Shown here: piece by piece, positions 1-64,000 of the stretch
Layout: each line of letters starts with the position of its first letter
How positions within the stretch are numbered: the first letter of the stretch is position 1
NCBI GenBank assembly: GCA_028753945.1
Contig: JAPNXP010000001.1
Location: forward strand, 13,134,501-13,198,500
DNA from: Hexactinellida sp. DTS-2022
Taxonomy: Eukaryota > Porifera > Hexactinellida
Direction: 5' to 3'
Length of the DNA: 64,000 bases
Made by a program: the position numbers and the translations under genes
The notes under the pieces: model-generated
The model's input: only the letters and a program-made list of their open reading frames with translations
Database searches by the model: none
What the model was told of the DNA's origin: nothing

Positions 1-1439
1 GGGATCGCAACGGTAAGGGTGTTGCCATCTCTGAATACGTTTAGTATTATGATAAGGGTAAGGCACGATATAGAGCGATAATAGTTTAATAGTGGTTATT
101 CAATACATAGGCGTAGCACGCGATTCGGCTGGTCCGGCCATGGCCCGATCATTTGTTCTACTATATTATGTAGGAGGGTACAGTTGTGCCCGTCCACTTT
201 AACTGTTTGGTCGGAGACTTTTCAGGGCCGTGCGACGCCTCTGCAATATATTGTTAATTCTATTGCACTTTTGATCAACATTCATTCTTTAATCTCGGGA
301 CTGTAACATGTACAGTTAAACTCGGATATCCGTTCCCATAGGAACACAATGTATCTATAGCTATCACTAGATCTTATGCTTACATGTGTTATGAGATGAT
401 GCCACGATCTAGTATGAGGACTAGTCGCTGTTCCGACCCCATCCCATACTGGGATGTTATGTGAGTGGTTTCGTCCCATTGCAGGGACTCATCAGGAGGG
501 TAACCCTCGACCCTCCGTACTTCCGGGCTGTGCCTCTCCGAGGTCCCCGCACTGCCCATGTGTCACTCATGGGTTCCCAGCCCTATTCCCAGGCTTGCAG
601 CCTCCGACCCATAGGCAGAGTGCCTCGTACTGCCTTCCTACATAGGCTATCCAACTGAATGATAATACTGATGATATAATGTGCCTTGACTAATAAGTAC
701 TTACATTCAGAGAGAAACCTGGGTGTATTTCGCTGACACATTACACATGTGACCCATGAGCAGTATTGATCTGCTCACAAAGTTTGTTATAAACCCTTCA
801 AAGATTCATATAATGTTCATGCAATAAAACTCATATGTTTTTAGCATAGCCCTGTCCTGCCTGCACTTTGGTAATTTACCAAATTATTTGAATGGATTTT
901 ATTAAAATTGCATTTGTTTTTCAGATCATTAACATCCTATCTCAAGACATCTGTATTTAGTAGACTCACTTAGTACGAACAAGGTTCTTATAGGCGCATA
1001 AAAAGTAAACATTCCTGAGCGCGATAATCGAGAGATACTCGATACATACCGTATATACTCTAATAGAAGCCCCTATTCGAATAATCGCCTACCTCCAATA
1101 ATATCCCCCCCAAATTAGCAAATACAAATTTACTACCGGTACCTGAGTAAATTTCTTTATCTAATATTAGTCGCAATACGATTATCAACCGACTATACTA
1201 AATAAATTGTATCAATATGTTCTATTCTCGAAAAGTCACAAATACTTTTGTTCAGAAAATGGACTAAAAACAATAATTCCCGAGGCTACTATTCGACTAT
1301 TCTAGTCAATGCAGAATGAGAAATCTATGCGCTTTTGATCGATATGTATCAAACTTAATCTAGGCGCACAGAAAGTTTGCTTTTATTAAAACCTAAGAAT
1401 GAACATCAAGAACCGTCGATACTTGTTGAATGTTCCATA
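1..1439. other. Intergenic sequence, no gene recognised
   Basis: No coding region or RNA gene could be supported. Positions 430-660 are richer in G+C than the surroundings and hold short overlapping open frames with no recognisable motif. The stretch near 1050-1100 resembles a patch near 53490 (both contain AATAATCGCC/CAATCGCC next to a CCTCC run), suggesting a degraded dispersed repeat. Confidence 0.4.
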
Positions 1440-1479
1440 AGTTAATTAAGTATACTTTAATATTTAATTAATTAATGTT

Positions 1480-1575
1480 AAGTATATGGTTACAGTGTAA
1501 TATGCATAGAGACTTTCCTATAAATAGTTTCATATTGTATCTGTCTATAAATAAGCTGATTTAGTGGCTCTATAC
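1480..1575 (+). promoter_or_regulatory. TATA promoter module P1 of NLR type
   Basis: A roughly 130-base block is strongly conserved with 4527 and 46535, while the sequence around it has diverged. It contains GAGACTTTCC at 1509-1518, one mismatch from the classical kappaB site GGGACTTTCC. A first TATA-like box follows immediately, and a second, TATAAATAAG, lies at 1546-1555. ATATGCAT just upstream is octamer-like. The start of transcription is inferred about 30 bases after the second box. This copy is the positional equivalent of the module at 46535. Core-promoter identity is an inference from motif order and conservation. Confidence 0.55.
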
Positions 1576-1688
1576 TATTTGACTCGACTTATACTAAATT
1601 CATAATAACATTATTCTTTGAGCTTATTTGTGTAAACTAAATCAGAAATTAACTACTTTCACAATTCATTACTTTGTCAATTTACCAG
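1576..1688 (+). other. Predicted noncoding first exon (P1)
   Basis: The stretch between the TATA box and a good splice donor (CAG then GTTAGT at 1689) is matched by similar stretches ending at 4743 and 46749. It has no long open frame, so it is read as a 5' UTR exon that could splice to the acceptor at 6610. The exact start is inferred. Confidence 0.5.
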
Positions 1689-2329
1689 GTTAGTATTCAT
1701 GATATTATCAACTATTTGTTTTGTTGTTTATTGCATTCCTTTATCCTAATATCTGTTGCTAGGAAACGTAACCTTAATTGAAAATCTCAAAGGGATTTAT
1801 TGAATTCAGACATCCTTCAATTCTCAGCAAATTTCAGTGAGTCACTTGCTTATATTTTATAGAATTTCTAACATATATATTATATTCTTATTCTTATATG
1901 ACTGTGTGACATTGTGTCGATATTAGATATTTGGATAATATTTCGAAAATATTTGGAAAGATGATGCGGAGGATGTGCCCAGGTTTTAAAGATTTTCTTC
2001 GCGCCTAGATTAAGTTTAAGTTAGCTCACACGCGCCCACAATACTCAATTTGTATACGTCTATTTGGGAGCATCTCTCGATTTTCGCGCGCCTATAAAAT
2101 ATCCCTAGATGCCTAGATGAAACCCCTGGTGTGCCGCTATGCATCGGGTATAGGCGATAAGATATCCCGTCGTATAGTGTGCCTTTATGAGAGGTTTAAT
2201 CCTGGGATATAGGGACATATCTCCTCCACTGGTTATGCCATACAGGCTCTAGCAGTGTTCCTTCTCTCCTTTCTAACTTCGCATTGTGTATTCCTAATAT
2301 GTATCGTATCCCATCTCTGTAATACAGTA

Positions 2330-2498
2330 CAGTAGATACCGGATATAAGAACACCGGTTATAAGAACATACCGGATATAAGAACATCATTTTGGAAACGG
2401 TTTCCATATGCCCTATAAAATTTAAGTCAATTATAAGTATAAGATCACTATATGCTGTTCCCGAGTCCCGACTATGTTCATCTATCCGACATCCACTG
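2330..2498. mobile_element. pogo/Tigger-like MITE (TTATAAG type)
   Basis: A TA dinucleotide flanks an element beginning CAGTAGATACCGG and ending CCGACATCCACTG, imperfect inverted ends. It has no coding capacity. The same CAGTGGATGCCGGTTATAAG terminus recurs at 24894 and 49279. TA target duplication and CAGT ends are typical of pogo-type Tc1/mariner relatives. Confidence 0.6.
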
Positions 2499-2562
2499 TA
2501 TATAATACAATTCATATAAAGTAATGAACGCTTTGCTATTGCTAATACTATTATTTAATATA

Positions 2563-2732
2563 CAGTAGAACATCATTAATCCCCGAAAACCGTCAAAATG
2601 TGTGCTCCATCCGAAATTTGTATTAACAATTCGTATTAATAATCTGAATTGAAAAGTATTGAAATGGACAAAAAGATCCTACGAATCTTCCCTAATAATA
2701 TAATCTGTGTCCGTATTAACGAGGTTATACTG
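2563..2732. mobile_element. pogo/Tigger-like MITE (CCTCGTTAA type)
   Basis: TA flanks an element with inverted ends CAGTAGAACATCATTAAT and ATTAACGAGGTTATACTG. It is noncoding and belongs to the family also seen at 17390, 21893, 34882, 35220 and 59203. Confidence 0.65.
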
Positions 2733-2734
2733 TA

Positions 2735-4003
2735 GATACACTTAACATTAGATCTATTGTCGCAATAACAGATATCTATTCATAAATATACATGTATTGT
2801 AACAAATGTGGCATTCATAATTAGTATGTACTCTTAATTAACCAGGTACGTATGTACTAACCATATTCTACTGATATGGATTCGTATGCGATATTGAACA
2901 CACGTTTGAGGTTTAATTCCCACTAATTATTCAAAGAGAGTACTTTCAGTGCCTAGATCCATGCTATACTGATTATAATTATATCTGAATTATAAATATT
3001 TCGGGAATTATCTCTAACTTATTTGATATTATTTTGAATATTCTCACTAAATAACAAACTATAATAAAGAAACAACCGCATTAATATCATTAGAAATCAG
3101 AAATACTTTCATCGATTATTATAAGTGTTTGGCATAACTTTTAAGCGATATTAATTACAACAGAACTCGGTTAGTACGTTCCTGTATTGAAAAGTGTCTT
3201 GAACTAAATAAGGATTTAATATCTTCACAAAAGTATCTTACATTTGCAACACAATATAAGTAGTATACTAATATTTAAAATCTGAGGAAAATTCGTTCAG
3301 GAACATCCTTGTAAAAGTGCTACGGTAGGAATGCTTTATGATATATCAAATGGAATTGGTTCGGCGACTCAGAAACATTCGGTTAGTGTACAGTATAACC
3401 TCGTTAATAAGAATATGAGGACACAAGGGGTTTCTCTAGGTGCCTGGCCGAAACTTTTAGGTGCCAGCCAGGCATCAGTTGAGGAGCAAAAGTGCTCCCA
3501 GTGTGATTCCATTTCTATTTAGGTGCCGGGTTGCCAACTAATTTGGTACCAGGTTTCTGACAAGATTTTTGGCCATAGAAATTCATGGATAAATCCCTAT
3601 TAGGGTACCGTACGTATTTACCAACTTCAAATGATGTCTCATCATTGAATTATACCGATTATCTATTATGGCTAACACCTTTAGGGTGGCATAAAAATTA
3701 ACTTCTACAAAAAAATACCAAATAACTTCTGGAGGAAACCGAAGAAATATTATTGTATTTTCCGGAAATTCCTATTAGCCATATTCATTGAAGTCACCAG
3801 GAAATTTTATCTAGGGGAGGGCATAGAAATTGCCATTTGGGAGACATTCTATTATTATTAGATCTAACAGTTGACGCGAACCTTTCTTGTTTAATGTATT
3901 CAAAATTAGGAAAAGTAGCTCACAAAAATCAATTACATTGAGAAGAATTTATCAATCCCAGACAATGTAAGACAATTTGACATTACAAAGCTATAAAGTA
4001 AAC
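2735..4003. other. Noncoding intron/intergenic DNA between P1 and P2
   Basis: Positions 2842-3100 match 51144-51310 plus 52440-52510 of the second duplication copy. A lone pogo-like end (CAGTATAACCTCGTTAATAA) lies at about 3390. Nothing here looks coding. Confidence 0.5.
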
Positions 4004-4137
4004 CAGCGATTCCCAACCTTCTTCAACCGTGGACCCCTATAGTAATTCTGTGGACCCCCTCGCATTGACCGTAATACATCCTGTGGACCCCCTATAGCAA
4101 TTCGTGGGGTACATGGACCCCAAGTTGGGAACCACTG
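4004..4137. mobile_element. hAT-type MITE, 134 bp
   Basis: Inverted ends CAGCGATTCCCAACCTT and AAGTTGGGAACCACTG are typical hAT termini, and the interior repeats GTGGACCCCC. It is closely related to the element at 27491. No clean 8-bp target duplication is visible, but TATAAAGTAAAC occurs just left of it and again about 40 bases to the right, hinting at a composite insertion. Confidence 0.7.
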
Positions 4138-4526
4138 TTCTGGACACAAAGTCAGTTTAACTTGAGAAGTTATAAAGTAAACTACAATAAACCCATGGAA
4201 ATATGTTTGTAGTATCCTGAAATTCCTTTTGCTGTAGTAACATGCATTCATTTGCATATTGGCTAAGGGAATTAAACTGTGTACTACTTAATATCCAGTG
4301 ACTGACATTTGGTGAATATCAGGAGTCATGTAAGGATTTATTAGTTTTGTTTAAGACAATATGACATTTGTAATTATTAACTCATCAACTCTCAGTATAC
4401 AAAGTATAAATTACAGACTTTATCGACCTTAAGAGAACATGGTAGTTACAAGTAGTGACGCTAGCTTTATAATTATGTTACTGACATAAACTAATGTTGA
4501 AAGTTAATAAGTCTAATTTAATATTT

Positions 4527-4633
4527 AAATTTTGGTTAAGTATATGGTTACAATGGAATATGCATAGAGACTTTCCTATAAATAGTCTCATATTGTATCT
4601 GTCTATAAATAAGCTGATTTAGTGGCTCTATAC
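4527..4633 (+). promoter_or_regulatory. TATA promoter module P2 of NLR A
   Basis: This is a second copy of the 1480 module, 3 kb nearer the NLR coding exon. GAGACTTTCC lies at 4567-4576 and TATAAATAAG at 4604-4613, with the same spacing as in P1 and P3. It has no positional equivalent in the second duplication copy, so it probably arose by a local duplication and gives NLR A two alternative promoters. Confidence 0.55.
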
Positions 4634-4743
4634 TATTTGACTCGACTTAACTATTCCATAATAAGTGTATTAATACTTGAAAATATTTGTATAAACTCAG
4701 AATTTAACTACTATCTACAATTGTTAATTTGTCCATTTATAAG
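4634..4743 (+). other. Predicted noncoding first exon (P2) of NLR A
   Basis: The exon candidate ends with AAG then GTAAGTATT at 4744, a better donor than that of P1 (GTTAGT). It would splice over about 1.87 kb to the acceptor at 6610. The exon start is inferred from the TATA box. Confidence 0.5.
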
Positions 4744-5282
4744 GTAAGTATTTTCCAATTTAACAGCTAATATATTATATGTTAGTGCATTAAATTTTTA
4801 TCTTAATATCTGTTGATTGGAAACCAATCCATTATTGAAGACTTATTCGAAGCAACATGATATTTAGGAGTGTAACCTTGATTATCAGAATTTCGATAAA
4901 TTCCATGAACTAATTCAGCCTTAATCTGAACTGTAAATTATTGAACATGTTTGACAGGTCCCAACTAGTTAATAATCTCATATATTTTCCTACATCTGTA
5001 ATACAACATAAAATACAATTCCTCTGTTCAAATAATTGATTGCTCATCCTAAACTAAATGTACAGTATACCTTGTTAATACGTACACCAGGGACCTTTCG
5101 AGTTACTCTAGGTGTATAATTTCTAGTCATTACGATTATTTTAAACATTTTGACTGTTCTGTACAGGCGTACAGGGATTTATTTAATTTGTACAGTAATT
5201 TTTGTTGGGACAAAATTACTAATTGTGAGTCAAATAAAAGCTAAAAAAAGTATATTTCCATAAGGAGTTTTCTAAATAACAA

Positions 5283-5755
5283 TGGATGGTTTATATATAT
5301 ATATGTTATGTCGATTTTGTCAAATAGTCGATTTTACAAAATCAACATCCAAAATGTCGATTTTGTAAAATCAACATACAAACTTAAGTTTAATTTATAA
5401 AATTGTTGATTTTATAAAATCGACATTTTAAATTTGTTGATTTCATAAAATCAACATTTTTCATTAGTTGATTTTGTAAAATCGACATTTCACAATGTTA
5501 TTTTACAAAATCAACATATTTTATTAGTAGATTTTGTAAAATCGACATTCTGAAATGTAGATTTTTAAAAATCGACACTTCATAATGTCGATTTTACAAA
5601 ATCTGCTAATTAGAAATGTCGATTTACAAAATCAACTAATTAGAAATGTCGATTTACAAAATCAACTAATAAAAAATGTTGATTTTACAAAATCAACTAA
5701 TAAAAAATGTTGATTTTATAAATCGAAATATTTATTCGTTGATATTGTAAAAACA
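5283..5755. repeat. Palindromic AT-rich minisatellite
   Basis: More than a dozen copies of a short palindromic unit of the type GTCGATTTTACAAAATCAAC occur, separated by variable short spacers such as TAATTAGAAAT. Each unit can fold on itself (TTGATTTT with AAAATCAA). It lies inside intron 1 of NLR A, between promoter P2 and the coding exon. Spacers are not unique sequences of constant length, so this is not a CRISPR array. Confidence 0.85.
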
Positions 5756-5879
5756 CCCTGCAATATTTTTTCATTATAGTAAAAAAAATTCATTTTGGTA
5801 AAAAATATCTTCAGCAAGTCGGTATATACTTGGATGAAGCGAATTCTGAACAAAATGCACTAAAACCTAGCTTTATTCA

Positions 5880-6395
5880 AGTAACGAGCCCTTCGGTCTC
5901 GGTCGCTTTGCGACAGATCGGTGCTACGTACCTCAAGTTAACGGCCGCTATGCGGCCTTACATCTTCACCATTTCTGCCATGAAAATGGTAGAAAGGGAC
6001 TTATATAGATCCTTATATGATTTCCATTTTTTTAACTTGCTTTTCATACATATTCTAAATTTATAAATGCGAAATTCGGGTTCAGGATACTTGTTTACCT
6101 ATAATACCCGTTGAAGCAAACTTCTAGGTTCATTTTGAATTTCATTAATTTGTTTATTTATTTTGTGTAAACAACAACAACAAATATTCATATTATAAAT
6201 TAATAAATGCGAAATTCGTTTTCAGCATACTTGTTTACCTGTTCTAGTATTTGTTACCAATTATAACATTTGACAGTTAATTTATATCTCATATATTAAT
6301 GCGGTTTCTATCCCCCCGTCACTTTAATACAATCCGGACAAACACACAAACACACAAACAAACACACAACAATCGAGATTTAATAATATAGATTA
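5880..6395 (+). repeat. GC-hairpin repeat with ACAAACACAC tail
   Basis: The left part holds compact GC-rich hairpins, GAGCCCTTCGGTCTC, GTCGCTTTGCGAC and GGCCGCTATGCGGCC. The right end is TCCGGACAAACACACAAAC followed by CAATCGAGATTTAATAATA. The same order is found at 37165-37520, so it is one dispersed repeat. The ACAAAC tail before an A/T-rich end resembles the 3' ends of some RTE-like LINEs and their SINEs, but I see no reverse transcriptase here, so its class is open. Confidence 0.6.
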
Positions 6396-6626
6396 TTGAA
6401 TTTTTGAATTTCCCTTAGTGGAGTAACTTAAAACATAGAGTAAAAGCGCGTATAAAGAAGAAAAGATTCATGTATGTGTATAATAAATGTGGTGACGTCA
6501 CTGTGCCGCCTATTAGAAGCATATTGTGTCTGGAATATAATTCCTGTTGTTCAAATACTTTTGGCCGGTCGGTGTATTTATCCAATATATAATACTGTAT
6601 CTCCCTCTAGGCTCTACCATTGCCGA

Positions 6627-9600
6627 ATGGATATCTCTGAATTAACTGCGTTGACAGAGTTATCGAATGAGTTAACAATTGGTGACGTGAAGCAAATACG
6701 AAATGAAATTGGAATACCAGAAGCCTTGTGTGAAGATTTGTCGCCAGTTACGAAGTTTCTTTTTGCAATCAGAAGATGGACGGGACACAAACCGTTCCTT
6801 TTTTACATGGCACTAAAGCGTGTGAGGCCTGAATTAACGGAAAAAGCATGTAAAGTTCAATGGCTTTGCAATTCCTCGCCCGACGGGACTGAGTTCCAAC
6901 AAGAAGAAATGTTATCCATTAAAACACTGGTGCAACTTTTGAAATCAGAGATAACTAATGTGCAATGGCTACTCATCTACATGACTGTAACATCTGAAGC
7001 AAGGGAAAATGTTAATTTTTCTGATACACTGAGCCTGCTAATAGAGAAAGGTATTGTTAGGAAAGACCTGAGTGCACTTTGTGAAATCATTAAAGGAATC
7101 CAGAGAGACGATGTTGTGAGAAAACTTGTGGCTTATAAGAATCTATTCAACCAAATGGATGATGGCGAATTTGAAAACAAATTTAAGCGAGAATTGACAA
7201 GTCAGGTCAAAGAAATGAAACAGTGGGATGCGAATTTAAAAGATTTCTTACAAATCCAACACAGCACAGTTAAACAAATGTTGGGAGATGTCGTATCGGT
7301 TAATCTAGCAGAGGTGTTCATCGACTTAACAATCCTAAAAGAGAAACCTCGACCCATTAATTTCCAAGATGAAACAACCTACAACGAAATTGCCTATCTC
7401 AGAAAGATAGCAAATAAAGAAGTAACAATAAAGCCAGTTGACTTCACAAAAGAATTGACGACATATGAATCTAAAAAGCCGGAAATTTGGTGCATCATAG
7501 GCAACCCCGGCAGTGGCAAAACATTCCTGGCCAAGCGAACAGCCCTCAGATTTAGTAGCAACGAACTAACCGGGATTCAATACTCAATTTCAATTCCCTG
7601 CCGCAATGAAGAATGGCATTCTATGGAGGTAGCAAGAATCCAGGAGGATAAGAAAGTTGACTCGGTATTTATACAAAAATGGATATGTCTGGGATTGCCG
7701 GTTGGACCCAGTTGGACAAACGATTTGGCGAAGCACTTGAACGAATCGAGTGGAGACGGAGTCCTGTTCATTATTGACGGACTAGATGAGTTTACCAGGA
7801 AAGTGCCATTCGAGAAAACATTTCTATGTTTGCTGCTGACCCGTCAAACCATGATAAAAGCAACCATAATTCTAACGAGTCGCCCCGGGGCATGGACTGA
7901 CATCTCCTCTGCACACGAATTGAAAGTGAACCGGTACTATCAGGTGCTTGGGTTCTCGCCAGCCAACAGAGACCTTTACTTCGAGAAACAAATACGCAAC
8001 GAAAAGAAACTGGCAGAATGCAAGAGTTTGCTAAAGAGACATGACGAAATGGATCAGCTCTCGTTAATCCCAGTAAATGCGTCCCTTTTCGCAGCTCTAC
8101 TGAAGGGAGAAGACTCCACTCTCATTAACACTCTGACAAACCTCTACTACGAATTAACGCTTTACCTGATAAGGAGAGAACTGGCCCGAACGGGACTACC
8201 AGAATTCACACGGGTGGAACGTATATCCGATCTCCATGCCGACATACTTGAATGCCTAAGTAAAGTAGGATTCATCGCAATGCTCGGGGTAGCGAACAGA
8301 GAACTAACATCGGAGGAAAACGTGCCTCTAACAATCGGACAAGAGGTATACCCCAGTCAGTGCTTAGGTCTAGCTCATGAGCACTACAGAACTAACTCTG
8401 TCGGGTTGATAACCAAGGTGTGGACATTTGTGCATCTGACCATGCAGGAGTTCGTCTCTGCTCACTGGGTTAGCAACACTTCCTGGACAAAGCAGTGCTT
8501 TAGCATCAGGTACATATCCCACTCAGTTGATAACTTCTCGCTTTTCAAAATGGTGACCAGATTCCTGTGCGGGCTCGTGACAGAAAAAGCAGCGGTTTTG
8601 CTAGTCATTATGTACAGGCACCTAACCCCGCAACCAATCCCAATGATTGGAATGCCTATTACTTTCCAGCTAAGATATAGAGATATATATGGCATGAGTG
8701 TGTGGGAAGAATTCACTAAAATATTTTTCGAATTAATCGCCATTGTATATGAAACAAATTCACTTTCATTAGCTACCTGGTTTAATAACTTCAAAGAGTA
8801 TTTTCCTACTCACATATACCTCTATGTGCGACAAGCCGTCTCTCCAAATGAATGGTTTTGTTTCTGTCAGTCTCTCAAACTTGTTAATCGAATTCAACTC
8901 ATTTACATCAACACTAGTCGCATCAAGCCAACTCAGTTCAAATGTTTGATACAGGAAATGGGAATTTGTTCAATTAATTTATTAGCTTTGTACTTCTACA
9001 AACAAGATTCCACTACAGTCCTGTCATATACCGAAACAATTAGAGAGACAGGAATTAAGTCTGACACTAAAGTTAGTATTGAGCTATCCAACTGTGATCT
9101 CAGTGCTGAGACAGATGTTAATCTCTTTCCTACACCAACCAATCAGATTATACACAGCTTGAGACTAACTTTGAATGAATATTCACATAAAGCTCTTCAG
9201 GAATTAACCAATCTATTCTCTGCTATTCAATGCTTATTTGTTTGGGAATATGATACTAATTACGTCACTATGGTACCAGCTCTGTGTCAGGCGACACAAC
9301 TAAGAGTATTACACCTCGAAAACATTCCTTCTAAACTCATTCCTAGCCTAACAGCTGTGCTACCTCAGTTCTCTAAGCTACAAGAGATTGCATTTGAGAA
9401 TACCTCACTGCTACCTGCAATTACTCATCTGTCAAATATAACTTATCTACAGATACAAGATACAACTAAAGACACAACTCTCTGTGAATATTTGTTGCAG
9501 ATTATTAATGGGAACAGACACACATTAAGAGGAATGGATTTGTATAATTTGGACAGTATTGGATTGAATAATTGGAGTTTACTTCTCAATCGTTTTGAAC

Positions 9601-9968
9601 TTTGCACTAATTTAGTTCATCTAAAGCTATGGGACATTACTCTACCAACTAATGATGTCACTCAGTGGAGTAGCGCTATTAAACAAATGAAGTCTTTAGT
9701 TGAATTGGAATTCTATACTGTCTCCCTCTATGACACAGGATTATTATCTCTCTGTGAAGGCCTGATATACCATCCTGCTATTAGGAGTATAGAGCTAACA
9801 GACTGCAAGCTGACCTATCTATCCTGTGAGCCTCTAGCTAACCTAATTCCAACTGTCTCACAGCTGGAGACACTGAGTGTTAATGAACTATCTGAACCTG
9901 ACAGAGATCCTATCTCATTACTCAAGGAAACAGCTGATGAGTTTGGTATTGAGCTTAACCTGGATTAA
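6627..9968 (+). CDS. NACHT-LRR receptor A (death-fold/NACHT/LRR), 1113 aa
   Basis: This is an intracellular NLR-type pattern receptor, expected to oligomerise through its NTPase on ligand sensing by the LRRs and to signal by death-fold contacts. In order: two death-effector-like helical segments (about residues 5-75 and 95-170, the second with GIQRDDVV), a short coiled coil, NACHT with Walker A GNPGSGKT (292-299), Walker B LFIIDGLDEF (380-389) and sensor-like TSRPGA, a helical/winged region, and irregular LRRs from about 770 to the end. The ATG at 6627 is preferred: an upstream in-frame ATG at 6474 lies before a good acceptor (CTCCCTCTAG ending 6610), and the paralog at 54116 starts at the same place and also has 1113 residues. 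The frame is fully intact in a single coding exon. Domain calls are by eye; the DED label is less sure than NACHT and LRR. Confidence 0.92.
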   Translation: MDISELTALTELSNELTIGDVKQIRNEIGIPEALCEDLSPVTKFLFAIRRWTGHKPFLFYMALKRVRPELTEKACKVQWLCNSSPDGTEFQQEEMLSIKTLVQLLKSEITNVQWLLIYMTVTSEARENVNFSDTLSLLIEKGIVRKDLSALCEIIKGIQRDDVVRKLVAYKNLFNQMDDGEFENKFKRELTSQVKEMKQWDANLKDFLQIQHSTVKQMLGDVVSVNLAEVFIDLTILKEKPRPINFQDETTYNEIAYLRKIANKEVTIKPVDFTKELTTYESKKPEIWCIIGNPGSGKTFLAKRTALRFSSNELTGIQYSISIPCRNEEWHSMEVARIQEDKKVDSVFIQKWICLGLPVGPSWTNDLAKHLNESSGDGVLFIIDGLDEFTRKVPFEKTFLCLLLTRQTMIKATIILTSRPGAWTDISSAHELKVNRYYQVLGFSPANRDLYFEKQIRNEKKLAECKSLLKRHDEMDQLSLIPVNASLFAALLKGEDSTLINTLTNLYYELTLYLIRRELARTGLPEFTRVERISDLHADILECLSKVGFIAMLGVANRELTSEENVPLTIGQEVYPSQCLGLAHEHYRTNSVGLITKVWTFVHLTMQEFVSAHWVSNTSWTKQCFSIRYISHSVDNFSLFKMVTRFLCGLVTEKAAVLLVIMYRHLTPQPIPMIGMPITFQLRYRDIYGMSVWEEFTKIFFELIAIVYETNSLSLATWFNNFKEYFPTHIYLYVRQAVSPNEWFCFCQSLKLVNRIQLIYINTSRIKPTQFKCLIQEMGICSINLLALYFYKQDSTTVLSYTETIRETGIKSDTKVSIELSNCDLSAETDVNLFPTPTNQIIHSLRLTLNEYSHKALQELTNLFSAIQCLFVWEYDTNYVTMVPALCQATQLRVLHLENIPSKLIPSLTAVLPQFSKLQEIAFENTSLLPAITHLSNITYLQIQDTTKDTTLCEYLLQIINGNRHTLRGMDLYNLDSIGLNNWSLLLNRFELCTNLVHLKLWDITLPTNDVTQWSSAIKQMKSLVELEFYTVSLYDTGLLSLCEGLIYHPAIRSIELTDCKLTYLSCEPLANLIPTVSQLETLSVNELSEPDRDPISLLKETADEFGIELNLD

Positions 9969-10163
9969 CTTCTCACCTCTGCTATCAAGGTATGTATTCA
10001 CTTTATTATCTGTTAATAATGTCTACTCCGCTTAATCGGGTCACTTTGGTTCGAGGATAATTGACTAGATTAGGCGGAGAAATCGATAAACCGAAAGTAT
10101 GTAACTTAGAGGTTCTTTATTAATTGTATACAGTCCTACTGGTAGGAATCCTATAGTATAGAC

Positions 10164-10373
10164 CACGGGTGCCCAACTCAATTTTAACTGCGGGCCACAT
10201 GGCCACATTGGTTTCCTAAAATATTTAGGTGGTCCATATAGGCCAATTGATAAATTTCAGATATATTAGGGAGAAATAGGTTGGGATATCCAAACGGAAA
10301 AGGTTAAGAAACACAAAATGATCAAAAATATTAACCGGATTAAATTTCGCGGGCCGTATGTTGGGAATCCCTG
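10164..10373. mobile_element. hAT-type MITE, 210 bp
   Basis: Ends CACGGGTGCCCAAC and GTTGGGAATCCCTG are imperfect inverted repeats, with GCGGGCC motifs just inside both ends. The flanking octamers GTATAGAC and CTTTAGAC agree at 6 of 8 positions, consistent with an old hAT target duplication. It is noncoding. Confidence 0.7.
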
Positions 10374-10880
10374 CTTTAGACCTTAGTTGTTTTATACGTA
10401 CATCTTTAATTGGATAAGTATCATGTATAATACGCATAATGTAAACATGTTATACATATACCTTGATTAATATCGCGCTCTTTGAATTTGCTTATAACAA
10501 CTTTCGGTTTATCGATATTATTTTATTGATAATCGAATTTAGAATTTGATTATATGCTGCATCTTGTATGTATTTACAACAAGATTTAAAAATATACAAC
10601 TGAATTTACTTCGAAATAGGCATGTTTTCGATGGATAGCGAATTACGTACAATGCGTATTATACGTATTTTACATATACTAATTACAAAATTTGGACACA
10701 AATAACATAATTTTGACGCAATTATACAATTTTTAAAAATTAGCTTCAAGTTGCACGATTTTCTTCCCAAACAAGACGGTTGACTACATTAACCACTAAT
10801 GTATTTGTTTCCATCATCATTATCCATGTAACTGTTTATATAGTTTGTTGTTGTTACAACATTCTAAACCGAATTTCCAC

Positions 10881-11601
10881 CAGGGTTGCCAACCCTCTCG
10901 CTTTGGCGGGAGTCTCCCGCATTTTGCCATTTTTTCTCTCATCCTCCCGACCTCCGCCAAACTTTTAAAACTCCCGCTTTTTGGAAATTGTTTATATACA
11001 GTCGACTCCGCTTAATTGGGTCACATTGGGACCAGGTCTTTTTGACCCGATTAAGCGGAGAAACCGATTAACCGAAAATATTTTAAGCCAAACTGTAATT
11101 CCGTCCCATAAATCCGGTGAAAATTTGACCCTATTAAGCGGAGAAACCGATTAACCGAAAATATTTTAAGCCAAACTGTAATTCCGTCCCATAAATCCGG
11201 TGAAAATTTGACCCTATTAAGCGGAGAAACCGATTAACCGGTGTCCCGATTAAGCGGAGTCTACTGTATTTAGATTTTATGATAATTAAGTAAATAACGG
11301 GATTTGTTTTAATTATTCAAGTAAATTAGTCAACCTACGAGCAACAAGTTTTTTTAGTTGTAGTTTTTAATTTTCAGTTTTTTTTCGAGTACCAAGTTTT
11401 TTTCCTAATTGTAGGTATCAAAACATACTAAATAATCATATTATATCGTTCTATTCATGATGGATTTTTAAAAATAGCATATATATTGAGTCTCCCGCTT
11501 TTCTCCCGCTTTTTCATCTTCGACCTCCCGCTTTTTGGTAAAACTCCCGCCAAAATTGGCAAAATCTCCCGCTTTTTTGTTTTCAGAGGTTGGCAACCCT
11601 G
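10881..11601. mobile_element. hAT-like nonautonomous element, 721 bp, with perfect target duplication
   Basis: The inverted ends CAGGGTTGCCAACCCT and GGTTGGCAACCCTG are flanked by identical octamers ATTTCCAC (10873-10880 and 11602-11609). The paralogous intron at about 58250 reads GAATTTCCATTTGACTC without the element, an empty site. The interior is rich in CTCCCGCTTT motifs and is interrupted by a nested pogo-like MITE. There is no transposase. Confidence 0.9.
10999..11266. mobile_element. pogo-like MITE nested in the hAT element
   Basis: TA-flanked ends CAGTCGACTCCGCTTAATTG and TTAAGCGGAGTCTACTG are inverted repeats. Inside, an 83-bp unit starting TTAAGCGGAGAAACCG is present twice plus a partial third start (11051, 11134, 11217), so the element has grown by tandem duplication. 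Confidence 0.85.
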
Positions 11602-11758
11602 ATTTCCACTTGCCTCTAAGTGATATTTAACTTCCACTAACAGTTCTATAAGAGCCATTAACCACTGCATCTATATTTAGCTAACAACTGCTATACAGAT
11701 AGTTATTAGCCACTTGGTTAACCACTCCTCTGTTTGATACCTTCTCTGTCTCCTCTAG

Positions 11759-11892
11759 ACTACACCTCGTATTCCTCTCCTCTCCAGTCTCCCTCTCGTT
11801 CTCATCTGTTTATTCGTATTTGGAACTAACTTTAGTGTTTATTTGTGTATACTCTTGTTTGTATTTATCAATAAACACTCTCTCAATTGAAT
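11759..11892 (+). terminator. Terminal 3' UTR exon and poly(A) signal of NLR A
   Basis: The exon begins after CTCCTCTAG. AATAAA lies at 11870-11875, and a GT-rich stretch (GTGTTCGATC) follows about 20 bases later, the usual cleavage context. The exon is nearly identical to 58404-58537, which strongly suggests function. The cleavage site is approximate. Confidence 0.7.
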
Positions 11893-11996
11893 TGTGTTCG
11901 ATCTTACTGAGTCTACTTTAATTAATGCAATCCTTTACACAACTAAACATTACATCTACATACATGAATCTGGTTAAATACTAGTTTTCACTTATA

Positions 11997-12097
11997 CATT
12001 GGAATTGCTTTATTAGCAACTCCCCTAATAGCAACATTGCTCATTTGGCAACCAAATTTCATGCAAAATGCGAATTGCTAATAAAGCAATTCCACTG
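11997..12097. mobile_element. Small pogo-like MITE, 101 bp
   Basis: TA-flanked inverted ends CATTGGAATTGCTTTATTAG and CTAATAAAGCAATTCCACTG make nearly the whole element a hairpin. It is noncoding. Confidence 0.8.
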
Positions 12098-12940
12098 TAA
12101 TTATAACTAATTCCTTATATAGTATCTGTTTTTGGGACTTAGATACGAATTATTTGCATTATTTTCAACTCACTGAGTCTACTCTATAGAATACTTTAAC
12201 AAAGGACTGTATGCTGTCAGCTAGGGCCCAGGGGCCTTATTCACTAAACAACTTAAACTTATACTTAACTTAAACTAAGTAAATACTTAGTTTTTGACTG
12301 AAAACTAAGTAAATACTTAGTATTTCCCCTGATTAGATAGCGATAACTTAGTTGGTATTCACAAAGCAAAACTAAGTAATTACTTAGTTTTTACTTAGTT
12401 TTCAGTCAAAAACTAAGTATTTACTTAGTATTTACTTAGTATTTGTCTCAATACTTAGTTTTTTATGGATTTACTTGAGTAGAATCGGAAGGTGACTTAA
12501 CTCAATAAATCATGGGATATATTGGTATTACTACAAATAATTTCATTGGAAACTAAAGATGCAGACTGTTAAACAATCATTAATTAGGGTTACACTAGGT
12601 TGTCTTGTTGTTACTGTTATTAACTAAGATATCAATTATGGTTTCTATTTGCTAATAATACAAATGCTCATAACAGTATATAATTTGGCTTCACATATTC
12701 TGCAACATGCGCACTATAGTTTACGCAAATTGAAGGTGATTGTGGTAATAGTGAATCTCGTACGTAAAGGAATGGTGGTTTCTAGTTTCAGCGTGTAATA
12801 AACTACGAATTATGTAATTAAACATGATGATAATAGCGAATCATTAACCTAGTTGTGAGTATAAATTTGAATATAATTTACATTGAATTTAATCGATTCT
12901 ACATACAACATTAAAATATAATTAATATTCGTAAAGAAAA

Positions 12941-13764
12941 ATGTCAATGATCAAAACCCGAGCGAAGAACTTTTCAAACGAAGAAATTACCACTTTAGTT
13001 GATTTGGTCTTGGACAATAAATCTAAACTCTTTGGTTCGTTCAGTTCGTCATTAACTTTCGATGATAAAAACACTATCTGGGAAGAAATAGCTCGATCCA
13101 TTTCTCAACAGCATGAGACTGTCAGGACGAAGGATGATGTATATAAAAAGTGGTGTAATATCTTGGTCAAATACAAGCCGATTATCAGTGACAAATTAGA
13201 ATCTATAAGGAAAACAGGTGGTGGACCTGCAGAAGCCGGACTAACGGAGTTTGAACTTAAGATAAAGTCAATCAAGGGGAAAGAAATATTTGAAGGAATT
13301 ACTGGCGGATTAGATCTTTCCATGGAACCACCTGCCAGTCCATTTAGTGCGTGTGATATGGTTATTAGCCCTACTCCTTTTGAGATTCCATCTCAAAGTT
13401 CAGCGTCGGAATTAGAGTTAAAGGCAACAAGGAAAAGAAAATTATTAGATGATACTTTAATCGCACCCGATTCAGTCAAACAGAAAATATTGGAACATGA
13501 AGAAGAGAAAATCAATATTCTAAAGAGCATAGATTGCAACTGGGCAAGTTTGTTGAGAGTTATCATGCCAATACGGGTAGGATTGTGGATCTCTTAGAGC
13601 GACTTGTCTCAAACCAAAATAAGCTGTTAGTTTCTAATGCATCCTCGACGATGCAACCTCAGCCACTACCTTGTTTTCAAGCTCCCTCTTCCACACACAT
13701 TCCACATGGATTCCAGCCAAATTATTACCCACAACTACCACCATTTTATCCTGATAAAGACTAG
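12941..13764 (+). pseudogene. Harbinger Myb/SANT-like DNA-binding protein, frame break near 13535
   Basis: The N-terminus (AKNFSNEEITTLVDLV, then LFGSFSS, KNTIWEEIA and KDDVYKKWCN) matches the trihelix Myb/SANT-like domain of the NAIF1/MSANTD type found as the accessory protein of Harbinger elements, where it helps bring the nuclease to DNA. A Lys/Arg patch (ATRKRKLL) follows, then an acidic-basic helical part. At about 13530-13545 the frame shifts by one base and continues as LGKFVESYHANTGRIVDLLE to a Pro-rich tail ending at 13764. Without the shift the first frame ends at 13597 with an unrelated tail. No intron is convincing there, so a one-base indel is likeliest, natural or a sequencing error. 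Confidence 0.8.
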
Positions 13765-13857
13765 CATAGCAATAGTTTACTTACTAAGTATTTATTTCAA
13801 ACTAGGAGAGTTAGGAACCATTGCTATTTAGTTTACTTAATTAATTGATAGTTATAT

Positions 13858-14907
13858 TCAATTAAAGTAATCAGCAATCACTTTTAGGCGAACTGCATGT
13901 CCGCTAGTCATGGAATCAAGAGGTAGGATCTCTTCATCTTCTTCTATCTCAACAAGCGATTCTTCTTCCCATTGCAACCCATGATCAATGCAAATATTAT
14001 GTAATATCATCGTTGCAATGACTAGTTTACAGATTCTCTCTGGTGCGTAACATAGTATACCTCCACTCCTGTCCATAGATCTCCAGCGGCTCTTCCATAA
14101 GCCAAATGCACATTCAATTGTTTGGCGAGTTTTCAGGAATGCACGTTGATATCTTCTTTCGCCAGGTGTTGTTGGAGAATGGATCGGTGTCAATAAATTA
14201 GGGCGTAAAGGATACCCACTATCTCCGAGGAACCACCCGTTGACGATTGGTATTTCCCCGCTTGAAATTTTATTGTTAATCCCAGACTGTCTCCAGATAA
14301 ATGCATCATGTGTGCATCCTGGCCATTTTGCGACAACATCGATGAATCTCCAATCACTGTCACAAATAGCTTGGATGTTGATCGAATGTTCGTTTTTTCT
14401 GTTTACATAAATTTCTTCATTATTTGATGGTGCAAGAATAGGCACATGTGAACAATCAATGCATCCCAGTACCAAGGGGAATCCAGCCTTCTCTAAAAAG
14501 GCTTGTTGCACTTGTATTTGTTTTTGTTGAGTAGGAAAATTTATATAATCCTTGGCAAATGAGCAGAGAGCATCAGATACTGCAGCAACACATCTTGACA
14601 CGGAAGGTTGAGAAATACCATGTGTAGTTGCAATGACAGTCTGGAAAGATCCTGTTGCCAAGAATTGTAGGGCAGCACCCAATTGAGTTATGGTTGGAAT
14701 CGAATGTGATCTAATAGTAGATCGGTGAATGCGTCCGACAATTTTGTCATGTAGTTCTATGAAAATACATCGAGTAAACCTATATCGACTGATAAATTCT
14801 GTATCGTTGTATGAGTCGAGAGGATTTAATCTATCTCGGAACACTCTCTGAAGGGCTAAACTGTGATCTGTATCGAGTTCAAGTAGAAAAGTGCAAGTGC
14901 CATTCAA
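13858..14907 (-). CDS. PIF/Harbinger DDE transposase (HARBI1-like nuclease), 349 aa
   Basis: This is the nuclease that cuts and joins Harbinger ends. An N-terminal helix-turn-helix-like region (about residues 75-115, QFLATGSFQTV and GISQPSVSR) precedes the DDE_Tnp_4 fold. The catalytic acids can be seen: D151 in LGCIDCSH, D229 in FLGDSGYPL, and E265 in RQTIECAFG; PGCTHDAFIW (D201) is also conserved in the family. The length is normal for the family and the frame is unbroken, so the protein may be active. It lies inside matched terminal repeats, opposite the Myb-like gene. The start is the first ATG of the frame, just inside the subterminal repeats. Confidence 0.93.
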   Translation of the reverse strand: MNGTCTFLLELDTDHSLALQRVFRDRLNPLDSYNDTEFISRYRFTRCIFIELHDKIVGRIHRSTIRSHSIPTITQLGAALQFLATGSFQTVIATTHGISQPSVSRCVAAVSDALCSFAKDYINFPTQQKQIQVQQAFLEKAGFPLVLGCIDCSHVPILAPSNNEEIYVNRKNEHSINIQAICDSDWRFIDVVAKWPGCTHDAFIWRQSGINNKISSGEIPIVNGWFLGDSGYPLRPNLLTPIHSPTTPGERRYQRAFLKTRQTIECAFGLWKSRWRSMDRSGGILCYAPERICKLVIATMILHNICIDHGLQWEEESLVEIEEDEEILPLDSMTSGHAVRLKVIADYFN

Positions 14908-15249
14908 AATAGTTCAAAGTATATAAAATATATTAAGCCGTTTTTCTATGATGAAGCTCAAATACTTCAAGAATCTGCGAATTTGGTAATTATTCATTAA
15001 ATATCCGCTAGGCATAATAAAATCTGTTAATATTCAAACCATTAATCATGATATACTAAACTAAGTATATACTTAGTTTTTACTTAGTTTTAGTCAAAAC
15101 TAAGTAAAAACTAAGTATTAAATTAAGTATAAGAAAAATGAAAAAACTTAGCATAAACTAAGTATTTACTTAGTTCAAGTATAAGTTAAGTTTAAATTAA
15201 GTTTAAGTTTAAGTTTAAGTAGTTTAGTGAATAAGGCCCCTGGGGGGTT

Positions 15250-15426
15250 ATTCACTAAACTTCTTAAACTTAAACTTAAACTTAAACTTAAACTCAAACT
15301 TAAACTTAAACTTAAACTCAAACTTAAACTTAAACTTAAACTTAAACTTAAACTTAAACTTAACTCAAACTTAAACTTAAACTTAAACTTAAGTCAAACT
15401 TAAACTTAAACTTAAACTTAAACTTT
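15250..15426. repeat. Subterminal hexamer array AAACTT of Harbinger B
   Basis: About 29 near-perfect tandem copies of AAACTT with a few AACTCA/AAGTCA variants run inward from the left end. A shorter inverted array (TTTAAG) lies at 16425-16560 near the other end. Such arrays probably bind the Myb-like protein or transposase. The unit is not a known telomere repeat. Confidence 0.8.
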
Positions 15427-15498
15427 TAACTTGGATATATAGTATATATATATACAAACTATATCACATACAATAAACAACAATCAATTCTTTCTTTT

Positions 15499-15832
15499 AT
15501 GGCACTCGCTTTTCTACTTGATCTCGATCTTTCACAAAGTTTGTCACGACAGAGAGTATTTCGTGATAGACTCAATCAAATTGATGTTTATAATGATACA
15601 GAATTTATCGCGCGTTACAGAGTTACTAAATATATGTTCGTTCAGCTGCAAGAAATAGTTGAACGTTCCTTCATCGATCAACTATTCGATCACATTCCAT
15701 TCCAGCTCCCACACAATTAGATGTCACACTACAATTTCTCGCCACCGGTTCATTTCAAACGGTTGTCGCAACTTCACATGGGATATCCCAACCTTCAGTT
15801 TCCCGATATTCTTAGATACATCATCTTTGGTC
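15499..15832 (+). pseudogene. Harbinger transposase remnant (N-terminal third)
   Basis: Starts MALAFLLDLDLSQSL and continues RQRVFRDRLN, aligned with residues 5-60 of the intact nuclease at 13858-14907. After about 15690 the match continues in another frame (QFLATGSFQTVVATSHGI, then QPSVSRY), after which it stops at a deletion junction. All catalytic residues are missing. Confidence 0.85.
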
Positions 15833-16014
15833 CTAACTGTTCCATGAGCCTGTGTAAGCTTTTGGGCGATATCTTCCCAGATGTTAACTTTCTCTTCACT
15901 GGTGAGAGAAGAACTTAGAGCACCGAAGAGGTTTGGCTTATTCTCTTGATCTAAGTCTACTAGTAATGCTATCTCCTCGGAGGAAAAATTCTTGGCACGA
16001 CTTTTCAAAGACAT
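15833..16014 (-). pseudogene. Harbinger Myb/SANT-like remnant (N-terminal)
   Basis: MSLKSRAKNFSSEEIALLVD and LFGALSSSL with GTVRTKDDV match the N-terminal domain of the gene at 12941. The homology ends at about 15833, where it is joined to the transposase remnant, so one internal deletion removed the parts between. Confidence 0.85.
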
Positions 16015-17389
16015 CTGAAGTGACAGAGTGCAACAGTTATTGTAAGTTGGGATAAATTATTTACTCTTTAGCATCGAAAATTAATTATTTATAGATTTTC
16101 CATTTCAGGATTCAAATCTTGTCATCCTGACGAAGTATTGCAATTGATTGGAAAACAATACTATCGCAATATCCACGCAATTATACGTATATTATTAATA
16201 ATCCTAGTCCAACCATGATTTAAAATAATTATGTGAAAGTCACTCCATCATATTCTTATTTTAAGTGTATAATATGTTGGGAGATAGTACGAATTGTTAC
16301 AAAGCTCTAAAATTATATTTATTGATGCCATCATTTCCAAAAAGGAGCAAATAATCAAGTTAAGTGTGCTTCGGACTAGACTTAACTTTTGCTAAGTTTT
16401 TACAGTAAAACTAAGCAAAAACTTAGTTTAAGTTTAAGTTTAAGTTTAAGCAAAAGCTAAGTTTAAGACAAAAACTTAAACTTAAACTTAAACTTAGTTT
16501 AAACTTAGTTTGGGGCAAAAACTAAGTTTAAACTAAGTTTAAGTTTAAGTTTAAGTTTAAGAAGTTTAGTGAATAACCCCCCAGCTGGAACTTGGGTCCA
16601 TTGTGTACTTATTTATATTTCGTAATCCGCTAATGCTAGACACAGTAAATGTATTATTGTCGTATAGGAAGTCATATTTTTGGGAATCCATCGGTCATAT
16701 TGCATCATCTCAAATATTTGTGGAATGTGAGTTTTGCGGTTATCACACCATTTCCATGTACGTTTGGTAATAATCTCAAATTCTCGACTTCAGTTAGAGT
16801 TAGACATAAGAAATGTATTATTGTCAATAGGAAGTCTATGGTCTACTCTAAAACAATCACTTGAATAAGTATACGTTAATGCTACTGTAATCACCTCACA
16901 ATCCAATCTATATATTGGATGGATTGGACGTGTTTTGGGCTATTAGAGGGAACCTATTAGATAGAACCAAAACCGTATAAGCGAAATATTAACATTAACT
17001 CGTTAACTCTATCTAGCAGCATGACAATTGGTAGCACTTCCCAAAGCTCGATACAAATCCAATTCTAACCCAATTGTTATTATTTATAACAGCGACGTTA
17101 GTCACGAGAGCTCATGTGTGGAATCTGAAGTTAATATAACAGCTGTTTCTCTGGGAATAGGCAGATAATTAATCGCTTCTCAAACTTGGAAAGCGTAGCG
17201 AACCTAAATTCGATTGTAGCCAGCTTCAGTCTTCATAAATGATCGCTCTTTTTCGGTTCCTTTGTACTATCAATTAGGGGAATTATTCGTTTGAAACAAT
17301 ATATGAAAAGGTTTCTACCATATGAATTATCAATTAATGCACTGTATTTTGCCAACCTAATACAGCTAAATCCCCTGATTTTCAGACTT

Positions 17390-17554
17390 CAGTAGAACCT
17401 CGTTAGTACGAACACGGTTAATATCAATTTCCGGATAAGATGAACGAACAGTTCCACAAAATCAGGTCCCTACAATAGCTATTCAATGGGTATTACTCCG
17501 GATAAAGAGAACAATTTTCCTTCAGTTGGTATTCGTATTAACGAGGTTCCACTG
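17390..17554. mobile_element. pogo-like MITE shared by both duplication copies
   Basis: Inverted ends CAGTAGAACCTCGTTAGTA and TATTAACGAGGTTCCACTG. The same element is at the same relative place at 59203-59366, so it inserted before the segmental duplication. Confidence 0.8.
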
Positions 17555-17577
17555 TACTTTAATTTCTAAGGTTTTTT

Positions 17578-17702
17578 AACATTAAATTGAGAAATGGTTT
17601 ATACTGCCTGACCTGGATATTCCTAAAGTTGCTGGTTATAACATTAAATTGAGAAATGGTTTATACTGCCTGACCTGGATATTCCTAAAGTTGCTGGTTA
17701 TT
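17578..17702 (+). repeat. 62-bp tandem duplication
   Basis: A unit beginning AACATTAAATTGAGAAATGG and ending at TTGCTGGTTAT occurs twice back to back, essentially identical. The second duplication copy (59415-59520) has a single diverged unit, so the tandem duplication is recent and specific to copy 1. Confidence 0.85.
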
Positions 17703-18064
17703 AATTGTACGAGAGATCGTACATTTCCAAATTAGCCAACTGATTAATAGAACTTTTCAAAAGTATTCGATAACATAGGACTAAGATCCAGAAATTAGTT
17801 AAATGAACTCTACAAATCCGTCCAAGAAAGCAAAATAATCTCCTTATTAGTCAGAATATGTAAAAAGTAGTTCTAAATAGAAGTCCCTCCTGCTTAACGT
17901 TATTAAATTAGAAATCGAATGCATTTTCGAATAATCGATCTTTGAGATGCCAAAGGATTAAATCAAATTTAGACATTAATCAACAAGTTTAGGTGGGAAA
18001 ATATTTACTATCCCTCCAATCAATACAAAAGAAAATGTATTGTATTGTTAATGTATAAAGAAAA

Positions 18065-18178
18065 TCTATAATTACATCTTTGCCGATAAAATTTTCTTTG
18101 GGAGGCACTATTAATAAATCGACGAAAATATAGTGCCTCCAAAGGATCTGTTCCCGGCACAGCTGTAATCCTAGACTT
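18065..18178. mobile_element. Long-hairpin MITE of the GTGCCTCCAAAGG family
   Basis: Arms of about 45 bases pair imperfectly around a short loop: GGGAGGCACTATT on the left, ATAGTGCCTCCAAAGG and CGGCACAGCTGTAAT on the right. Relatives are at 37512, 40626, 41459 and 42708. Confidence 0.7.
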
Positions 18179-18464
18179 TTAGTATTACAAAATGGCAAAA
18201 ACGTGATGTTGGGATATACATTAATGTTTCTCCACATAATCAACAATTTTTCTGCATACCTAGATTCAGTATGAGAAAGCCATGCGCCTAAATTACTCAA
18301 TTTAAATTGACCCTTTTGGAGTGTCTCTCGATTTTCGGATGTCTAAAAATGTTTAGTTCAAGTTTACGAGCCTGGTTGACCTGGCCGACTATCAGGTTCC
18401 AGAAAGCAGAGTATTAAATTAAATACACCGGCAATATATTTGAAAAGGCATGTGTTAGGAATAC

Positions 18465-18540
18465 AAGCCAGGGCCAAAGGCCAGAGTGCAAGTTGTAAGA
18501 ACGCGCGTTGAGCGAACGAGCAGCTTGCAAAAACTAAGTT
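18465..18540 (-). repeat. GC-hairpin repeat fragment
   Basis: Read on minus it has AAGCTGCTCGTTCGCTCAAC, then CGCGCGTTCTTACAACTTGC and a GGCC-hairpin, closely matching the start of the insertion at 51335 and part of 51739. It is a fragment of the same dispersed repeat in the other orientation. Confidence 0.65.
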
Positions 18541-18687
18541 AGTAAGAAAGTGAAAAGGTTTATTAAATAAATATGAAAATAGGGAAAGTACAGATAACAG
18601 AGTAGCTATACGATTATTGGAATATAAGAGAGTCCATGGTTAGTGGTTAGCCTATACTGAGTATGCAGCAGCAGATAACTGCACAGA

Positions 18688-19545
18688 CTACAGATGAGTA
18701 TCTGCTATAGAGACACGTCTCTTGGAGAACTCCTCTGCCAGAGAGCCCTCGGACCGAGTGTAGGCGTCCCCCTCTCCCTCCCCTGCCTCCAGCGTGTACA
18801 GGAGATCCTCAATCTCCGGGTCCTCCGAGTGCACAGCGCTGCTAGGCGCAACCTCAGAGGGAGGGTAGCTGTCCCCGACAACCGAGGAGGCAAATGGAAT
18901 GCTGGAATTCGCGTATATCTTATCTTCCATGTAGCTAGGCGGCCCCATAGCCTGAGATACATCGACATTCATTGTCGATGTCTCTCAGAGACAGGAGTCA
19001 GAGCGGTGTTCATATCATTGGCGTCTTCCTGTGGGTAATACGACTTCTTGCGGGCCACAACGAATATATACACAACGCTCACTCCATACACAGCCACAAT
19101 ATACACAGCTAGCGCTGCCTGTGCCAGCATGGCTGCTATTAGGATGTACAGCGGTCCCGCTATAAGGTGGATAGCAGAGAAGAGCCATGCTACGCCTATC
19201 AACAGGAACAGCAGGAGCAGCTTGAATATCTCTCTGGTATTCTGAGAGGTGAAATATATGTCGTCATACTTGAGATCCTCGTTACTGGAGGTGCCAGTCA
19301 ACAGGAACAGCAAGCAAACACCGACTATAGAGAGAGCCAACATTCCTACGATAGGAATAACAGTTGTGACTATGGATACAGACAAGAGAGGGATAAAGCA
19401 TAGGTCCCCGTTAACATGCACATCTCCGTACACCAGTGCCCATTCATGTCCCTGTACAAACCGAACTATCAACAGAGTCAGTAGCACTACTATCCCTGGA
19501 GTCAACAGTGTAATAAAATACAGCCATTTGTAAATACGCTCCTAA
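18688..19545 (-). pseudogene. Family B/adhesion-type 7TM receptor, last exon (TM4-TM7 and tail), truncated
   Basis: Read on minus: a membrane segment (FITLLTPGIVVLL), an extracellular loop with GHEWALVYGD and GDLCFIP as in secretin/adhesion GPCRs, three further membrane segments (TTVIPIVGMLALSIVG; LLLLFLLIGVAWLFSAIHL; AALAVYIVAVYGVSVVYIF), then RKKSYYP and a cytoplasmic tail. The frame breaks at 18954-18986, where a short inverted repeat (ACATCGACA / TGTCGATGT) lies; the tail resumes one base off as MNVDVSQAMGPPSY and ends with KRRVSIADTHL, a phosphosite-like end. The 5' side stops at about 19550 against a gypsy fragment, so TM1-TM3 and the ectodomain are missing. Family assignment is by motif and is moderate. 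Confidence 0.6.
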
Positions 19546-19559
19546 TCCTGGTCTGATGT

Positions 19560-19990
19560 CCCTTATATAGCATCTATAACAGTTAACAGCCCCGATGAAA
19601 CCTTGTAACTCTGTTACTGAATTGGGTTTTGGAAAGGACTCTAGCCTGTGGACGTAGTCCGTTACGGGACACCTCCCTTCGCTTGAGATCGAGTGTCCTA
19701 GGAACTCTAGAGAGGAGAAACCAAGTTGACATTTGTATGGGCTCAGCTGCAGTTCTGCCGTATTCAGGCATTCAAATGTGGTTCGCAGGTCAAATGTGGT
19801 CCGTTAGGTTTGGAGAGAACACTAAGTTATCCTCCCCGTGGCTCTCGCAGTTGGGTCCCGTCTCCAGTGCCTTGTCCATGACTCTCTGAAAGGTCGCTTG
19901 TGCGCTGCAGAGGCCAAATGGCATAACCAGCATCTCGTACATCCCCCGAATCGTATGAAAGGCCGTATTTTCGATGTCAGCCGGTGTCGG
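19560..19990 (-). mobile_element. Ty3/gypsy reverse transcriptase fragment
   Basis: On minus it shows VMPFGLCSAQATFQRVM and, in other frames, the post-catalytic part. It is nearly identical in DNA to 61780-62180, so both belong to one gypsy family. Frames are broken. Its left edge abuts the 7TM receptor remnant. Confidence 0.85.
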
Positions 19991-20074
19991 AGTGTCAGCA
20001 GTCCCCTCGTATCAGATGTTCCCCTGGACTTGTGGCCTAGGGTCAGATGTCCCCCCGGACATGTTTAGATGTCC

Positions 20075-20340
20075 CCTTAAGTCAAAAATCCTACATCCAT
20101 TTGATTGATCAAAATCCTACATCCATTTGATTGATCAAAATCCTACATAATTGTGTTGATCAAAATCCTACAGTCGCGTTGATCAAAATCCTACATCCAT
20201 TTGATTGATCAAAATCCTACATTCATTTGATTGATCAAAATCCTACATAATTGTGTTGATCAAAATCCTACAGTCGCGTTGATCAAAATCCAACATCCAT
20301 CGATTGATCAAAATCACACATACTCGTTGATCATAATGTA
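20075..20340. repeat. Minisatellite GATCAAAATCCTACA
   Basis: About ten tandem copies of a 22-26-bp unit TTGATCAAAATCCTACAT with variable tails (CCATTTGA, AATTGTG, GTCGCG). The tails recur in the same order twice, giving a higher-order period near 100 bp. It sits between two gypsy fragments. Confidence 0.88.
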
Positions 20341-21398
20341 CAGTCTCCTGATGATGAGTGTTTCTCTGTAGGGGCTTTTAACTGATTCGTCCCGAGCGGG
20401 TGAGATTCGGTGGTTCCCCTCCTGCCCGGGATTTATATAATTATTGTATGTCCCACGAATTCGATTTCCTGGAATCCAAGACGGCATTTGTCGGCGCGTA
20501 GTTGTATCTTCGCCTGGCGGAGTCGGATTAGTGTATCCCGGAAATCTCCGATGTGTAGCGCTAGACCAGGTTGAATGAACCAAAATGTCATCCACGTATG
20601 AATGGGAGCGTCGGCACCGTGTAGAGTGCTGTCCATCAACCTTTGGTAGGTTGCCTGGATGTTGCACAACCCGAAAGCCATTCGTGTCATTTCGAAATGT
20701 CCCCCAGGTGTCGAAAACGCTGTCTTTGCTTGATCTTTGGGATCAATTGCTACGGCCCAATATGCTCGCGCAATCTAGCGAGGAATAGTAACGGTCGCCG
20801 TGTAGGCTGTCTAAATATCGCGGGGGTTGGGCATAGGATAAGCGTCCTTGCGAGTCAGGCCATTCAAAGCGCGATAATCAACGACGAATCTGGTACCTCC
20901 ATCCTTCTTGGTGATTAGGACTATGGGGCTACTCCATGGAGAGTTGGTTGGACGGCAGATCCCGTTATGCAGCATTTCTGCAACCTGTTCATCAATCAGA
21001 GCTTGAGTAGCCGGGCAGTCTGCCACTGGTATCGATTGAGTGAGTAGCGTTTGTCGTGATGTTAAGCGACTCGAGTTGGCCGCGAACACTTCCGAGAATT
21101 CGTCGACTAAGGCGGCTAGTTGCAACGCTCGTTATCGGGTAGGTCTGTGTTGATGGAGACTTTTATCCGTCCCAGTGTACTTACTGTACTGAAAATACGG
21201 TCCTGCGCTTTAAAGTTATCTTCGCTCTTAGAGCGGCGACTGCTGAGCGGATCAAAGGGTCTCCACCCTCCAGAGTAGCTTGTGTGTCTTTCCAGAAGGA
21301 TCCCAATCGTATGCGCTGTGTATTCCAATCAAATTCAGTGGGGCCGAATTTCCTCAGTAGATCTCTGCCTAATATGCGGGTTTTGTTGGGATCTTATA
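20340..21398 (-). mobile_element. Ty3/gypsy protease-reverse transcriptase fragment, inserted in plexin
   Basis: From 21398 downward on minus: the end of a retropepsin (ILGRDLLRKFGPTEFDW), then reverse transcriptase (SPWSSPIVLITKKDGG, VVDYRALN, AYWAVAIDPKDQAKTAF, FGLCNIQATYQRLM, the catalytic YVDDILVHS in a shifted frame, ADKCRLGFQEIEFVGHT). Several stops and frameshifts make it inactive. No LTR is visible. It abuts a plexin exon at about 21398. Confidence 0.88.
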
Positions 21399-21570
21399 AG
21401 ACCCCAAAGGAATGCCAGGGCCATTGAGCACGTCCACGGGCCCCGCCTCCAGGTGTCCCTTCAGGCCCAGGAAGAGTCGGTACATGGCCACACTGGGCGG
21501 GCCCTGTAGGTGCGAGAACAAGTTGAAGGCCAGCCAGTCAGCCAGCAGCTTCTCCGCAACAGACTCAGTC
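21399..21570 (-). CDS. Plexin cytoplasmic exon (GAP N-lobe), truncated
   Basis: After the acceptor TTTATAG it reads RTESVAEKLLADWLAFNLFS, then GPPSVAMYRLFLGLKGHLEA and GPVDVLNGPG, matching the plexin RTESVVEK...GP(V/I)DAI region. The reading continues to the gypsy junction near 21398 with no donor. Confidence 0.8.
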
Positions 21571-21892
21571 CTATAAATAGCAAATAAACCGGGTTAACAT
21601 GATTCCTTTCAAGCGTGGAGATTTGCATATCAGTAGAACCTCGTTAGTAGGAATACCAGGGACCGTCATAATGAGTTCGCCTTATCCGGAATTCGTATTA
21701 ACCAGTATTATTTGCATTTAAAAGCTTTGAAGGGGACTGAAATAATGTTCGCCTTATCCGCAATTCGTATTAACCAATATCATTTGTATTGAAAGGCTTT
21801 GAAGGGGACTGTAATAGTGTTCGTATTAACCCTGTATTCATCTATCATATAATTATGAACAAGACAATATCCTTATAAGGCTATACTAACTT

Positions 21893-22076
21893 CAGTGGAA
21901 CCTCGTTAATACGAACACCAAAGACGGTAAAAATTTTGTTCGCTTTATCCGGAGTTCGTATTACCCAGAGTAATACCCATTCAATAGCCATTGTAGAGAC
22001 TTGATTTTGTGGATCTGTTTGTTCGTCTTATCCGGAAATTCGTATTAAATGTGTTCGTACTAACGAGGTTCTACTA
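21893..22076. mobile_element. pogo-like MITE in plexin intron
   Basis: Inverted ends CAGTGGAACCTCGTTAATAC and GTACTAACGAGGTTCTACTA. It lies only about 20 bases downstream (on minus) of the donor of exon 22095-22366. Single related ends are visible at about 21632. Confidence 0.75.
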
Positions 22077-22094
22077 TACACTATCCCGTTATAC

Positions 22095-22366
22095 CTCCCC
22101 AACAGCAGTTTTGATGTATTCCTGGTTATGTGCCTATTGATGAGCTCCTCCATCAGCTCGAACAGCACCCCCGTGAGGTACGGAATATCTCCGTGCAGGG
22201 CCACCGTTAGGAGACTGGCCACGTTGCACCGGTCGGTCCCGGACCGAGAAGTTACGGTTCTCATCCATGGAGCGGATAAGGGCGATTAGGAATGTTCGGT
22301 GTGCAGGAGCCTCTCGAACTTGTGCAGCCCCGTCTCGAATAGCGCAGTTTCCATGTTACGCGGCTT
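22095..22366 (-). CDS. Plexin cytoplasmic exon with two frame breaks
   Basis: The acceptor CATTGTAG precedes METALFETGLHKFERLLHTE; after a one-base loss the text continues FLIALIRSMDENRNFSVRDR, and after a one-base gain CNVASLLTVALHGDIPYLTG and LMEELINRH. This follows the plexin pattern (FIxTLExQxxFSMRDRGNVASL). The donor is GAG then GTATAA. Both indels are single bases. Confidence 0.8.
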
Positions 22367-22386
22367 CTACAATGGAATGTGTTATA

Positions 22387-22500
22387 CAGTCTGTTCTCTC
22401 TAATAGTCCACTTATTTACTTGTCCAAATCAACTATTTATATATCTGTAATAGTCCACTTTGGGCCAATTTCCCACTGATGGACTATTAGAGAGAACAGT
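22387..22500. mobile_element. MITE with TTCTCTCTAATAGTCC ends
   Basis: Inverted arms CTGTTCTCTCTAATAGTCCA and TGGACTATTAGAGAGAACAG enclose about 70 bases including an internal TAATAGTCCACTT. It begins just outside the plexin acceptor at 22367. The left flank is TA. Confidence 0.75.
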
Positions 22501-22844
22501 GTTTAGCTACATAACCGATCCATAGGGTATATAACTGTCCCCTATACACTGACAAGCCAAAGGTATTTGAACAATCTACTAATGTTATTATGCTGTTAGA
22601 AGCTTGAATATATTAATTCCTAATATTGATGTGCCCTGGATATATAACCAGTGTTTCATACAGGATTGTATGCAAGGGGGGGTGACAATCTGGAATATGT
22701 AATTTCTTAAGGGGGCATAAATTATAACTTCGTTGTGTAAGTGGTTTTTCTAGGGGCAAGTACACCCCCTATATGAAACCCTGATAACTGACCCCTAGGG
22801 TACATATCTGTCCCCTGGCCCCTGGGTGCATAACTATTACATAC

Positions 22845-22987
22845 CTCCACTGGGTGCAAGATAGGGTGAGCCTGTAGATCCGGGAACAGAATGCGCATTG
22901 CAAACGTTTTGAAGTTGTGAATCGGAATGGTCCCCAGCACCAAGCTGCCCTCGTCCAATCCTATCTGAGTGTTGAGTTCCGTGAATC
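22845..22987 (-). CDS. Plexin juxtamembrane/GAP-start exon
   Basis: Read after TTTATAG: FTELNTQIGLDEGSLVLG, then IPIHNFKTFAMRILFPDLQA and HPILHPVE, which parallels the plexin signature (Y/F)RTYAMRVxFPGxxxHPVL. The donor is GAG then GTATGT. The frame is open throughout. Confidence 0.85.
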
Positions 22988-23267
22988 CTATAAATAGAAT
23001 AGCAGTAGTTAGTCGCATACAAATTGACACCTCATTCAGGAGTTTAATCCAGGCGAAATTTTATGCGCGCCTAGATAAGTTCTCTCCCAAATTACGCGCT
23101 AATATCATTTTTATTGACCCGGCGCTTATTCGGGGAAATTCCTAACGCCTGGTTAAACCTTGGCTGTACCCTATTATATCCAGAAAAGAATAGGATTCTT
23201 ATACTATTATCCCCTATTATACCCCTGTTATACCCATGGTTATACCCTATTGTCCCCCATCACCTAC

Positions 23268-23550
23268 CCTTGCGACACTTGTCTGCCAGGTCGTTCTCAA
23301 TATCCTCCATCTCTGCCAACAGGTGCTCAGCCTCCTCCCGCTTAATCCTCGTGCTCCGTCTGCTCCTGGCCAGGAAACAGCAGCACACACACAGGAACAA
23401 ACACAACAGACACATGCACACCAGTAGCACCACACCGGCCCCTATTAGCGGAGCTAGGTTCATCTCTAGGAACGATAGTATGACCGGTTTCTGTGTAATA
23501 GTGAGGGTGCTCCTGAGCTCATATCTGTTGTTGTTAAGCCCGATCTCGAT
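23268..23550 (-). CDS. Plexin transmembrane exon
   Basis: After CTATAG: IEIGLNNNRYELRSTLTITQ, a hydrophobic membrane span (LIGAGVVLLVCMCLLCLFLC), a Cys/Arg-rich inner edge, and a helical segment EEAEHLLAEMEDIENDLADK as in the plexin cytoplasmic coiled coil. The donor is AAGG then GTAGGT. Confidence 0.8.
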
Positions 23551-23801
23551 CTATAGAACTGTCAACAGCATTCCTATGCACACTTCATATCACTAACCTG
23601 TATCTCTAGCTGATTGTTTGTTGTTGTTGTTGTTGTTGTGTTGAGGGAACACCGGTACACCTAATGCCCGTATCTGAGATTTGGATACTCGAGCAAATGT
23701 ATGCGTTGACGGTTTGATTGTTGAATCTTTGTTTTATACTAATTGCCTCTGATGGTACTCTATCGATGTTTGGAATCTAAACAGAACAAGCTGTAAACCT
23801 C

Positions 23802-23841
<40 letters not shown>

Positions 23842-23846
23842 ATTAC

Positions 23847-24095
23847 CTCAAACATGATGTCTGTATCTCCCTTTGTTATCGCTTGTTGTATTGTCAGTTC
23901 TCCTCCCGGAAACGCTGTGTTCGGATATAGTTTGAATGCAAACACTCGAAAGAATAACTGTGTCACATTAGGCACTGCGTCCATCGTAAGATCGAAGCGC
24001 ACATCTGTCCCTTCAATGGAACTTGTGACGTTATAGAATGTGGCACCCGGACACTCCAGTCTTATAGCCGTGCTGTCAGCAGGAGGCACACAGAG
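23847..24095 (-). CDS. Plexin ectodomain exon (IPT-like)
   Basis: After CTATAG: VPPADSTAIRLECPGATFYN, later RFDLTMDAVPNVTQLFFRVF and GDTDIMFEV. It is beta-rich with Asn glycosylation sites. The donor GAG then GTAATA is followed at once by a (CAA)n microsatellite. The acceptor region is tandemly duplicated (24057-24165), leaving a decoy AG upstream. Confidence 0.7.
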
Positions 24096-24345
24096 CTATA
24101 GAGAGAGAAAATATAAAATTATAGCTGTGCTGTCAGTAGGAGGCGTACATAGCTACATAAAAATAGCTGTTCAAAGCAAGGAACTATACAGTATACACGA
24201 CTACAGTACATGTACACTGTGATATGGAAAACAATAAAAAATCTAAAATTACAGCTGTGCCGACAGCATCTCCAGGGCCACTGTACTATAGAATAGTCGG
24301 CACAACATGATAAGTACACTGTACAGTAGCCTAAGTACAACTCAC

Positions 24346-24629
24346 GGATCTGCTTATCTCCGTATCTCCCTGCATAAACACTAGCCACTGTGTTAGCGTG
24401 GCCCCTAGATTCCTCCCTCCCAGTCGGTAGTCCAGCGCCCCCGCTACCACAGTCCCTCTCAGCTGTTGCTCTGTCTCCACGCCCCCCAGGAACACATTTG
24501 TGACCTGTGGGTCCGCTAGCACCCTCAGGCTCTCCGGGAGACACGAGGTGTCCACTGAGTCTATGCGTATGCTCATCAGGGGCGAGCTGGGCGAGGGGGA
24601 GGCCCCCATTAGGCACACTATCGTGTCTT
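24346..24629 (-). CDS. Plexin ectodomain exon (IPT-like)
   Basis: After CCCTTAG: DTIVCLMGASPSPSSPLMSI, then DPQVTNVFLGGVETEQQLRG, TVVAGALDYRLGGRNLG and TQWLVFMQGDTEIS. P-x-V-x-x-x-x-P/G patterns and the length fit IPT/TIG repeats. The donor is ATCC then GTGAGT. Confidence 0.7.
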
Positions 24630-24708
24630 CTAAGGGCACAGGTTAGCAGTTATATAGAGCTGGTATGTACAGTAGTGTGCTCTGTTAAGGCCTGCACATT
24701 AATATATA

Positions 24709-24838
24709 CAGGGAACTCCAGTTATAACCAAGTCGGATATAACAAATGGAAACTTTCCCCCAGAGTACTAAATCCGTTAATTATTATCCGCTTATAACGA
24801 AGGGATTCCAAGCACTTCGTTATAACTAGAGTTCTCTG
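24709..24838. mobile_element. pogo-like MITE (CGTTATAAC type)
   Basis: TA-flanked inverted ends CAGGGAACTCCAGTTATAAC and GTTATAACTAGAGTTCTCTG with CGGATAT and TATCCG blocks inside. Relatives are at 25854, 35002, 43214 and 50932. Confidence 0.8.
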
Positions 24839-24893
24839 TAAGTAGCATGGATACGCCACAGTGAGGCCTGAATAGAGTACAACTTGTTCTATA

Positions 24894-25032
24894 CAGTGGA
24901 TGCCGGTTATAAGATCACCGGTTATAAGAACATTCTACTGGAAAAACAGTTGGCATATACCCTATATAATTATGCCGGTTATAAGAACACTGTATGCATT
25001 TCCCTATGATGTTCTTAGAACCCGCATCTACT
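24894..25032. mobile_element. pogo-like MITE (GGTTATAAG type)
   Basis: TA-flanked ends CAGTGGATGCCGGTTATAAG and AACCCGCATCTACTA. Its right end coincides with the start of a 58-bp tandem repeat. Confidence 0.7.
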
Positions 25033-25033
25033 A

Positions 25034-25207
25034 TACCTATAACGTGCTACTAACCTGTTGCATTGTACCCCGTATACATAATCTCGCACTATACCTATAA
25101 CATGCTACTAACCTGTAGCATTGTACTCTGTGTGTATAATCTCGCACTATACCTATAACATGCTACTAACCTGTAGCATTGTACTCTGTGTGTATAATCT
25201 CGCACTG
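25034..25207 (-). repeat. 58-bp tandem triplication carrying a plexin splice donor
   Basis: Three units starting at 25034, 25092 and 25150 each contain the exon end coding IIHTEYNATG-like text followed by GTTAGTAG. Only the unit at 25150 is attached to the exon body; the other two provide extra donor copies at 25113 and 25055. Units two and three are almost identical, unit one is more diverged. Confidence 0.85.
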
Positions 25208-25324
25208 CACCTCCCCAGCCGTGACCTCCCGGCTGCTGCCCACCAGCAGCTTGTCCCCGGAGAGGGTCACAAGGGACCCGCCCGTTTGAGGCGTGAAGAT
25301 AGGGGATATGCGCGTTATAACGGG
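25171..25324 (-). CDS. Plexin ectodomain exon (IPT repeat)
   Basis: After CTGCGCAG: PVITRISPIFTPQTGGSLVT, LSGDKLLVGSSREVTAGEVQ and CEIIHTEYNATG. P-x-I-x-x-I-x-P-x-x-x-P-x-x-G-G is the classic start of an IPT/TIG domain. The donor is CAG then GTTAGT. Confidence 0.8.
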
Positions 25325-25490
25325 CTGCGCAGTCTCGAAGCTGCTTCGAGATTAACCGGCATTAGTATTGAAAAGGCTTTGTAGGGACTGAAACAATATT
25401 CGTATTGACCAGAAATTCGTATTACCCGTGTTCCTACTAACGAGGTTCTACTGTATACGAACAACAACAACAACAACAACAACAACATAC

Positions 25491-25686
25491 CTGACTCCGT
25501 GAATGAACTGACTCCAGTCGGGACAGCACACGTTATATTAGCGGTCCCATTGACAGGTCCCCTGATGTTATTGGTGTCCCCGTTAACAGCTGTTACCGGC
25601 ACCGTATAGTTAGTGCATTCTTCCGAGAAAACGCATTCATACCTGCCCACAATGAGCTCAGGGAGATTCACAGCACTCAGCGTAAC
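25491..25686 (-). CDS. Plexin ectodomain exon (PSI/IPT region)
   Basis: After ATCTAG: VTLSAVNLPELIVGRYECVF, SEECTNYTVPVTAVNGDTNN and NITCAVPTGVSSFTESG. YxCVF and I(T)C(A/P)xP are typical plexin segments between PSI and IPT units. The donor CAG GTATGT is followed by (TTG)n on minus. Confidence 0.75.
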
Positions 25687-25712
25687 CTAGATACGGCATT
25701 CCTATCTAGTTG

Positions 25713-25847
25713 CTATGCAACACGTAATACCATTGTTATGCCATGGGTCTCATATTTCTATGCTCTGAACCGAATAGGAATTAAATTTCAGTTCAATAGT
25801 ATAGAAATATGACCCATGGTATAACAATGGTATTACGTGTTGCATAG
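25713..25847. mobile_element. Hairpin MITE with ~50-bp arms
   Basis: Arms CTATGCAACACGTAATACCA (left) and TGGTATTACGTGTTGCATAG (right) extend inward through CCATGGGTC / GACCCATGG with a loop of about 35 bases. It is noncoding, in the intron before exon 25491-25686. Confidence 0.8.
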
Positions 25848-25853
25848 TAAGTA

Positions 25854-26005
25854 CAGTCAACTCTCGTTATAACGAAGTGCTTAGGACCTGTAAATTCCTT
25901 CGTTATATCCGATATTCCTTATAAGCGGATAATAATTAATGCATTTAGTGCTCTGGGGGATAATCTCCATTTCGTTACAAGCGGTTATTAAACGGGAGTT
26001 CTCTG
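25854..26005. mobile_element. pogo-like MITE (CGTTATAAC type)
   Basis: TA-flanked ends CAGTCAACTCTCGTTATAAC and TTAAACGGGAGTTCTCTG. A second, partial copy (TAATCTCCATTTGGCTACAA to TATAACGGGAGTATAACAG) follows to about 26130. Confidence 0.75.
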
Positions 26006-26151
26006 TATACAGTATTGTAACCTGCATACACAGTTAGTTAGTTTAGTGCTATGGGGGTAATCTCCATTTGGCTACAAGCGGTTATACCGTTATACCCTCT
26101 TGGTTATAACGGGAGTATAACAGTGTGTGCTTATAACGGGAATATCCTCAC

Positions 26152-26449
26152 CATCATCAGACACTATGTACACATATCCCTCTGCTCGAAACATAGAAAT
26201 GTACTTTCTGTCGAAATTAATATCTTGAGCTTTGGCCAGCAATACTGCACCCACCACGAGATTAGCCGCTAGTTGTGATGCTCTAATCAGGTACACTGGG
26301 TTTTGGTCAGTTTGTCCTATCGTTACACCATTGCCAGACGCCGTATAGAGACTAGACACGTTATTAGAGGTGTTAGCGAACACAAGCAGTACCCCTAGGT
26401 CCTCTGACATTTCTAACTGATCGGTTTGCACATTCGAATCTAAAATTAA
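26152..26449 (-). CDS. Sema-like exon, probably the plexin 5' part
   Basis: After TTTTAATTTTAG: QTDQLEMSEDLGVLLVFANT, later NPVYLIRASQLAANLVVGAV and DRKYISMFRAEGYVYIVSDD, ending at a donor GATG GTGAGG. The GYVYIVS strand after a hydrophobic stretch resembles a sema-domain blade, and position and strand fit the plexin. An open frame also runs from here into the upstream LRR fragment, so the boundary is not certain. Confidence 0.5.
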
Positions 26450-27084
26450 AACAGATAAAGTGGGAATATTGGACAATTGGCGACTTAGCAGAGTTAAAGC
26501 TTTTACTCCAAGTTTATTCCTAGCCAGATTAACAGATGAAAGGTGACGTGACTTAGAGAAATAGCTAACAATATCTCTAAAGTTATCATCATAAACGATT
26601 CCGCACTGCAACACCTCAACACTTTTATTCTATTGACTGCAAGAGAGCTGGCGATATGAGCAGCCCCCTCCCCTCCAATAGTATAGTCCAACAAGTCGCA
26701 TTGGATACACTCGATCCCAAATTCTCTGATACTTTTATTCAATGCTAGGGAATCTCCAATCAGTTTGGCTCCAACTGAACTCACGCCGTTAAATCGAAGG
26801 AAGAGGTTAGTGATACGAACGGAGTTTGCTATGTAGCTAGAAAAACGTTCCATACACAGGTCTGTAACTCTGCAAATAGTTAAATCCAGTTTGGTTAAGT
26901 ACTGCAGGTGTATCAAGCTGCTAGTTAGTTCGTGTATCTTGTCATCTCCCATTAGACATTCTACCTGGAGAGCGGGGGCGGTTGGATCGAGGAGAGAAAG
27001 GTCGTTTCTCCCGTTAATCATTATAGATTGGAGGAAACCTTTATGCGAATCCTTAATGGAAGGAAGGCTATGCTTACCTGCCAT
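26450..27084 (-). pseudogene. LRR protein fragment (ribonuclease-inhibitor-type), one frame break
   Basis: From the ATG at 27084 on minus (MAGKHSLPSIKDSHKGF) the text runs through LRRs (LTKLDLTICRVTDLCMERF, ITNLFLRFNGVSSVGAKLIG). Near 26610 a one-base shift is needed to continue into DDNFRDIVSYFSKSRHLSSV and NLARNKLGVKALTLLSRQL. It lacks a NACHT or other domain and stops at the sema-like exon. It may be the tail of a former NLR or a small LRR gene. Confidence 0.65.
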
Positions 27085-27490
27085 AACTAATAAACTCTAT
27101 TCCATGGTATAAATAAATTCCCAACTTTCCATATACGTGTATATACTATTATTAAAACTCGATTCATGTGAGTTTATTTGCTTGCTTGAATTGTATTGAA
27201 GTGATAGGAAATAGAAACCGCGTTTTTATTTGAGATAGAGACAAATTTCCAAATTTTAATAAGCAAACGAGTACGCTTTTGCATTTACAAATACTATATT
27301 ATGAATACTAGTTATGTTGTTGTTTACTAAAATAGATAACCAAATTACGCAATTACAGGAACTTCATATATTAAATCTCTATCTTATTCTTAGATATTTT
27401 AACCAAACAACAAAATATTAACCATACGTATTCGCAATTTGACAATACTAAATTCAACATCAGATACTATCGATCCACTACACTTTAAGG

Positions 27491-27615
27491 CAGCAATTCC
27501 CAACCTTTTTAACCCTGGACCCCCTATAGCAAATATTAGACATTTGTGGACCCCCTCCCCCATTGTCCATAATACAAATTTTGAGATCTTGTGGACCCCA
27601 GGTTGGGAAACACTG
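27491..27615. mobile_element. hAT-type MITE, 125 bp
   Basis: Ends CAGCAATTCCCAACCTTTTT and GGTTGGGAAACACTG. Flanking octamers CTTTAAGG and CTTTAGGG agree at 7 of 8 positions. The interior GTGGACCCCCT links it to the element at 4004. The coiled-coil reading frame of the neighbour reads into it. Confidence 0.85.
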
Positions 27616-27639
27616 CTTTAGGGACTGTAAGTAGTATAC

Positions 27640-29829
27640 TAAGTACTCAAAGGAATATAATGAATTATAACATAATTGTTGATTATAGTTAGATGTACAA
27701 TGAACGGAGTGGGAGATCTTAGATTTATTATTGCGCGATACTCTAGGTGCTAAAGCGGGCTTCAGATTGGTATTTGTATCTTTCTTAGCGATAGCGCCAT
27801 CCGAGCTGCCGAGATCAATCTCAATCGCGAGTGCTTTCTTCCCAGTTGGGTGCTCCGGCTCTGCGGAGTACACAGGAGTCCGGGGCTTAGAATGACCAGG
27901 GATTTGTAACGAGCGCGTGATTGTAGGAACCCCCCACTTAGTTCGCTGTGACGCATATTCACTTAAAGTATCCGGAGATCTGTTTACGTCTGCAACCCCG
28001 GTGAACTGTTTTGAGCTCGTGAACCTGCCAACATTCGGTCTTTCCCTTTCAATGAGATGTTGAGTCTTCGTGTCTCTGATTAATTCTGTGGATGACTTCT
28101 TTTGCTCTATTTTTAGTTGATTTTCTGCAAACTGCAGCTGTACGTTCAGAGAGCGGATCTGCGAGTGTAGAGAGTAGCGCTCGCACTCTGCATCGTCCAA
28201 CATTTCAGACAAATCAGACAAATCATGATTTGTCTCTCAGACAAATCAGGTCGTTGTTAGTGTCCTGGATAGAAAGTACGGTCGTGTCCAGCTCAGTAGC
28301 GCGACGCTCCACCATTTCGTTTTCTCGCTCTACCTGTTCGAGACACAGCTCCAGTCGTTGGTTCTCTGTGGAGAGGGTGGTGTGGCTAGATATTTGCGAG
28401 TGAAGCTCCAGCTTAAGAAGGGAGTTTCTTTATTCAGAGACGCGACTGTCTTCTTTGAATCTTCCAGCTGAGTCTTGTATTTTTCGAATTCGATTAACTT
28501 GCCTTCTAGCCGCAGTGCGTCTGCCTTGGTTTCGAAGTACCGCTTGCAGAGCTCCTCTCTCCCTCTCCGCATCGTGTCCAGATCCGAGGTGACCCTCTTC
28601 AGTTCAAATACTAGCTGGTCGCGCTCGCTGGCTTTGGGAATATACTTTCTAAGTTCGTTGGTTTCTTCTTCCAGATTTCTAATTTTGACGAGTAGCGCAA
28701 TCTCGTCACATCGTTTTCCCTTTCCAGCAATTGTGTCTGTTGAAACAATGCAACCTTTTCATCTTGCAGGTCACTCATTTTCTCACGCATTACACTCAAC
28801 TCCCGACAGCCCAATTCAGACTCTTCTAATTTATCCAAGTTTTCAATCTTTCTCCTGGCACAACTTTCTGAGCATGTGTATTTCCTCCTGCTGCTGATTC
28901 ACCTTGTGCTGCAGTTGGCACAGCTCGGTCACCTTAGCGGGCGTGTGACGGCTGCTGTCCGGCCGTCTCAAGGAGCGCTTTATTTCCGGTTGGTTTATCC
29001 ATTTGAGAGCCGCAGGAGAGTCGAACCCATAGTACCTGTCTGTCACCCCGCTATACGATATCCCTGTCCCCGTAAACAGACCTCAACAGGATAGCCTATC
29101 CTGTTGAGGTCTGTTTACGGGGACAGGGATATCGTATAGCGGGGATACACATTCTATAACCGGTTTGCCCAGTGTGACAAGGTCAGGGGAGGAGATTAGT
29201 GGTGGGGTTACCGTCTTTAAGGGATCGGGTAGTTGTGTAAACATAAAGTGATCAAATTCTTCTACCGCAGAATCGTTACTAGGCTCCAGGTCTATATCAA
29301 TAACCAAATCACGAATAGTTTCGATCTGCTTACTACCAAGTTTCTTGAACATTTCTTGAATCAGTTTACCAAGTGTGACCTGTACTTCGATATCCAAGTC
29401 GAGGATTCTCTGAATGATGAGTTCGTTTGGCTTCTGCTGCACTGCGTAAGCGAGGAAGGTGAGCAGCAGTTTTGTAAACTCGTGTTCGCAGCCTGAGAGC
29501 AGACCGGTCAGAGAGATGGCCTGGTCCATGGGGATATCGAAAAACTCGGATAGAGTAGCCAGTATTTTCGAGAGGTTTGCTTCGTGATCTGGGATAGAAC
29601 TCCCAAACTGCAGACTCTTGATGGCTGAATCATTCTGCAGAAGAGAATCTGGAAGAACAGTCTTGTCCGGGGTTGCAACTTCTAGGCAGTCTATGAGTAA
29701 TGTGGAGTCAGAGAGATCAGCGATAGAAGAGATCAGCTGTTTAGAACTGATATTCTCAAACGTATTGATCCAGCTCAGAAGACTTTTGTACCATTTCAGA
29801 GCTCGAATATCTTTAGAAAATTCAGACAT
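27640..29829 (-). pseudogene. HOOK-domain coiled-coil protein (Hook/NuMA/CCDC88-like), broken
   Basis: Start ATG at 29829 (MSEFSKDIRALKWYKSLLSW). Residues about 1-190 resemble the N-terminal HOOK/CH-like domain that binds dynein light intermediate chain: LLSWINTFENI, DLSDSTLLIDCLE, GCEHEFTKLLLTFLAY, and the helix RILDLDIEVQVTLGKLIQEM. A Pro-rich linker and a long coiled coil follow (KVNQQQEEIHMLRKLCQ, QLLERENDV, ALRLEGKLIEFEKYKTQLED, LELCLEQVERENEMVERRAT, RSLNVQLQFAENQLKIEQKK) and a basic/Ser-rich end near 27700. The frame is broken at about 29093 (a 49-bp perfect inverted repeat), 28850, 28700, 28410 and 28225 (a palindrome). No introns are seen, so it may be a retrocopy or a decayed gene. 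Confidence 0.7.
29046..29144. repeat. Perfect 49-bp inverted repeat with 1-base spacer
   Basis: Left arm 29046-29094 and right arm 29096-29144 are exact reverse complements around the single base 29095; the centre reads AGGATAGCCTATCCT. It interrupts the HOOK-domain gene, so the same protein-coding segment is present twice in opposite directions. Confidence 0.95.
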
Positions 29830-30114
29830 TGTTTGGGAGGAAAATTGCTTGTTTGTAAATAATGAGATTTTACACTTAGCAATATTATGGTCCAATTACA
29901 AAATGCCATAAGTTTAAAATGCTAACAAAATGTGATTATACTCATGATAATTACTAGTGTTACGTACTAACTAGAATGGTACTTATAAGAATAGTATCAA
30001 AGAGAGTAATATAATATAGATAACTGTCGTCTAAAATAATAGAAGTGGATAAATCTCGAAAATACATGAAGGAATAAATAAATATTGACTATCAGAACGT
30101 CTCTGGGTAGGAAA
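29830..30114. other. Intergenic, nothing recognised
   Basis: AT-rich sequence upstream (on minus) of the HOOK-domain gene. No clear TATA box or repeat was seen. Confidence 0.4.
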
Positions 30115-30228
30115 CTAATGGAAAATAAAACAACAATTTCTAGTCTCTTCGAGAGCAGCAATTTCCTCTTTCGAAGCCAGCTTCCCAGCTAGCAGCATCA
30201 ACAGCTGTTCGATCTTCTGAGTGCGCTC
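30115..30228 (-). CDS. Possible terminal exon of a coiled-coil protein
   Basis: After an acceptor CCTAATCTACAG at 30229 the frame reads ERTQKIEQLLMLLAGKLASK and EEIAALEETRNCC to a stop at 30115. Heptad-like Leu/Ile spacing suggests a coiled coil. The upstream part would be displaced by the gypsy gag fragment. This is a weak call from splice signal and composition only. Confidence 0.3.
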   Translation of the reverse strand, partial: ERTQKIEQLLMLLAGKLASKEEIAALEETRNCCFIFH

Positions 30229-30239
30229 CTGTAGATTAG

Positions 30240-31230
30240 GAACACAGGTTAGGAACACGGCGAATATGCTACACTGCCAGGGCCAGATCGGTCCTACCCC
30301 ACACACGGTCCCTACGCGTCGCTGTATTGAAGTCTCTAGGCCTAACTCTCTAGGCCTAACTGCGGACTGTGCCTATGTCAAGGACAGAAGGCCAGGATCA
30401 TCTTCATTGGTGTATTTGCTAGCTTTGCTGATAGTATCACAGATAGTTTGGATTCGGGGTGGCGCTGGGAAATTTGCATGATACGACTCTTGCTCCCGCT
30501 GAACTTCTTCCTTTGGCAATTGCTGATACCATGTCCCTTGCCTCCACAGATGGGGCAGCATTTATCTGTACAGTAGCGCCAGAATTGATCTTCCCCACAT
30601 ATGTAACAGCTCGTCGGGTGTTGTGCAGAGCTCTGTATGCTGACCTCTCCTGTCTCGCCTCTGTTGGGTGTATGCTATAGTTTCCCGGAGCATCCGGTTC
30701 TTCTTCCCCGTCGGAAACAGGCGGTTCTGTGGTGGCCTGGCCGATAGCGAAGCTACCTTGACGATTCGCTCTGCGTCTGACTTCCTTTGTCCAGTGCGTG
30801 TCCGCGGTCGTTCAGTCTCTTTTTATATCTATCAGTAGTTTCCTGCTAGCGGCGCCTCCAAGATCGCTGTCAGTTTCGACCACTGTACCCTTGATCTTCG
30901 ATTCAACATCACGCGGGAGTTGGGAGGCTATCAGAGAAGCCACAAACTTCAGGTCGACGCATGCTTCCGCTGCCAAACGCTTTGCTTTGAAGTATAGGAG
31001 GTCGATAGATTCGCCAGGTTGCCAGGTGGCCGGCAGAGGGTTTGCCTGGAGCTATATTGGTCTATTGGCGGTCCAGAGTAGCGGCGAGTGCGTCGAGTGC
31101 TTCACTAGCAGTAACTGCGGTATTTACGATCTCGCGAACTCACTCTCGGTCTTCAAAAGTGCCGTTTACGTATGCAGGTGTTACGATATCCCTAGTCCTC
31201 AGGATACCTAAGGGTTGGGAGCCCTGGAAC
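30240..31230 (-). mobile_element. Ty3/gypsy gag fragment (capsid-like part and zinc knuckles)
   Basis: On minus, a gag-like helical segment (WQPGESIDLLYFKAKRLAAE, VASLIASQLPRDVESKIKG) is followed, in another frame, by two zinc-knuckle-like motifs (CYICGEDQFWRYC and CCPICGGKGHGISNC). Frames are broken several times. A lone pogo-like end (CAGTGGAACCTCGTTAGAAC) lies just right of it at about 31240. Confidence 0.75.
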
Positions 31231-31459
31231 TAACAAATACAGTGGAACCTCGTTAGAACAACACGGTTAACACGAACACTACTTCAGTCCCCTGAATTGG
31301 GCCACTATACTAATAGTATAGTGGGCACAGAAAAAAATAGAAGTTGATGTCTATGTCCCTCAAATAAACAATAATAGAAGTATCGAAAACATGCATCTAC
31401 AATAAATATTTAAGAAAATAATGTAATAAATATGAAAAAATTCGCGAATAATAATATCT

Positions 31460-32701
31460 AAAAGAATTTCAGTTTGTGAGAAGCTTTCCTATTAACAACA
31501 ACAACAACAACAAGTCCCTCATTGTTGATGTCTATGCCTTTATGGAATAGGAACTCTCCAGGTCCTGTCCCTTCGTGTCCAATGGTACCGAGAAACTGTC
31601 CCTCTCTGTTGAACACTTTAACATTATGAGCTCTCTCTCGTCACAAATTATAATATTCCTGTGTCTGTCCAGACAGAAATAGCTAACTCCAATCAGCTGT
31701 TCCTGAGACACAATCGAATGCATTAGGTTCCCATCTCTGGAGAATGATTGGACAGGATAGGGGCACTCATCAAATAGGACTATAAATAGAGAGGGAGCTA
31801 ATTTTAGGTCGCATAGCCTAGTGTCCTCTGTTATATGTGGAGAGTTAAGTGGTCATATCGACAGACCGAAAATCCTCAACACTGAAATGAGATATGCTAT
31901 TAGTATCACACATTCCTACATACAGTGTGTCTGTGTCAACTGACAGACCAGATATTTCATACTCTGTTATAATTTTTAACACAACACAGAATGTCCCCAG
32001 ACACTTTATCTAGCTTGCAGATACTAACTGGAATAACACAGCTTGGCGAACAGGTGATGGAGTGAGAGAGTTATGGAACTAGGAAAAGTCTTTCCTTGTG
32101 GCTCAATTGTTCTCGAATAATTTCCTTCTTTGCTAAACACCTGAATCCTGTGAGCCCATGTATCGCACACATAAATATCTCCATTGTCTCTGTCTATTGA
32201 CAGACTAGAAGGAGTATCTAATTCCATCTTTCCTATTCCTCTACTGACACCAGACCACACTGGGTTGTGTCTGTTCACGTAGGATACGCCCTCACACAAG
32301 CGACACAATCCAGTCATGCCACCTTCCAACCACCCGTCATGCCACTCGAGCCACACAGATGGAATCCGATCCACCTTCGCCTCTAGTCCCCGTATCTTCT
32401 CGTCCAACTCTCGGGACACATTTATGAGAGTCTCGTTGAGCTCATTGTGTTGGAGATTGTGTGACACCTCAGCTTTGGTCACTTTCAATTGATTCAGCTT
32501 CACTTGTCTATCCTCCACTCGTGTCTCTGCCACACGGACCACTTCATCCAGCTGTGCCACCAGTTCGAGGTGTCTGCCACGTAGCACTTGGAAATAATAC
32601 TCGAATCGGACACGTAACTCCTCTTTCGCTATTAAAACTTCCCCTCGAATTCGTTCCAGCTCTCTGGCTGTCTCTTCTCGCATGTTAGTTGCCATTGCCA
32701 T
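31460..32701 (-). pseudogene. Coiled-coil + NHL-repeat (TRIM-like, no RING) protein, several frame breaks
   Basis: From ATG 32701 on minus: an N-terminal coiled coil (REETARELERIRGEVLIAKE to about residue 125) and a linker (VWLEWHDGWLEGGMTGLCRL) lead into NHL-type beta-propeller repeats: LDTPSSLSIDRDNGDIYVCD with HRIQVFSKEGNYSRTIEPQG, then in other frames KLDKVSGDILCCV, GLSVDTDTLYVGM, GVSYFCLDRHRNIIICDERE and VKVFNREGQFLGTIGHEG. Such proteins resemble the C-terminal half of TRIM2/3/71 E3 ligases; no RING or B-box precedes it. At least four frame changes (near 32045, 31955, 31800, 31620) mark it as decayed. It ends in a (TTG)n tract on minus at 31497. Confidence 0.75.
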
Positions 32702-32983
32702 GAAACCTAACTACGGTAGTTAAAAATTATATTTACATGAATTTAAACCTTTTTTGTCAACAATAATAACAACAACAACATTACTTATTTGAAAGTCAAC
32801 AAATTCCTCTTGAAAGCTAAAACAAAAAGTGTCAATACAGTCAGGTTCTTTCATTATGAACATTCAAGGAACCAAAAATTGTGTTCATAATAGAGAGAAT
32901 TGTAATTTAACTCCAAAAATATATGAAATGTTAACTAATTTAATGGAGAACCTAATTAACCGGTGCATTAACAGAGTCTACTG

Positions 32984-33145
32984 CAGTGGTTCTCAACCTG
33001 CGGTCCGCGATCCAAAAGGGGTCCGCGATCCAAAAGGGGTCCGCGGACATCTTTGGGTTTATATTGCGGTTAATGGCAGGGGGTCCGCGATCTCCTTAAA
33101 TTGGACATAGGGGGTCCGCGGGTGAAAAAAGGTTGAGAACCACTG
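32984..33145. mobile_element. hAT-type MITE, 162 bp, perfect target duplication
   Basis: Ends CAGTGGTTCTCAACCTGCGG and AAAGGTTGAGAACCACTG are near-perfect inverted repeats. Both sides carry GTCTACTG (32976-32983 and 33146-33153). GGGGTCCGCG is repeated inside. The intact flanks suggest a fairly young insertion. Confidence 0.95.
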
Positions 33146-33153
33146 GTCTACTG

Positions 33154-34033
33154 TATCATACAAATATTATATACACAATATGTGTAAACAAGTGATAATA
33201 ACGACTTCACCAAACAAGAAGGAAATAAGTTTATATCTCAATTGGCGAAAGCAAACGTTTCCTTAGTATTCTGGCTAGATCTCTTCCCCCTAGTCTCCCG
33301 GATAAACCAAATTGGTTGCCTTAATACCCTCAAATTTTGGGAACCTTGATAAAACACGACTTTTTTCGGGGGTTCTGGGGGAAAAATGCGAATTTTTCGG
33401 GAAATCCCCTAAAAAAAATCCTTAGAGAGAAGACTGGTGAAAGGGTGCAAAATTATATTCTCTATCGAATGCATATAAATTGAATATTCGGGCACTATTT
33501 ATTGTTCCTGTTGTGACATTAAACAGGTGCGAAAATGTGTCCAAACAAATTAAATAAAAATCGTGTCCCCAGGTGCACATTTGTAACCCATGAGACACCT
33601 ATCCAAAAAATTTGGGCTCTTAGTTGAAATTAGAAACTCCGTTTTGTGGAGAGGATAAGGACCAACTAATAACTAAAATAATAAAAGTGATTCAATACTG
33701 GGGGATTAATACAAAACTCTAATCGGCACAGTAAAGAAAATGTATGGATTCAAAGATTAATGGGTTTAAGAATAATTATATTCGGAGTTATCTTGCTTTA
33801 TTTGAGTAGCCAGAGGGAATTATATTCAGTCAATCCTCTGGTCACCCTAGCTTAGCATTGACAGCACTACGGGTGATGTGTCTCTGCACTTAGTATCGGA
33901 TAAAGCGAACCAGAGAGCTAACATATGAACTGGCCTATAGAGGGATATATATATGTAGGGTATTAATTCTGAATAAACAGAATATGAATGAAACCTGGGT
34001 AATGAAGACTCAAGCCTTCGCATTGCCCTATGG
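33154..34033. other. Noncoding; contains a copy of the 41-42-kb repeat
   Basis: Positions 33440-33700 match 41230-41470 and 42480-42720 (shared text includes TCTATCGAATGCATATAAAT and AACCCATGAGACACCTATCC). The remainder shows nothing recognisable. Confidence 0.6.
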
Positions 34034-34201
34034 CAATGTTTCTTAACCTTTTTAAACTTCCGCACCCCTTTAGCTTTCAAAATCAACTCTCGCACCCCCT
34101 GGTAAACGTAATATCGTTGATTTTTTTACTATAAACAGAACTTGTACTCTTTTCCCGCACCCCTCAGAATCGTACCTCGCACCCCCGGTTGAGAACCACT
34201 G
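34034..34201. mobile_element. hAT-type MITE, 168 bp
   Basis: Ends CAATGTTTCTTAACCTTTTT and CGGTTGAGAACCACTG, interior rich in CGCACCCC. Flanking octamers CCCTATGG and CGCTATGG agree at 7 of 8 positions. Confidence 0.85.
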
Positions 34202-34254
34202 CGCTATGGAGATGCAGTTAAACTAACGACGTAATACATTAATCACATTCAAGG

Positions 34255-34625
34255 AAATGAATTATTTCCCATAAATAAATTATTTCCATAAATGAATTAT
34301 ATTAAAGAAAATGAATTATTTCCATAAATGAATTGTAATACAGTAAATAAATTATTTCCCATAAATTAATTATCTTAAGTAAATGAATTATATTAAAGAA
34401 AATGAATTATTTCCATAAATGAATTGTAATACAGTAAATGAATTATTTCCCATAAATTTCATTATATTAAGTAAATGAATTATTCCCATAAATGAATTAT
34501 ATTAAAGAAAATGAATTATTTCCTTAAATGAATTGTAATACAGTAAATGAATTATTTCCCATAAATTTGAATTATATTAAGTAAATGAATTATTCCCATA
34601 AATGAATTATATTAAAGTAAATAAT
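34255..34625. repeat. Minisatellite AATGAATTATTTCCCATA
   Basis: A run of AATGAATTAT units joined by TTTCCCATA, ATTAAAGAA and TACAGTA variants forms a higher-order repeat of about 115 bases, seen roughly three times. Confidence 0.85.
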
Positions 34626-34881
34626 GATATTATTATTATTTTGTTATTACGTAAATAATGATATTGTTGCAATATTGTAGTCTTAGCTTACTACTTACAG
34701 TGGATATCACATTAACCAGAATATAGGTCGCTAATAGCATAAATACTGTAGTCAACAATTCAATGCATTTGTCCCGTTATACAGATATCTGATTCTATCA
34801 GTTATTTACAGCTATTCGTTTCGCGCGGCGTTTTCATACCTTGTATCAGCACTTAACGCACTCGATACTTCAAACAGAATA

Positions 34882-35634
34882 CAGTAGACCTCGTTAATAG
34901 GGAACACAGGGATAATCAAATGTGTACTCTTATCCGGAATTCGTATTAATTAACTTAAGACATGGATTCCCTGGTGTTCGTACTCACGAGAGTTTCCTGT
35001 ACACTAAACTCCCGTTATAACCAAGTCGGATATAGCGAAATAACCGCTTATAACGAAATGTAGATTTCCCCCCAGAGTACTAATGCATTAATTAGTATCC
35101 GCTTATAAGTTATAACGAATATCCGGATATACCGAAGGAATTTACAGGTCCCAAGCACTTCGTTATAACGAGAGCTCACTGTATTCGATAACTGTAGTTA
35201 TGTCAAAGGTTAATAAGTACAGTAGAACCTCGTTAGTACTGTTGTAGGACGGCTTACTAACTCTATTACTATAACCATAATTAACCATGGATACTATCTA
35301 TCCATGACGGTTTACTTACCGTCTTACACTTTACACTTCCTATTACACATCTATTAGCATTAAATTAACAGGAATTATTATGTAATAAAGGAGATTTTAA
35401 GAGAACCAAAACAGCGTTAGAGTATTGATAGAGTTTGTACTAACGAGAGTCAACTGTATTACTCAGCTATTCATTATAAAAGTACAGTAAACTCCGCTTA
35501 ATTGGATTAACCTCTCACAGGATTTACAGAACGAAATCAGTTTGTCAAGCAATACTTTCAGTCAAAAGGATTTCTCCACTTAATTGCATCCTACATACTC
35601 GATCCAAAGGAACTCAATTAAGCGGAGTCAATTG
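34882..35634. mobile_element. Run of four pogo-like MITEs
   Basis: Four TA-flanked elements lie almost end to end: 34882-34999 (CAGTAGACCTCGTTAATA type), 35002-35181 (CTCCCGTTATAAC type, sharing its TA with the first), 35220-35455 (CAGTAGAACCTCGTTAGTAC), and 35485-35634 (CAGTAAACTCCGCTTAATTG). A fifth follows from 35641. All are noncoding. They represent at least three terminus families. Confidence 0.8.
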
Positions 35635-35640
35635 TATGTA

Positions 35641-36806
35641 CAGTGGTGTTCGCGTTATAGAAAGTCGTATTTTGCATGAAATTTGCTTGTTAATAGGCGA
35701 ACTTGTTATTAGAGAAACAGAATTAACATTAAATGCTCGTTTGGAGAATGAAAATAACCATTGATGCATTATACGATTATACGTTATACGTTCGGGGAGC
35801 GTATAATGGACCATATATAAGTTAAAATCGTTATACGTTATACGTTGTATGATGATTATACGTTCACCTATCGTATAATGGTACCATATATACGTTATAC
35901 CATAGCATTCTATACTCTAAGGCAATGCCGCGGTTGAATGGACTTGGACCATGGATGAACTAGTATAGTCAACTAAATAGATGCAATGCAATTATTCTTC
36001 GAAATACGTAATCCAGGGTGCTTCTACTTATGTAATTGTTTTTTATAAAGGTGGCCATGTACAAGACGCATATTTTTTAGGTAGCACTTGGTCGAAATGA
36101 CGTCACCGTATTGTCTAATAGGCAAAATATGCCAAAACTTTGAACACATGTAAAATGTTCAATTTCGCTTTTTCAAACAAATTGCTGTGACTAACCCATC
36201 TAGGAGTTATTTTACATAAAATATCTCAGAATCAATTATGGAATGTTACCACATTCCTCTGTTGCCTTGGAAACGTGATTTGAATGATTGAGGTAATATC
36301 TCGAGAAGGAATATAGTCACAGCTTACTCAATGGATCCAATTGATAGCCCGTCCTCAACTTCCTATTCAATGATAATACATTTCGATGCTCTATCTCCAA
36401 CCAATTTTATGCAAAATGTGTATAATAATTTTAATGTATATTACAATAATCACAATTCTCAGAAAATTGGTTGGAGAATTGTGAGAATTGTGATTATTGT
36501 AATATACATTCAAATGATTATACACATTTTGCATAAAATTGGTTGGAGATTGACTATACTAGTTCATCCATTGTCCAAGTCCATTCAACCGCGGCATTGC
36601 CTTAGAGTATAGAATGCTATGGTTATACGTTACGTATAATGCAACTATGAAAATAACCAGGAATTTTCATGAGTCATAGAGTCATTTGACTCATGATAAA
36701 ATTCGATGACTCGCGAGTCATCGAGTCAATCAAATGACTCATTAAAAGCCCTGAAAATAACCTGCTGATAGAGCAATTGCTATTAGGTGAATACGGAACA
36801 CCACTA
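35641..36806. mobile_element. pogo-like element with nested foldback insertion
   Basis: The left end CAGTGGTGTTCGCGTTATAG and right end ACGGAACACCACTA are inverted, adjoining TA on the left. Inside, repeated GTTATACGTTATACG text and a 730-base foldback element interrupt it. No transposase frame is present. Confidence 0.6.
35897..36630. repeat. Foldback element with ~75-bp terminal inverted repeats and inner hairpin
   Basis: The left arm (ACCATAGCATTCTATACTCT, continuing through GCCGCGGTTGAATGGACTTG) is repeated inverted at the right (CAAGTCCATTCAACCGCGGC to AGAATGCTATGGT). A second inverted pair of about 68 bases lies inside: 36391-36458 and 36482-36550 (AACCAATTTTATGCAAAATG and its complement). 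It therefore folds as a hairpin within a hairpin. Confidence 0.85.
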
Positions 36807-37164
36807 TCACTCCTCAGGCCTGATCACTCTTACGTCACTGGTTAGGCCGGTACCACTTTATAACTGAGTCTACCTGATGTCCTTTGTCCCTCCAGTTAGC
36901 AATAATATCCCCTGGTATACGAGCTAGCGAAATAACATGTCCATGAGGAGATCTGTATTCTCTAAGCTGGTTGCGTCAGTAGAACGAGTAGAGCGAGGCT
37001 CCCTATAGCGTAGCATAGAGAATGGGCTGTAGTGTCATTATGTATCATTGGGGGAACCTTATTACGGTAGTATATAATCTCATTGGGGAGTTGTTAAACA
37101 CCCATACAGTGTATCCATTAATATTTAACTGCTAAGAAAAAATAGGAGACAAAATAAATTATTT

Positions 37165-37520
37165 TATACGAGCCCTTCGGTCTATGTCGCTTTGCGACGT
37201 GTTTGTGCTATCTGTGCTCAATATAAAGGCCTTCCTCTTCTCTCCATGAAGGATGTTATATAGTTCCCTTTCTACCATTTTTCATAATTTAAGTTTTTTA
37301 CCTATAATACCCGTTGAAAGTTAATTTGTTTACCTGTTTTTGTAAACAAAAATAAATATTCACATTATAAATTTGTAAATGCGAAATTCGTATTCAGCAT
37401 ATGTACTTGTTTGTTTACCTATTATAACATTTGGAAGTTAGTTTATATCTCAATTATACATGCGATTTATTCACCCATCACTCCGGACAAACAAACACAC
37501 AACAATCGAGTTTTAATAAT
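37165..37520 (+). repeat. GC-hairpin repeat with ACAAACACAC tail, second copy
   Basis: CGAGCCCTTCGGTC and GTCGCTTTGCGAC hairpins at the left and CTCCGGACAAACAAACACAC followed by CAATCGAGTTTTAATAAT at the right match 5880-6395 in the same order and orientation. Confidence 0.65.
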
Positions 37521-37655
37521 TCAAGCTGCTCATCCGTGCTGCCGACAGTATTTTCCTTGGAGGCACTATCAATTACACCACCGGTATCCACCAATAGATA
37601 GTGCCACCAAAGGGAAATACGTCGGCACAGCTGCAATTTTTGATTTTTTATGTGC
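37512..37655. mobile_element. Long-hairpin MITE of the GTGCCTCCAAAGG family
   Basis: GTGCTGCCGACAGTATTTTC and CCTTGGAGGCACTATC pair with GATAGTGCCACCAAAGGGAA and CGTCGGCACAGCTGCAAT. It joins the hairpin repeat on the left and the 1.25-kb repeat unit on the right. Confidence 0.75.
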
Positions 37656-38091
37656 GTAATATGTCATCAACAAACACAACCAACCCATTCGAATTATATA
37701 ATTCCCAAATTGTAAAAACACATTTTTTAACGATGTCATCATCACCTCAAGGTGTCAACACTCATTTATAGAGGTGTTACGTAGCATAAGGATCAATTGA
37801 TCCATTGGAAGTTTGTTTCTATCTTGTACCATCTCTGAGATTAATGCTATTTACCAAATTAGTACAAATAATTAATAAATGATTTAATAATTTAACAAAA
37901 ATTCAATGTCAACTTGAATTTATTAAGTTTAATTATTTGTCATAAATAGTAATTTAAATTAATTTTGAACCAAATTTCAATTCCGCACACTTGATGATCC
38001 CTAATAAACAAATAGGAAGCATCTATATAAGTCAAATAGAGACTTAATTAATATTAATGAATTACGTCAGCATATTAAAATAGTTTAAGAG

Positions 38092-40388
38092 CAGGTGTGT
38101 GCAACCTCTTTTAACCTTGGGCCGAATTGTGCTTCTCAGATCTGTTCACGGGCCGCGATTCAGATAGTTTTATAATTACTAGATTTAGATTAGAAGAAAA
38201 CATTGTTTAAGTGTAATAAGAATGATTAAGAGTTTTGACTAAGCGAAATATTGTCACAAAATACTAATAATTGTCACAAAGTCACATGTGTGAGATCTGT
38301 GATTGTTTCTCCTTCACAAGTCGGTCAATGTTCGGCTCTATGTTGGACGTTGCCATTCTTAAGCAACTCTCGAGATGCTCATCTGTTAGCCTGGAGCGAC
38401 ATGGCGACTTTTTGTACTTCATCCGAGAGAAGAACTTTTCACATAAATATGTAGAACCGAACAGTGACATCATCAATTGCGAGAAGCTGACAACATTTGG
38501 ATATTTGTCCTTCGGGAGATGTTTCGAATAGAAGGTGCCTAATACAACATCTTGGGATTTCGCCTTCAGATTGAGGTCTTCTTGAAGCTCTATTAACTCC
38601 ATTTGGAGCAGAGCTGGTGCATCCTCGATGTCCGTATAGAATGGTGACGAGAAAATACTGAGGTTAGTTTCTTGAGTTCTAAAATCTCCAAACCGTTCAT
38701 GGAATTCCAACAGAAGACAATCTACTTGCTGTGAGAATTTCATGACTTTTTCACGATATAAATTTTCACCGAGTACTTGAAGGACTGTTGGGAAATGAAA
38801 TGTATTCCCATCAAGTAACTGGGTATGCCACAGTCGGAGTTTGTTTTGAAAGCTTTTTATGTGAGAGTATAATTGGGCATGAGCTGTTCACGATTCTGTA
38901 ACTTTGTATTTAGTTCATTGAGATGAATAGTGATGTCCACAAGGAACGCGAAGTCACCAAGCCATTCGATATCCTGCAATTCGGGGATTTCTTTCCCCTT
39001 CATGGTCATGAATGCTGAGACTTCATCTTTGAGCTCGTAAAAGCGTTTCAGCATTTTGCCTATGCTTAGCCAACGTACTTCTGTAAAGTACAAAAGATCC
39101 TCGTGATCTGCGTCCATGTCATCCAGAAATTGTTGGAATTGGCGGTGATTTAATCCCCTTGCTTTAATGAAATTGATACAAGTAACGACTGTGTTCATGA
39201 CATGATTAAATTGAAGAATTTTAACACAGAGGTTTTCTTGGTGTATTATGCAATGGAAGACATTGATATTATCAGGGCTCAATTTTCGATTCAAGAGTTC
39301 AGTTTTCATCCTAGCAACTAGACCCGAGTTGCGTCCTGTCATGGCTGGTGCGCTGTCTGTAACAATTCCACTGAGGTGCTCCCATTTCATGTCAAATCAA
39401 TCAAAGGCACTCCTTACTTCCTCGAATATTTTTATCCCTGTCGGCCTACCTTTCATGGATTGTCTTGAGAATAATTCTTCCGTGATATTGAAATCGCCAT
39501 TAACTCCCCGAATGAAGATTGCTAGTTGTGCTGTATCAATGAGATCCGTGCTTTCGTCCACAGCAATGGAGAAGAATCTGAACTTAGATCCATCTGGTTA
39601 AGTGACAGCACAATATCATTGGACATTTCATCTATCAATAACTTTACAATTTTCGGGGTAGAATATTTCCACGACACCCCTGATGTAGTCCTTCACAAAA
39701 TCGTCTTCGGTAAATGGCTTCGAGTTTTTAGCAATTTTCTGGCACACAAAGTAACTTGCACGCAATATATCGTTGCAATCGTTCTTGCTTTTCTGAAATA
39801 GCATTTGCTGTCCTGTCAATTCTTTTCTCAATCTTCGTATTTCATCCTGTCGAGCTCGCCCTGCGAGTTTCTTGTGAGTAGTGACATGCTTTGTATCATA
39901 ATGGCGCCTCATATTGTACTCTTTCAAGCAAGCGACAGTCTCCGTGCAAATGAGGTATACAGACATACTTTTATGTTCAATAACGAAATAATTGTCAGTC
40001 CATTGCTCATTGAATGTTCTACCTTCGTCATATAATTTCCTCTTTCTACTCGATGATGAACTCGCCATCTTCACTACTTACACTACGGAATTCAGGTTAT
40101 GATTTAATCAATAATAGTATTGTGCGATTGTTTTTCATAAGTAATAGATATGTAATAGACTTAGCATGTAGTATGAAAAGCCTATTTCCCAAACATTTTT
40201 AGATACTTGGTGAATTTTCCCTCGAAACATACGCGGAAAAGCCATTGTACTATTTAAAGGTAGGATGTTATTTAAATCTGCTCAAAATACCAGTCTAATG
40301 TCAACTCTCGGGCTGCATCAAGCCAGTATTCAGGATTGCTTCGCGGGCCGAAGCACAGAGCGCTGCGGCCGCAGGTTGCACACCCCTG
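38092..40388 (-). mobile_element. hAT DNA transposon, decayed autonomous copy
   Basis: Left end CAGGTGTGTGCAACCTCT and right end GGTTGCACACCCCTG are hAT-type inverted repeats, both followed inside by GGGCCG patches. It holds a transposase remnant on minus. The flanking octamers (TTTAAGAG and TAATATAC) do not match, so the target duplication has decayed or an end has been lost. It sits inside one unit of the 1.25-kb repeat. Confidence 0.85.
38282..40074 (-). pseudogene. hAT transposase (GTF2IRD2/ZBED5-like) remnant
   Basis: Read on minus from ATG 40074 or the ATG two codons on: RKRKLYDEGRTFNEQWTDNY, then a degenerate BED-like zinc segment (MSVYLICTETVACLKEYNMR then RHYDTKH), then after frame breaks near 39620 and 39390 the RNase-H-like core (HLSGIVTDSAPAMTGRNSGL, NVFHCIIHQENLCVK, YFTEVRWLSIGKMLKRFYEL) and, after another break near 38857, the C-terminal dimerisation part (LMMSLFGSTYLCEKFFSRMK, with RSRLTDEHLESCLR). 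These are signatures of hAT transposases domesticated in GTF2IRD2 and ZBED5. At least three frame interruptions make it inactive. Confidence 0.88.
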
Positions 40389-40625
40389 TAATATACTATA
40401 ATCATATTTTCAATAAGAAAATCGAAGCCTACTCGATCTCACAAGTTGAATCAATATAATTATTTCAACTTGAAACAATAGAATTAGATTTAACAGTTTT
40501 ATTGAAACTAAAGTGTGAGTAAACAAATAAATTTCAACACCCATTTATGGCATGAATTAAACGCTTCATGAAATTTGTTCTTCTCCCATCAGAAGCAGAA
40601 TTTTATGGTGAATTCAATGGTGAAT

Positions 40626-40752
40626 AAAAAATCCAAAATTGCAGCCTGTGCCGACGCATGCTCCTTTGGTGGCACTATATTTTGTTGGTTGTTTATTCAT
40701 AGTGCCTCCAAAGGAACATGCTGTCGGCGCAGGTTGCAATTTTGGATTTTTT
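40626..40752. mobile_element. Long-hairpin MITE, ~127 bp
   Basis: Arms of about 50 bases: AAAAATCCAAAATTGCAGCC, TGTGCCGACGCATGCTCCTT and GGTGGCACTATA on the left; their near-exact complement ends GCAATTTTGGATTTTTT on the right. The loop is about 20 bases. Confidence 0.85.
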
Positions 40753-41458
40753 TTCGCCAAGTCATCAACGCCCAAGGTGTGAAGAACCATTTGTTAATTG
40801 GTCGGAGTCACAAGGAACGATTGTTGAATTTGAAGTTTGTTTCTATCATAAACCATCTAGAGTTTAATGCCATTCATTCATTTTGTATTGATAATAAAAT
40901 ATATTATTAGTAATTTATTTTAGCAATGTTATCCACGGTTGGTTGAGTTGAGTCAACAAATTCCTTATATTATATTATTTATTTAATCCATTGTATAGTA
41001 ATACTACAATTAAATAGAAGCCAGCTGGAATTTATAAGTTGAATCAATATATTTATCGCAAGTTGAAACAATAGAGTAAGATTTAACAAGTGAAATCAAT
41101 ATAATTATTACAAGTTGAAACAATGGAATTAGATTTAACAGTTTTACTGAAATTGAAGTGTGAGTAAACAAAGGAAATTTGAAACTCAATTGTGGCACAA
41201 ACGAAACCCAATTAAAAAATTCGTGCTCTGTGAAAAGGTGTAGAGTTTAATTCTCTATCGAATGCATATAAATTATATATTCGCGCACTATTTATTGATC
41301 TTTTTCTAATATTAAACAGGTGCAAAAATGTGTCCATAAAAATGTAATCAAAAATCGTGACCCCAGGTGCACATCTGTAACCCATGAGACACATATCCTG
41401 AAAATTTGGACTCTTAGTAAATAAAACTCTGTTCTGTGGAGAATCTACGGACTAATAA

Positions 41459-41585
41459 TAAAAAATCCAAAATTGCGCTGTGCCGACACATGCTCCTTTG
41501 GTGGTACTATATTTTGGTGGTGGTTTATTGATAGTGCCTCCAAAGGAACATGCTGTCGGCACAGCTGCAATTTTGGATTTTTTTT
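41459..41585. mobile_element. Long-hairpin MITE, ~127 bp
   Basis: Same family and size as at 40626, in the next unit of the 1.25-kb repeat. Confidence 0.85.
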
Positions 41586-42707
41586 CGCCATGTCATCATT
41601 ACTTTGAGGTGTTAAATTATTTCAGAAAAGTGTTTCAGAAGGCAACGACCCTTAGAGTGGCGGAAGTTTCCATTTAGCTCACTTCATTTTAGAGATATTC
41701 TAGTTTCGGTAGAATATAAAAGGTGATGACTCAGCATTTTATGTGCGTGTTGGGTGTTCAGCCAACACCAACTAACCCATTCTAAATATAAAATTCACAA
41801 AATTGTGAAAACACATTTTTTTGACGATGTCATCATCACCTCAAGGTGTCAAGATCCATTTGTAGAGGTGTTACGTGACATAAGGACCAATTGATATATT
41901 TAAAGTTTGTTGCTATCTTATATATTTCCTGAGATTAATACAATTTAGCTAATTAGTATAAATATTTAATTAATTTATTAATAATTTAACACCATTATTA
42001 TGTACAGCAAAATAAATTAAGTTCAATTATTTGCAAACATTATTAATTTAAATTGAATTTCACTATAATATTTGAATTCAACGCACTGGATAACCCCAAT
42101 AATCTAATTGGAACCGTCTCTATAAGTTAAACACAGAGCGAATTAATTTTAATTAAATATGTCAGTGTATCCATTGTGCAAGAATATTCTCGCAAAAATA
42201 AATATAATCACATAATCTGTCGTTGTTATGGAATGTAAAATCTTAATTTTCAATTGGAAAATAGAAGCCTAACCGATCTCACAAGTTGAATCAATATAAT
42301 TATCGCAAGTTGAAATAATATAGTGTAATATATTTAACAAGTTGAATAAATATAATTATTACAAGTTGAAACAATAGAATTAGATTTAACACTCTCAATT
42401 GAACTGAAGTGTTAGTAAACAAAGGAAATTTACAACTCAATTGTGGCACAAACTAAGCCCAATTTGAAAATTCGTGCACTGTGAAAAGGTGTAGAATTAA
42501 ATTCTTTATCTAATGCATATAAATTGAATTTTCGCGCACTATTTATTGTTCCTTTTTTAACATTAAACAGGTTCCAAAATGTGTCCAAAAAAATGTTATC
42601 TAAAATCGTGACCCCAGGTGCATATCTGTAACCCATGAGACACCCATCCTAAAAATTTGGGCTCTTAGTTAATTAAACTGTTCTGTGTAGAGGATACGGA
42701 CTAATAA

Positions 42708-42836
42708 TAAAAAATCCAAAATTGCAGCCTGTGCCGACGCATGCTCCTTTGGTGGCACTATATTTTGATGGTGGTTTATTGATAGTGCCTCCAAAGGAAC
42801 ATGCTGTCGGCACAGGCTGCAATTTTGGATTTTCTT
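42708..42836. mobile_element. Long-hairpin MITE, ~128 bp
   Basis: Same family as at 40626 and 41459; spacing to the previous copy equals the unit length of the tandem repeat, so it was amplified with the array. Confidence 0.85.
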
Positions 42837-43213
42837 TCGCCAAGTCATCATCACAATGAAGGTGTTAATTATTTCACAAAGGTGTTTCAAAAGGCAACGT
42901 CCCTTAGTGAGTTGGAAGTTTCCATTTTGCTCACTTTATTTGAGAGATATTCAAGTTTCAGTAGAATAAATATGTGATGACTCAGCATTTTTTAAGTGCG
43001 TGTTGGGCATTCACCCAACTCCAACCAACCCATGCAAATTATTTAATTCACAAAATTGTAAAAATACATTTTTTTGACGATGTCATCATCACCTCAAGGT
43101 GTCAAGACCCACTTGTATAGGTGGTACCTGGCATTTGTGATTTACAAAAATATGTAAACAAATAAATCAAAATTAATTTAATGTTTCACAACTACTCAGA
43201 TTTTTGTGATATA

Positions 43214-43526
43214 CAGTCAACTCCCGTTATAAACAAGTCGGATATAAGTTACGAAGTACCTCTTATAATGCAGTCGTTTAATGGTCCGGAAATGCTTCTA
43301 TCTTATTACATATTAAAACTTCGGTTACAACGAAATGGATATAACGAAATTCCGCTTATAACGAAGTCATTTAAATCCCAAATAACTTCTAAGTTATTGA
43401 TTTTACTCCGGTTATAACGAAATCCGGTTACAAGGAAATCAGCTTTTAATAATCTCTTTTAAGATCGAACTCCGCTTATAACGACATGAAACTACGGTCC
43501 CGAGCACTTCGTTATAACGGGAGTTG
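43214..43526. mobile_element. pogo-like MITE (CGTTATAAC type), 313 bp
   Basis: TA-flanked ends CAGTCAACTCCCGTTATAAA and GTTATAACGGGAGTTG. The interior is a series of repeated CGGTTATAACGAAAT/CGCTTATAACGAAGT blocks. Confidence 0.75.
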
Positions 43527-43892
43527 TACAACTAATTTCGAGTTAAGGACTTAAGACACATTTGCAACGCAATGAACATAGTCGATTTCCCTGAATTGGG
43601 ACACCTCGGTACCTGACATTGTTTCAATTAACGAAATAAAATAAACATTAGCTTATCTCTTTGAATATATTTTGTTTTGAAGATTTTTACGAATTAAGCG
43701 GAGTCAATTGTACTTATCTTATAGCTTACCATCTACTAGTTCATTGTATTTAAATACTTCAATATTACAACACTCTCCAAATAAAAATGAGCACACAAAC
43801 AAACACAAATATTTTTGTATAAATATTAGGCACCAAATATTATATGGGATATAGTAGGCATTACTTCCAAGGAATATAAGATAACGGGTGAA

Positions 43893-45011
43893 TTAATTAT
43901 TAATTAATAACTCTTCTAAGTCCTTATTTGCAGTTGTATACTGTATTTTCTTTGTGCCATAAATAAACTTATGAATATGTTTACACCAAATACAGATTGT
44001 GACGAACACGAATGACGACAGGATTATTGACAGCGATAGAAAGAGAATAACTTTGCCAATCAATTCCGTGTATTGCATTACTTTCAAGAATGTTTCAACC
44101 GCTTCTTCAGTTTGGATAACATCATTTAACGAACTGAACAAACTAAACGGGAAATAACAGTCTCCAAAGAATAATGCACTATTCAATAATTCTGTAAGAT
44201 CGAAGGAGACCTCTGCTAATATTAGGAACAGATATCCGCATGTTATAATATTAAGAGTGAGCTTGCAGTATCTGTACTGTTTCATCTCTTCCTTGTTGGA
44301 ACCGTGTTGTGTGAGACGCTCCAAAGCTCTCTGCAGCAAGGCACATTTGAATCGTTTGGAAGTGCGAACAAATATACAGAGATATGTGGGTATAATAATG
44401 TAGAACATTACAGTACTAATAACTGTGGTATATTGTATAAACCCAGTTAGGATGATGACTGTACTTAACAAGGTGGTTATAATGAATAAAAGCCGAGAAT
44501 TCAATGTGTTGTACGGTTGTTTGATTTTCTTGATACGAATAATTAGATAATTCATCAAACATGCACTGAGAGCAAACACAAATATCTCAGCAGATCTCGC
44601 TATTCCCCTAAATCCATTTAAGAAAGGAATTTCCGTATATATGATATTAACTTGATTCAGTGCAGGCTTGTGATAACTTGTACAATCAGTGAAAGGTAAC
44701 TCGAGTGTATTATTACTTACTTTATGGTAGGAAAGGAAATTGTAAATGGAATCTGATGTGAAGAATAATATCCCAGCAATGATCTCAGATATATTTATCA
44801 AAAGTAATAGAGTATTTTTCCGTATTTCAGTTTCATAATGATAATAAAATTGTTTATTTAAATAACCTGAATCACCTGAGAGACATCTCGCTACTCCTCT
44901 CTTGTATTTTCTGCAGCAATGGATTCTCCTGGCGAAAACAAACCCCCAGTATCCACTGAATATTAGGAAAATAGACAAAAACACTGAGTTTATGACGATT
45001 GCAAATATCAT
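43893..45011 (-). CDS. Multi-pass (7TM-like) membrane protein, 372 aa, family unknown
   Basis: The single uninterrupted frame starts at ATG 45011 (MIFAIVINSVFLSIFLIFSG). About seven hydrophobic spans can be seen: residues 1-27, a span containing NTLLLLINISEIIAGILFF, one at IFVFALSACLMNYLIIRI, a pair within LLFIITTLLSTVIILTGF and TVMFYIIIPTYLCIFVRT, one at LNIITCGYLFLILAEV, and a last at ILFLSLSIILSSFVFVTICI. Cys/Lys/Arg-rich loops lie between, and the last span is followed by a short polar tail ending KDLEELLINN. No DRY, NPxxY or other GPCR signature is clear, so I do not assign it to a family; an orphan receptor or a lineage-specific membrane protein is possible. A TATAAAAA box lies about 39 bases before the ATG on minus (45041-45050), implying a very short leader. 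Confidence 0.8.
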   Translation of the reverse strand: MIFAIVINSVFLSIFLIFSGYWGFVFARRIHCCRKYKRGVARCLSGDSGYLNKQFYYHYETEIRKNTLLLLINISEIIAGILFFTSDSIYNFLSYHKVSNNTLELPFTDCTSYHKPALNQVNIIYTEIPFLNGFRGIARSAEIFVFALSACLMNYLIIRIKKIKQPYNTLNSRLLFIITTLLSTVIILTGFIQYTTVISTVMFYIIIPTYLCIFVRTSKRFKCALLQRALERLTQHGSNKEEMKQYRYCKLTLNIITCGYLFLILAEVSFDLTELLNSALFFGDCYFPFSLFSSLNDVIQTEEAVETFLKVMQYTELIGKVILFLSLSIILSSFVFVTICIWCKHIHKFIYGTKKIQYTTANKDLEELLINN

Positions 45012-45051
45012 TTCAAATTGTATTAAAAGTTATATTATTGAGTTTTTATAC

Positions 45052-46489
45052 GAAATTGTGTATCTTGTAATCCACTTAGCATTATTGATTTACTGATTAC
45101 ATAAAATGGGATTTATTGCAAGCATTTAGTCGAGAAACATTTAATGTAATTTAATATAATTTTATAGTATCCCTCTCACATAGAATATCCAAGAAGTTAT
45201 ATAGTCCACATAGGTAATCAAACTTCTTGCATATTTAACTTGTTAGCGCTATTATGTTACAGTCTACGATTTGGTTGCTTTCAGTGCAAACATATTTAAT
45301 ATGTCATATAAAATGATCTGTAAACAACGAATAATTGTCCCTTACAAAATCTCAAAAGGTATATTTCAACTTTAAAGATATTAGTTGAATCGTATTTACT
45401 AAATTGGGTCATTATTATTCAATTGTGATTGAAAACAAAGTTCAAAATGGCAAACAGTTGATTACTGTTACTTCGGACTAGTCTTGTTAGTTAATACAGG
45501 GGCGGCGGAATCAATTCAATAGTGGTCAGTCCATGCCCCTGTAATATAATTGTACAGCTTAGTAGTAGTTTCGTTAGTTGAATATTGTTTGACAAATTAG
45601 CTAAACAAGGTACCAAGCTGCATTGTCTGGAATTGAACTTTCGGCGCTGCAAATAGTCTGGATACATTACACGGGAGAAGAGGCTCCTTGATGGGGAGAC
45701 ATTAAATGGCACTGTGTTATACTAACTAGCTCTTAGCTCTGCATATAAATATTGTGTTTCCGTGTTACGGGTATGTTACATTACAATATTTAAACTCCCG
45801 TTAAAAATTCGTTTAATACCTTATTGAATATTCATAGAATATCACTGGATGGAATGAATCAACAAGTACTAATGATATTACAATGCATATGTACTATGTA
45901 TTTGGTGAAAATTTTTGGAATTAGGGAATAAGGCAAAACGATTGCAAAGCCAAAATGCATGACCCCTTACTTCCGTCCGTGCAAACCATGTTGGACATCA
46001 CTGGCCTGGTATGTGTATTCACGGAGTTTAATTGGACATTAATAATCTTCAGGGGACCCAATTCTGTATGGAGGGCTCAGCCCCTAGATCCCTTGGATAC
46101 GTGTCTGCTCTGACTACAAAGCACTGTCTCTATAAAGCACTATAAAGCACTGTCTCTGTAGCTTGTTATGCACACCAAGAGAGAATGCAAGCAGTATACA
46201 TAAACAGTTGAGTACAAGTACATGAACTGACTTTATACATGGACTCTCAATTCAATAAGAGATATATTCATTAAAATTATTGCATATATACAAAGTTACA
46301 AACATATTCAAAATCCTTATAAGTCATTCATTATGAACAAAAAAGAATTATATAATATTATTTTATCATATTCCAATACTTTAAAATGTTTGTCAATATG
46401 TAGATACAATAAAATAGACTTTATAATGAATGCTGCATAAATAATTCTTGTAAACAGTAATTAAGTTAGACAATGAATTGGAATAAACA
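45052..46489. other. Intergenic, no gene recognised
   Basis: AT-rich DNA with no supported gene. Scattered fragments include a CAGGGGCGGCGG/CATGCCCCTGT pair at 45498-45543 that looks like a collapsed DNA-transposon remnant, and a GC-richer tract at 45960-46110. Confidence 0.4.
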
Positions 46490-46534
46490 TTTGAAAGTTT
46501 ATTAGAAAAATTTGGTTTAATTGTTAATAAGTAA

Positions 46535-46638
46535 ATTTGGTTAAGTATATGGTTACAGTGGAATATGCATAGAGACTTTCCTATAATTAGTCTCATATTG
46601 CATCTATCTATAAATAAGCTGATATAGTGGCTCTATAC
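46535..46638 (+). promoter_or_regulatory. TATA promoter module P3 of NLR B
   Basis: Third copy of the NLR promoter block: GAGACTTTCC at 46572-46581 and TATAAATAAG at 46609-46618, with the same spacing as P1 and P2. The upstream TATA-like box is changed to TATAATTAG, while the kappaB-like site and the downstream TATA are unchanged, which favours the latter two as functional parts. Confidence 0.6.
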
Positions 46639-46749
46639 TATTCTACTCAACTTATATTATTCATAATAACTGTATTAATACTTGAAGATACTCATATAAA
46701 CTCCGAAATTAACCTAATTTCTATAATCAGTGATTTATCAATTTATCAG
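46639..46749 (+). other. Predicted noncoding first exon (P3) of NLR B
   Basis: It ends TTATCAG followed by GTTAGTATTTAG. No coding frame is present. It would splice to the acceptor at 54105. The start is inferred from the TATA box. Confidence 0.5.
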
Positions 46750-49278
46750 GTTAGTATTTAGTATTTGACAAATAATTTATTCTGTTAGTTTAATAATCTA
46801 TTTACCATAATATCTGTTGCTAGGAAACGTATCCTTAATTGAAGAATCTCAAAAGGAATTTCTTATATTCAGAGATACAACCATTCTCAACGAATTACAG
46901 TGAGTTGTCTTACGTACATTTTAGAATTTACAACTTATATATATCAGAAAATACCGGTGTTTTATAATGACATATCAATAACTTATTCATATCATGTACT
47001 GTATTTACTTGGATTTACCTGTGTTTATAGATCCTATTACAATTATCAATAACGCTAATATCATCAATCAGTTGAATCAGATAACAAGTAAGTACATTTC
47101 TTTGTAATATCTGTATATTCACTATAATTGTATCGATATACATTTGCATCAATCTTAGTAGGGAAATCATTATCATTATGCCCTGCATTATTTGTTGTAC
47201 AATCTAAAATCTGCTAATTTAATTATGTCTAAAAATATTATTTATTTCGGGAGTGTTTAAAGTTAATACATACTCCGGTGCTATTACACAATACGTATAC
47301 TGGTAAGATTTGTCATTGAGCCAACAACTTTAACAAGAATGAATAATTTGACTGTTTAACTCTGATATTGCACAGTTAATTAGTGGATAAATAAATCCTT
47401 TAACCAAATTAATAGTTCATGGATTTACATACATTCAAAACTATCCAATTTTGGTTTGAAAATGGGTTTATACACTAATCCGGCCCAAAGTATTTGAAGA
47501 ACAATAATTATATGAATATATTCCAGCTTCTCGAGGCATAATTACATTTGTTGATGCTTCAATATAAAACGATAGGTAATTTGAATATATATTTTATAGG
47601 GGTATTAAGCTCATAAACTTTATAATGAGCTAATAAATACAGATTTTCTGATCATTATGAGGCAATTATAATTTACTAATTCTGATTTCACATTATAATT
47701 GCACATAGTCGGATTACTCTAGGTACTTAATTTCAAATAATTGCGATTATTTACTGAGATACAGCCATATTACCATCTGTGCAACACACCATTGAATATT
47801 GCAAGTGCATATCATAATTTGTACTAAGACTTAATTAATTAATCTCATCTAATTGCGTACCTTGATGTATTCTTTGTAAGAATAATTCGCTTAATGAGTC
47901 CATTCAAATACCGTAAATGGGGCGACTTTGGTCCAAACTTAGGTAATTATTCAAACATATACGTACGTATCGGGTGATCGATCAGGTTAAGATGATCAGA
48001 TAAATATAGTTTTGTGTACATTCTGAATTTACTAGGATTTCAAATTTCATATTTGTGAATAGATATTTATGATATTCACAAATATATTTGGAATTTAGGC
48101 TCACTAATCAAAACGATATTGCAAATTGCTCTTATTTGAAAATCTCGCTCTTTTAAAGTTAATAAGCTCAAAATTCCAACACAAGTATCAATTTACTAGG
48201 GCTGTATCGAAAGAATAAAGCAACAATATCAAATTATCAATAGGGCTTAGAAAGTATCAATATACTATATTAAATGTATCATCAATTCATTTTGGACCTA
48301 TTTACTAAGCATACGATTGATTCCAATAATTTCCTGAATTTAATGACCCTTGAGCAAAAGTTAAACTCACGGGTCTACGGGCCCCAGTTACTTAGAATGT
48401 TCCAACACCAACTTTTCTAAGCGATATACTATACACCGAGTTCTGATATCATTCTGTAACACATTTTGGAGCTATGGTATATTGCAATATACATTTCTAT
48501 ACTGGCTGCCATTAATATACTCGTATAACTATTTGTTCTGATTATGAGCATATCTATACATCCTCTACTGAAATAAATTTGATGAAATACATTGTTAGTA
48601 TAACACCGTCCCTTTCTATGTCTTAATTACAGTCCCGTTTTAATCCCGTTTCCCAAAGTACTAAAGCTATACAATGAATAGAAGTGTAAATAGGAGATTA
48701 TTCGAAAATATACAATTGTGTCTCTGCTCTAATTCTAATTGACGGGTCACTTAGCTATATAGGGAGATAAAATAATCAATTTTTGGTTCAATTGGGATGA
48801 TACTCAGCCTGTAGTTAAAGTGAATTCAGCATAGAGCTAAATAATAGCTAGGATTTCAAAAGGTATTAAAGAATAACTAAAACTTACCATAATTTCGTGC
48901 GACAGATTAATATTATTAACATTAATGGTTTTAATCTAGTAATTAACCAAGAAAATCCATATATTAATAGCCCAATTTTGTCTAATTCTATGTATAAATA
49001 ATATATTTAATGCGAAACTCAATATTGTGTATGGAATTTACATATTTTCTGTGTTATTGTGGGATTGGGCTGTATCAACTATAAAAATGAAGAAAACATA
49101 ACTAATTTCGACGAGATTGATCAATTAATTTATGAGAAATTAATTGTGAAGTGGTGCTCATTTTCTCTACTGGATTTCGCTACAAACTTCACTCGTATTC
49201 TTCTTTCCCAGCACTCCAGTTTATTAAATTAAGATAATAAAGTCTCATACACTATAGCAAGTATAATTAAATGTATTA

Positions 49279-49613
49279 CAGTGGATGCTGGTTATAAGAA
49301 CATTCTATTAAAATACTCCAGTGTGCGATAACAAATTGATATACGTATAATACAATCACACAGAATATACTTTATCCTTATACTCTCGCCCCTAACTTGA
49401 GATTGGGATCCGACTTCCCTCTGTGTTCTCTGGATCTACGCCTGGCCCTGAAATGGTTTAGCCACTGAGCTAAGTAAGTAACTGCTAATTTATAGTAAAG
49501 AAATACACCATTTGTTGTAGAATTATTATCTCCAACTATTAGTAACAACACTTGTCGGCACGAATTAACAAATTCCGATCCCAGCGATAGCATTATATAA
49601 CCGGTATCCACTG
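49279..49613. mobile_element. pogo-like MITE (GGTTATAAG type), 335 bp
   Basis: TA-flanked ends CAGTGGATGCTGGTTATAAG and TATATAACCGGTATCCACTG. No coding capacity is evident. Confidence 0.8.
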
Positions 49614-50931
49614 TATTGCATATTTAGTCGTGATGAAATAGTGCGGACTATGTATCTTTAGTGTTGTTGCACCATGGATAATAGTGTATAATGAGAGAAG
49701 CAACATAAACCATTGTTTGAATTTGTTTCCATCGAATACAATTAGGAATTTCAAACCTTCTATAAGAAGTGGAAAATTGAAATACAAGTTTTGGCATTAT
49801 TGAGAGATCAGCTCTGCAATTACGAATTTTAAAACTACAAAATATGCAATTTTAATAACTAAACTTACCAGCCGTCTACTACCACTAAATTAATTTCAAT
49901 ACCTGTGTAATTGAATTTGATGACTTCAGTTTAGTTTTAATTTATGTTGGAGTAGATACATTTCAGTTACAGTTACAGTTACTGTTTAGAAAATTCGCTA
50001 AAATCTATTTTATTTGGATTTGAACTGCAGTTCAATTTCTGTTCAGTTTGAAACACTATAGTATGGATGCACTATTAGTCAACCACCAAAATATGGTGCC
50101 CTGTAAAAAAATGGCACAGTTGTAATTTCCTTTTATCACATGTGGTAAATAGGCAGCTGAGTATTCTAAAAGTTTGATAAACATGTAAAATCCGATTTTG
50201 AACGTTAATGAATTTCATGTTTGTGCAAGTTGGGATTGTGATCACTGGTTAACTGGTTTACTGCAAATATTATATTTTAATGCAAGGGTCTCAAACTCAA
50301 ATATATCACGGGTAAAAGTGAATTTCTGATTCTGATTCTTAATAGTACAAGGAATCCAAATATCGCTCAAAATAATGAGATGCTTCGGAGATCAATAGAG
50401 TATCCGTAAATAATAAACCATTGTGTATACAAATTTAGAAATATATTACTAGCATAAATCCGGAATAGTTTCCAATAAGGAAATAATCTTCTGGAATAAT
50501 ATCCCTGTTGTTCAAATACTCTTTGTGTAGGTTAGTGTAGTTCGATTAGCTTTAATATCGGTGGGAAACAATAAATTTTACACAGAATATAAAATTGTTT
50601 ACTTTATTTCAGCACTAACGCAAACCTATTAGACACTGACCCAAAATATATAATTTATAAACCTTATTCGATCATTGGGGTCACCATACCATACAATATA
50701 GACAATAACTGCAACTGTAACTGTATTATTAACTCTTATTAAAATTTAATCTTTTTTATAATTTAATCTTAACTCTAACTATACGTATAATGAAATCTTT
50801 TTAACTATAACCGTGACTGGATTTTTGTTTTTCAACTGTGACTCAAACAGAATTTAACCAAATTTCAAATTGTGTTTGCAGTTCTACCACCACAAAGAAA
50901 ATGTCAGCACAGCTGTAATTTTGAAATTTTA

Positions 50932-51077
50932 CAGGGAACTCTCGTTATAACGACTTGCTTGGGACCTGTAAATTCCTTCGTTATCTCCGGATATTCGTTA
51001 TAAGCGGATAATAATTTTAGTGCATTTAGTGCTCTGGGTGAAATCTCCATTTCGGTATATACGACTTCGTCCACTGT
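50932..51077. mobile_element. pogo-like MITE (CGTTATAAC type), diverged right end
   Basis: The left end CAGGGAACTCTCGTTATAAC is clear; the right side carries CGGTATATACGACTTCG and CCACTG followed by TA. Internal text matches the element at 25854. Confidence 0.55.
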
Positions 51078-51334
51078 AGATCAATTTAGTATAAATATAA
51101 TTAATGTGTTACGCAATAATTACTATGTAATCTTAATAAACCAGGTTCGTGTGTACTAACCATATTCTACTGAAATTGGATTCGTATGCGATATTGAACA
51201 GACGTTTAAGGTTTAATTCCCAATAATTATTCAATGAGAGTACTTTCAGTGCCTAACTCCATGCTATACTGATCATAATTATATCTGAATTATTCATTAT
51301 TTGTGGAATTATCTCTAAGTTATGGAATATTACA

Positions 51335-52432
51335 ATACAAGCTGCTCGTCCGCGCTACGCGCGTTCTTACAACTTGCACTCGGGCCTGCGGCCCTCGCTT
51401 GTATTCATGGCAAATTATGCCTGTTGTATTTAGATACTGTGGAGTGTAACGGAAATTTAACGAAAATTATACATCCCTTTCCTTACGTCACGTTTTTTGT
51501 CATTTTGGAATAAGAAGTACGATCTGTGACATTCGTAATCCTTCTCCCCCTCGAAAGCGTTAGGTAACGTTCGAAGGCCTCATACGTAGGTTGGTTATAT
51601 TACGGGAAATCATATAGGAATTATAATAGCTGTCCGCTAGCCTATGTACAAATGACCGTGTATAGACTATAGAGTAACCTTTAGCAGATTCTACTTTATA
51701 TGTAGTATGTAGTGGCCCCCTAAGCAGTATATTAAGCTGACCGACCGCGCTACGCGCGTTTTCACAACTTATTCCCGAGCCTTCGGCCCTCGCGTGAATT
51801 TACAACAATTTTGATTCCTTAATTAGAATAGACAAATTTGTTATTTCAGAAAGAAAGACTTTTAGACTAAATCATAATAATATAATATATGCTCACGATT
51901 CTCGGTAAATTAATACATTAATTCATGCTAAAAAAGTCATTGATACGAAATTTATTCCAAACTAACAAATATATCTTTTTTCGGGTTTATGAGTAGCAAA
52001 TCTGAAATCAAATTGATTAATTAATCAAAAGTTTGGAAATGAAGAGTTTATAAGGTGGGATGAAAGGTTTGAGTTTAACTTTTACTAAATAGACTATTTA
52101 TGCGATTAATGGGACTATTGAGTACTAACTTAAAGGGTAAAATTTATTGGTCAAATGTATTGACCCAGAATTATTTGTATTTATTTTTCAGCCAATTAAA
52201 TTGCAGTCTCAGTTGGGCTCTCTATAATGCATAATTAACAGCTGATAGTTTTGTCACCTTTTGAAAGGGAAGATATGAATATTTTTCTTAGATATTAGAA
52301 CTTGTTCCTAGAAACAATATTTCCTACCCCTCTGCCAAATTTCAAGTCTGTAGCTCTTACCAGTTCTTCAATCAATTCTGAACAAACAAACAAACAAACA
52401 AAAAAACAAATCATTGTGATTTAATATATAAG
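51335..52432 (+). mobile_element. 1.1-kb insertion of unclassified GC-hairpin repeat
   Basis: The matching place in copy 1 (about 3025-3035) lacks this DNA, so it is an insertion. It starts CAAGCTGCTCGTCCGCGCTA with hairpins GCGCTACGCGC and GGGCCTGCGGCCC, carries a second similar start at 51739, and ends with (ACAA)n, then AATCATTGTGATTTAATATA. The A-rich CAAA tail suggests a retroposon, but no coding region is visible. Boundaries are good to about 10 bases. Confidence 0.65.
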
Positions 52433-54115
52433 ATATTTGAGATATTCTCACTAAAATAACAAACTATAATAAGGAAACAACCGCAAACAGATCATTAGAA
52501 ATGAGTAATACTAGTGGCTTACTTAGCCACCATCAATATTTGATTTTGTCGTGCACTGCTGCTGTTGAGGTTAGACAGTCTGAATATAGTGGGCCGCTTC
52601 TATATTTTTGGCCTCTGTAAACTGCATTTACGGTCCTGTATTAAGCATGTCATGAGTACATAAACATATATCTGAATTACAATTTATCAGCCTAATTGTG
52701 GAAGTATTGTTTGTATTATTACAAATTATAGCTGATGAAATACTTTTAGCCGCTTAGTGTATTTACATTAGTAGATGCTTCAACTTGGATATTTTACATA
52801 AAAAGACGTTAAAGTGTAATAAAATAGCAAATCTTTTGAATATTTTTATGAAGCTGTAAGCGAATATTGTGTCGGCATTAAAATCATATTGTTCAGATAC
52901 TTTTGGCTGATTAGTGAAAGTAGAACCTCGATAATAAATAAGGGGAGACTGGAGAAATATGTTGGCATTGTCGGAAATTTCTATTGGCCGTCATAATGTC
53001 ATAGTAGTTATCATGCATTAATTTGTATATTGGCTAAGGGAATTAAAATTTGTACTTAACCGAAAAGTCGCCATCATGCCTTTTCTATTTCGGCGACTGA
53101 TTTTGGAGGATTGTTTGTTTGTTGAAAGTTGTATTATATTTCAAAAAGTCATCCTATCAGCCATACTTGATTGCTTTTAAGCAGTTGCAGTTCTTTTCAT
53201 CTTATCTTTGGGATTTGGCACTCTACGTACCTCCCACGTCTAAGATCAGCTACTAGCTATAGTTAAATTCCCATGTACTATATATGTATCGAAAATATTC
53301 AAATTCAATATAGTGCATCTTAATATAGTGACACTTTATTATTGTGATTCACTTAATAAAGGGCCGTATATGACAGTGAGAAAGCCAAAAACATAGAAGG
53401 CCGAAATATAATATTGATTCGATTTTCAGCCAAACTTTCACTCAAATCAACAGCCAATAAAACTTTCTAGTGGCGACCATATACCGTATTCACTCGAACA
53501 ATCGCCCTCCTCCTAAGCGATATAAAATTAAAACCCAAATTAAATGCTAAATAGACCTGCATTTAACTAGGTAACTTGGAAAATCCGGAATTTTTTTATC
53601 ATACAACACCAGATGAGCACTAAGGGGATTTGTTTAACGGGATAATAGCGCTTAAAGTATTTCCTCAAATAGCAAATAGCAATAAATACGATAACAAATT
53701 AATTTAAATCTATATATTTTGGACAAAGTGGGTCATCTTATGCACGAATATATGTCAATAAATCACAGATATACTTGTAATGTAGGCTATTGATTAAGTG
53801 TAAATGAATTTTTGATGTTGTGTAAAAATGAGACGAAATATATCAAAAATGGAATGGAAGCTTCTGGTAGAAAATATTAGATAAGATCCCAAACCCGATC
53901 CTAGTATGTAAGTGAATCTACACTCCGATCACAATCCTTAAAAAACGATCGCTATAAAAATGATAGATAGAAAACTCTTATGCCCCATGTATTATGACTT
54001 TATGAGTAAATATTAATTATCACATTGGTTATAGACCACCTTTTGAGTATGTATGTAGATAAGAATTATCCTAACTTTATTTTAACAAACGCTTTATTTG
54101 TGTAGAATTCCGGAT

Positions 54116-57100
54116 ATGGCAATCGAAGAGCTATCTGCCTTAACGGAACTAACCAACAAATTAACATCCGAAGAAATAATACGAATCAAGAATGAAATCG
54201 GTATCCCAGAAGGATTGTGTGAAGATATCACTCAAAAATCGAATTTCCTAATCGCAATGAAACAATGGAAAGGCAGAGACGCCTACAAGTTCTATCTGGC
54301 CCTACAGCACATCCGACCCGACTTGTCAGAAATAGCTTGTGATGTGAAGTGGCTATGCGCCTCATCCCCAGGAGAAACCGAATTCCAAGAGGAGGAACTG
54401 TCAATCAAAACTCTAATCAATCTACTGAGAGATGAAATCCCTATGGATAAATGGACGTTAATATACATAGCACTGATAAATGAACCAATTGAGAATATAA
54501 GTTTTGAAATGGTCATGAACAAACTGTTGGAAAACGGATTTATTCAGAAAGACCTGAGAAATCTAACAAAGATCCTGGTGGGAATCCAAAGAAATGACGT
54601 GGTTGTACAATTGAAGGTCTACATTACTTTATTCTCGAAAATGCAGGAAGGAGAGTTTGAAAGCAAATTCAAAAAGGAAATTGACAAACAAGCAAAAGAA
54701 CTGGAACAATGGGAAATGAAACTAAGAGCGTTTGCAAAATTACAATTCGAGAATATTAAACAAATGATTGGAAAGGATAAATTGGTGAGCCTGGAAAGCG
54801 TATTTGTTGATTTAACAATTTTAAAAGAGGAACCCAGAGAAATAAACATAGAGGATGAAACGACCTATAATGAAATTGCATACCTCAGAAAAATTGCAAA
54901 TAAGGAGGTTGAAATAACGCCTGTGGATTTTACAGAAGAATTATTAGAGTTTGATGCTGCAAAGCCTGAAATTTGGTGCATAATCGGGAATCCGGGATGC
55001 GGTAAGACATTCTTGTCAAAGAGAACTGCTCTCAGATTCAGTCACAAAGAATTAGTCGGAATTCGATACTCAATCTCGATTCCCTGTCGCGACACTAACT
55101 GGCACTCAATGGAGTCGACACGATATGATAATGCAGCAGAAATTGAGACAGAATTCATCACAAAATGGCTTTGTTTAGGCTTGCCAAATGGCGCCAATTG
55201 GTCAAGGGACCTAGCTAAACACCTGGCAGGGTCAGATGGTGATGGCCTCACATTGATAATAGACGGGCTGGATGAATTTACCAAAAAGGTACCTTTCGGA
55301 AGCACATTCTTATGTTCGTTATTAACACGAAAATCGCTCACAAAATCAACGATAATTCTAACAACGCGACCTGGGGCATGGACCGTCATATCCTCTACAA
55401 ACGAACTGATCATAGACCGCTATTATCAGGTGCTGGGCTTCTCGCCAGAAAACAGGGACCTATATTTCCAAAAACAGATTACAAGCGAACGCAAACTGAA
55501 GGAATGCTTTAACCTAATGGAGCGACACGACGAAATGAAGCAACTATCCCTAATCCCTGTAAACGCATCGTTATTCGCGGCACTATTGAAAGGAGAGGAT
55601 TCTACCTCGATTAATACGCTAACCAAGCTCTACTACGAATTAGTACTATACATGATAAGGAGAGAACTAATAAGAATGGGCCTAAAGGAATACTCTCGAG
55701 TCTCACGCATTTCAAACCTCCACACAGACATACTAGCCTGCCTGCATAGAATAGGATTCATAGCAATCCTCGGAGTGGCAAACAGAGATCTGGTATCGGA
55801 AGAGACAGTAACTCTCAATTTGGGACAGGAAGAATACCCATGCCAGTGCTTAGGTCTAGCTCACGAGCACTACCGAAAGGAATCCGTCGGACTTATGAAA
55901 CAAGTGTGGACATTTGTCCACCTGACTATGCAGGAGTTCGTATCTGCCCTCTATTTGGAACACACTAGCTGGATTAAGCAGTGCTACAGTGTTAGGTATA
56001 TTTCCCACTCCGAGGCTAACTTCTCTCTGTTCCGAATGGTAGTCAGGTTCCTCTGTGGACTCCTGTCTGATAAAGCAGCTGCTCTTCTTTCCATCCTATA
56101 CAGGTACCTGACTCCTCAGCCCATTCAGATAATCGATATGCCTATGAGCTATCAACTTACCTACAGTAATTTGTATCACCATGAAGGCTGGAATCTATTC
56201 ACCAAAATCAATTTCCAATTAGGATCGATTTTGTTTGAAACTAACTCAGATTCAATTCCATCTTGGTTCAATAACTTCAAACAACACTTTCCGATGCCAG
56301 TGTACCTGTATGTACGAGAATCCGTCTCTCCTAATGAATGGATTTGTTTTATTCAGACTCTCAAACTGGTTCGTAGAATTCATCTCATATTTATCGACAC
56401 TACCCATATCAATCAAACCCAATTCCACTCTTTGATCCAGGAAATGGGAATCTGTTCTATTAATTTATTAGCTTTGCGCTTCGTTCAGAAAGATTCCACT
56501 ACAGTCCTATCGTATACCGAAACAATTAGAGAGACAGGAATTAAGTCTGACACTAAAATTAGTATTGAGCTATCCTACTGTAATTTCAGTGGTGAGACAG
56601 ATGTTAATCTCTTTCCTAAACAAACATATCAGTTTGTAGACAGCTTGAACCTAACTAGGAATACATATTCATATACAGCTCTTCAGGAATTAACCAATCT
56701 ATTCTCAGCAATTCATTGCTTATTTGTTTATGAATCTGAAACTAATTACGACACTATGGTACCAGCTCTGTGTCAGGCGATACAACTAAGAGTATTACAC
56801 CTCTATGACATTCCTTCTAAACTCATTCCTAGCCTAACAGCTGTGCTACCTCAGTTCTCTAAGCTACAAGAGATTGGTTTCGAGAATTCCTCACTGCTAC
56901 CTGCAATTAGTCATCTGTCAAACCTAACTTATCTACGGATACAAGATCGTACAACAGAAGACACAACTCTCTGTGATTATTTGTTACATATTATTATTGG
57001 GAACAAACACTCAATAAGAGGAATGGTATTGTATTGTTTGCACAATATTGGATTGAATAATTGGAGTTTGCTTCTCAATTGTTTGGAACTTTCCGCTAAT

Positions 57101-57457
57101 TTAGTTCAGCTAACGCTATTTGACATTACTCTACCAACTAATGACGTCACTCACTGGAGTAGCGCTGTTAAACAAATGAAGTCAATCGTTGAATTGCTAT
57201 TCTATGATGTTCCCCTCTCTGACACAGGATTATTATCTCTCTGTGAAGGCCTGATATACCATCCTGCTATTAGGAGTCTAGTGCTATATGCCTGTGAGCT
57301 GACTTCTCTATCCTGTGAGCCTCTAGCTAACCTAATACCAACTGTCTCACAGCTGGAGACACTGACAGTCGAGGGACTATCTGAACCTGACAGAGATCCT
57401 ATCTCATTACTCATGGAAACAGCCGATGAGTTTGGAATTGAGCATACGTTGCGTTAA
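54116..57457 (+). CDS. NACHT-LRR receptor B (death-fold/NACHT/LRR), 1113 aa
   Basis: Paralog of the gene at 6627 with the same length and domain order: two death-effector-like segments (FLIAMKQWKGRDAYKFYLAL, LRNLTKILVGIQRNDVVVQL), NACHT with Walker A GNPGCGKT (about 291-298) and IIDGLDEF, sensor-like TTRPGA, and LRRs to the end. The ATG at 54116 follows a good acceptor (TTTATTTGTGTAG ending 54105) and gives an N-terminus aligned with copy A (AIEELSALTELTNKL). Intact, single coding exon. The NACHT half has many silent differences from copy A, the LRR half few, but those few mainly change residues at exposed LRR positions. Expected to act in the cytosol as a sensor; the ligand is unknown. Confidence 0.92.
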   Translation: MAIEELSALTELTNKLTSEEIIRIKNEIGIPEGLCEDITQKSNFLIAMKQWKGRDAYKFYLALQHIRPDLSEIACDVKWLCASSPGETEFQEEELSIKTLINLLRDEIPMDKWTLIYIALINEPIENISFEMVMNKLLENGFIQKDLRNLTKILVGIQRNDVVVQLKVYITLFSKMQEGEFESKFKKEIDKQAKELEQWEMKLRAFAKLQFENIKQMIGKDKLVSLESVFVDLTILKEEPREINIEDETTYNEIAYLRKIANKEVEITPVDFTEELLEFDAAKPEIWCIIGNPGCGKTFLSKRTALRFSHKELVGIRYSISIPCRDTNWHSMESTRYDNAAEIETEFITKWLCLGLPNGANWSRDLAKHLAGSDGDGLTLIIDGLDEFTKKVPFGSTFLCSLLTRKSLTKSTIILTTRPGAWTVISSTNELIIDRYYQVLGFSPENRDLYFQKQITSERKLKECFNLMERHDEMKQLSLIPVNASLFAALLKGEDSTSINTLTKLYYELVLYMIRRELIRMGLKEYSRVSRISNLHTDILACLHRIGFIAILGVANRDLVSEETVTLNLGQEEYPCQCLGLAHEHYRKESVGLMKQVWTFVHLTMQEFVSALYLEHTSWIKQCYSVRYISHSEANFSLFRMVVRFLCGLLSDKAAALLSILYRYLTPQPIQIIDMPMSYQLTYSNLYHHEGWNLFTKINFQLGSILFETNSDSIPSWFNNFKQHFPMPVYLYVRESVSPNEWICFIQTLKLVRRIHLIFIDTTHINQTQFHSLIQEMGICSINLLALRFVQKDSTTVLSYTETIRETGIKSDTKISIELSYCNFSGETDVNLFPKQTYQFVDSLNLTRNTYSYTALQELTNLFSAIHCLFVYESETNYDTMVPALCQAIQLRVLHLYDIPSKLIPSLTAVLPQFSKLQEIGFENSSLLPAISHLSNLTYLRIQDRTTEDTTLCDYLLHIIIGNKHSIRGMVLYCLHNIGLNNWSLLLNCLELSANLVQLTLFDITLPTNDVTHWSSAVKQMKSIVELLFYDVPLSDTGLLSLCEGLIYHPAIRSLVLYACELTSLSCEPLANLIPTVSQLETLTVEGLSEPDRDPISLLMETADEFGIEHTLR

Positions 57458-57478
57458 CTTCTCATCTCAGCTAATAAG

Positions 57479-58403
57479 GTTTGTATTCACTTTATTATCT
57501 GTTAATAATGTCTATTCTACTTTTTAATCGGGTCACTTTTGTCCGAGGATAATTGACAATATTAAGCGGATAATTCGATAAATCGAAAAACATATACATT
57601 AGGTACTTAGGCCGTATAAAGTAAATAACTTGTTTATCATCCCCGCCCGCCCCAATTTTACTATCCGTCCGGATCTATTTATTATTATCTTATGAACATA
57701 ATCGTACAAGATATTAGCTACTAACTTATGTAAAGTACCTACTATGCCTGAATATTTAATAAGTCCTATATTTTAGAGCATTACTTTAATTATTTGGGCA
57801 TTGTCGTGTTATTTTCTGATTAAATTAAATATTTATATTTATTTTTTGGAGTAGTATGATGTTATTTGCATATTAATGGAAATAAAAAATAAAAATAAAA
57901 TCCCGTCCGCCGTCCCAATTTTCTCGCAAAATATGGTTGGTAAACAAGTAATTTATTTTATGTGGCCTTAGCTGAAACTATTCACCAAATATTTACCCTC
58001 TTAATATCTTAATTAGTTTTGTAAGCGAATACTTTTAAAATTAAACAAAAATATTTGTAATATTTACCAAATTTAGACGTGAATAGCAATACTTTGACCT
58101 CACCTATGACAGTAATTACTACCATGACAGACTTACTACCTCTATTACTAGTACCTTGGATGTTCTCCTTAAATGCATTTGTTTACCTCGATTATCTATG
58201 TAACTGTTTATACAGTTTGTTGTTGTTTACAACATTCTATACCGAATTTCCATTTGACTCTAAGTGATATTTAACTTCCACTAACAGTTCTATAAGAGCC
58301 ATTAACCACTGCATCTATATTTAGCTAACAACTGCTATACAGATAGTTATTAGTCACTTGGTTAACCACTCCCTCTGTTTGATACCTTCTCTGTCTCCTC
58401 TAG
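57479..58403 (+). other. 3' UTR intron of NLR B
   Basis: Donor AAG then GTTTGTATTCAC lies 21 nt after the stop, exactly as in copy A; the acceptor is CTCCTCTAG at 58403. The interior has an empty site for the 721-bp hAT element of copy A at about 58250. No gene is seen in it. Confidence 0.65.
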
Positions 58404-58537
58404 ACTACATCTCGTATTCCTCTCCTCTCCAGTCTCCCTCTCGTTCCTATCTGTTTATTCGTATTTGGAACTAACTTTAGTGCTTATTTGTGTATTCTAT
58501 TATTTGTATTAATCATTAAACACTCTCTCAATTGAAT
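58404..58537 (+). terminator. Terminal 3' UTR exon and poly(A) signal of NLR B
   Basis: Nearly identical to 11759-11892. The poly(A) hexamer is ATTAAA (58515-58520) instead of AATAAA, a common weaker variant, so 3' end formation may be less efficient than in copy A. Confidence 0.65.
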
Positions 58538-59202
58538 TGTTTTCAATGTGATTCAGTTTACAGTTAAACTCACTAGCATAAGTGTACTTTAATGTTGCTG
58601 TAATTACCTCACTATATACAGTACATATTGGATATTGTGATATATTGGATAAAGTGATAATTTGGCCAAAAATCTCACGTCCCCACCATTATTACTATCC
58701 TATATATTAAATCCATTACGTACTGTAATACTCATCTATTGATGGATAGAAACAAATACGTGTTTTGGCTTAGAAGCGAAATATTAACATTAACTCGTTA
58801 ACTCTAACTAGCAGCCTGACAATGGGTAGCACTTCCCATAGCTCGATACAAATCCAATTCTAACCCAATTGTTATTATTCGTAACAGCGACGTTAGTCAC
58901 GAGAGCTCATGTGTGGAATCTGAGGTTAATATAACAGCTGTTTCTCTGGGAATAGGCAGAGCATTAATCGCTTCGCATTCTTGGAAAGTGGAGCGAACCT
59001 AAATTCAATTGTAGCCAGCTTCCGTCTTCCTAAATGAGCGCTCTTTTTCGGTTCCTTTTACTATCAATTAATTAGAGGCATTATTCGTTTGAAACAATAT
59101 ATGAAGAGGTTTCTAGTACTTTCTACCAAATGAATTATCAATTAATGCACTCATACTGTATTTTCCAACCTAAGACAGCTAAATCCCCTGAATTTCAGAC
59201 TT

Positions 59203-59366
59203 CAGTAGAACCTCGTTAGTTCCAACTCGGTTAATACCAATTTCTGGATAAGACGAACAAACAGTTCCACAAAATTAGGTCCCTACAATGGATATTCAAT
59301 GGGTATTACTCCGGATAAAGAGAAATTTTTTCCTTCCGTTGGTATTCGTATTAAGGAGGTTCCACT
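59203..59366. mobile_element. pogo-like MITE, ortholog of the one at 17390
   Basis: Ends CAGTAGAACCTCGTTAGTTC and AAGGAGGTTCCACTG; same site as in copy 1. Confidence 0.8.
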
Positions 59367-59800
59367 GTACTTTAATTTCTAAGGTTTCGCTCACTCGGTG
59401 TTTATATGAATGTCTAACATTAAATTGAGAATTGGCTTACACTGCATGACCATGATATACAGTCAGCTTACCCAATGCTTGCGTTGTTATTTGAATATTT
59501 CTGAAGTTGCTGGTTATTAATTGTGCGAGAGATCGTACTTTTCCAAATTAGCCAACTGATCAATAGAACTTTTTGAGATTATTCGAAAGACTAAGATCCA
59601 GAAAGTTCCTTTGAAAACACGTCCTAGAAAGTAATTAATCTCCTTATTAGGAAAAATATGTAAACTGTAGATCTAAATACCTAGAAGTCCCTCCATCTTA
59701 AGGTTATTAAATTAGAGATGAAACGAATATTCAAAATGCAATGAATGCATGTTCGAATATTCGATCGTTGAAATGACTAAGTATAAAATCTAATTCAAAA

Positions 59801-60379
59801 CTAAAATACAGTGAAACATAGCCTACTATGAGTGAAACAATTATTTTGTAAATGCTCCAATAATTTAATCGTAGTTACAACTGTATTTGACACAGTGTTA
59901 GCAATTAATCAACTTTTTGAAGTGGGAATTATATTTATCCATACAAAAATCTTCTTGTGCAAAAAGGAGCTTAATAATGTTCGTTTTAGCCATAAGATAT
60001 CTTAGAAATTAAATCACAAAAAATTAGTTTGTTCAGAAATAATTGAGGAACTGGTACCTACAGACTTGAAATTTGTGTATCCAGAAATAAGTTATAAAAT
60101 CTAAGAAAATGTTGGCATCTTCCATCTCCCTAAGGTGACAAAACTTTTGAGCCAAATAAATTTTAGTGATTTCACAGGTTTGATTAGTAGCTAGCATTCA
60201 ATTACTATAAATAGATTTAACTGCCTCTATCAACACTGAATAGGCCTTATTATAACGTAGGTAACGGATAACGGGATAAGTACTCACATATTGCATCTAT
60301 TTATATAGTATGATGGTTTAATGGCTCTGTCACAAATACTTTCCTTGTTGTTTTGGTTCGGTCGGATCAAAAATAGCAC
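59801..60379. other. Intergenic, nothing recognised
   Basis: AT-rich, no long frame, no clear repeat beyond the end of the segmental duplication. Confidence 0.4.
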
Positions 60380-62830
60380 GAACCATATATTTCGTGACAG
60401 ACCTAAGCTTGCTGGAAGGCTCTAAGCACGCTATCCGTTTCCTGATCTTTGAGTGGTTGTGATTCTACATAACGAGTAAACAGGTCTACAATCAGTAGCA
60501 CGTATCTATAACCATTGTCTGGGCTGTTGGACAATGCTAAAGCTGCGATATCCATTGCAATCGCTTCACCAGGTAGGCGTTTCCCAATCTACATTGACTG
60601 TATAGGTTCGCGATCGATTACTTTCCTTTTAACTTTCTAGCAAAAGATACAACCGCGGCAAAACTCCTGCACTTCGTGTCTCATTCGTGGCCAAAAGTAG
60701 TTTTCCTTAATGCTCCCCATAATGCTCCTAAATGCTCTTAGTGTCTCGGCTTGGTCCAGGTGATGCTGCGCATAGGTGGCGTCATCGCTTCCTGGCAGGA
60801 TGCTTGAGGGTCACTATGCGGCCTTCGGAAGTAGGTTCTCCTCGACGAATTGAAGTTTGTGAGAAACTCTCCTCAGCTGGCCGCTACATACTCGTCCCGC
60901 TCTAGGAATTGTGTACTGCTCTCTTGATAATTGGGTCTTCCATCTACTCTCCACTTATGCGTGCATATAACCCCATTGGATCATTTGTAGAGAATATTCT
61001 ATCTTCAAACTGTTCTTCCTGGTTGACTGTTTCGTCATAACTCAGTCCTGGGTTCCTGCTTAACTAATCTGCCACTTTATCCTCCCGCCCCGCCTGCAGG
61101 AGATCCCAAAGGGCAGCTCTTGCAGCTCCATTAGTCAGCGGGAATTCGCATGCTTCGGGTCTCTCTGTCCTTTCAGCCATTGAAGCGGGCAGTGATCAGT
61201 GATTAGAGAGATCCCGGTGCCCCTGTAGGTATACTGCTCGCTTACGTGTGGCGCCACTAGCGCCCAGGCTTCAGGGTTCTCGCAAGAATTTTCGTTGAAA
61301 GGGAACATGAGAGTGATATATTACATATGTCAATGATTTAATGAAACCTTCCAATAATATTATTGACTCAATTGGAACATCCCCACTCACTACATGTGAA
61401 TAAAGGGCATAATAGCATTCAAGAAGGGCATGTACCTTTTGATAGAGGTCTAACAAGAACCCTGCCAGGCTTCCAGCTGCCCAGCTGAGTAATTCTGCTG
61501 GCTGGAATTCAGGGAAGAGGAGAAGGATTGTATAGGCCTCTATTTACCAATGCTATTGTCTAGTTGAGATAGTACCGCTGCGACACCTGTCGAGCAGGCG
61601 TCTGCTTTGATATAAACTCGGCCCTCCAGTCTGGGTACAACAGGTAAACAGGTTCGCGCACTAGGCGAGTGCGCAGCTCGTTAAACGCTGTTTGACACTC
61701 CGAATCCCAACATCAGTGTTTCCCCTTCTTTAGCAAACGATATAACGGTTCGGAAATTGTCGACATGTCCCGGATATAGCATCTATAATAGTTAACAGCC
61801 CTAATGAAACCTTGTAACTCTGTCACTGAATTGGGTTCTGGAAAGGACTCTAGCCTGTGGACGTGGTCCGTTACGGGACACCTCCCTTCGCTTGAGGTCG
61901 AGTGTCCTAGGAACTCTAGAGAGGAGAAACCAAGTTGACATTTGTCTGGACGCAACTGCAGTCATGCCGTATTTAGGCATTCAAATGTGGTTCGCAGATC
62001 AACTGTGGTCCGTTAGGGTTGGAGAGAACACTAAGTTATCGTCCACGTGGCTCTCGCAGTTGGGTACCGTCTCCAGTGCCATGACTCTCTGAAAGGTCGC
62101 TTGTGCGCTGCAGAGGCCAAATGGCATAACCAGCACCTCGTACATCCCCCGAGGCGTATGGAAGGACGTTTCCATGTCAGCCGGTCTGACGGGGATCGTC
62201 CAGTACGCTGACGCAATATCCAGCTTGGAAAGTAGCGATTTCCTTTTAAACGGTCGAAAATTGACTGAGGATTCGGTAAACTGTATTCGTCCCACTTGGT
62301 TTCCGGGTTTAGCCGCCGGTAGTCGATTGCGAACCTTTGGATTCCATCCCTCTTCTTGACCAGTGCCCCGTCAGAGACTCAGGGTGACCGGCTTCGTCGG
62401 CATATAGGGGGGTTTGCACCGAGCATCTCTCCGAGCTGTCTCAATATCTCTGTTTCCCAATGTAGGGAATTCGCCTAGGCCTTGATTTCTGAGGTGGTGC
62501 GTCTCCCGTTAGTATTGAGTGGAATTCCTTGATCCTGCAGCTTGCGGGGCGTTTATGGTTTTGGAAAAATATGCCCGAAATGAGTGACCAGATCTTTTAA
62601 TTTCGACTCTTCGCTTTCGTCTAAATGGCTTCAGATCTTTGGATCTTGTTTCACCCTGCCGTTGCTTCAAAAACTCGTCATGCTTAGCTTCCATGGCCCA
62701 AACTAAGGGCGTAGCGCAGCTAAGGGCCGTCTGGGCGCGGAAAGTCGCCCTAACTTTATCCGGCCGTTGTCCCAGTCGAATACCACATGTACAACTTGTC
62801 CCATGAACCTTCTTCCTAATAATAGTGTGG
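60380..62830 (-). mobile_element. Ty3/gypsy pol region (PR-RT-RH-IN), decayed
   Basis: On minus, from 62830 down: retropepsin-like end (LLLGRRFMGQVVHVVFDW), reverse transcriptase (VKKRDGIQRFAIDYRRLN, VMPFGLCSAQATFQRVM, HVDDNLVFS at the catalytic site, MRPDKCQLGFSSLEFLGH, ELQGFIRAVNYYRCYI), RNase H (YIKADACSTGVAAVLSQLDN, GTGISLITDHCPLQWLKGQR), and integrase (ENYFWPRMRHEVQEFCRGC, AMDIAALALSNSPDNGYRYV, LIVDLFTRYVESQPLK). Stops and frameshifts are frequent; no LTRs were recognised. It is the same family as the fragment at 19560. A MITE interrupts the RNase H part. Confidence 0.88.
61272..61464. mobile_element. hAT-like MITE, 193 bp, inside gypsy RNase H
   Basis: Ends CAGGGTTCTCGCAAG and CTAACAAGAACCCTG are inverted, and both flanks read CCAGGCTT (61264-61271 and 61465-61472), a perfect 8-bp target duplication. 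Removing it in thought joins the two halves of the RNase H region, so the gypsy element was there first. Confidence 0.93.
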
Positions 62831-62859
62831 GTTGGTCGCTAGCTGTCTGCTTTACCGTC

Positions 62860-64000
62860 ATTTCGTAGGTACACTCGGTCGCCTATTATGACATCAGTTT
62901 GTTCTTTCCCTCTATCGTATGTTTTCTCATCCTCTCGCTATATTCGTGTGCGCTATTTCGTGCTGAATCTATAGCATTCTCGACACTGTGAGAGGCCTCC
63001 TCATACCAGCAGTCTGTGGTCATTCTCGAATCCAGCTCGTTGGCGGGAGGCTAGGATTGGAGATCGGTTCAACACCATGCATGATGTGGAACGGAGTTAC
63101 TCGGGTGCTGGAATTAGGAAGGGTATTGAGTGTGTGTGTTCGACTTCTTGGAGTATAATAGGCCAGCAGTCTTTCTCCAGTTCGCGATCGGAAATAATAC
63201 ACCTTAGGGTCTGTTTACTGTTTGGATATTGCGCTCAGCCTGGCCGTCACCCTCTGGGTGATAGGGGGACGAGCGTAACTTCTTTACCCCTAGCAAGTCA
63301 GGGCTTCGCGAATTTCGGAGCCATCCACGTTGGGCCCCTGATCACTCAGGACGCACTGAGGCGGGCCGTGACGGTAAATCCAGCATGTCTTTAGAGCTGC
63401 CATAATTGAACTCGAGGTTTGGTTGCGCATGGGCGCAATTTCCACCCACTTGGAAAATATATCTGTCATGAGCAGAAAATACCGGTTTTGATCGCTTCCC
63501 CATGGGAGCGTTGCTACATCATAAGCTACAAATTGACGAGGCTCGTGTGCAGCGCGGTTATGCACGAGTGGTTCTCTAGCTTTAGTCGAGCTCTTTCCCG
63601 CTGGCAGATACCACATTCTTTGCAAACTTCCGGACTTCGCTATGCATGCCATTCCAGGTAAATTGTTGTTTCAGGAGGTAAAGCGTTCGCTTGATCCCTG
63701 GATGAGAGACATTATGGACACGCGTAAGGACTGTGTGTTCGCGTGTAACGAATCCGTTGGATAGTACGAGGCGCTGGTTTCTGTAACGCCCAGATCGTAC
63801 CATACCCCGCTCGTTTAGTTGCTTCGCTACGAATGAGATCGCTAGGTCGTTGGTTTGTTCCTCGAGTATCTCATCTAGGAGGTTGCGATTAGAGGGGATA
63901 TTGTAGACAAATCTGACGATGAACTCGCTTTCCTTGTTCACTTGGCTGTCGATTTCGCAGTCGATTCTGGAAAGGAAATCAGATGCTGAGTTAATTGTAC
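62860..64000 (-). mobile_element. Second Ty3/gypsy copy: RNase H end and integrase, runs off the window
   Basis: On minus from the window edge: the RNase H exit (SASDFLSRID), an integrase zinc-binding region (RVHNVSHPGIKRTLYLLKQQ, FTWNGMHSEVRKF), the catalytic core (YDVATLPWGSDQNRYFLLMT, KWVEIAPMRNQTS, VLSDQGPNV), and the C-terminal part (STRVTPFHIMHGVEPI, SARNSAHEYSERMRKH). Frames are broken. Its integrase end runs directly into the protease/RT start of the neighbouring copy with no LTR between them. Confidence 0.85.

What the first reader, a model, noticed from the sequence alone, without database searches (positions are those of the whole stretch)
8930..9968. Near-identical LRR halves whose few differences fall on exposed LRR positions: a diversifying NLR pair
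Comparing the two NLR genes by eye, the LRR part is nearly identical in DNA, yet the differences cluster in LxLxx strands and mostly change the amino acid. Examples (A/B): IELTD / LVLYA, LEFYTV / LLFYDV, LKLWD / LTLFD, MDLYN / MVLYC, LHLEN / LHLYD. At 9786-9821 against the matching B codons, all the changes I noticed alter the residue (I/L, E/V, T/Y, D/A, K/E, Y/S), while scaffold Leu residues are kept. This is the pattern of a ligand-binding face under diversifying selection, as known for plant NLRs and lamprey VLRs (established knowledge), but here in an animal NLR.
Basis: partly seen in the sequence, partly recalled or inferred. Interest (0 to 1): 0.88.

Follow-up and report, generated by a model that had tools for sequence, protein, structure and literature searches.

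The report
Immune receptor pair with fast-changing binding face
Two neighbouring animal-type immune-receptor genes have old, very different bodies but a more recently shared sensor end, and the inward-facing surface of that sensor has since changed several times faster than neutral DNA, the mark of selection for new recognition.

Summary
A (6627-9968) and B (54116-57457) are intact NACHT-LRR genes. Over the first 781 aligned codons silent sites are near saturation (69% differ; omega 0.12). At A nt 8973 (support 8937-9009) silent divergence drops to 11% and stays low to about 130 bp past the stop codons: a 1.1 kb homogenised tract over 12 LRRs. Inside it, LRR positions 5, 7 and 8 changed residue in 23 of 36 codons, other codons in 48 of 295, core position 6 in 0 of 12. 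ML omega is 6.8 there, 0.70 elsewhere; omega = 1 is rejected (2dlnL 37.6). The noncoding flank (0.137) agrees with tract dS (0.115). An LRR model (pLDDT 70) puts all 12 motifs on strands. Best reading: conversion-like exchange gave two old chassis one sensor, then diversifying selection remodelled its concave face. Against: only two sequences, so continuing and one-off change look alike; 16 of 23 concave changes are multi-nucleotide, and single-step codons alone show no significant excess. Ligand binding is inferred; no further relatives were found.

The parts
6627..9968 (+). NLR gene A, uninterrupted coding frame (frame open from 6456; the ATG at 6627 is shared with B)
   Evidence: Pfam NACHT E 2e-16
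54116..57457 (+). NLR gene B, uninterrupted coding frame, same strand, 47.5 kb away
   Evidence: Pfam NACHT E 1.5e-15
7488..8000 (+). NACHT domain of A
   Evidence: P0001 residues 339-509
54974..55480 (+). NACHT domain of B
   Evidence: P0002 residues 293-461
6942..7142 (+). Death-effector-like stretch of A (weak; below Pfam's cut-off)
   Evidence: DED E 0.00056, 20.5 bits against cut-off 35.9; no Pfam hit in the matching piece of B
8973..10096 (+). Homogenised tract in A: LRRs 1-12 (my count) plus about 130 bp after the stop codon; break point support 8937-9009
   Evidence: (change point 2lnL 249)
56459..57588 (+). Homogenised tract in B, partner of 8973-10096
8985..9002 (+). LRR 1 strand of A, positions 3-8; at 5,7,8 (A>B): Y>R, Y>V, K>Q
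9075..9092 (+). LRR 2 strand; 8: N>Y
9156..9173 (+). LRR 3 strand; 5: R>N, 8: L>R
9231..9248 (+). LRR 4 strand; 7: W>Y
9306..9323 (+). LRR 5 strand; 7: E>Y, 8: N>D
9384..9401 (+). LRR 6 strand; 5: A>G
9444..9461 (+). LRR 7 strand; 5: Q>R
9531..9548 (+). LRR 8 strand; 5: D>V, 8: N>C
9618..9635 (+). LRR 9 strand; 5: K>T, 7: W>F
9702..9719 (+). LRR 10 strand; 5: E>L, 8: T>D
9786..9803 (+). LRR 11 strand; 5: E>V, 7: T>Y, 8: D>A
9870..9887 (+). LRR 12 strand; 5: S>T, 7: N>E, 8: E>G
9969..10096 (+). Noncoding 3' flank inside the tract, used as neutral yardstick: 16 differences in 128 sites against 57458-57588, JC 0.137

Best explanation
A and B are two members of an animal-type NLR family (NACHT ATPase with a ribonuclease-inhibitor-type LRR sensor). 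Their bodies split long ago and are under purifying selection. Later a stretch of about 1.1 kb, from near the start of the LRR domain to about 130 bp after the stop codon, became alike in the two genes, most likely by gene conversion (shown: the step in silent divergence at 8973 and the end of similarity near 10096; inferred: conversion as the cause; direction unknown). Since then point substitutions have piled up at positions 5, 7 and 8 of the LxLxx strands at roughly 4.5 to 7 times the neutral rate, while the leucine core and the helices changed little (shown). The most likely reason is diversifying selection on the concave surface as a recognition face, so that the pair offers two specificities on two signalling chassis (inferred).
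For: Change point in silent divergence, 2lnL 249 against a maximum of 27 in 1000 codon shuffles; fourfold sites differ at 121 of 183 before it and 12 of 120 after it. Noncoding flank JC 0.137 close to tract dS 0.115. Positions 5/7/8: 23 of 36 residues changed against 48 of 295, P 4e-9; dN 0.62. GY94 ML: omega 6.84 versus 0.70; omega_concave = 1 rejected, 2dlnL 37.6, P 9e-10; body omega 0.117. NG86 ratio stays at 4.6 to 5.9 for four settings of the tract's start, for leaving out any one of the 12 repeats, and for the 9 repeats whose model strand begins at position 3. Codons with unchanged residue inside the strands (62 codons) have pS 0.11, and 0.10 in the 8 repeats with two or more concave changes, where old unconverted islands would give about 0.69 (P 3e-11). 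Changes are more radical at these sites (mean BLOSUM62 -0.91 against 0.02, P 0.015). Structure-based classes: strand plus next four residues 39 of 113 changed, helices 11 of 119.
Against: Only two sequences, so branches cannot be polarised and lasting diversification cannot be told from one burst. 16 of 23 concave replacements differ at 2-3 nt, against 4 of 48 elsewhere; without all multi-step codons the excess is not significant (7 of 49 against 20 of 228, P 0.18), though with one event counted per changed codon it remains (23/86 against 26/241, P 6e-4). If the 36 concave codons are compared with their own silent sites alone (4.8 of 22, dS 0.255), the ratio is 2.4 rather than 5.4. Position 3, also next to the core, changed in only 1 of 12. 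The register was set from the motif after the differences had been seen, although the model and the shift control agree. No relative was found in viral contigs or genome contigs. No ligand or expression data.
Confidence: 0.78

Rival explanations
1. One-off functional divergence: after the exchange one copy took on a new partner and its concave face was remodelled once (directional selection), without continuing diversification.
For: With two sequences this gives the same dN/dS pattern.
Against: Each of the 12 repeats has at least one concave change, where a single new interface might be more local; a weak argument.
Confidence: 0.25
2. The LRR end is what remains of a more recent whole-gene duplication, and the 5' three quarters of one copy was later replaced from a distant paralog (chassis swap rather than sensor swap).
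For: Explains the step at 8973 equally well; retroelement pieces downstream of both genes are collinear (10798-11916 with 58172-58561, and further ones).
Against: Similarity stops about 130 bp after the stop codons; in the next 580 (B) to 700 (A) bp only short matches with E 0.026 or worse were found. The retroelement pieces are closer to each other (JC 0.06 and 0.09) than the tract, which fits separate insertions of one family better than one shared event, but does not prove it.
Confidence: 0.2
3. Relaxed constraint or decay of the LRR.
For: Non-concave omega in the tract is 0.70, not different from 1 (P 0.2): the whole LRR end is less constrained than the body (0.117).
Against: Relaxation cannot push omega above 1 at a defined set of positions (6.8); both frames are intact; core position 6 changed in 0 of 12.
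Confidence: 0.04
4. Mutational artefact: multinucleotide mutations, or a mutator acting on these codons, inflate dN.
For: 16 of 23 concave replacements are multi-nucleotide, 4 of 48 elsewhere; no significant excess among single-step codons.
Against: A mutational process should not pick positions 5, 7, 8 and spare position 6 between them; change types at these codons are mixed (AT 13, AG 10, GT 7, AC 6, CG 3, CT 2); multiple hits are expected at dN 0.6 per site.
Confidence: 0.05

Closest known systems
Zebrafish NLR-B30.2 family (PMC4852459; 12 of 23 passages seen, abstract among them)
   Same: Large animal NLR family; gene conversion acts differently on the NACHT part and the recognition end; high dN/dS in the recognition domain.
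   Different: There the selected domain is B30.2, and the paper says the LRRs are 'not particularly variable'; here no B30.2 was found and the LRR itself is homogenised and selected.
Podospora NACHT-WD40 het-d/het-e family (PMC1805685; 12 of 34 passages seen, abstract among them)
   Same: Concerted evolution of the repeat domain across genes plus positive selection on residues of the interaction surface, pairs of selected codons flanking a conserved one.
   Different: WD40 repeats exchanged unit by unit in a fungus; here an LRR block as a whole in an animal-type NLR, with no sign of single-repeat exchange.
Plant NB-LRR resistance genes with diversified xxLxLxx positions (recalled; only search listings seen)
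   Same: Same LRR positions under diversifying selection; sequence exchange between neighbours.
   Different: NB-ARC rather than NACHT; plant LRR type; independent origin.
Bird NLRs (PMC8105094; 12 of 21 passages seen)
   Same: NACHT-LRR with some positively selected LRR codons.
   Different: In NLRC5 only 5 of 39 selected LRR codons lay in the conserved segment LxxLxLxxN/CxL; here that segment holds the signal.
Sponge NLR repertoire of Dysidea avara (PMC12909245; abstract, outline and 12 of 21 passages seen)
   Same: Expanded NACHT-LRR families, many without a recognised N-terminal domain.
   Different: The main text has 0 occurrences of 'positive selection' and of 'gene conversion'. Yuen et al. 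2014 on Amphimedon NLRs is not held and was not read. The window's species is unknown.
Ribonuclease inhibitor LRR (PDB 4per, 4peq)
   Same: Best fold match of the LRR model (4per, TM 0.70) and best sequence match (4peq, E 3.4e-23).
   Different: A soluble inhibitor without NACHT domain.

Membership tests
bona fide animal NLR | NACHT domain | tested here: met
   E 2e-16 and 1.5e-15, above the curated cut-off
bona fide animal NLR | C-terminal LRRs | tested here: met
   but no Pfam LRR model passed its cut-off
bona fide animal NLR | N-terminal death-fold effector domain | tested here: inconclusive
   DED in A below cut-off, no hit in B; no relevant PDB match; possible upstream exon
LRR receptor under diversifying selection | omega above 1 at exposed strand positions | tested here: met
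   single-step codons alone not significant
LRR receptor under diversifying selection | many alleles or paralogs diverse at the same positions | not testable with these tools
   no genome held; no relatives found
Fish NLR-B30.2 | C-terminal B30.2/SPRY domain | tested here: not met
   no hit up to E 1
Lamprey VLR | LRRNT/LRRCT caps around the LRRs | tested here: not met
   no cap domain up to E 1; NACHT present instead
Lamprey VLR | somatic assembly from germline cassettes | not testable with these tools
   only one germline-type sequence at hand
Fungal NACHT-WD40 (NWD) | WD40 repeats | tested here: not met
   no hit up to E 1; LRR instead

The most novel reading that the evidence does not exclude
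The family runs a germline sensor-exchange system: old NACHT chassis diverge and are kept by purifying selection, while a fast-evolving LRR block, bounded near the start of the LRR domain and just after the stop codon, is passed between them by conversion and re-diversified on its concave face; an animal LRR counterpart of the fungal NWD and fish B30.2 systems.
Probability: 0.3. Interest if true: 0.8.

Novelty: new variant of a known kind. Interest (0 to 1): 0.62.

Why it matters
A review of fungal NLRs describes animal NLRs as activated by relatively invariant microbial patterns (PMC4986451, passage), and in zebrafish the variable part is B30.2, not the LRR (PMC4852459). Here the LRR face of an animal-type NLR carries a selection signal of the kind known from plant resistance genes, with the silent clock checked against noncoding DNA, and on a stretch that was exchanged apart from the signalling body. 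That makes the question whether animals without adaptive immunity diversify NLR sensors as plants do testable on named residues.

Tried and rejected
Whole-genome search for paralogs: no genome is held. Relatives in viral contigs (2 scans: 63 and 51 pattern matches) and genome contigs (2 scans: 210 and 227 pattern matches): none confirmed by tblastn. tblastn of both proteins on the window: A and B only; other hits had E 0.89 or worse. Old unconverted islands around the concave codons: rejected by the low silent divergence of neighbouring codons. A mutator specific for one base: rejected by the mixed change types. Decay: rejected. Full-length AlphaFold model: poor (pLDDT 36); by my own reading of its strand list 10 of 12 LRR strands fall in the same register, but it is not used as evidence; the cut LRR model (pLDDT 70) is. 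N-terminal domain by PDB profile: one weak irrelevant hit, E 0.27. Species: not identified; that it is a sponge is only a guess. The test with single-nucleotide codons only was not significant and is told as evidence against. Coral paper PMC12314368 was looked at (11 passages) and not used further.

Full report
What is there. The window (64 kb, GC 37%) carries two intact receptor frames on the same strand, A 6627-9968 and B 54116-57457. Both hold a NACHT domain. Among solved structures, B matches NLRP3 best over the NACHT part, and the LRR parts match ribonuclease inhibitor and then NLRPs. No genome is held for the window, so the organism is unknown. NACHT plus ribonuclease-inhibitor-type LRR, with a DDE_Tnp_4 transposase, a hAT dimerisation match just below its cut-off and an integrase core nearby, fit an animal; that is inference.

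The step in silent divergence. Over 1112 aligned codons, dS is 1.9 (near saturation) for nt 6627-8929 with omega 0.14, and 0.135 for 8930-9968. A change-point fit puts the step at A nt 8973 / B nt 56459 (2-unit support 8937-9009), 2lnL 249 against a maximum of 27 in 1000 shuffles; fourfold sites differ at 121 of 183 before and 12 of 120 after. After the stop codons the similarity goes on for 128 sites (16 differences, JC 0.137); beyond that only short matches with E 0.026 or worse were found until a retroelement-like piece 0.7-0.8 kb downstream, and the 5' flanks gave nothing better than E 0.009. So the LRR end became alike apart from the rest. Gene conversion is the simplest cause; an unequal exchange, or a later replacement of one body, is not excluded. 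The direction cannot be read from two copies.

The concave face. I set the register of 12 repeats by the LxxLxLxx motif. In the tract (331 codons, 71 residue changes), positions 5, 7 and 8 have 23 changes in 36 codons; the other 295 codons have 48 (P 4e-9). Position 6 changed in 0 of 12 and position 4 in 1 of 12 (I to L); position 10 changed in 6 of 12, position 3 in 1 of 12. NG86 dN at 5/7/8 is 0.62 against tract dS 0.115 (P 2.6e-9); outside them dN is 0.081. With positions 3 and 10 added, 30 of 60 codons changed and dN is 0.40. Against their own silent sites only (4.8 of 22, dS 0.255) the ratio at 5/7/8 is 2.4 (all). The NG86 ratio is 4.6 to 5.9 for four choices of the tract's start, for leaving out any one of the 12 repeats, and for the 9 repeats whose model strand begins at position 3. 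In 3000 neutral simulations the best of 29 registers never exceeded 19 changes.

Register check. The LRR model, made from B with A as the only other row, has pLDDT 70 and pTM 0.69. The L4 residue of all 12 motifs lies in a predicted strand, and in 9 of 12 the strand begins at position 3. By model classes, strands have 20 of 66 residues changed (17 of 33 where not hydrophobic in both, 3 of 33 where hydrophobic in both), the four residues after a strand 19 of 47, other loops 21 of 99, helices 11 of 119. Foldseek's best match is chicken ribonuclease inhibitor, TM 0.70, with NLRC4 and NLRP structures among the listed best 50; in that fold these positions line the concave side (established knowledge, not computed here).

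Is the silent clock right? The noncoding flank gives about the same distance as tract dS (0.137 and 0.115), so silent sites are not specially constrained. No antisense frame of 100 aa or more overlaps the tract in either gene. Codons with unchanged residue inside the strands have pS 0.11, in strongly changed repeats 0.10, so the concave changes are point changes in a homogenised background and not islands that escaped conversion.

Weak points. Two sequences only. 16 of 23 concave changes need more than one nucleotide step against 4 of 48 elsewhere. This is expected when dN is 0.6 per site, but multinucleotide mutation can mimic it. Counting each changed codon once keeps the excess (23/86 against 26/241, P 6e-4); dropping the multi-step codons loses significance (7 of 49 against 20 of 228, P 0.18). 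Whether selection continues, and what is bound, is unknown. Relatives were not found in the collections on hand.

Compared with what is in print. Zebrafish NLR-B30.2 genes show conversion and positive selection at the recognition end, but in B30.2, with LRRs 'not particularly variable' (PMC4852459, passages). Podospora NACHT-WD40 genes combine concerted evolution and selection on the interaction surface (PMC1805685, passages), and fungal ANK and TPR repeats are similar (PMC4986451, passages). In bird NLRC5 5 of 39 selected LRR codons lie in the strand-bearing segment (PMC8105094, passages). A 2020 review names LRR polymorphism of invertebrate NLRs as a hint of specific recognition (PMC7308585, passage). 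The nine searches (listings only, several cut: 20 of 25, 12 of 16, 12 of 648, 12 of 37 shown) listed no paper that I could recognise, from title and start of abstract, as reporting concave-face selection in an invertebrate NLR LRR. Most subscription papers are not in that library and Yuen et al. 2014 is not held, so I claim no priority. Hence 'new variant of a known kind'.

Noticed in passing
window 463-516 (-): Type III hammerhead ribozyme, 53.7 bits against Rfam's gathering score of 48.5.
   Followed up: no
window 26090-27096 (-): Two overlapping frames that look like parts of another LRR gene; for 26503-27096 the best solved-structure match is radial spoke protein 15 (E 2e-4), with NLRP3 LRR at E 0.0035. 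No Pfam family up to E 0.01 in either frame.
   Followed up: partly
window 10798-11916 and 58172-58561: LTR-like piece 0.7-0.8 kb after the stop codon of both NLR genes, 88% and 94% alike in its two parts; the A copy is split by an insertion of about 720 bp (10880-11601) with inverted-repeat ends. The same family beside both genes may be chance or a shared event.
   Followed up: partly
window 6600-6627 and 54090-54116: T- or CT-rich stretch plus AG 16 and 10 nt before the ATG of A and B, same reading phase: a first exon with an N-terminal domain may lie upstream.
   Followed up: no
window 10032-10096, 57524-57588, 11013-11077, 11096-11160: A 65-bp repeat forms the 3' edge of the homogenised tract in both genes (88% alike); two looser copies (66% and 63%) lie further downstream of A.
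   Followed up: no
window 13858-14913 (-): DDE_Tnp_4 transposase frame (E 4.5e-34); the label Harbinger is recalled.
   Followed up: no
window 41012-41881 and 42259-43134: Two copies of an 880-bp stretch, 87% identical, about 1.25 kb apart.
   Followed up: no
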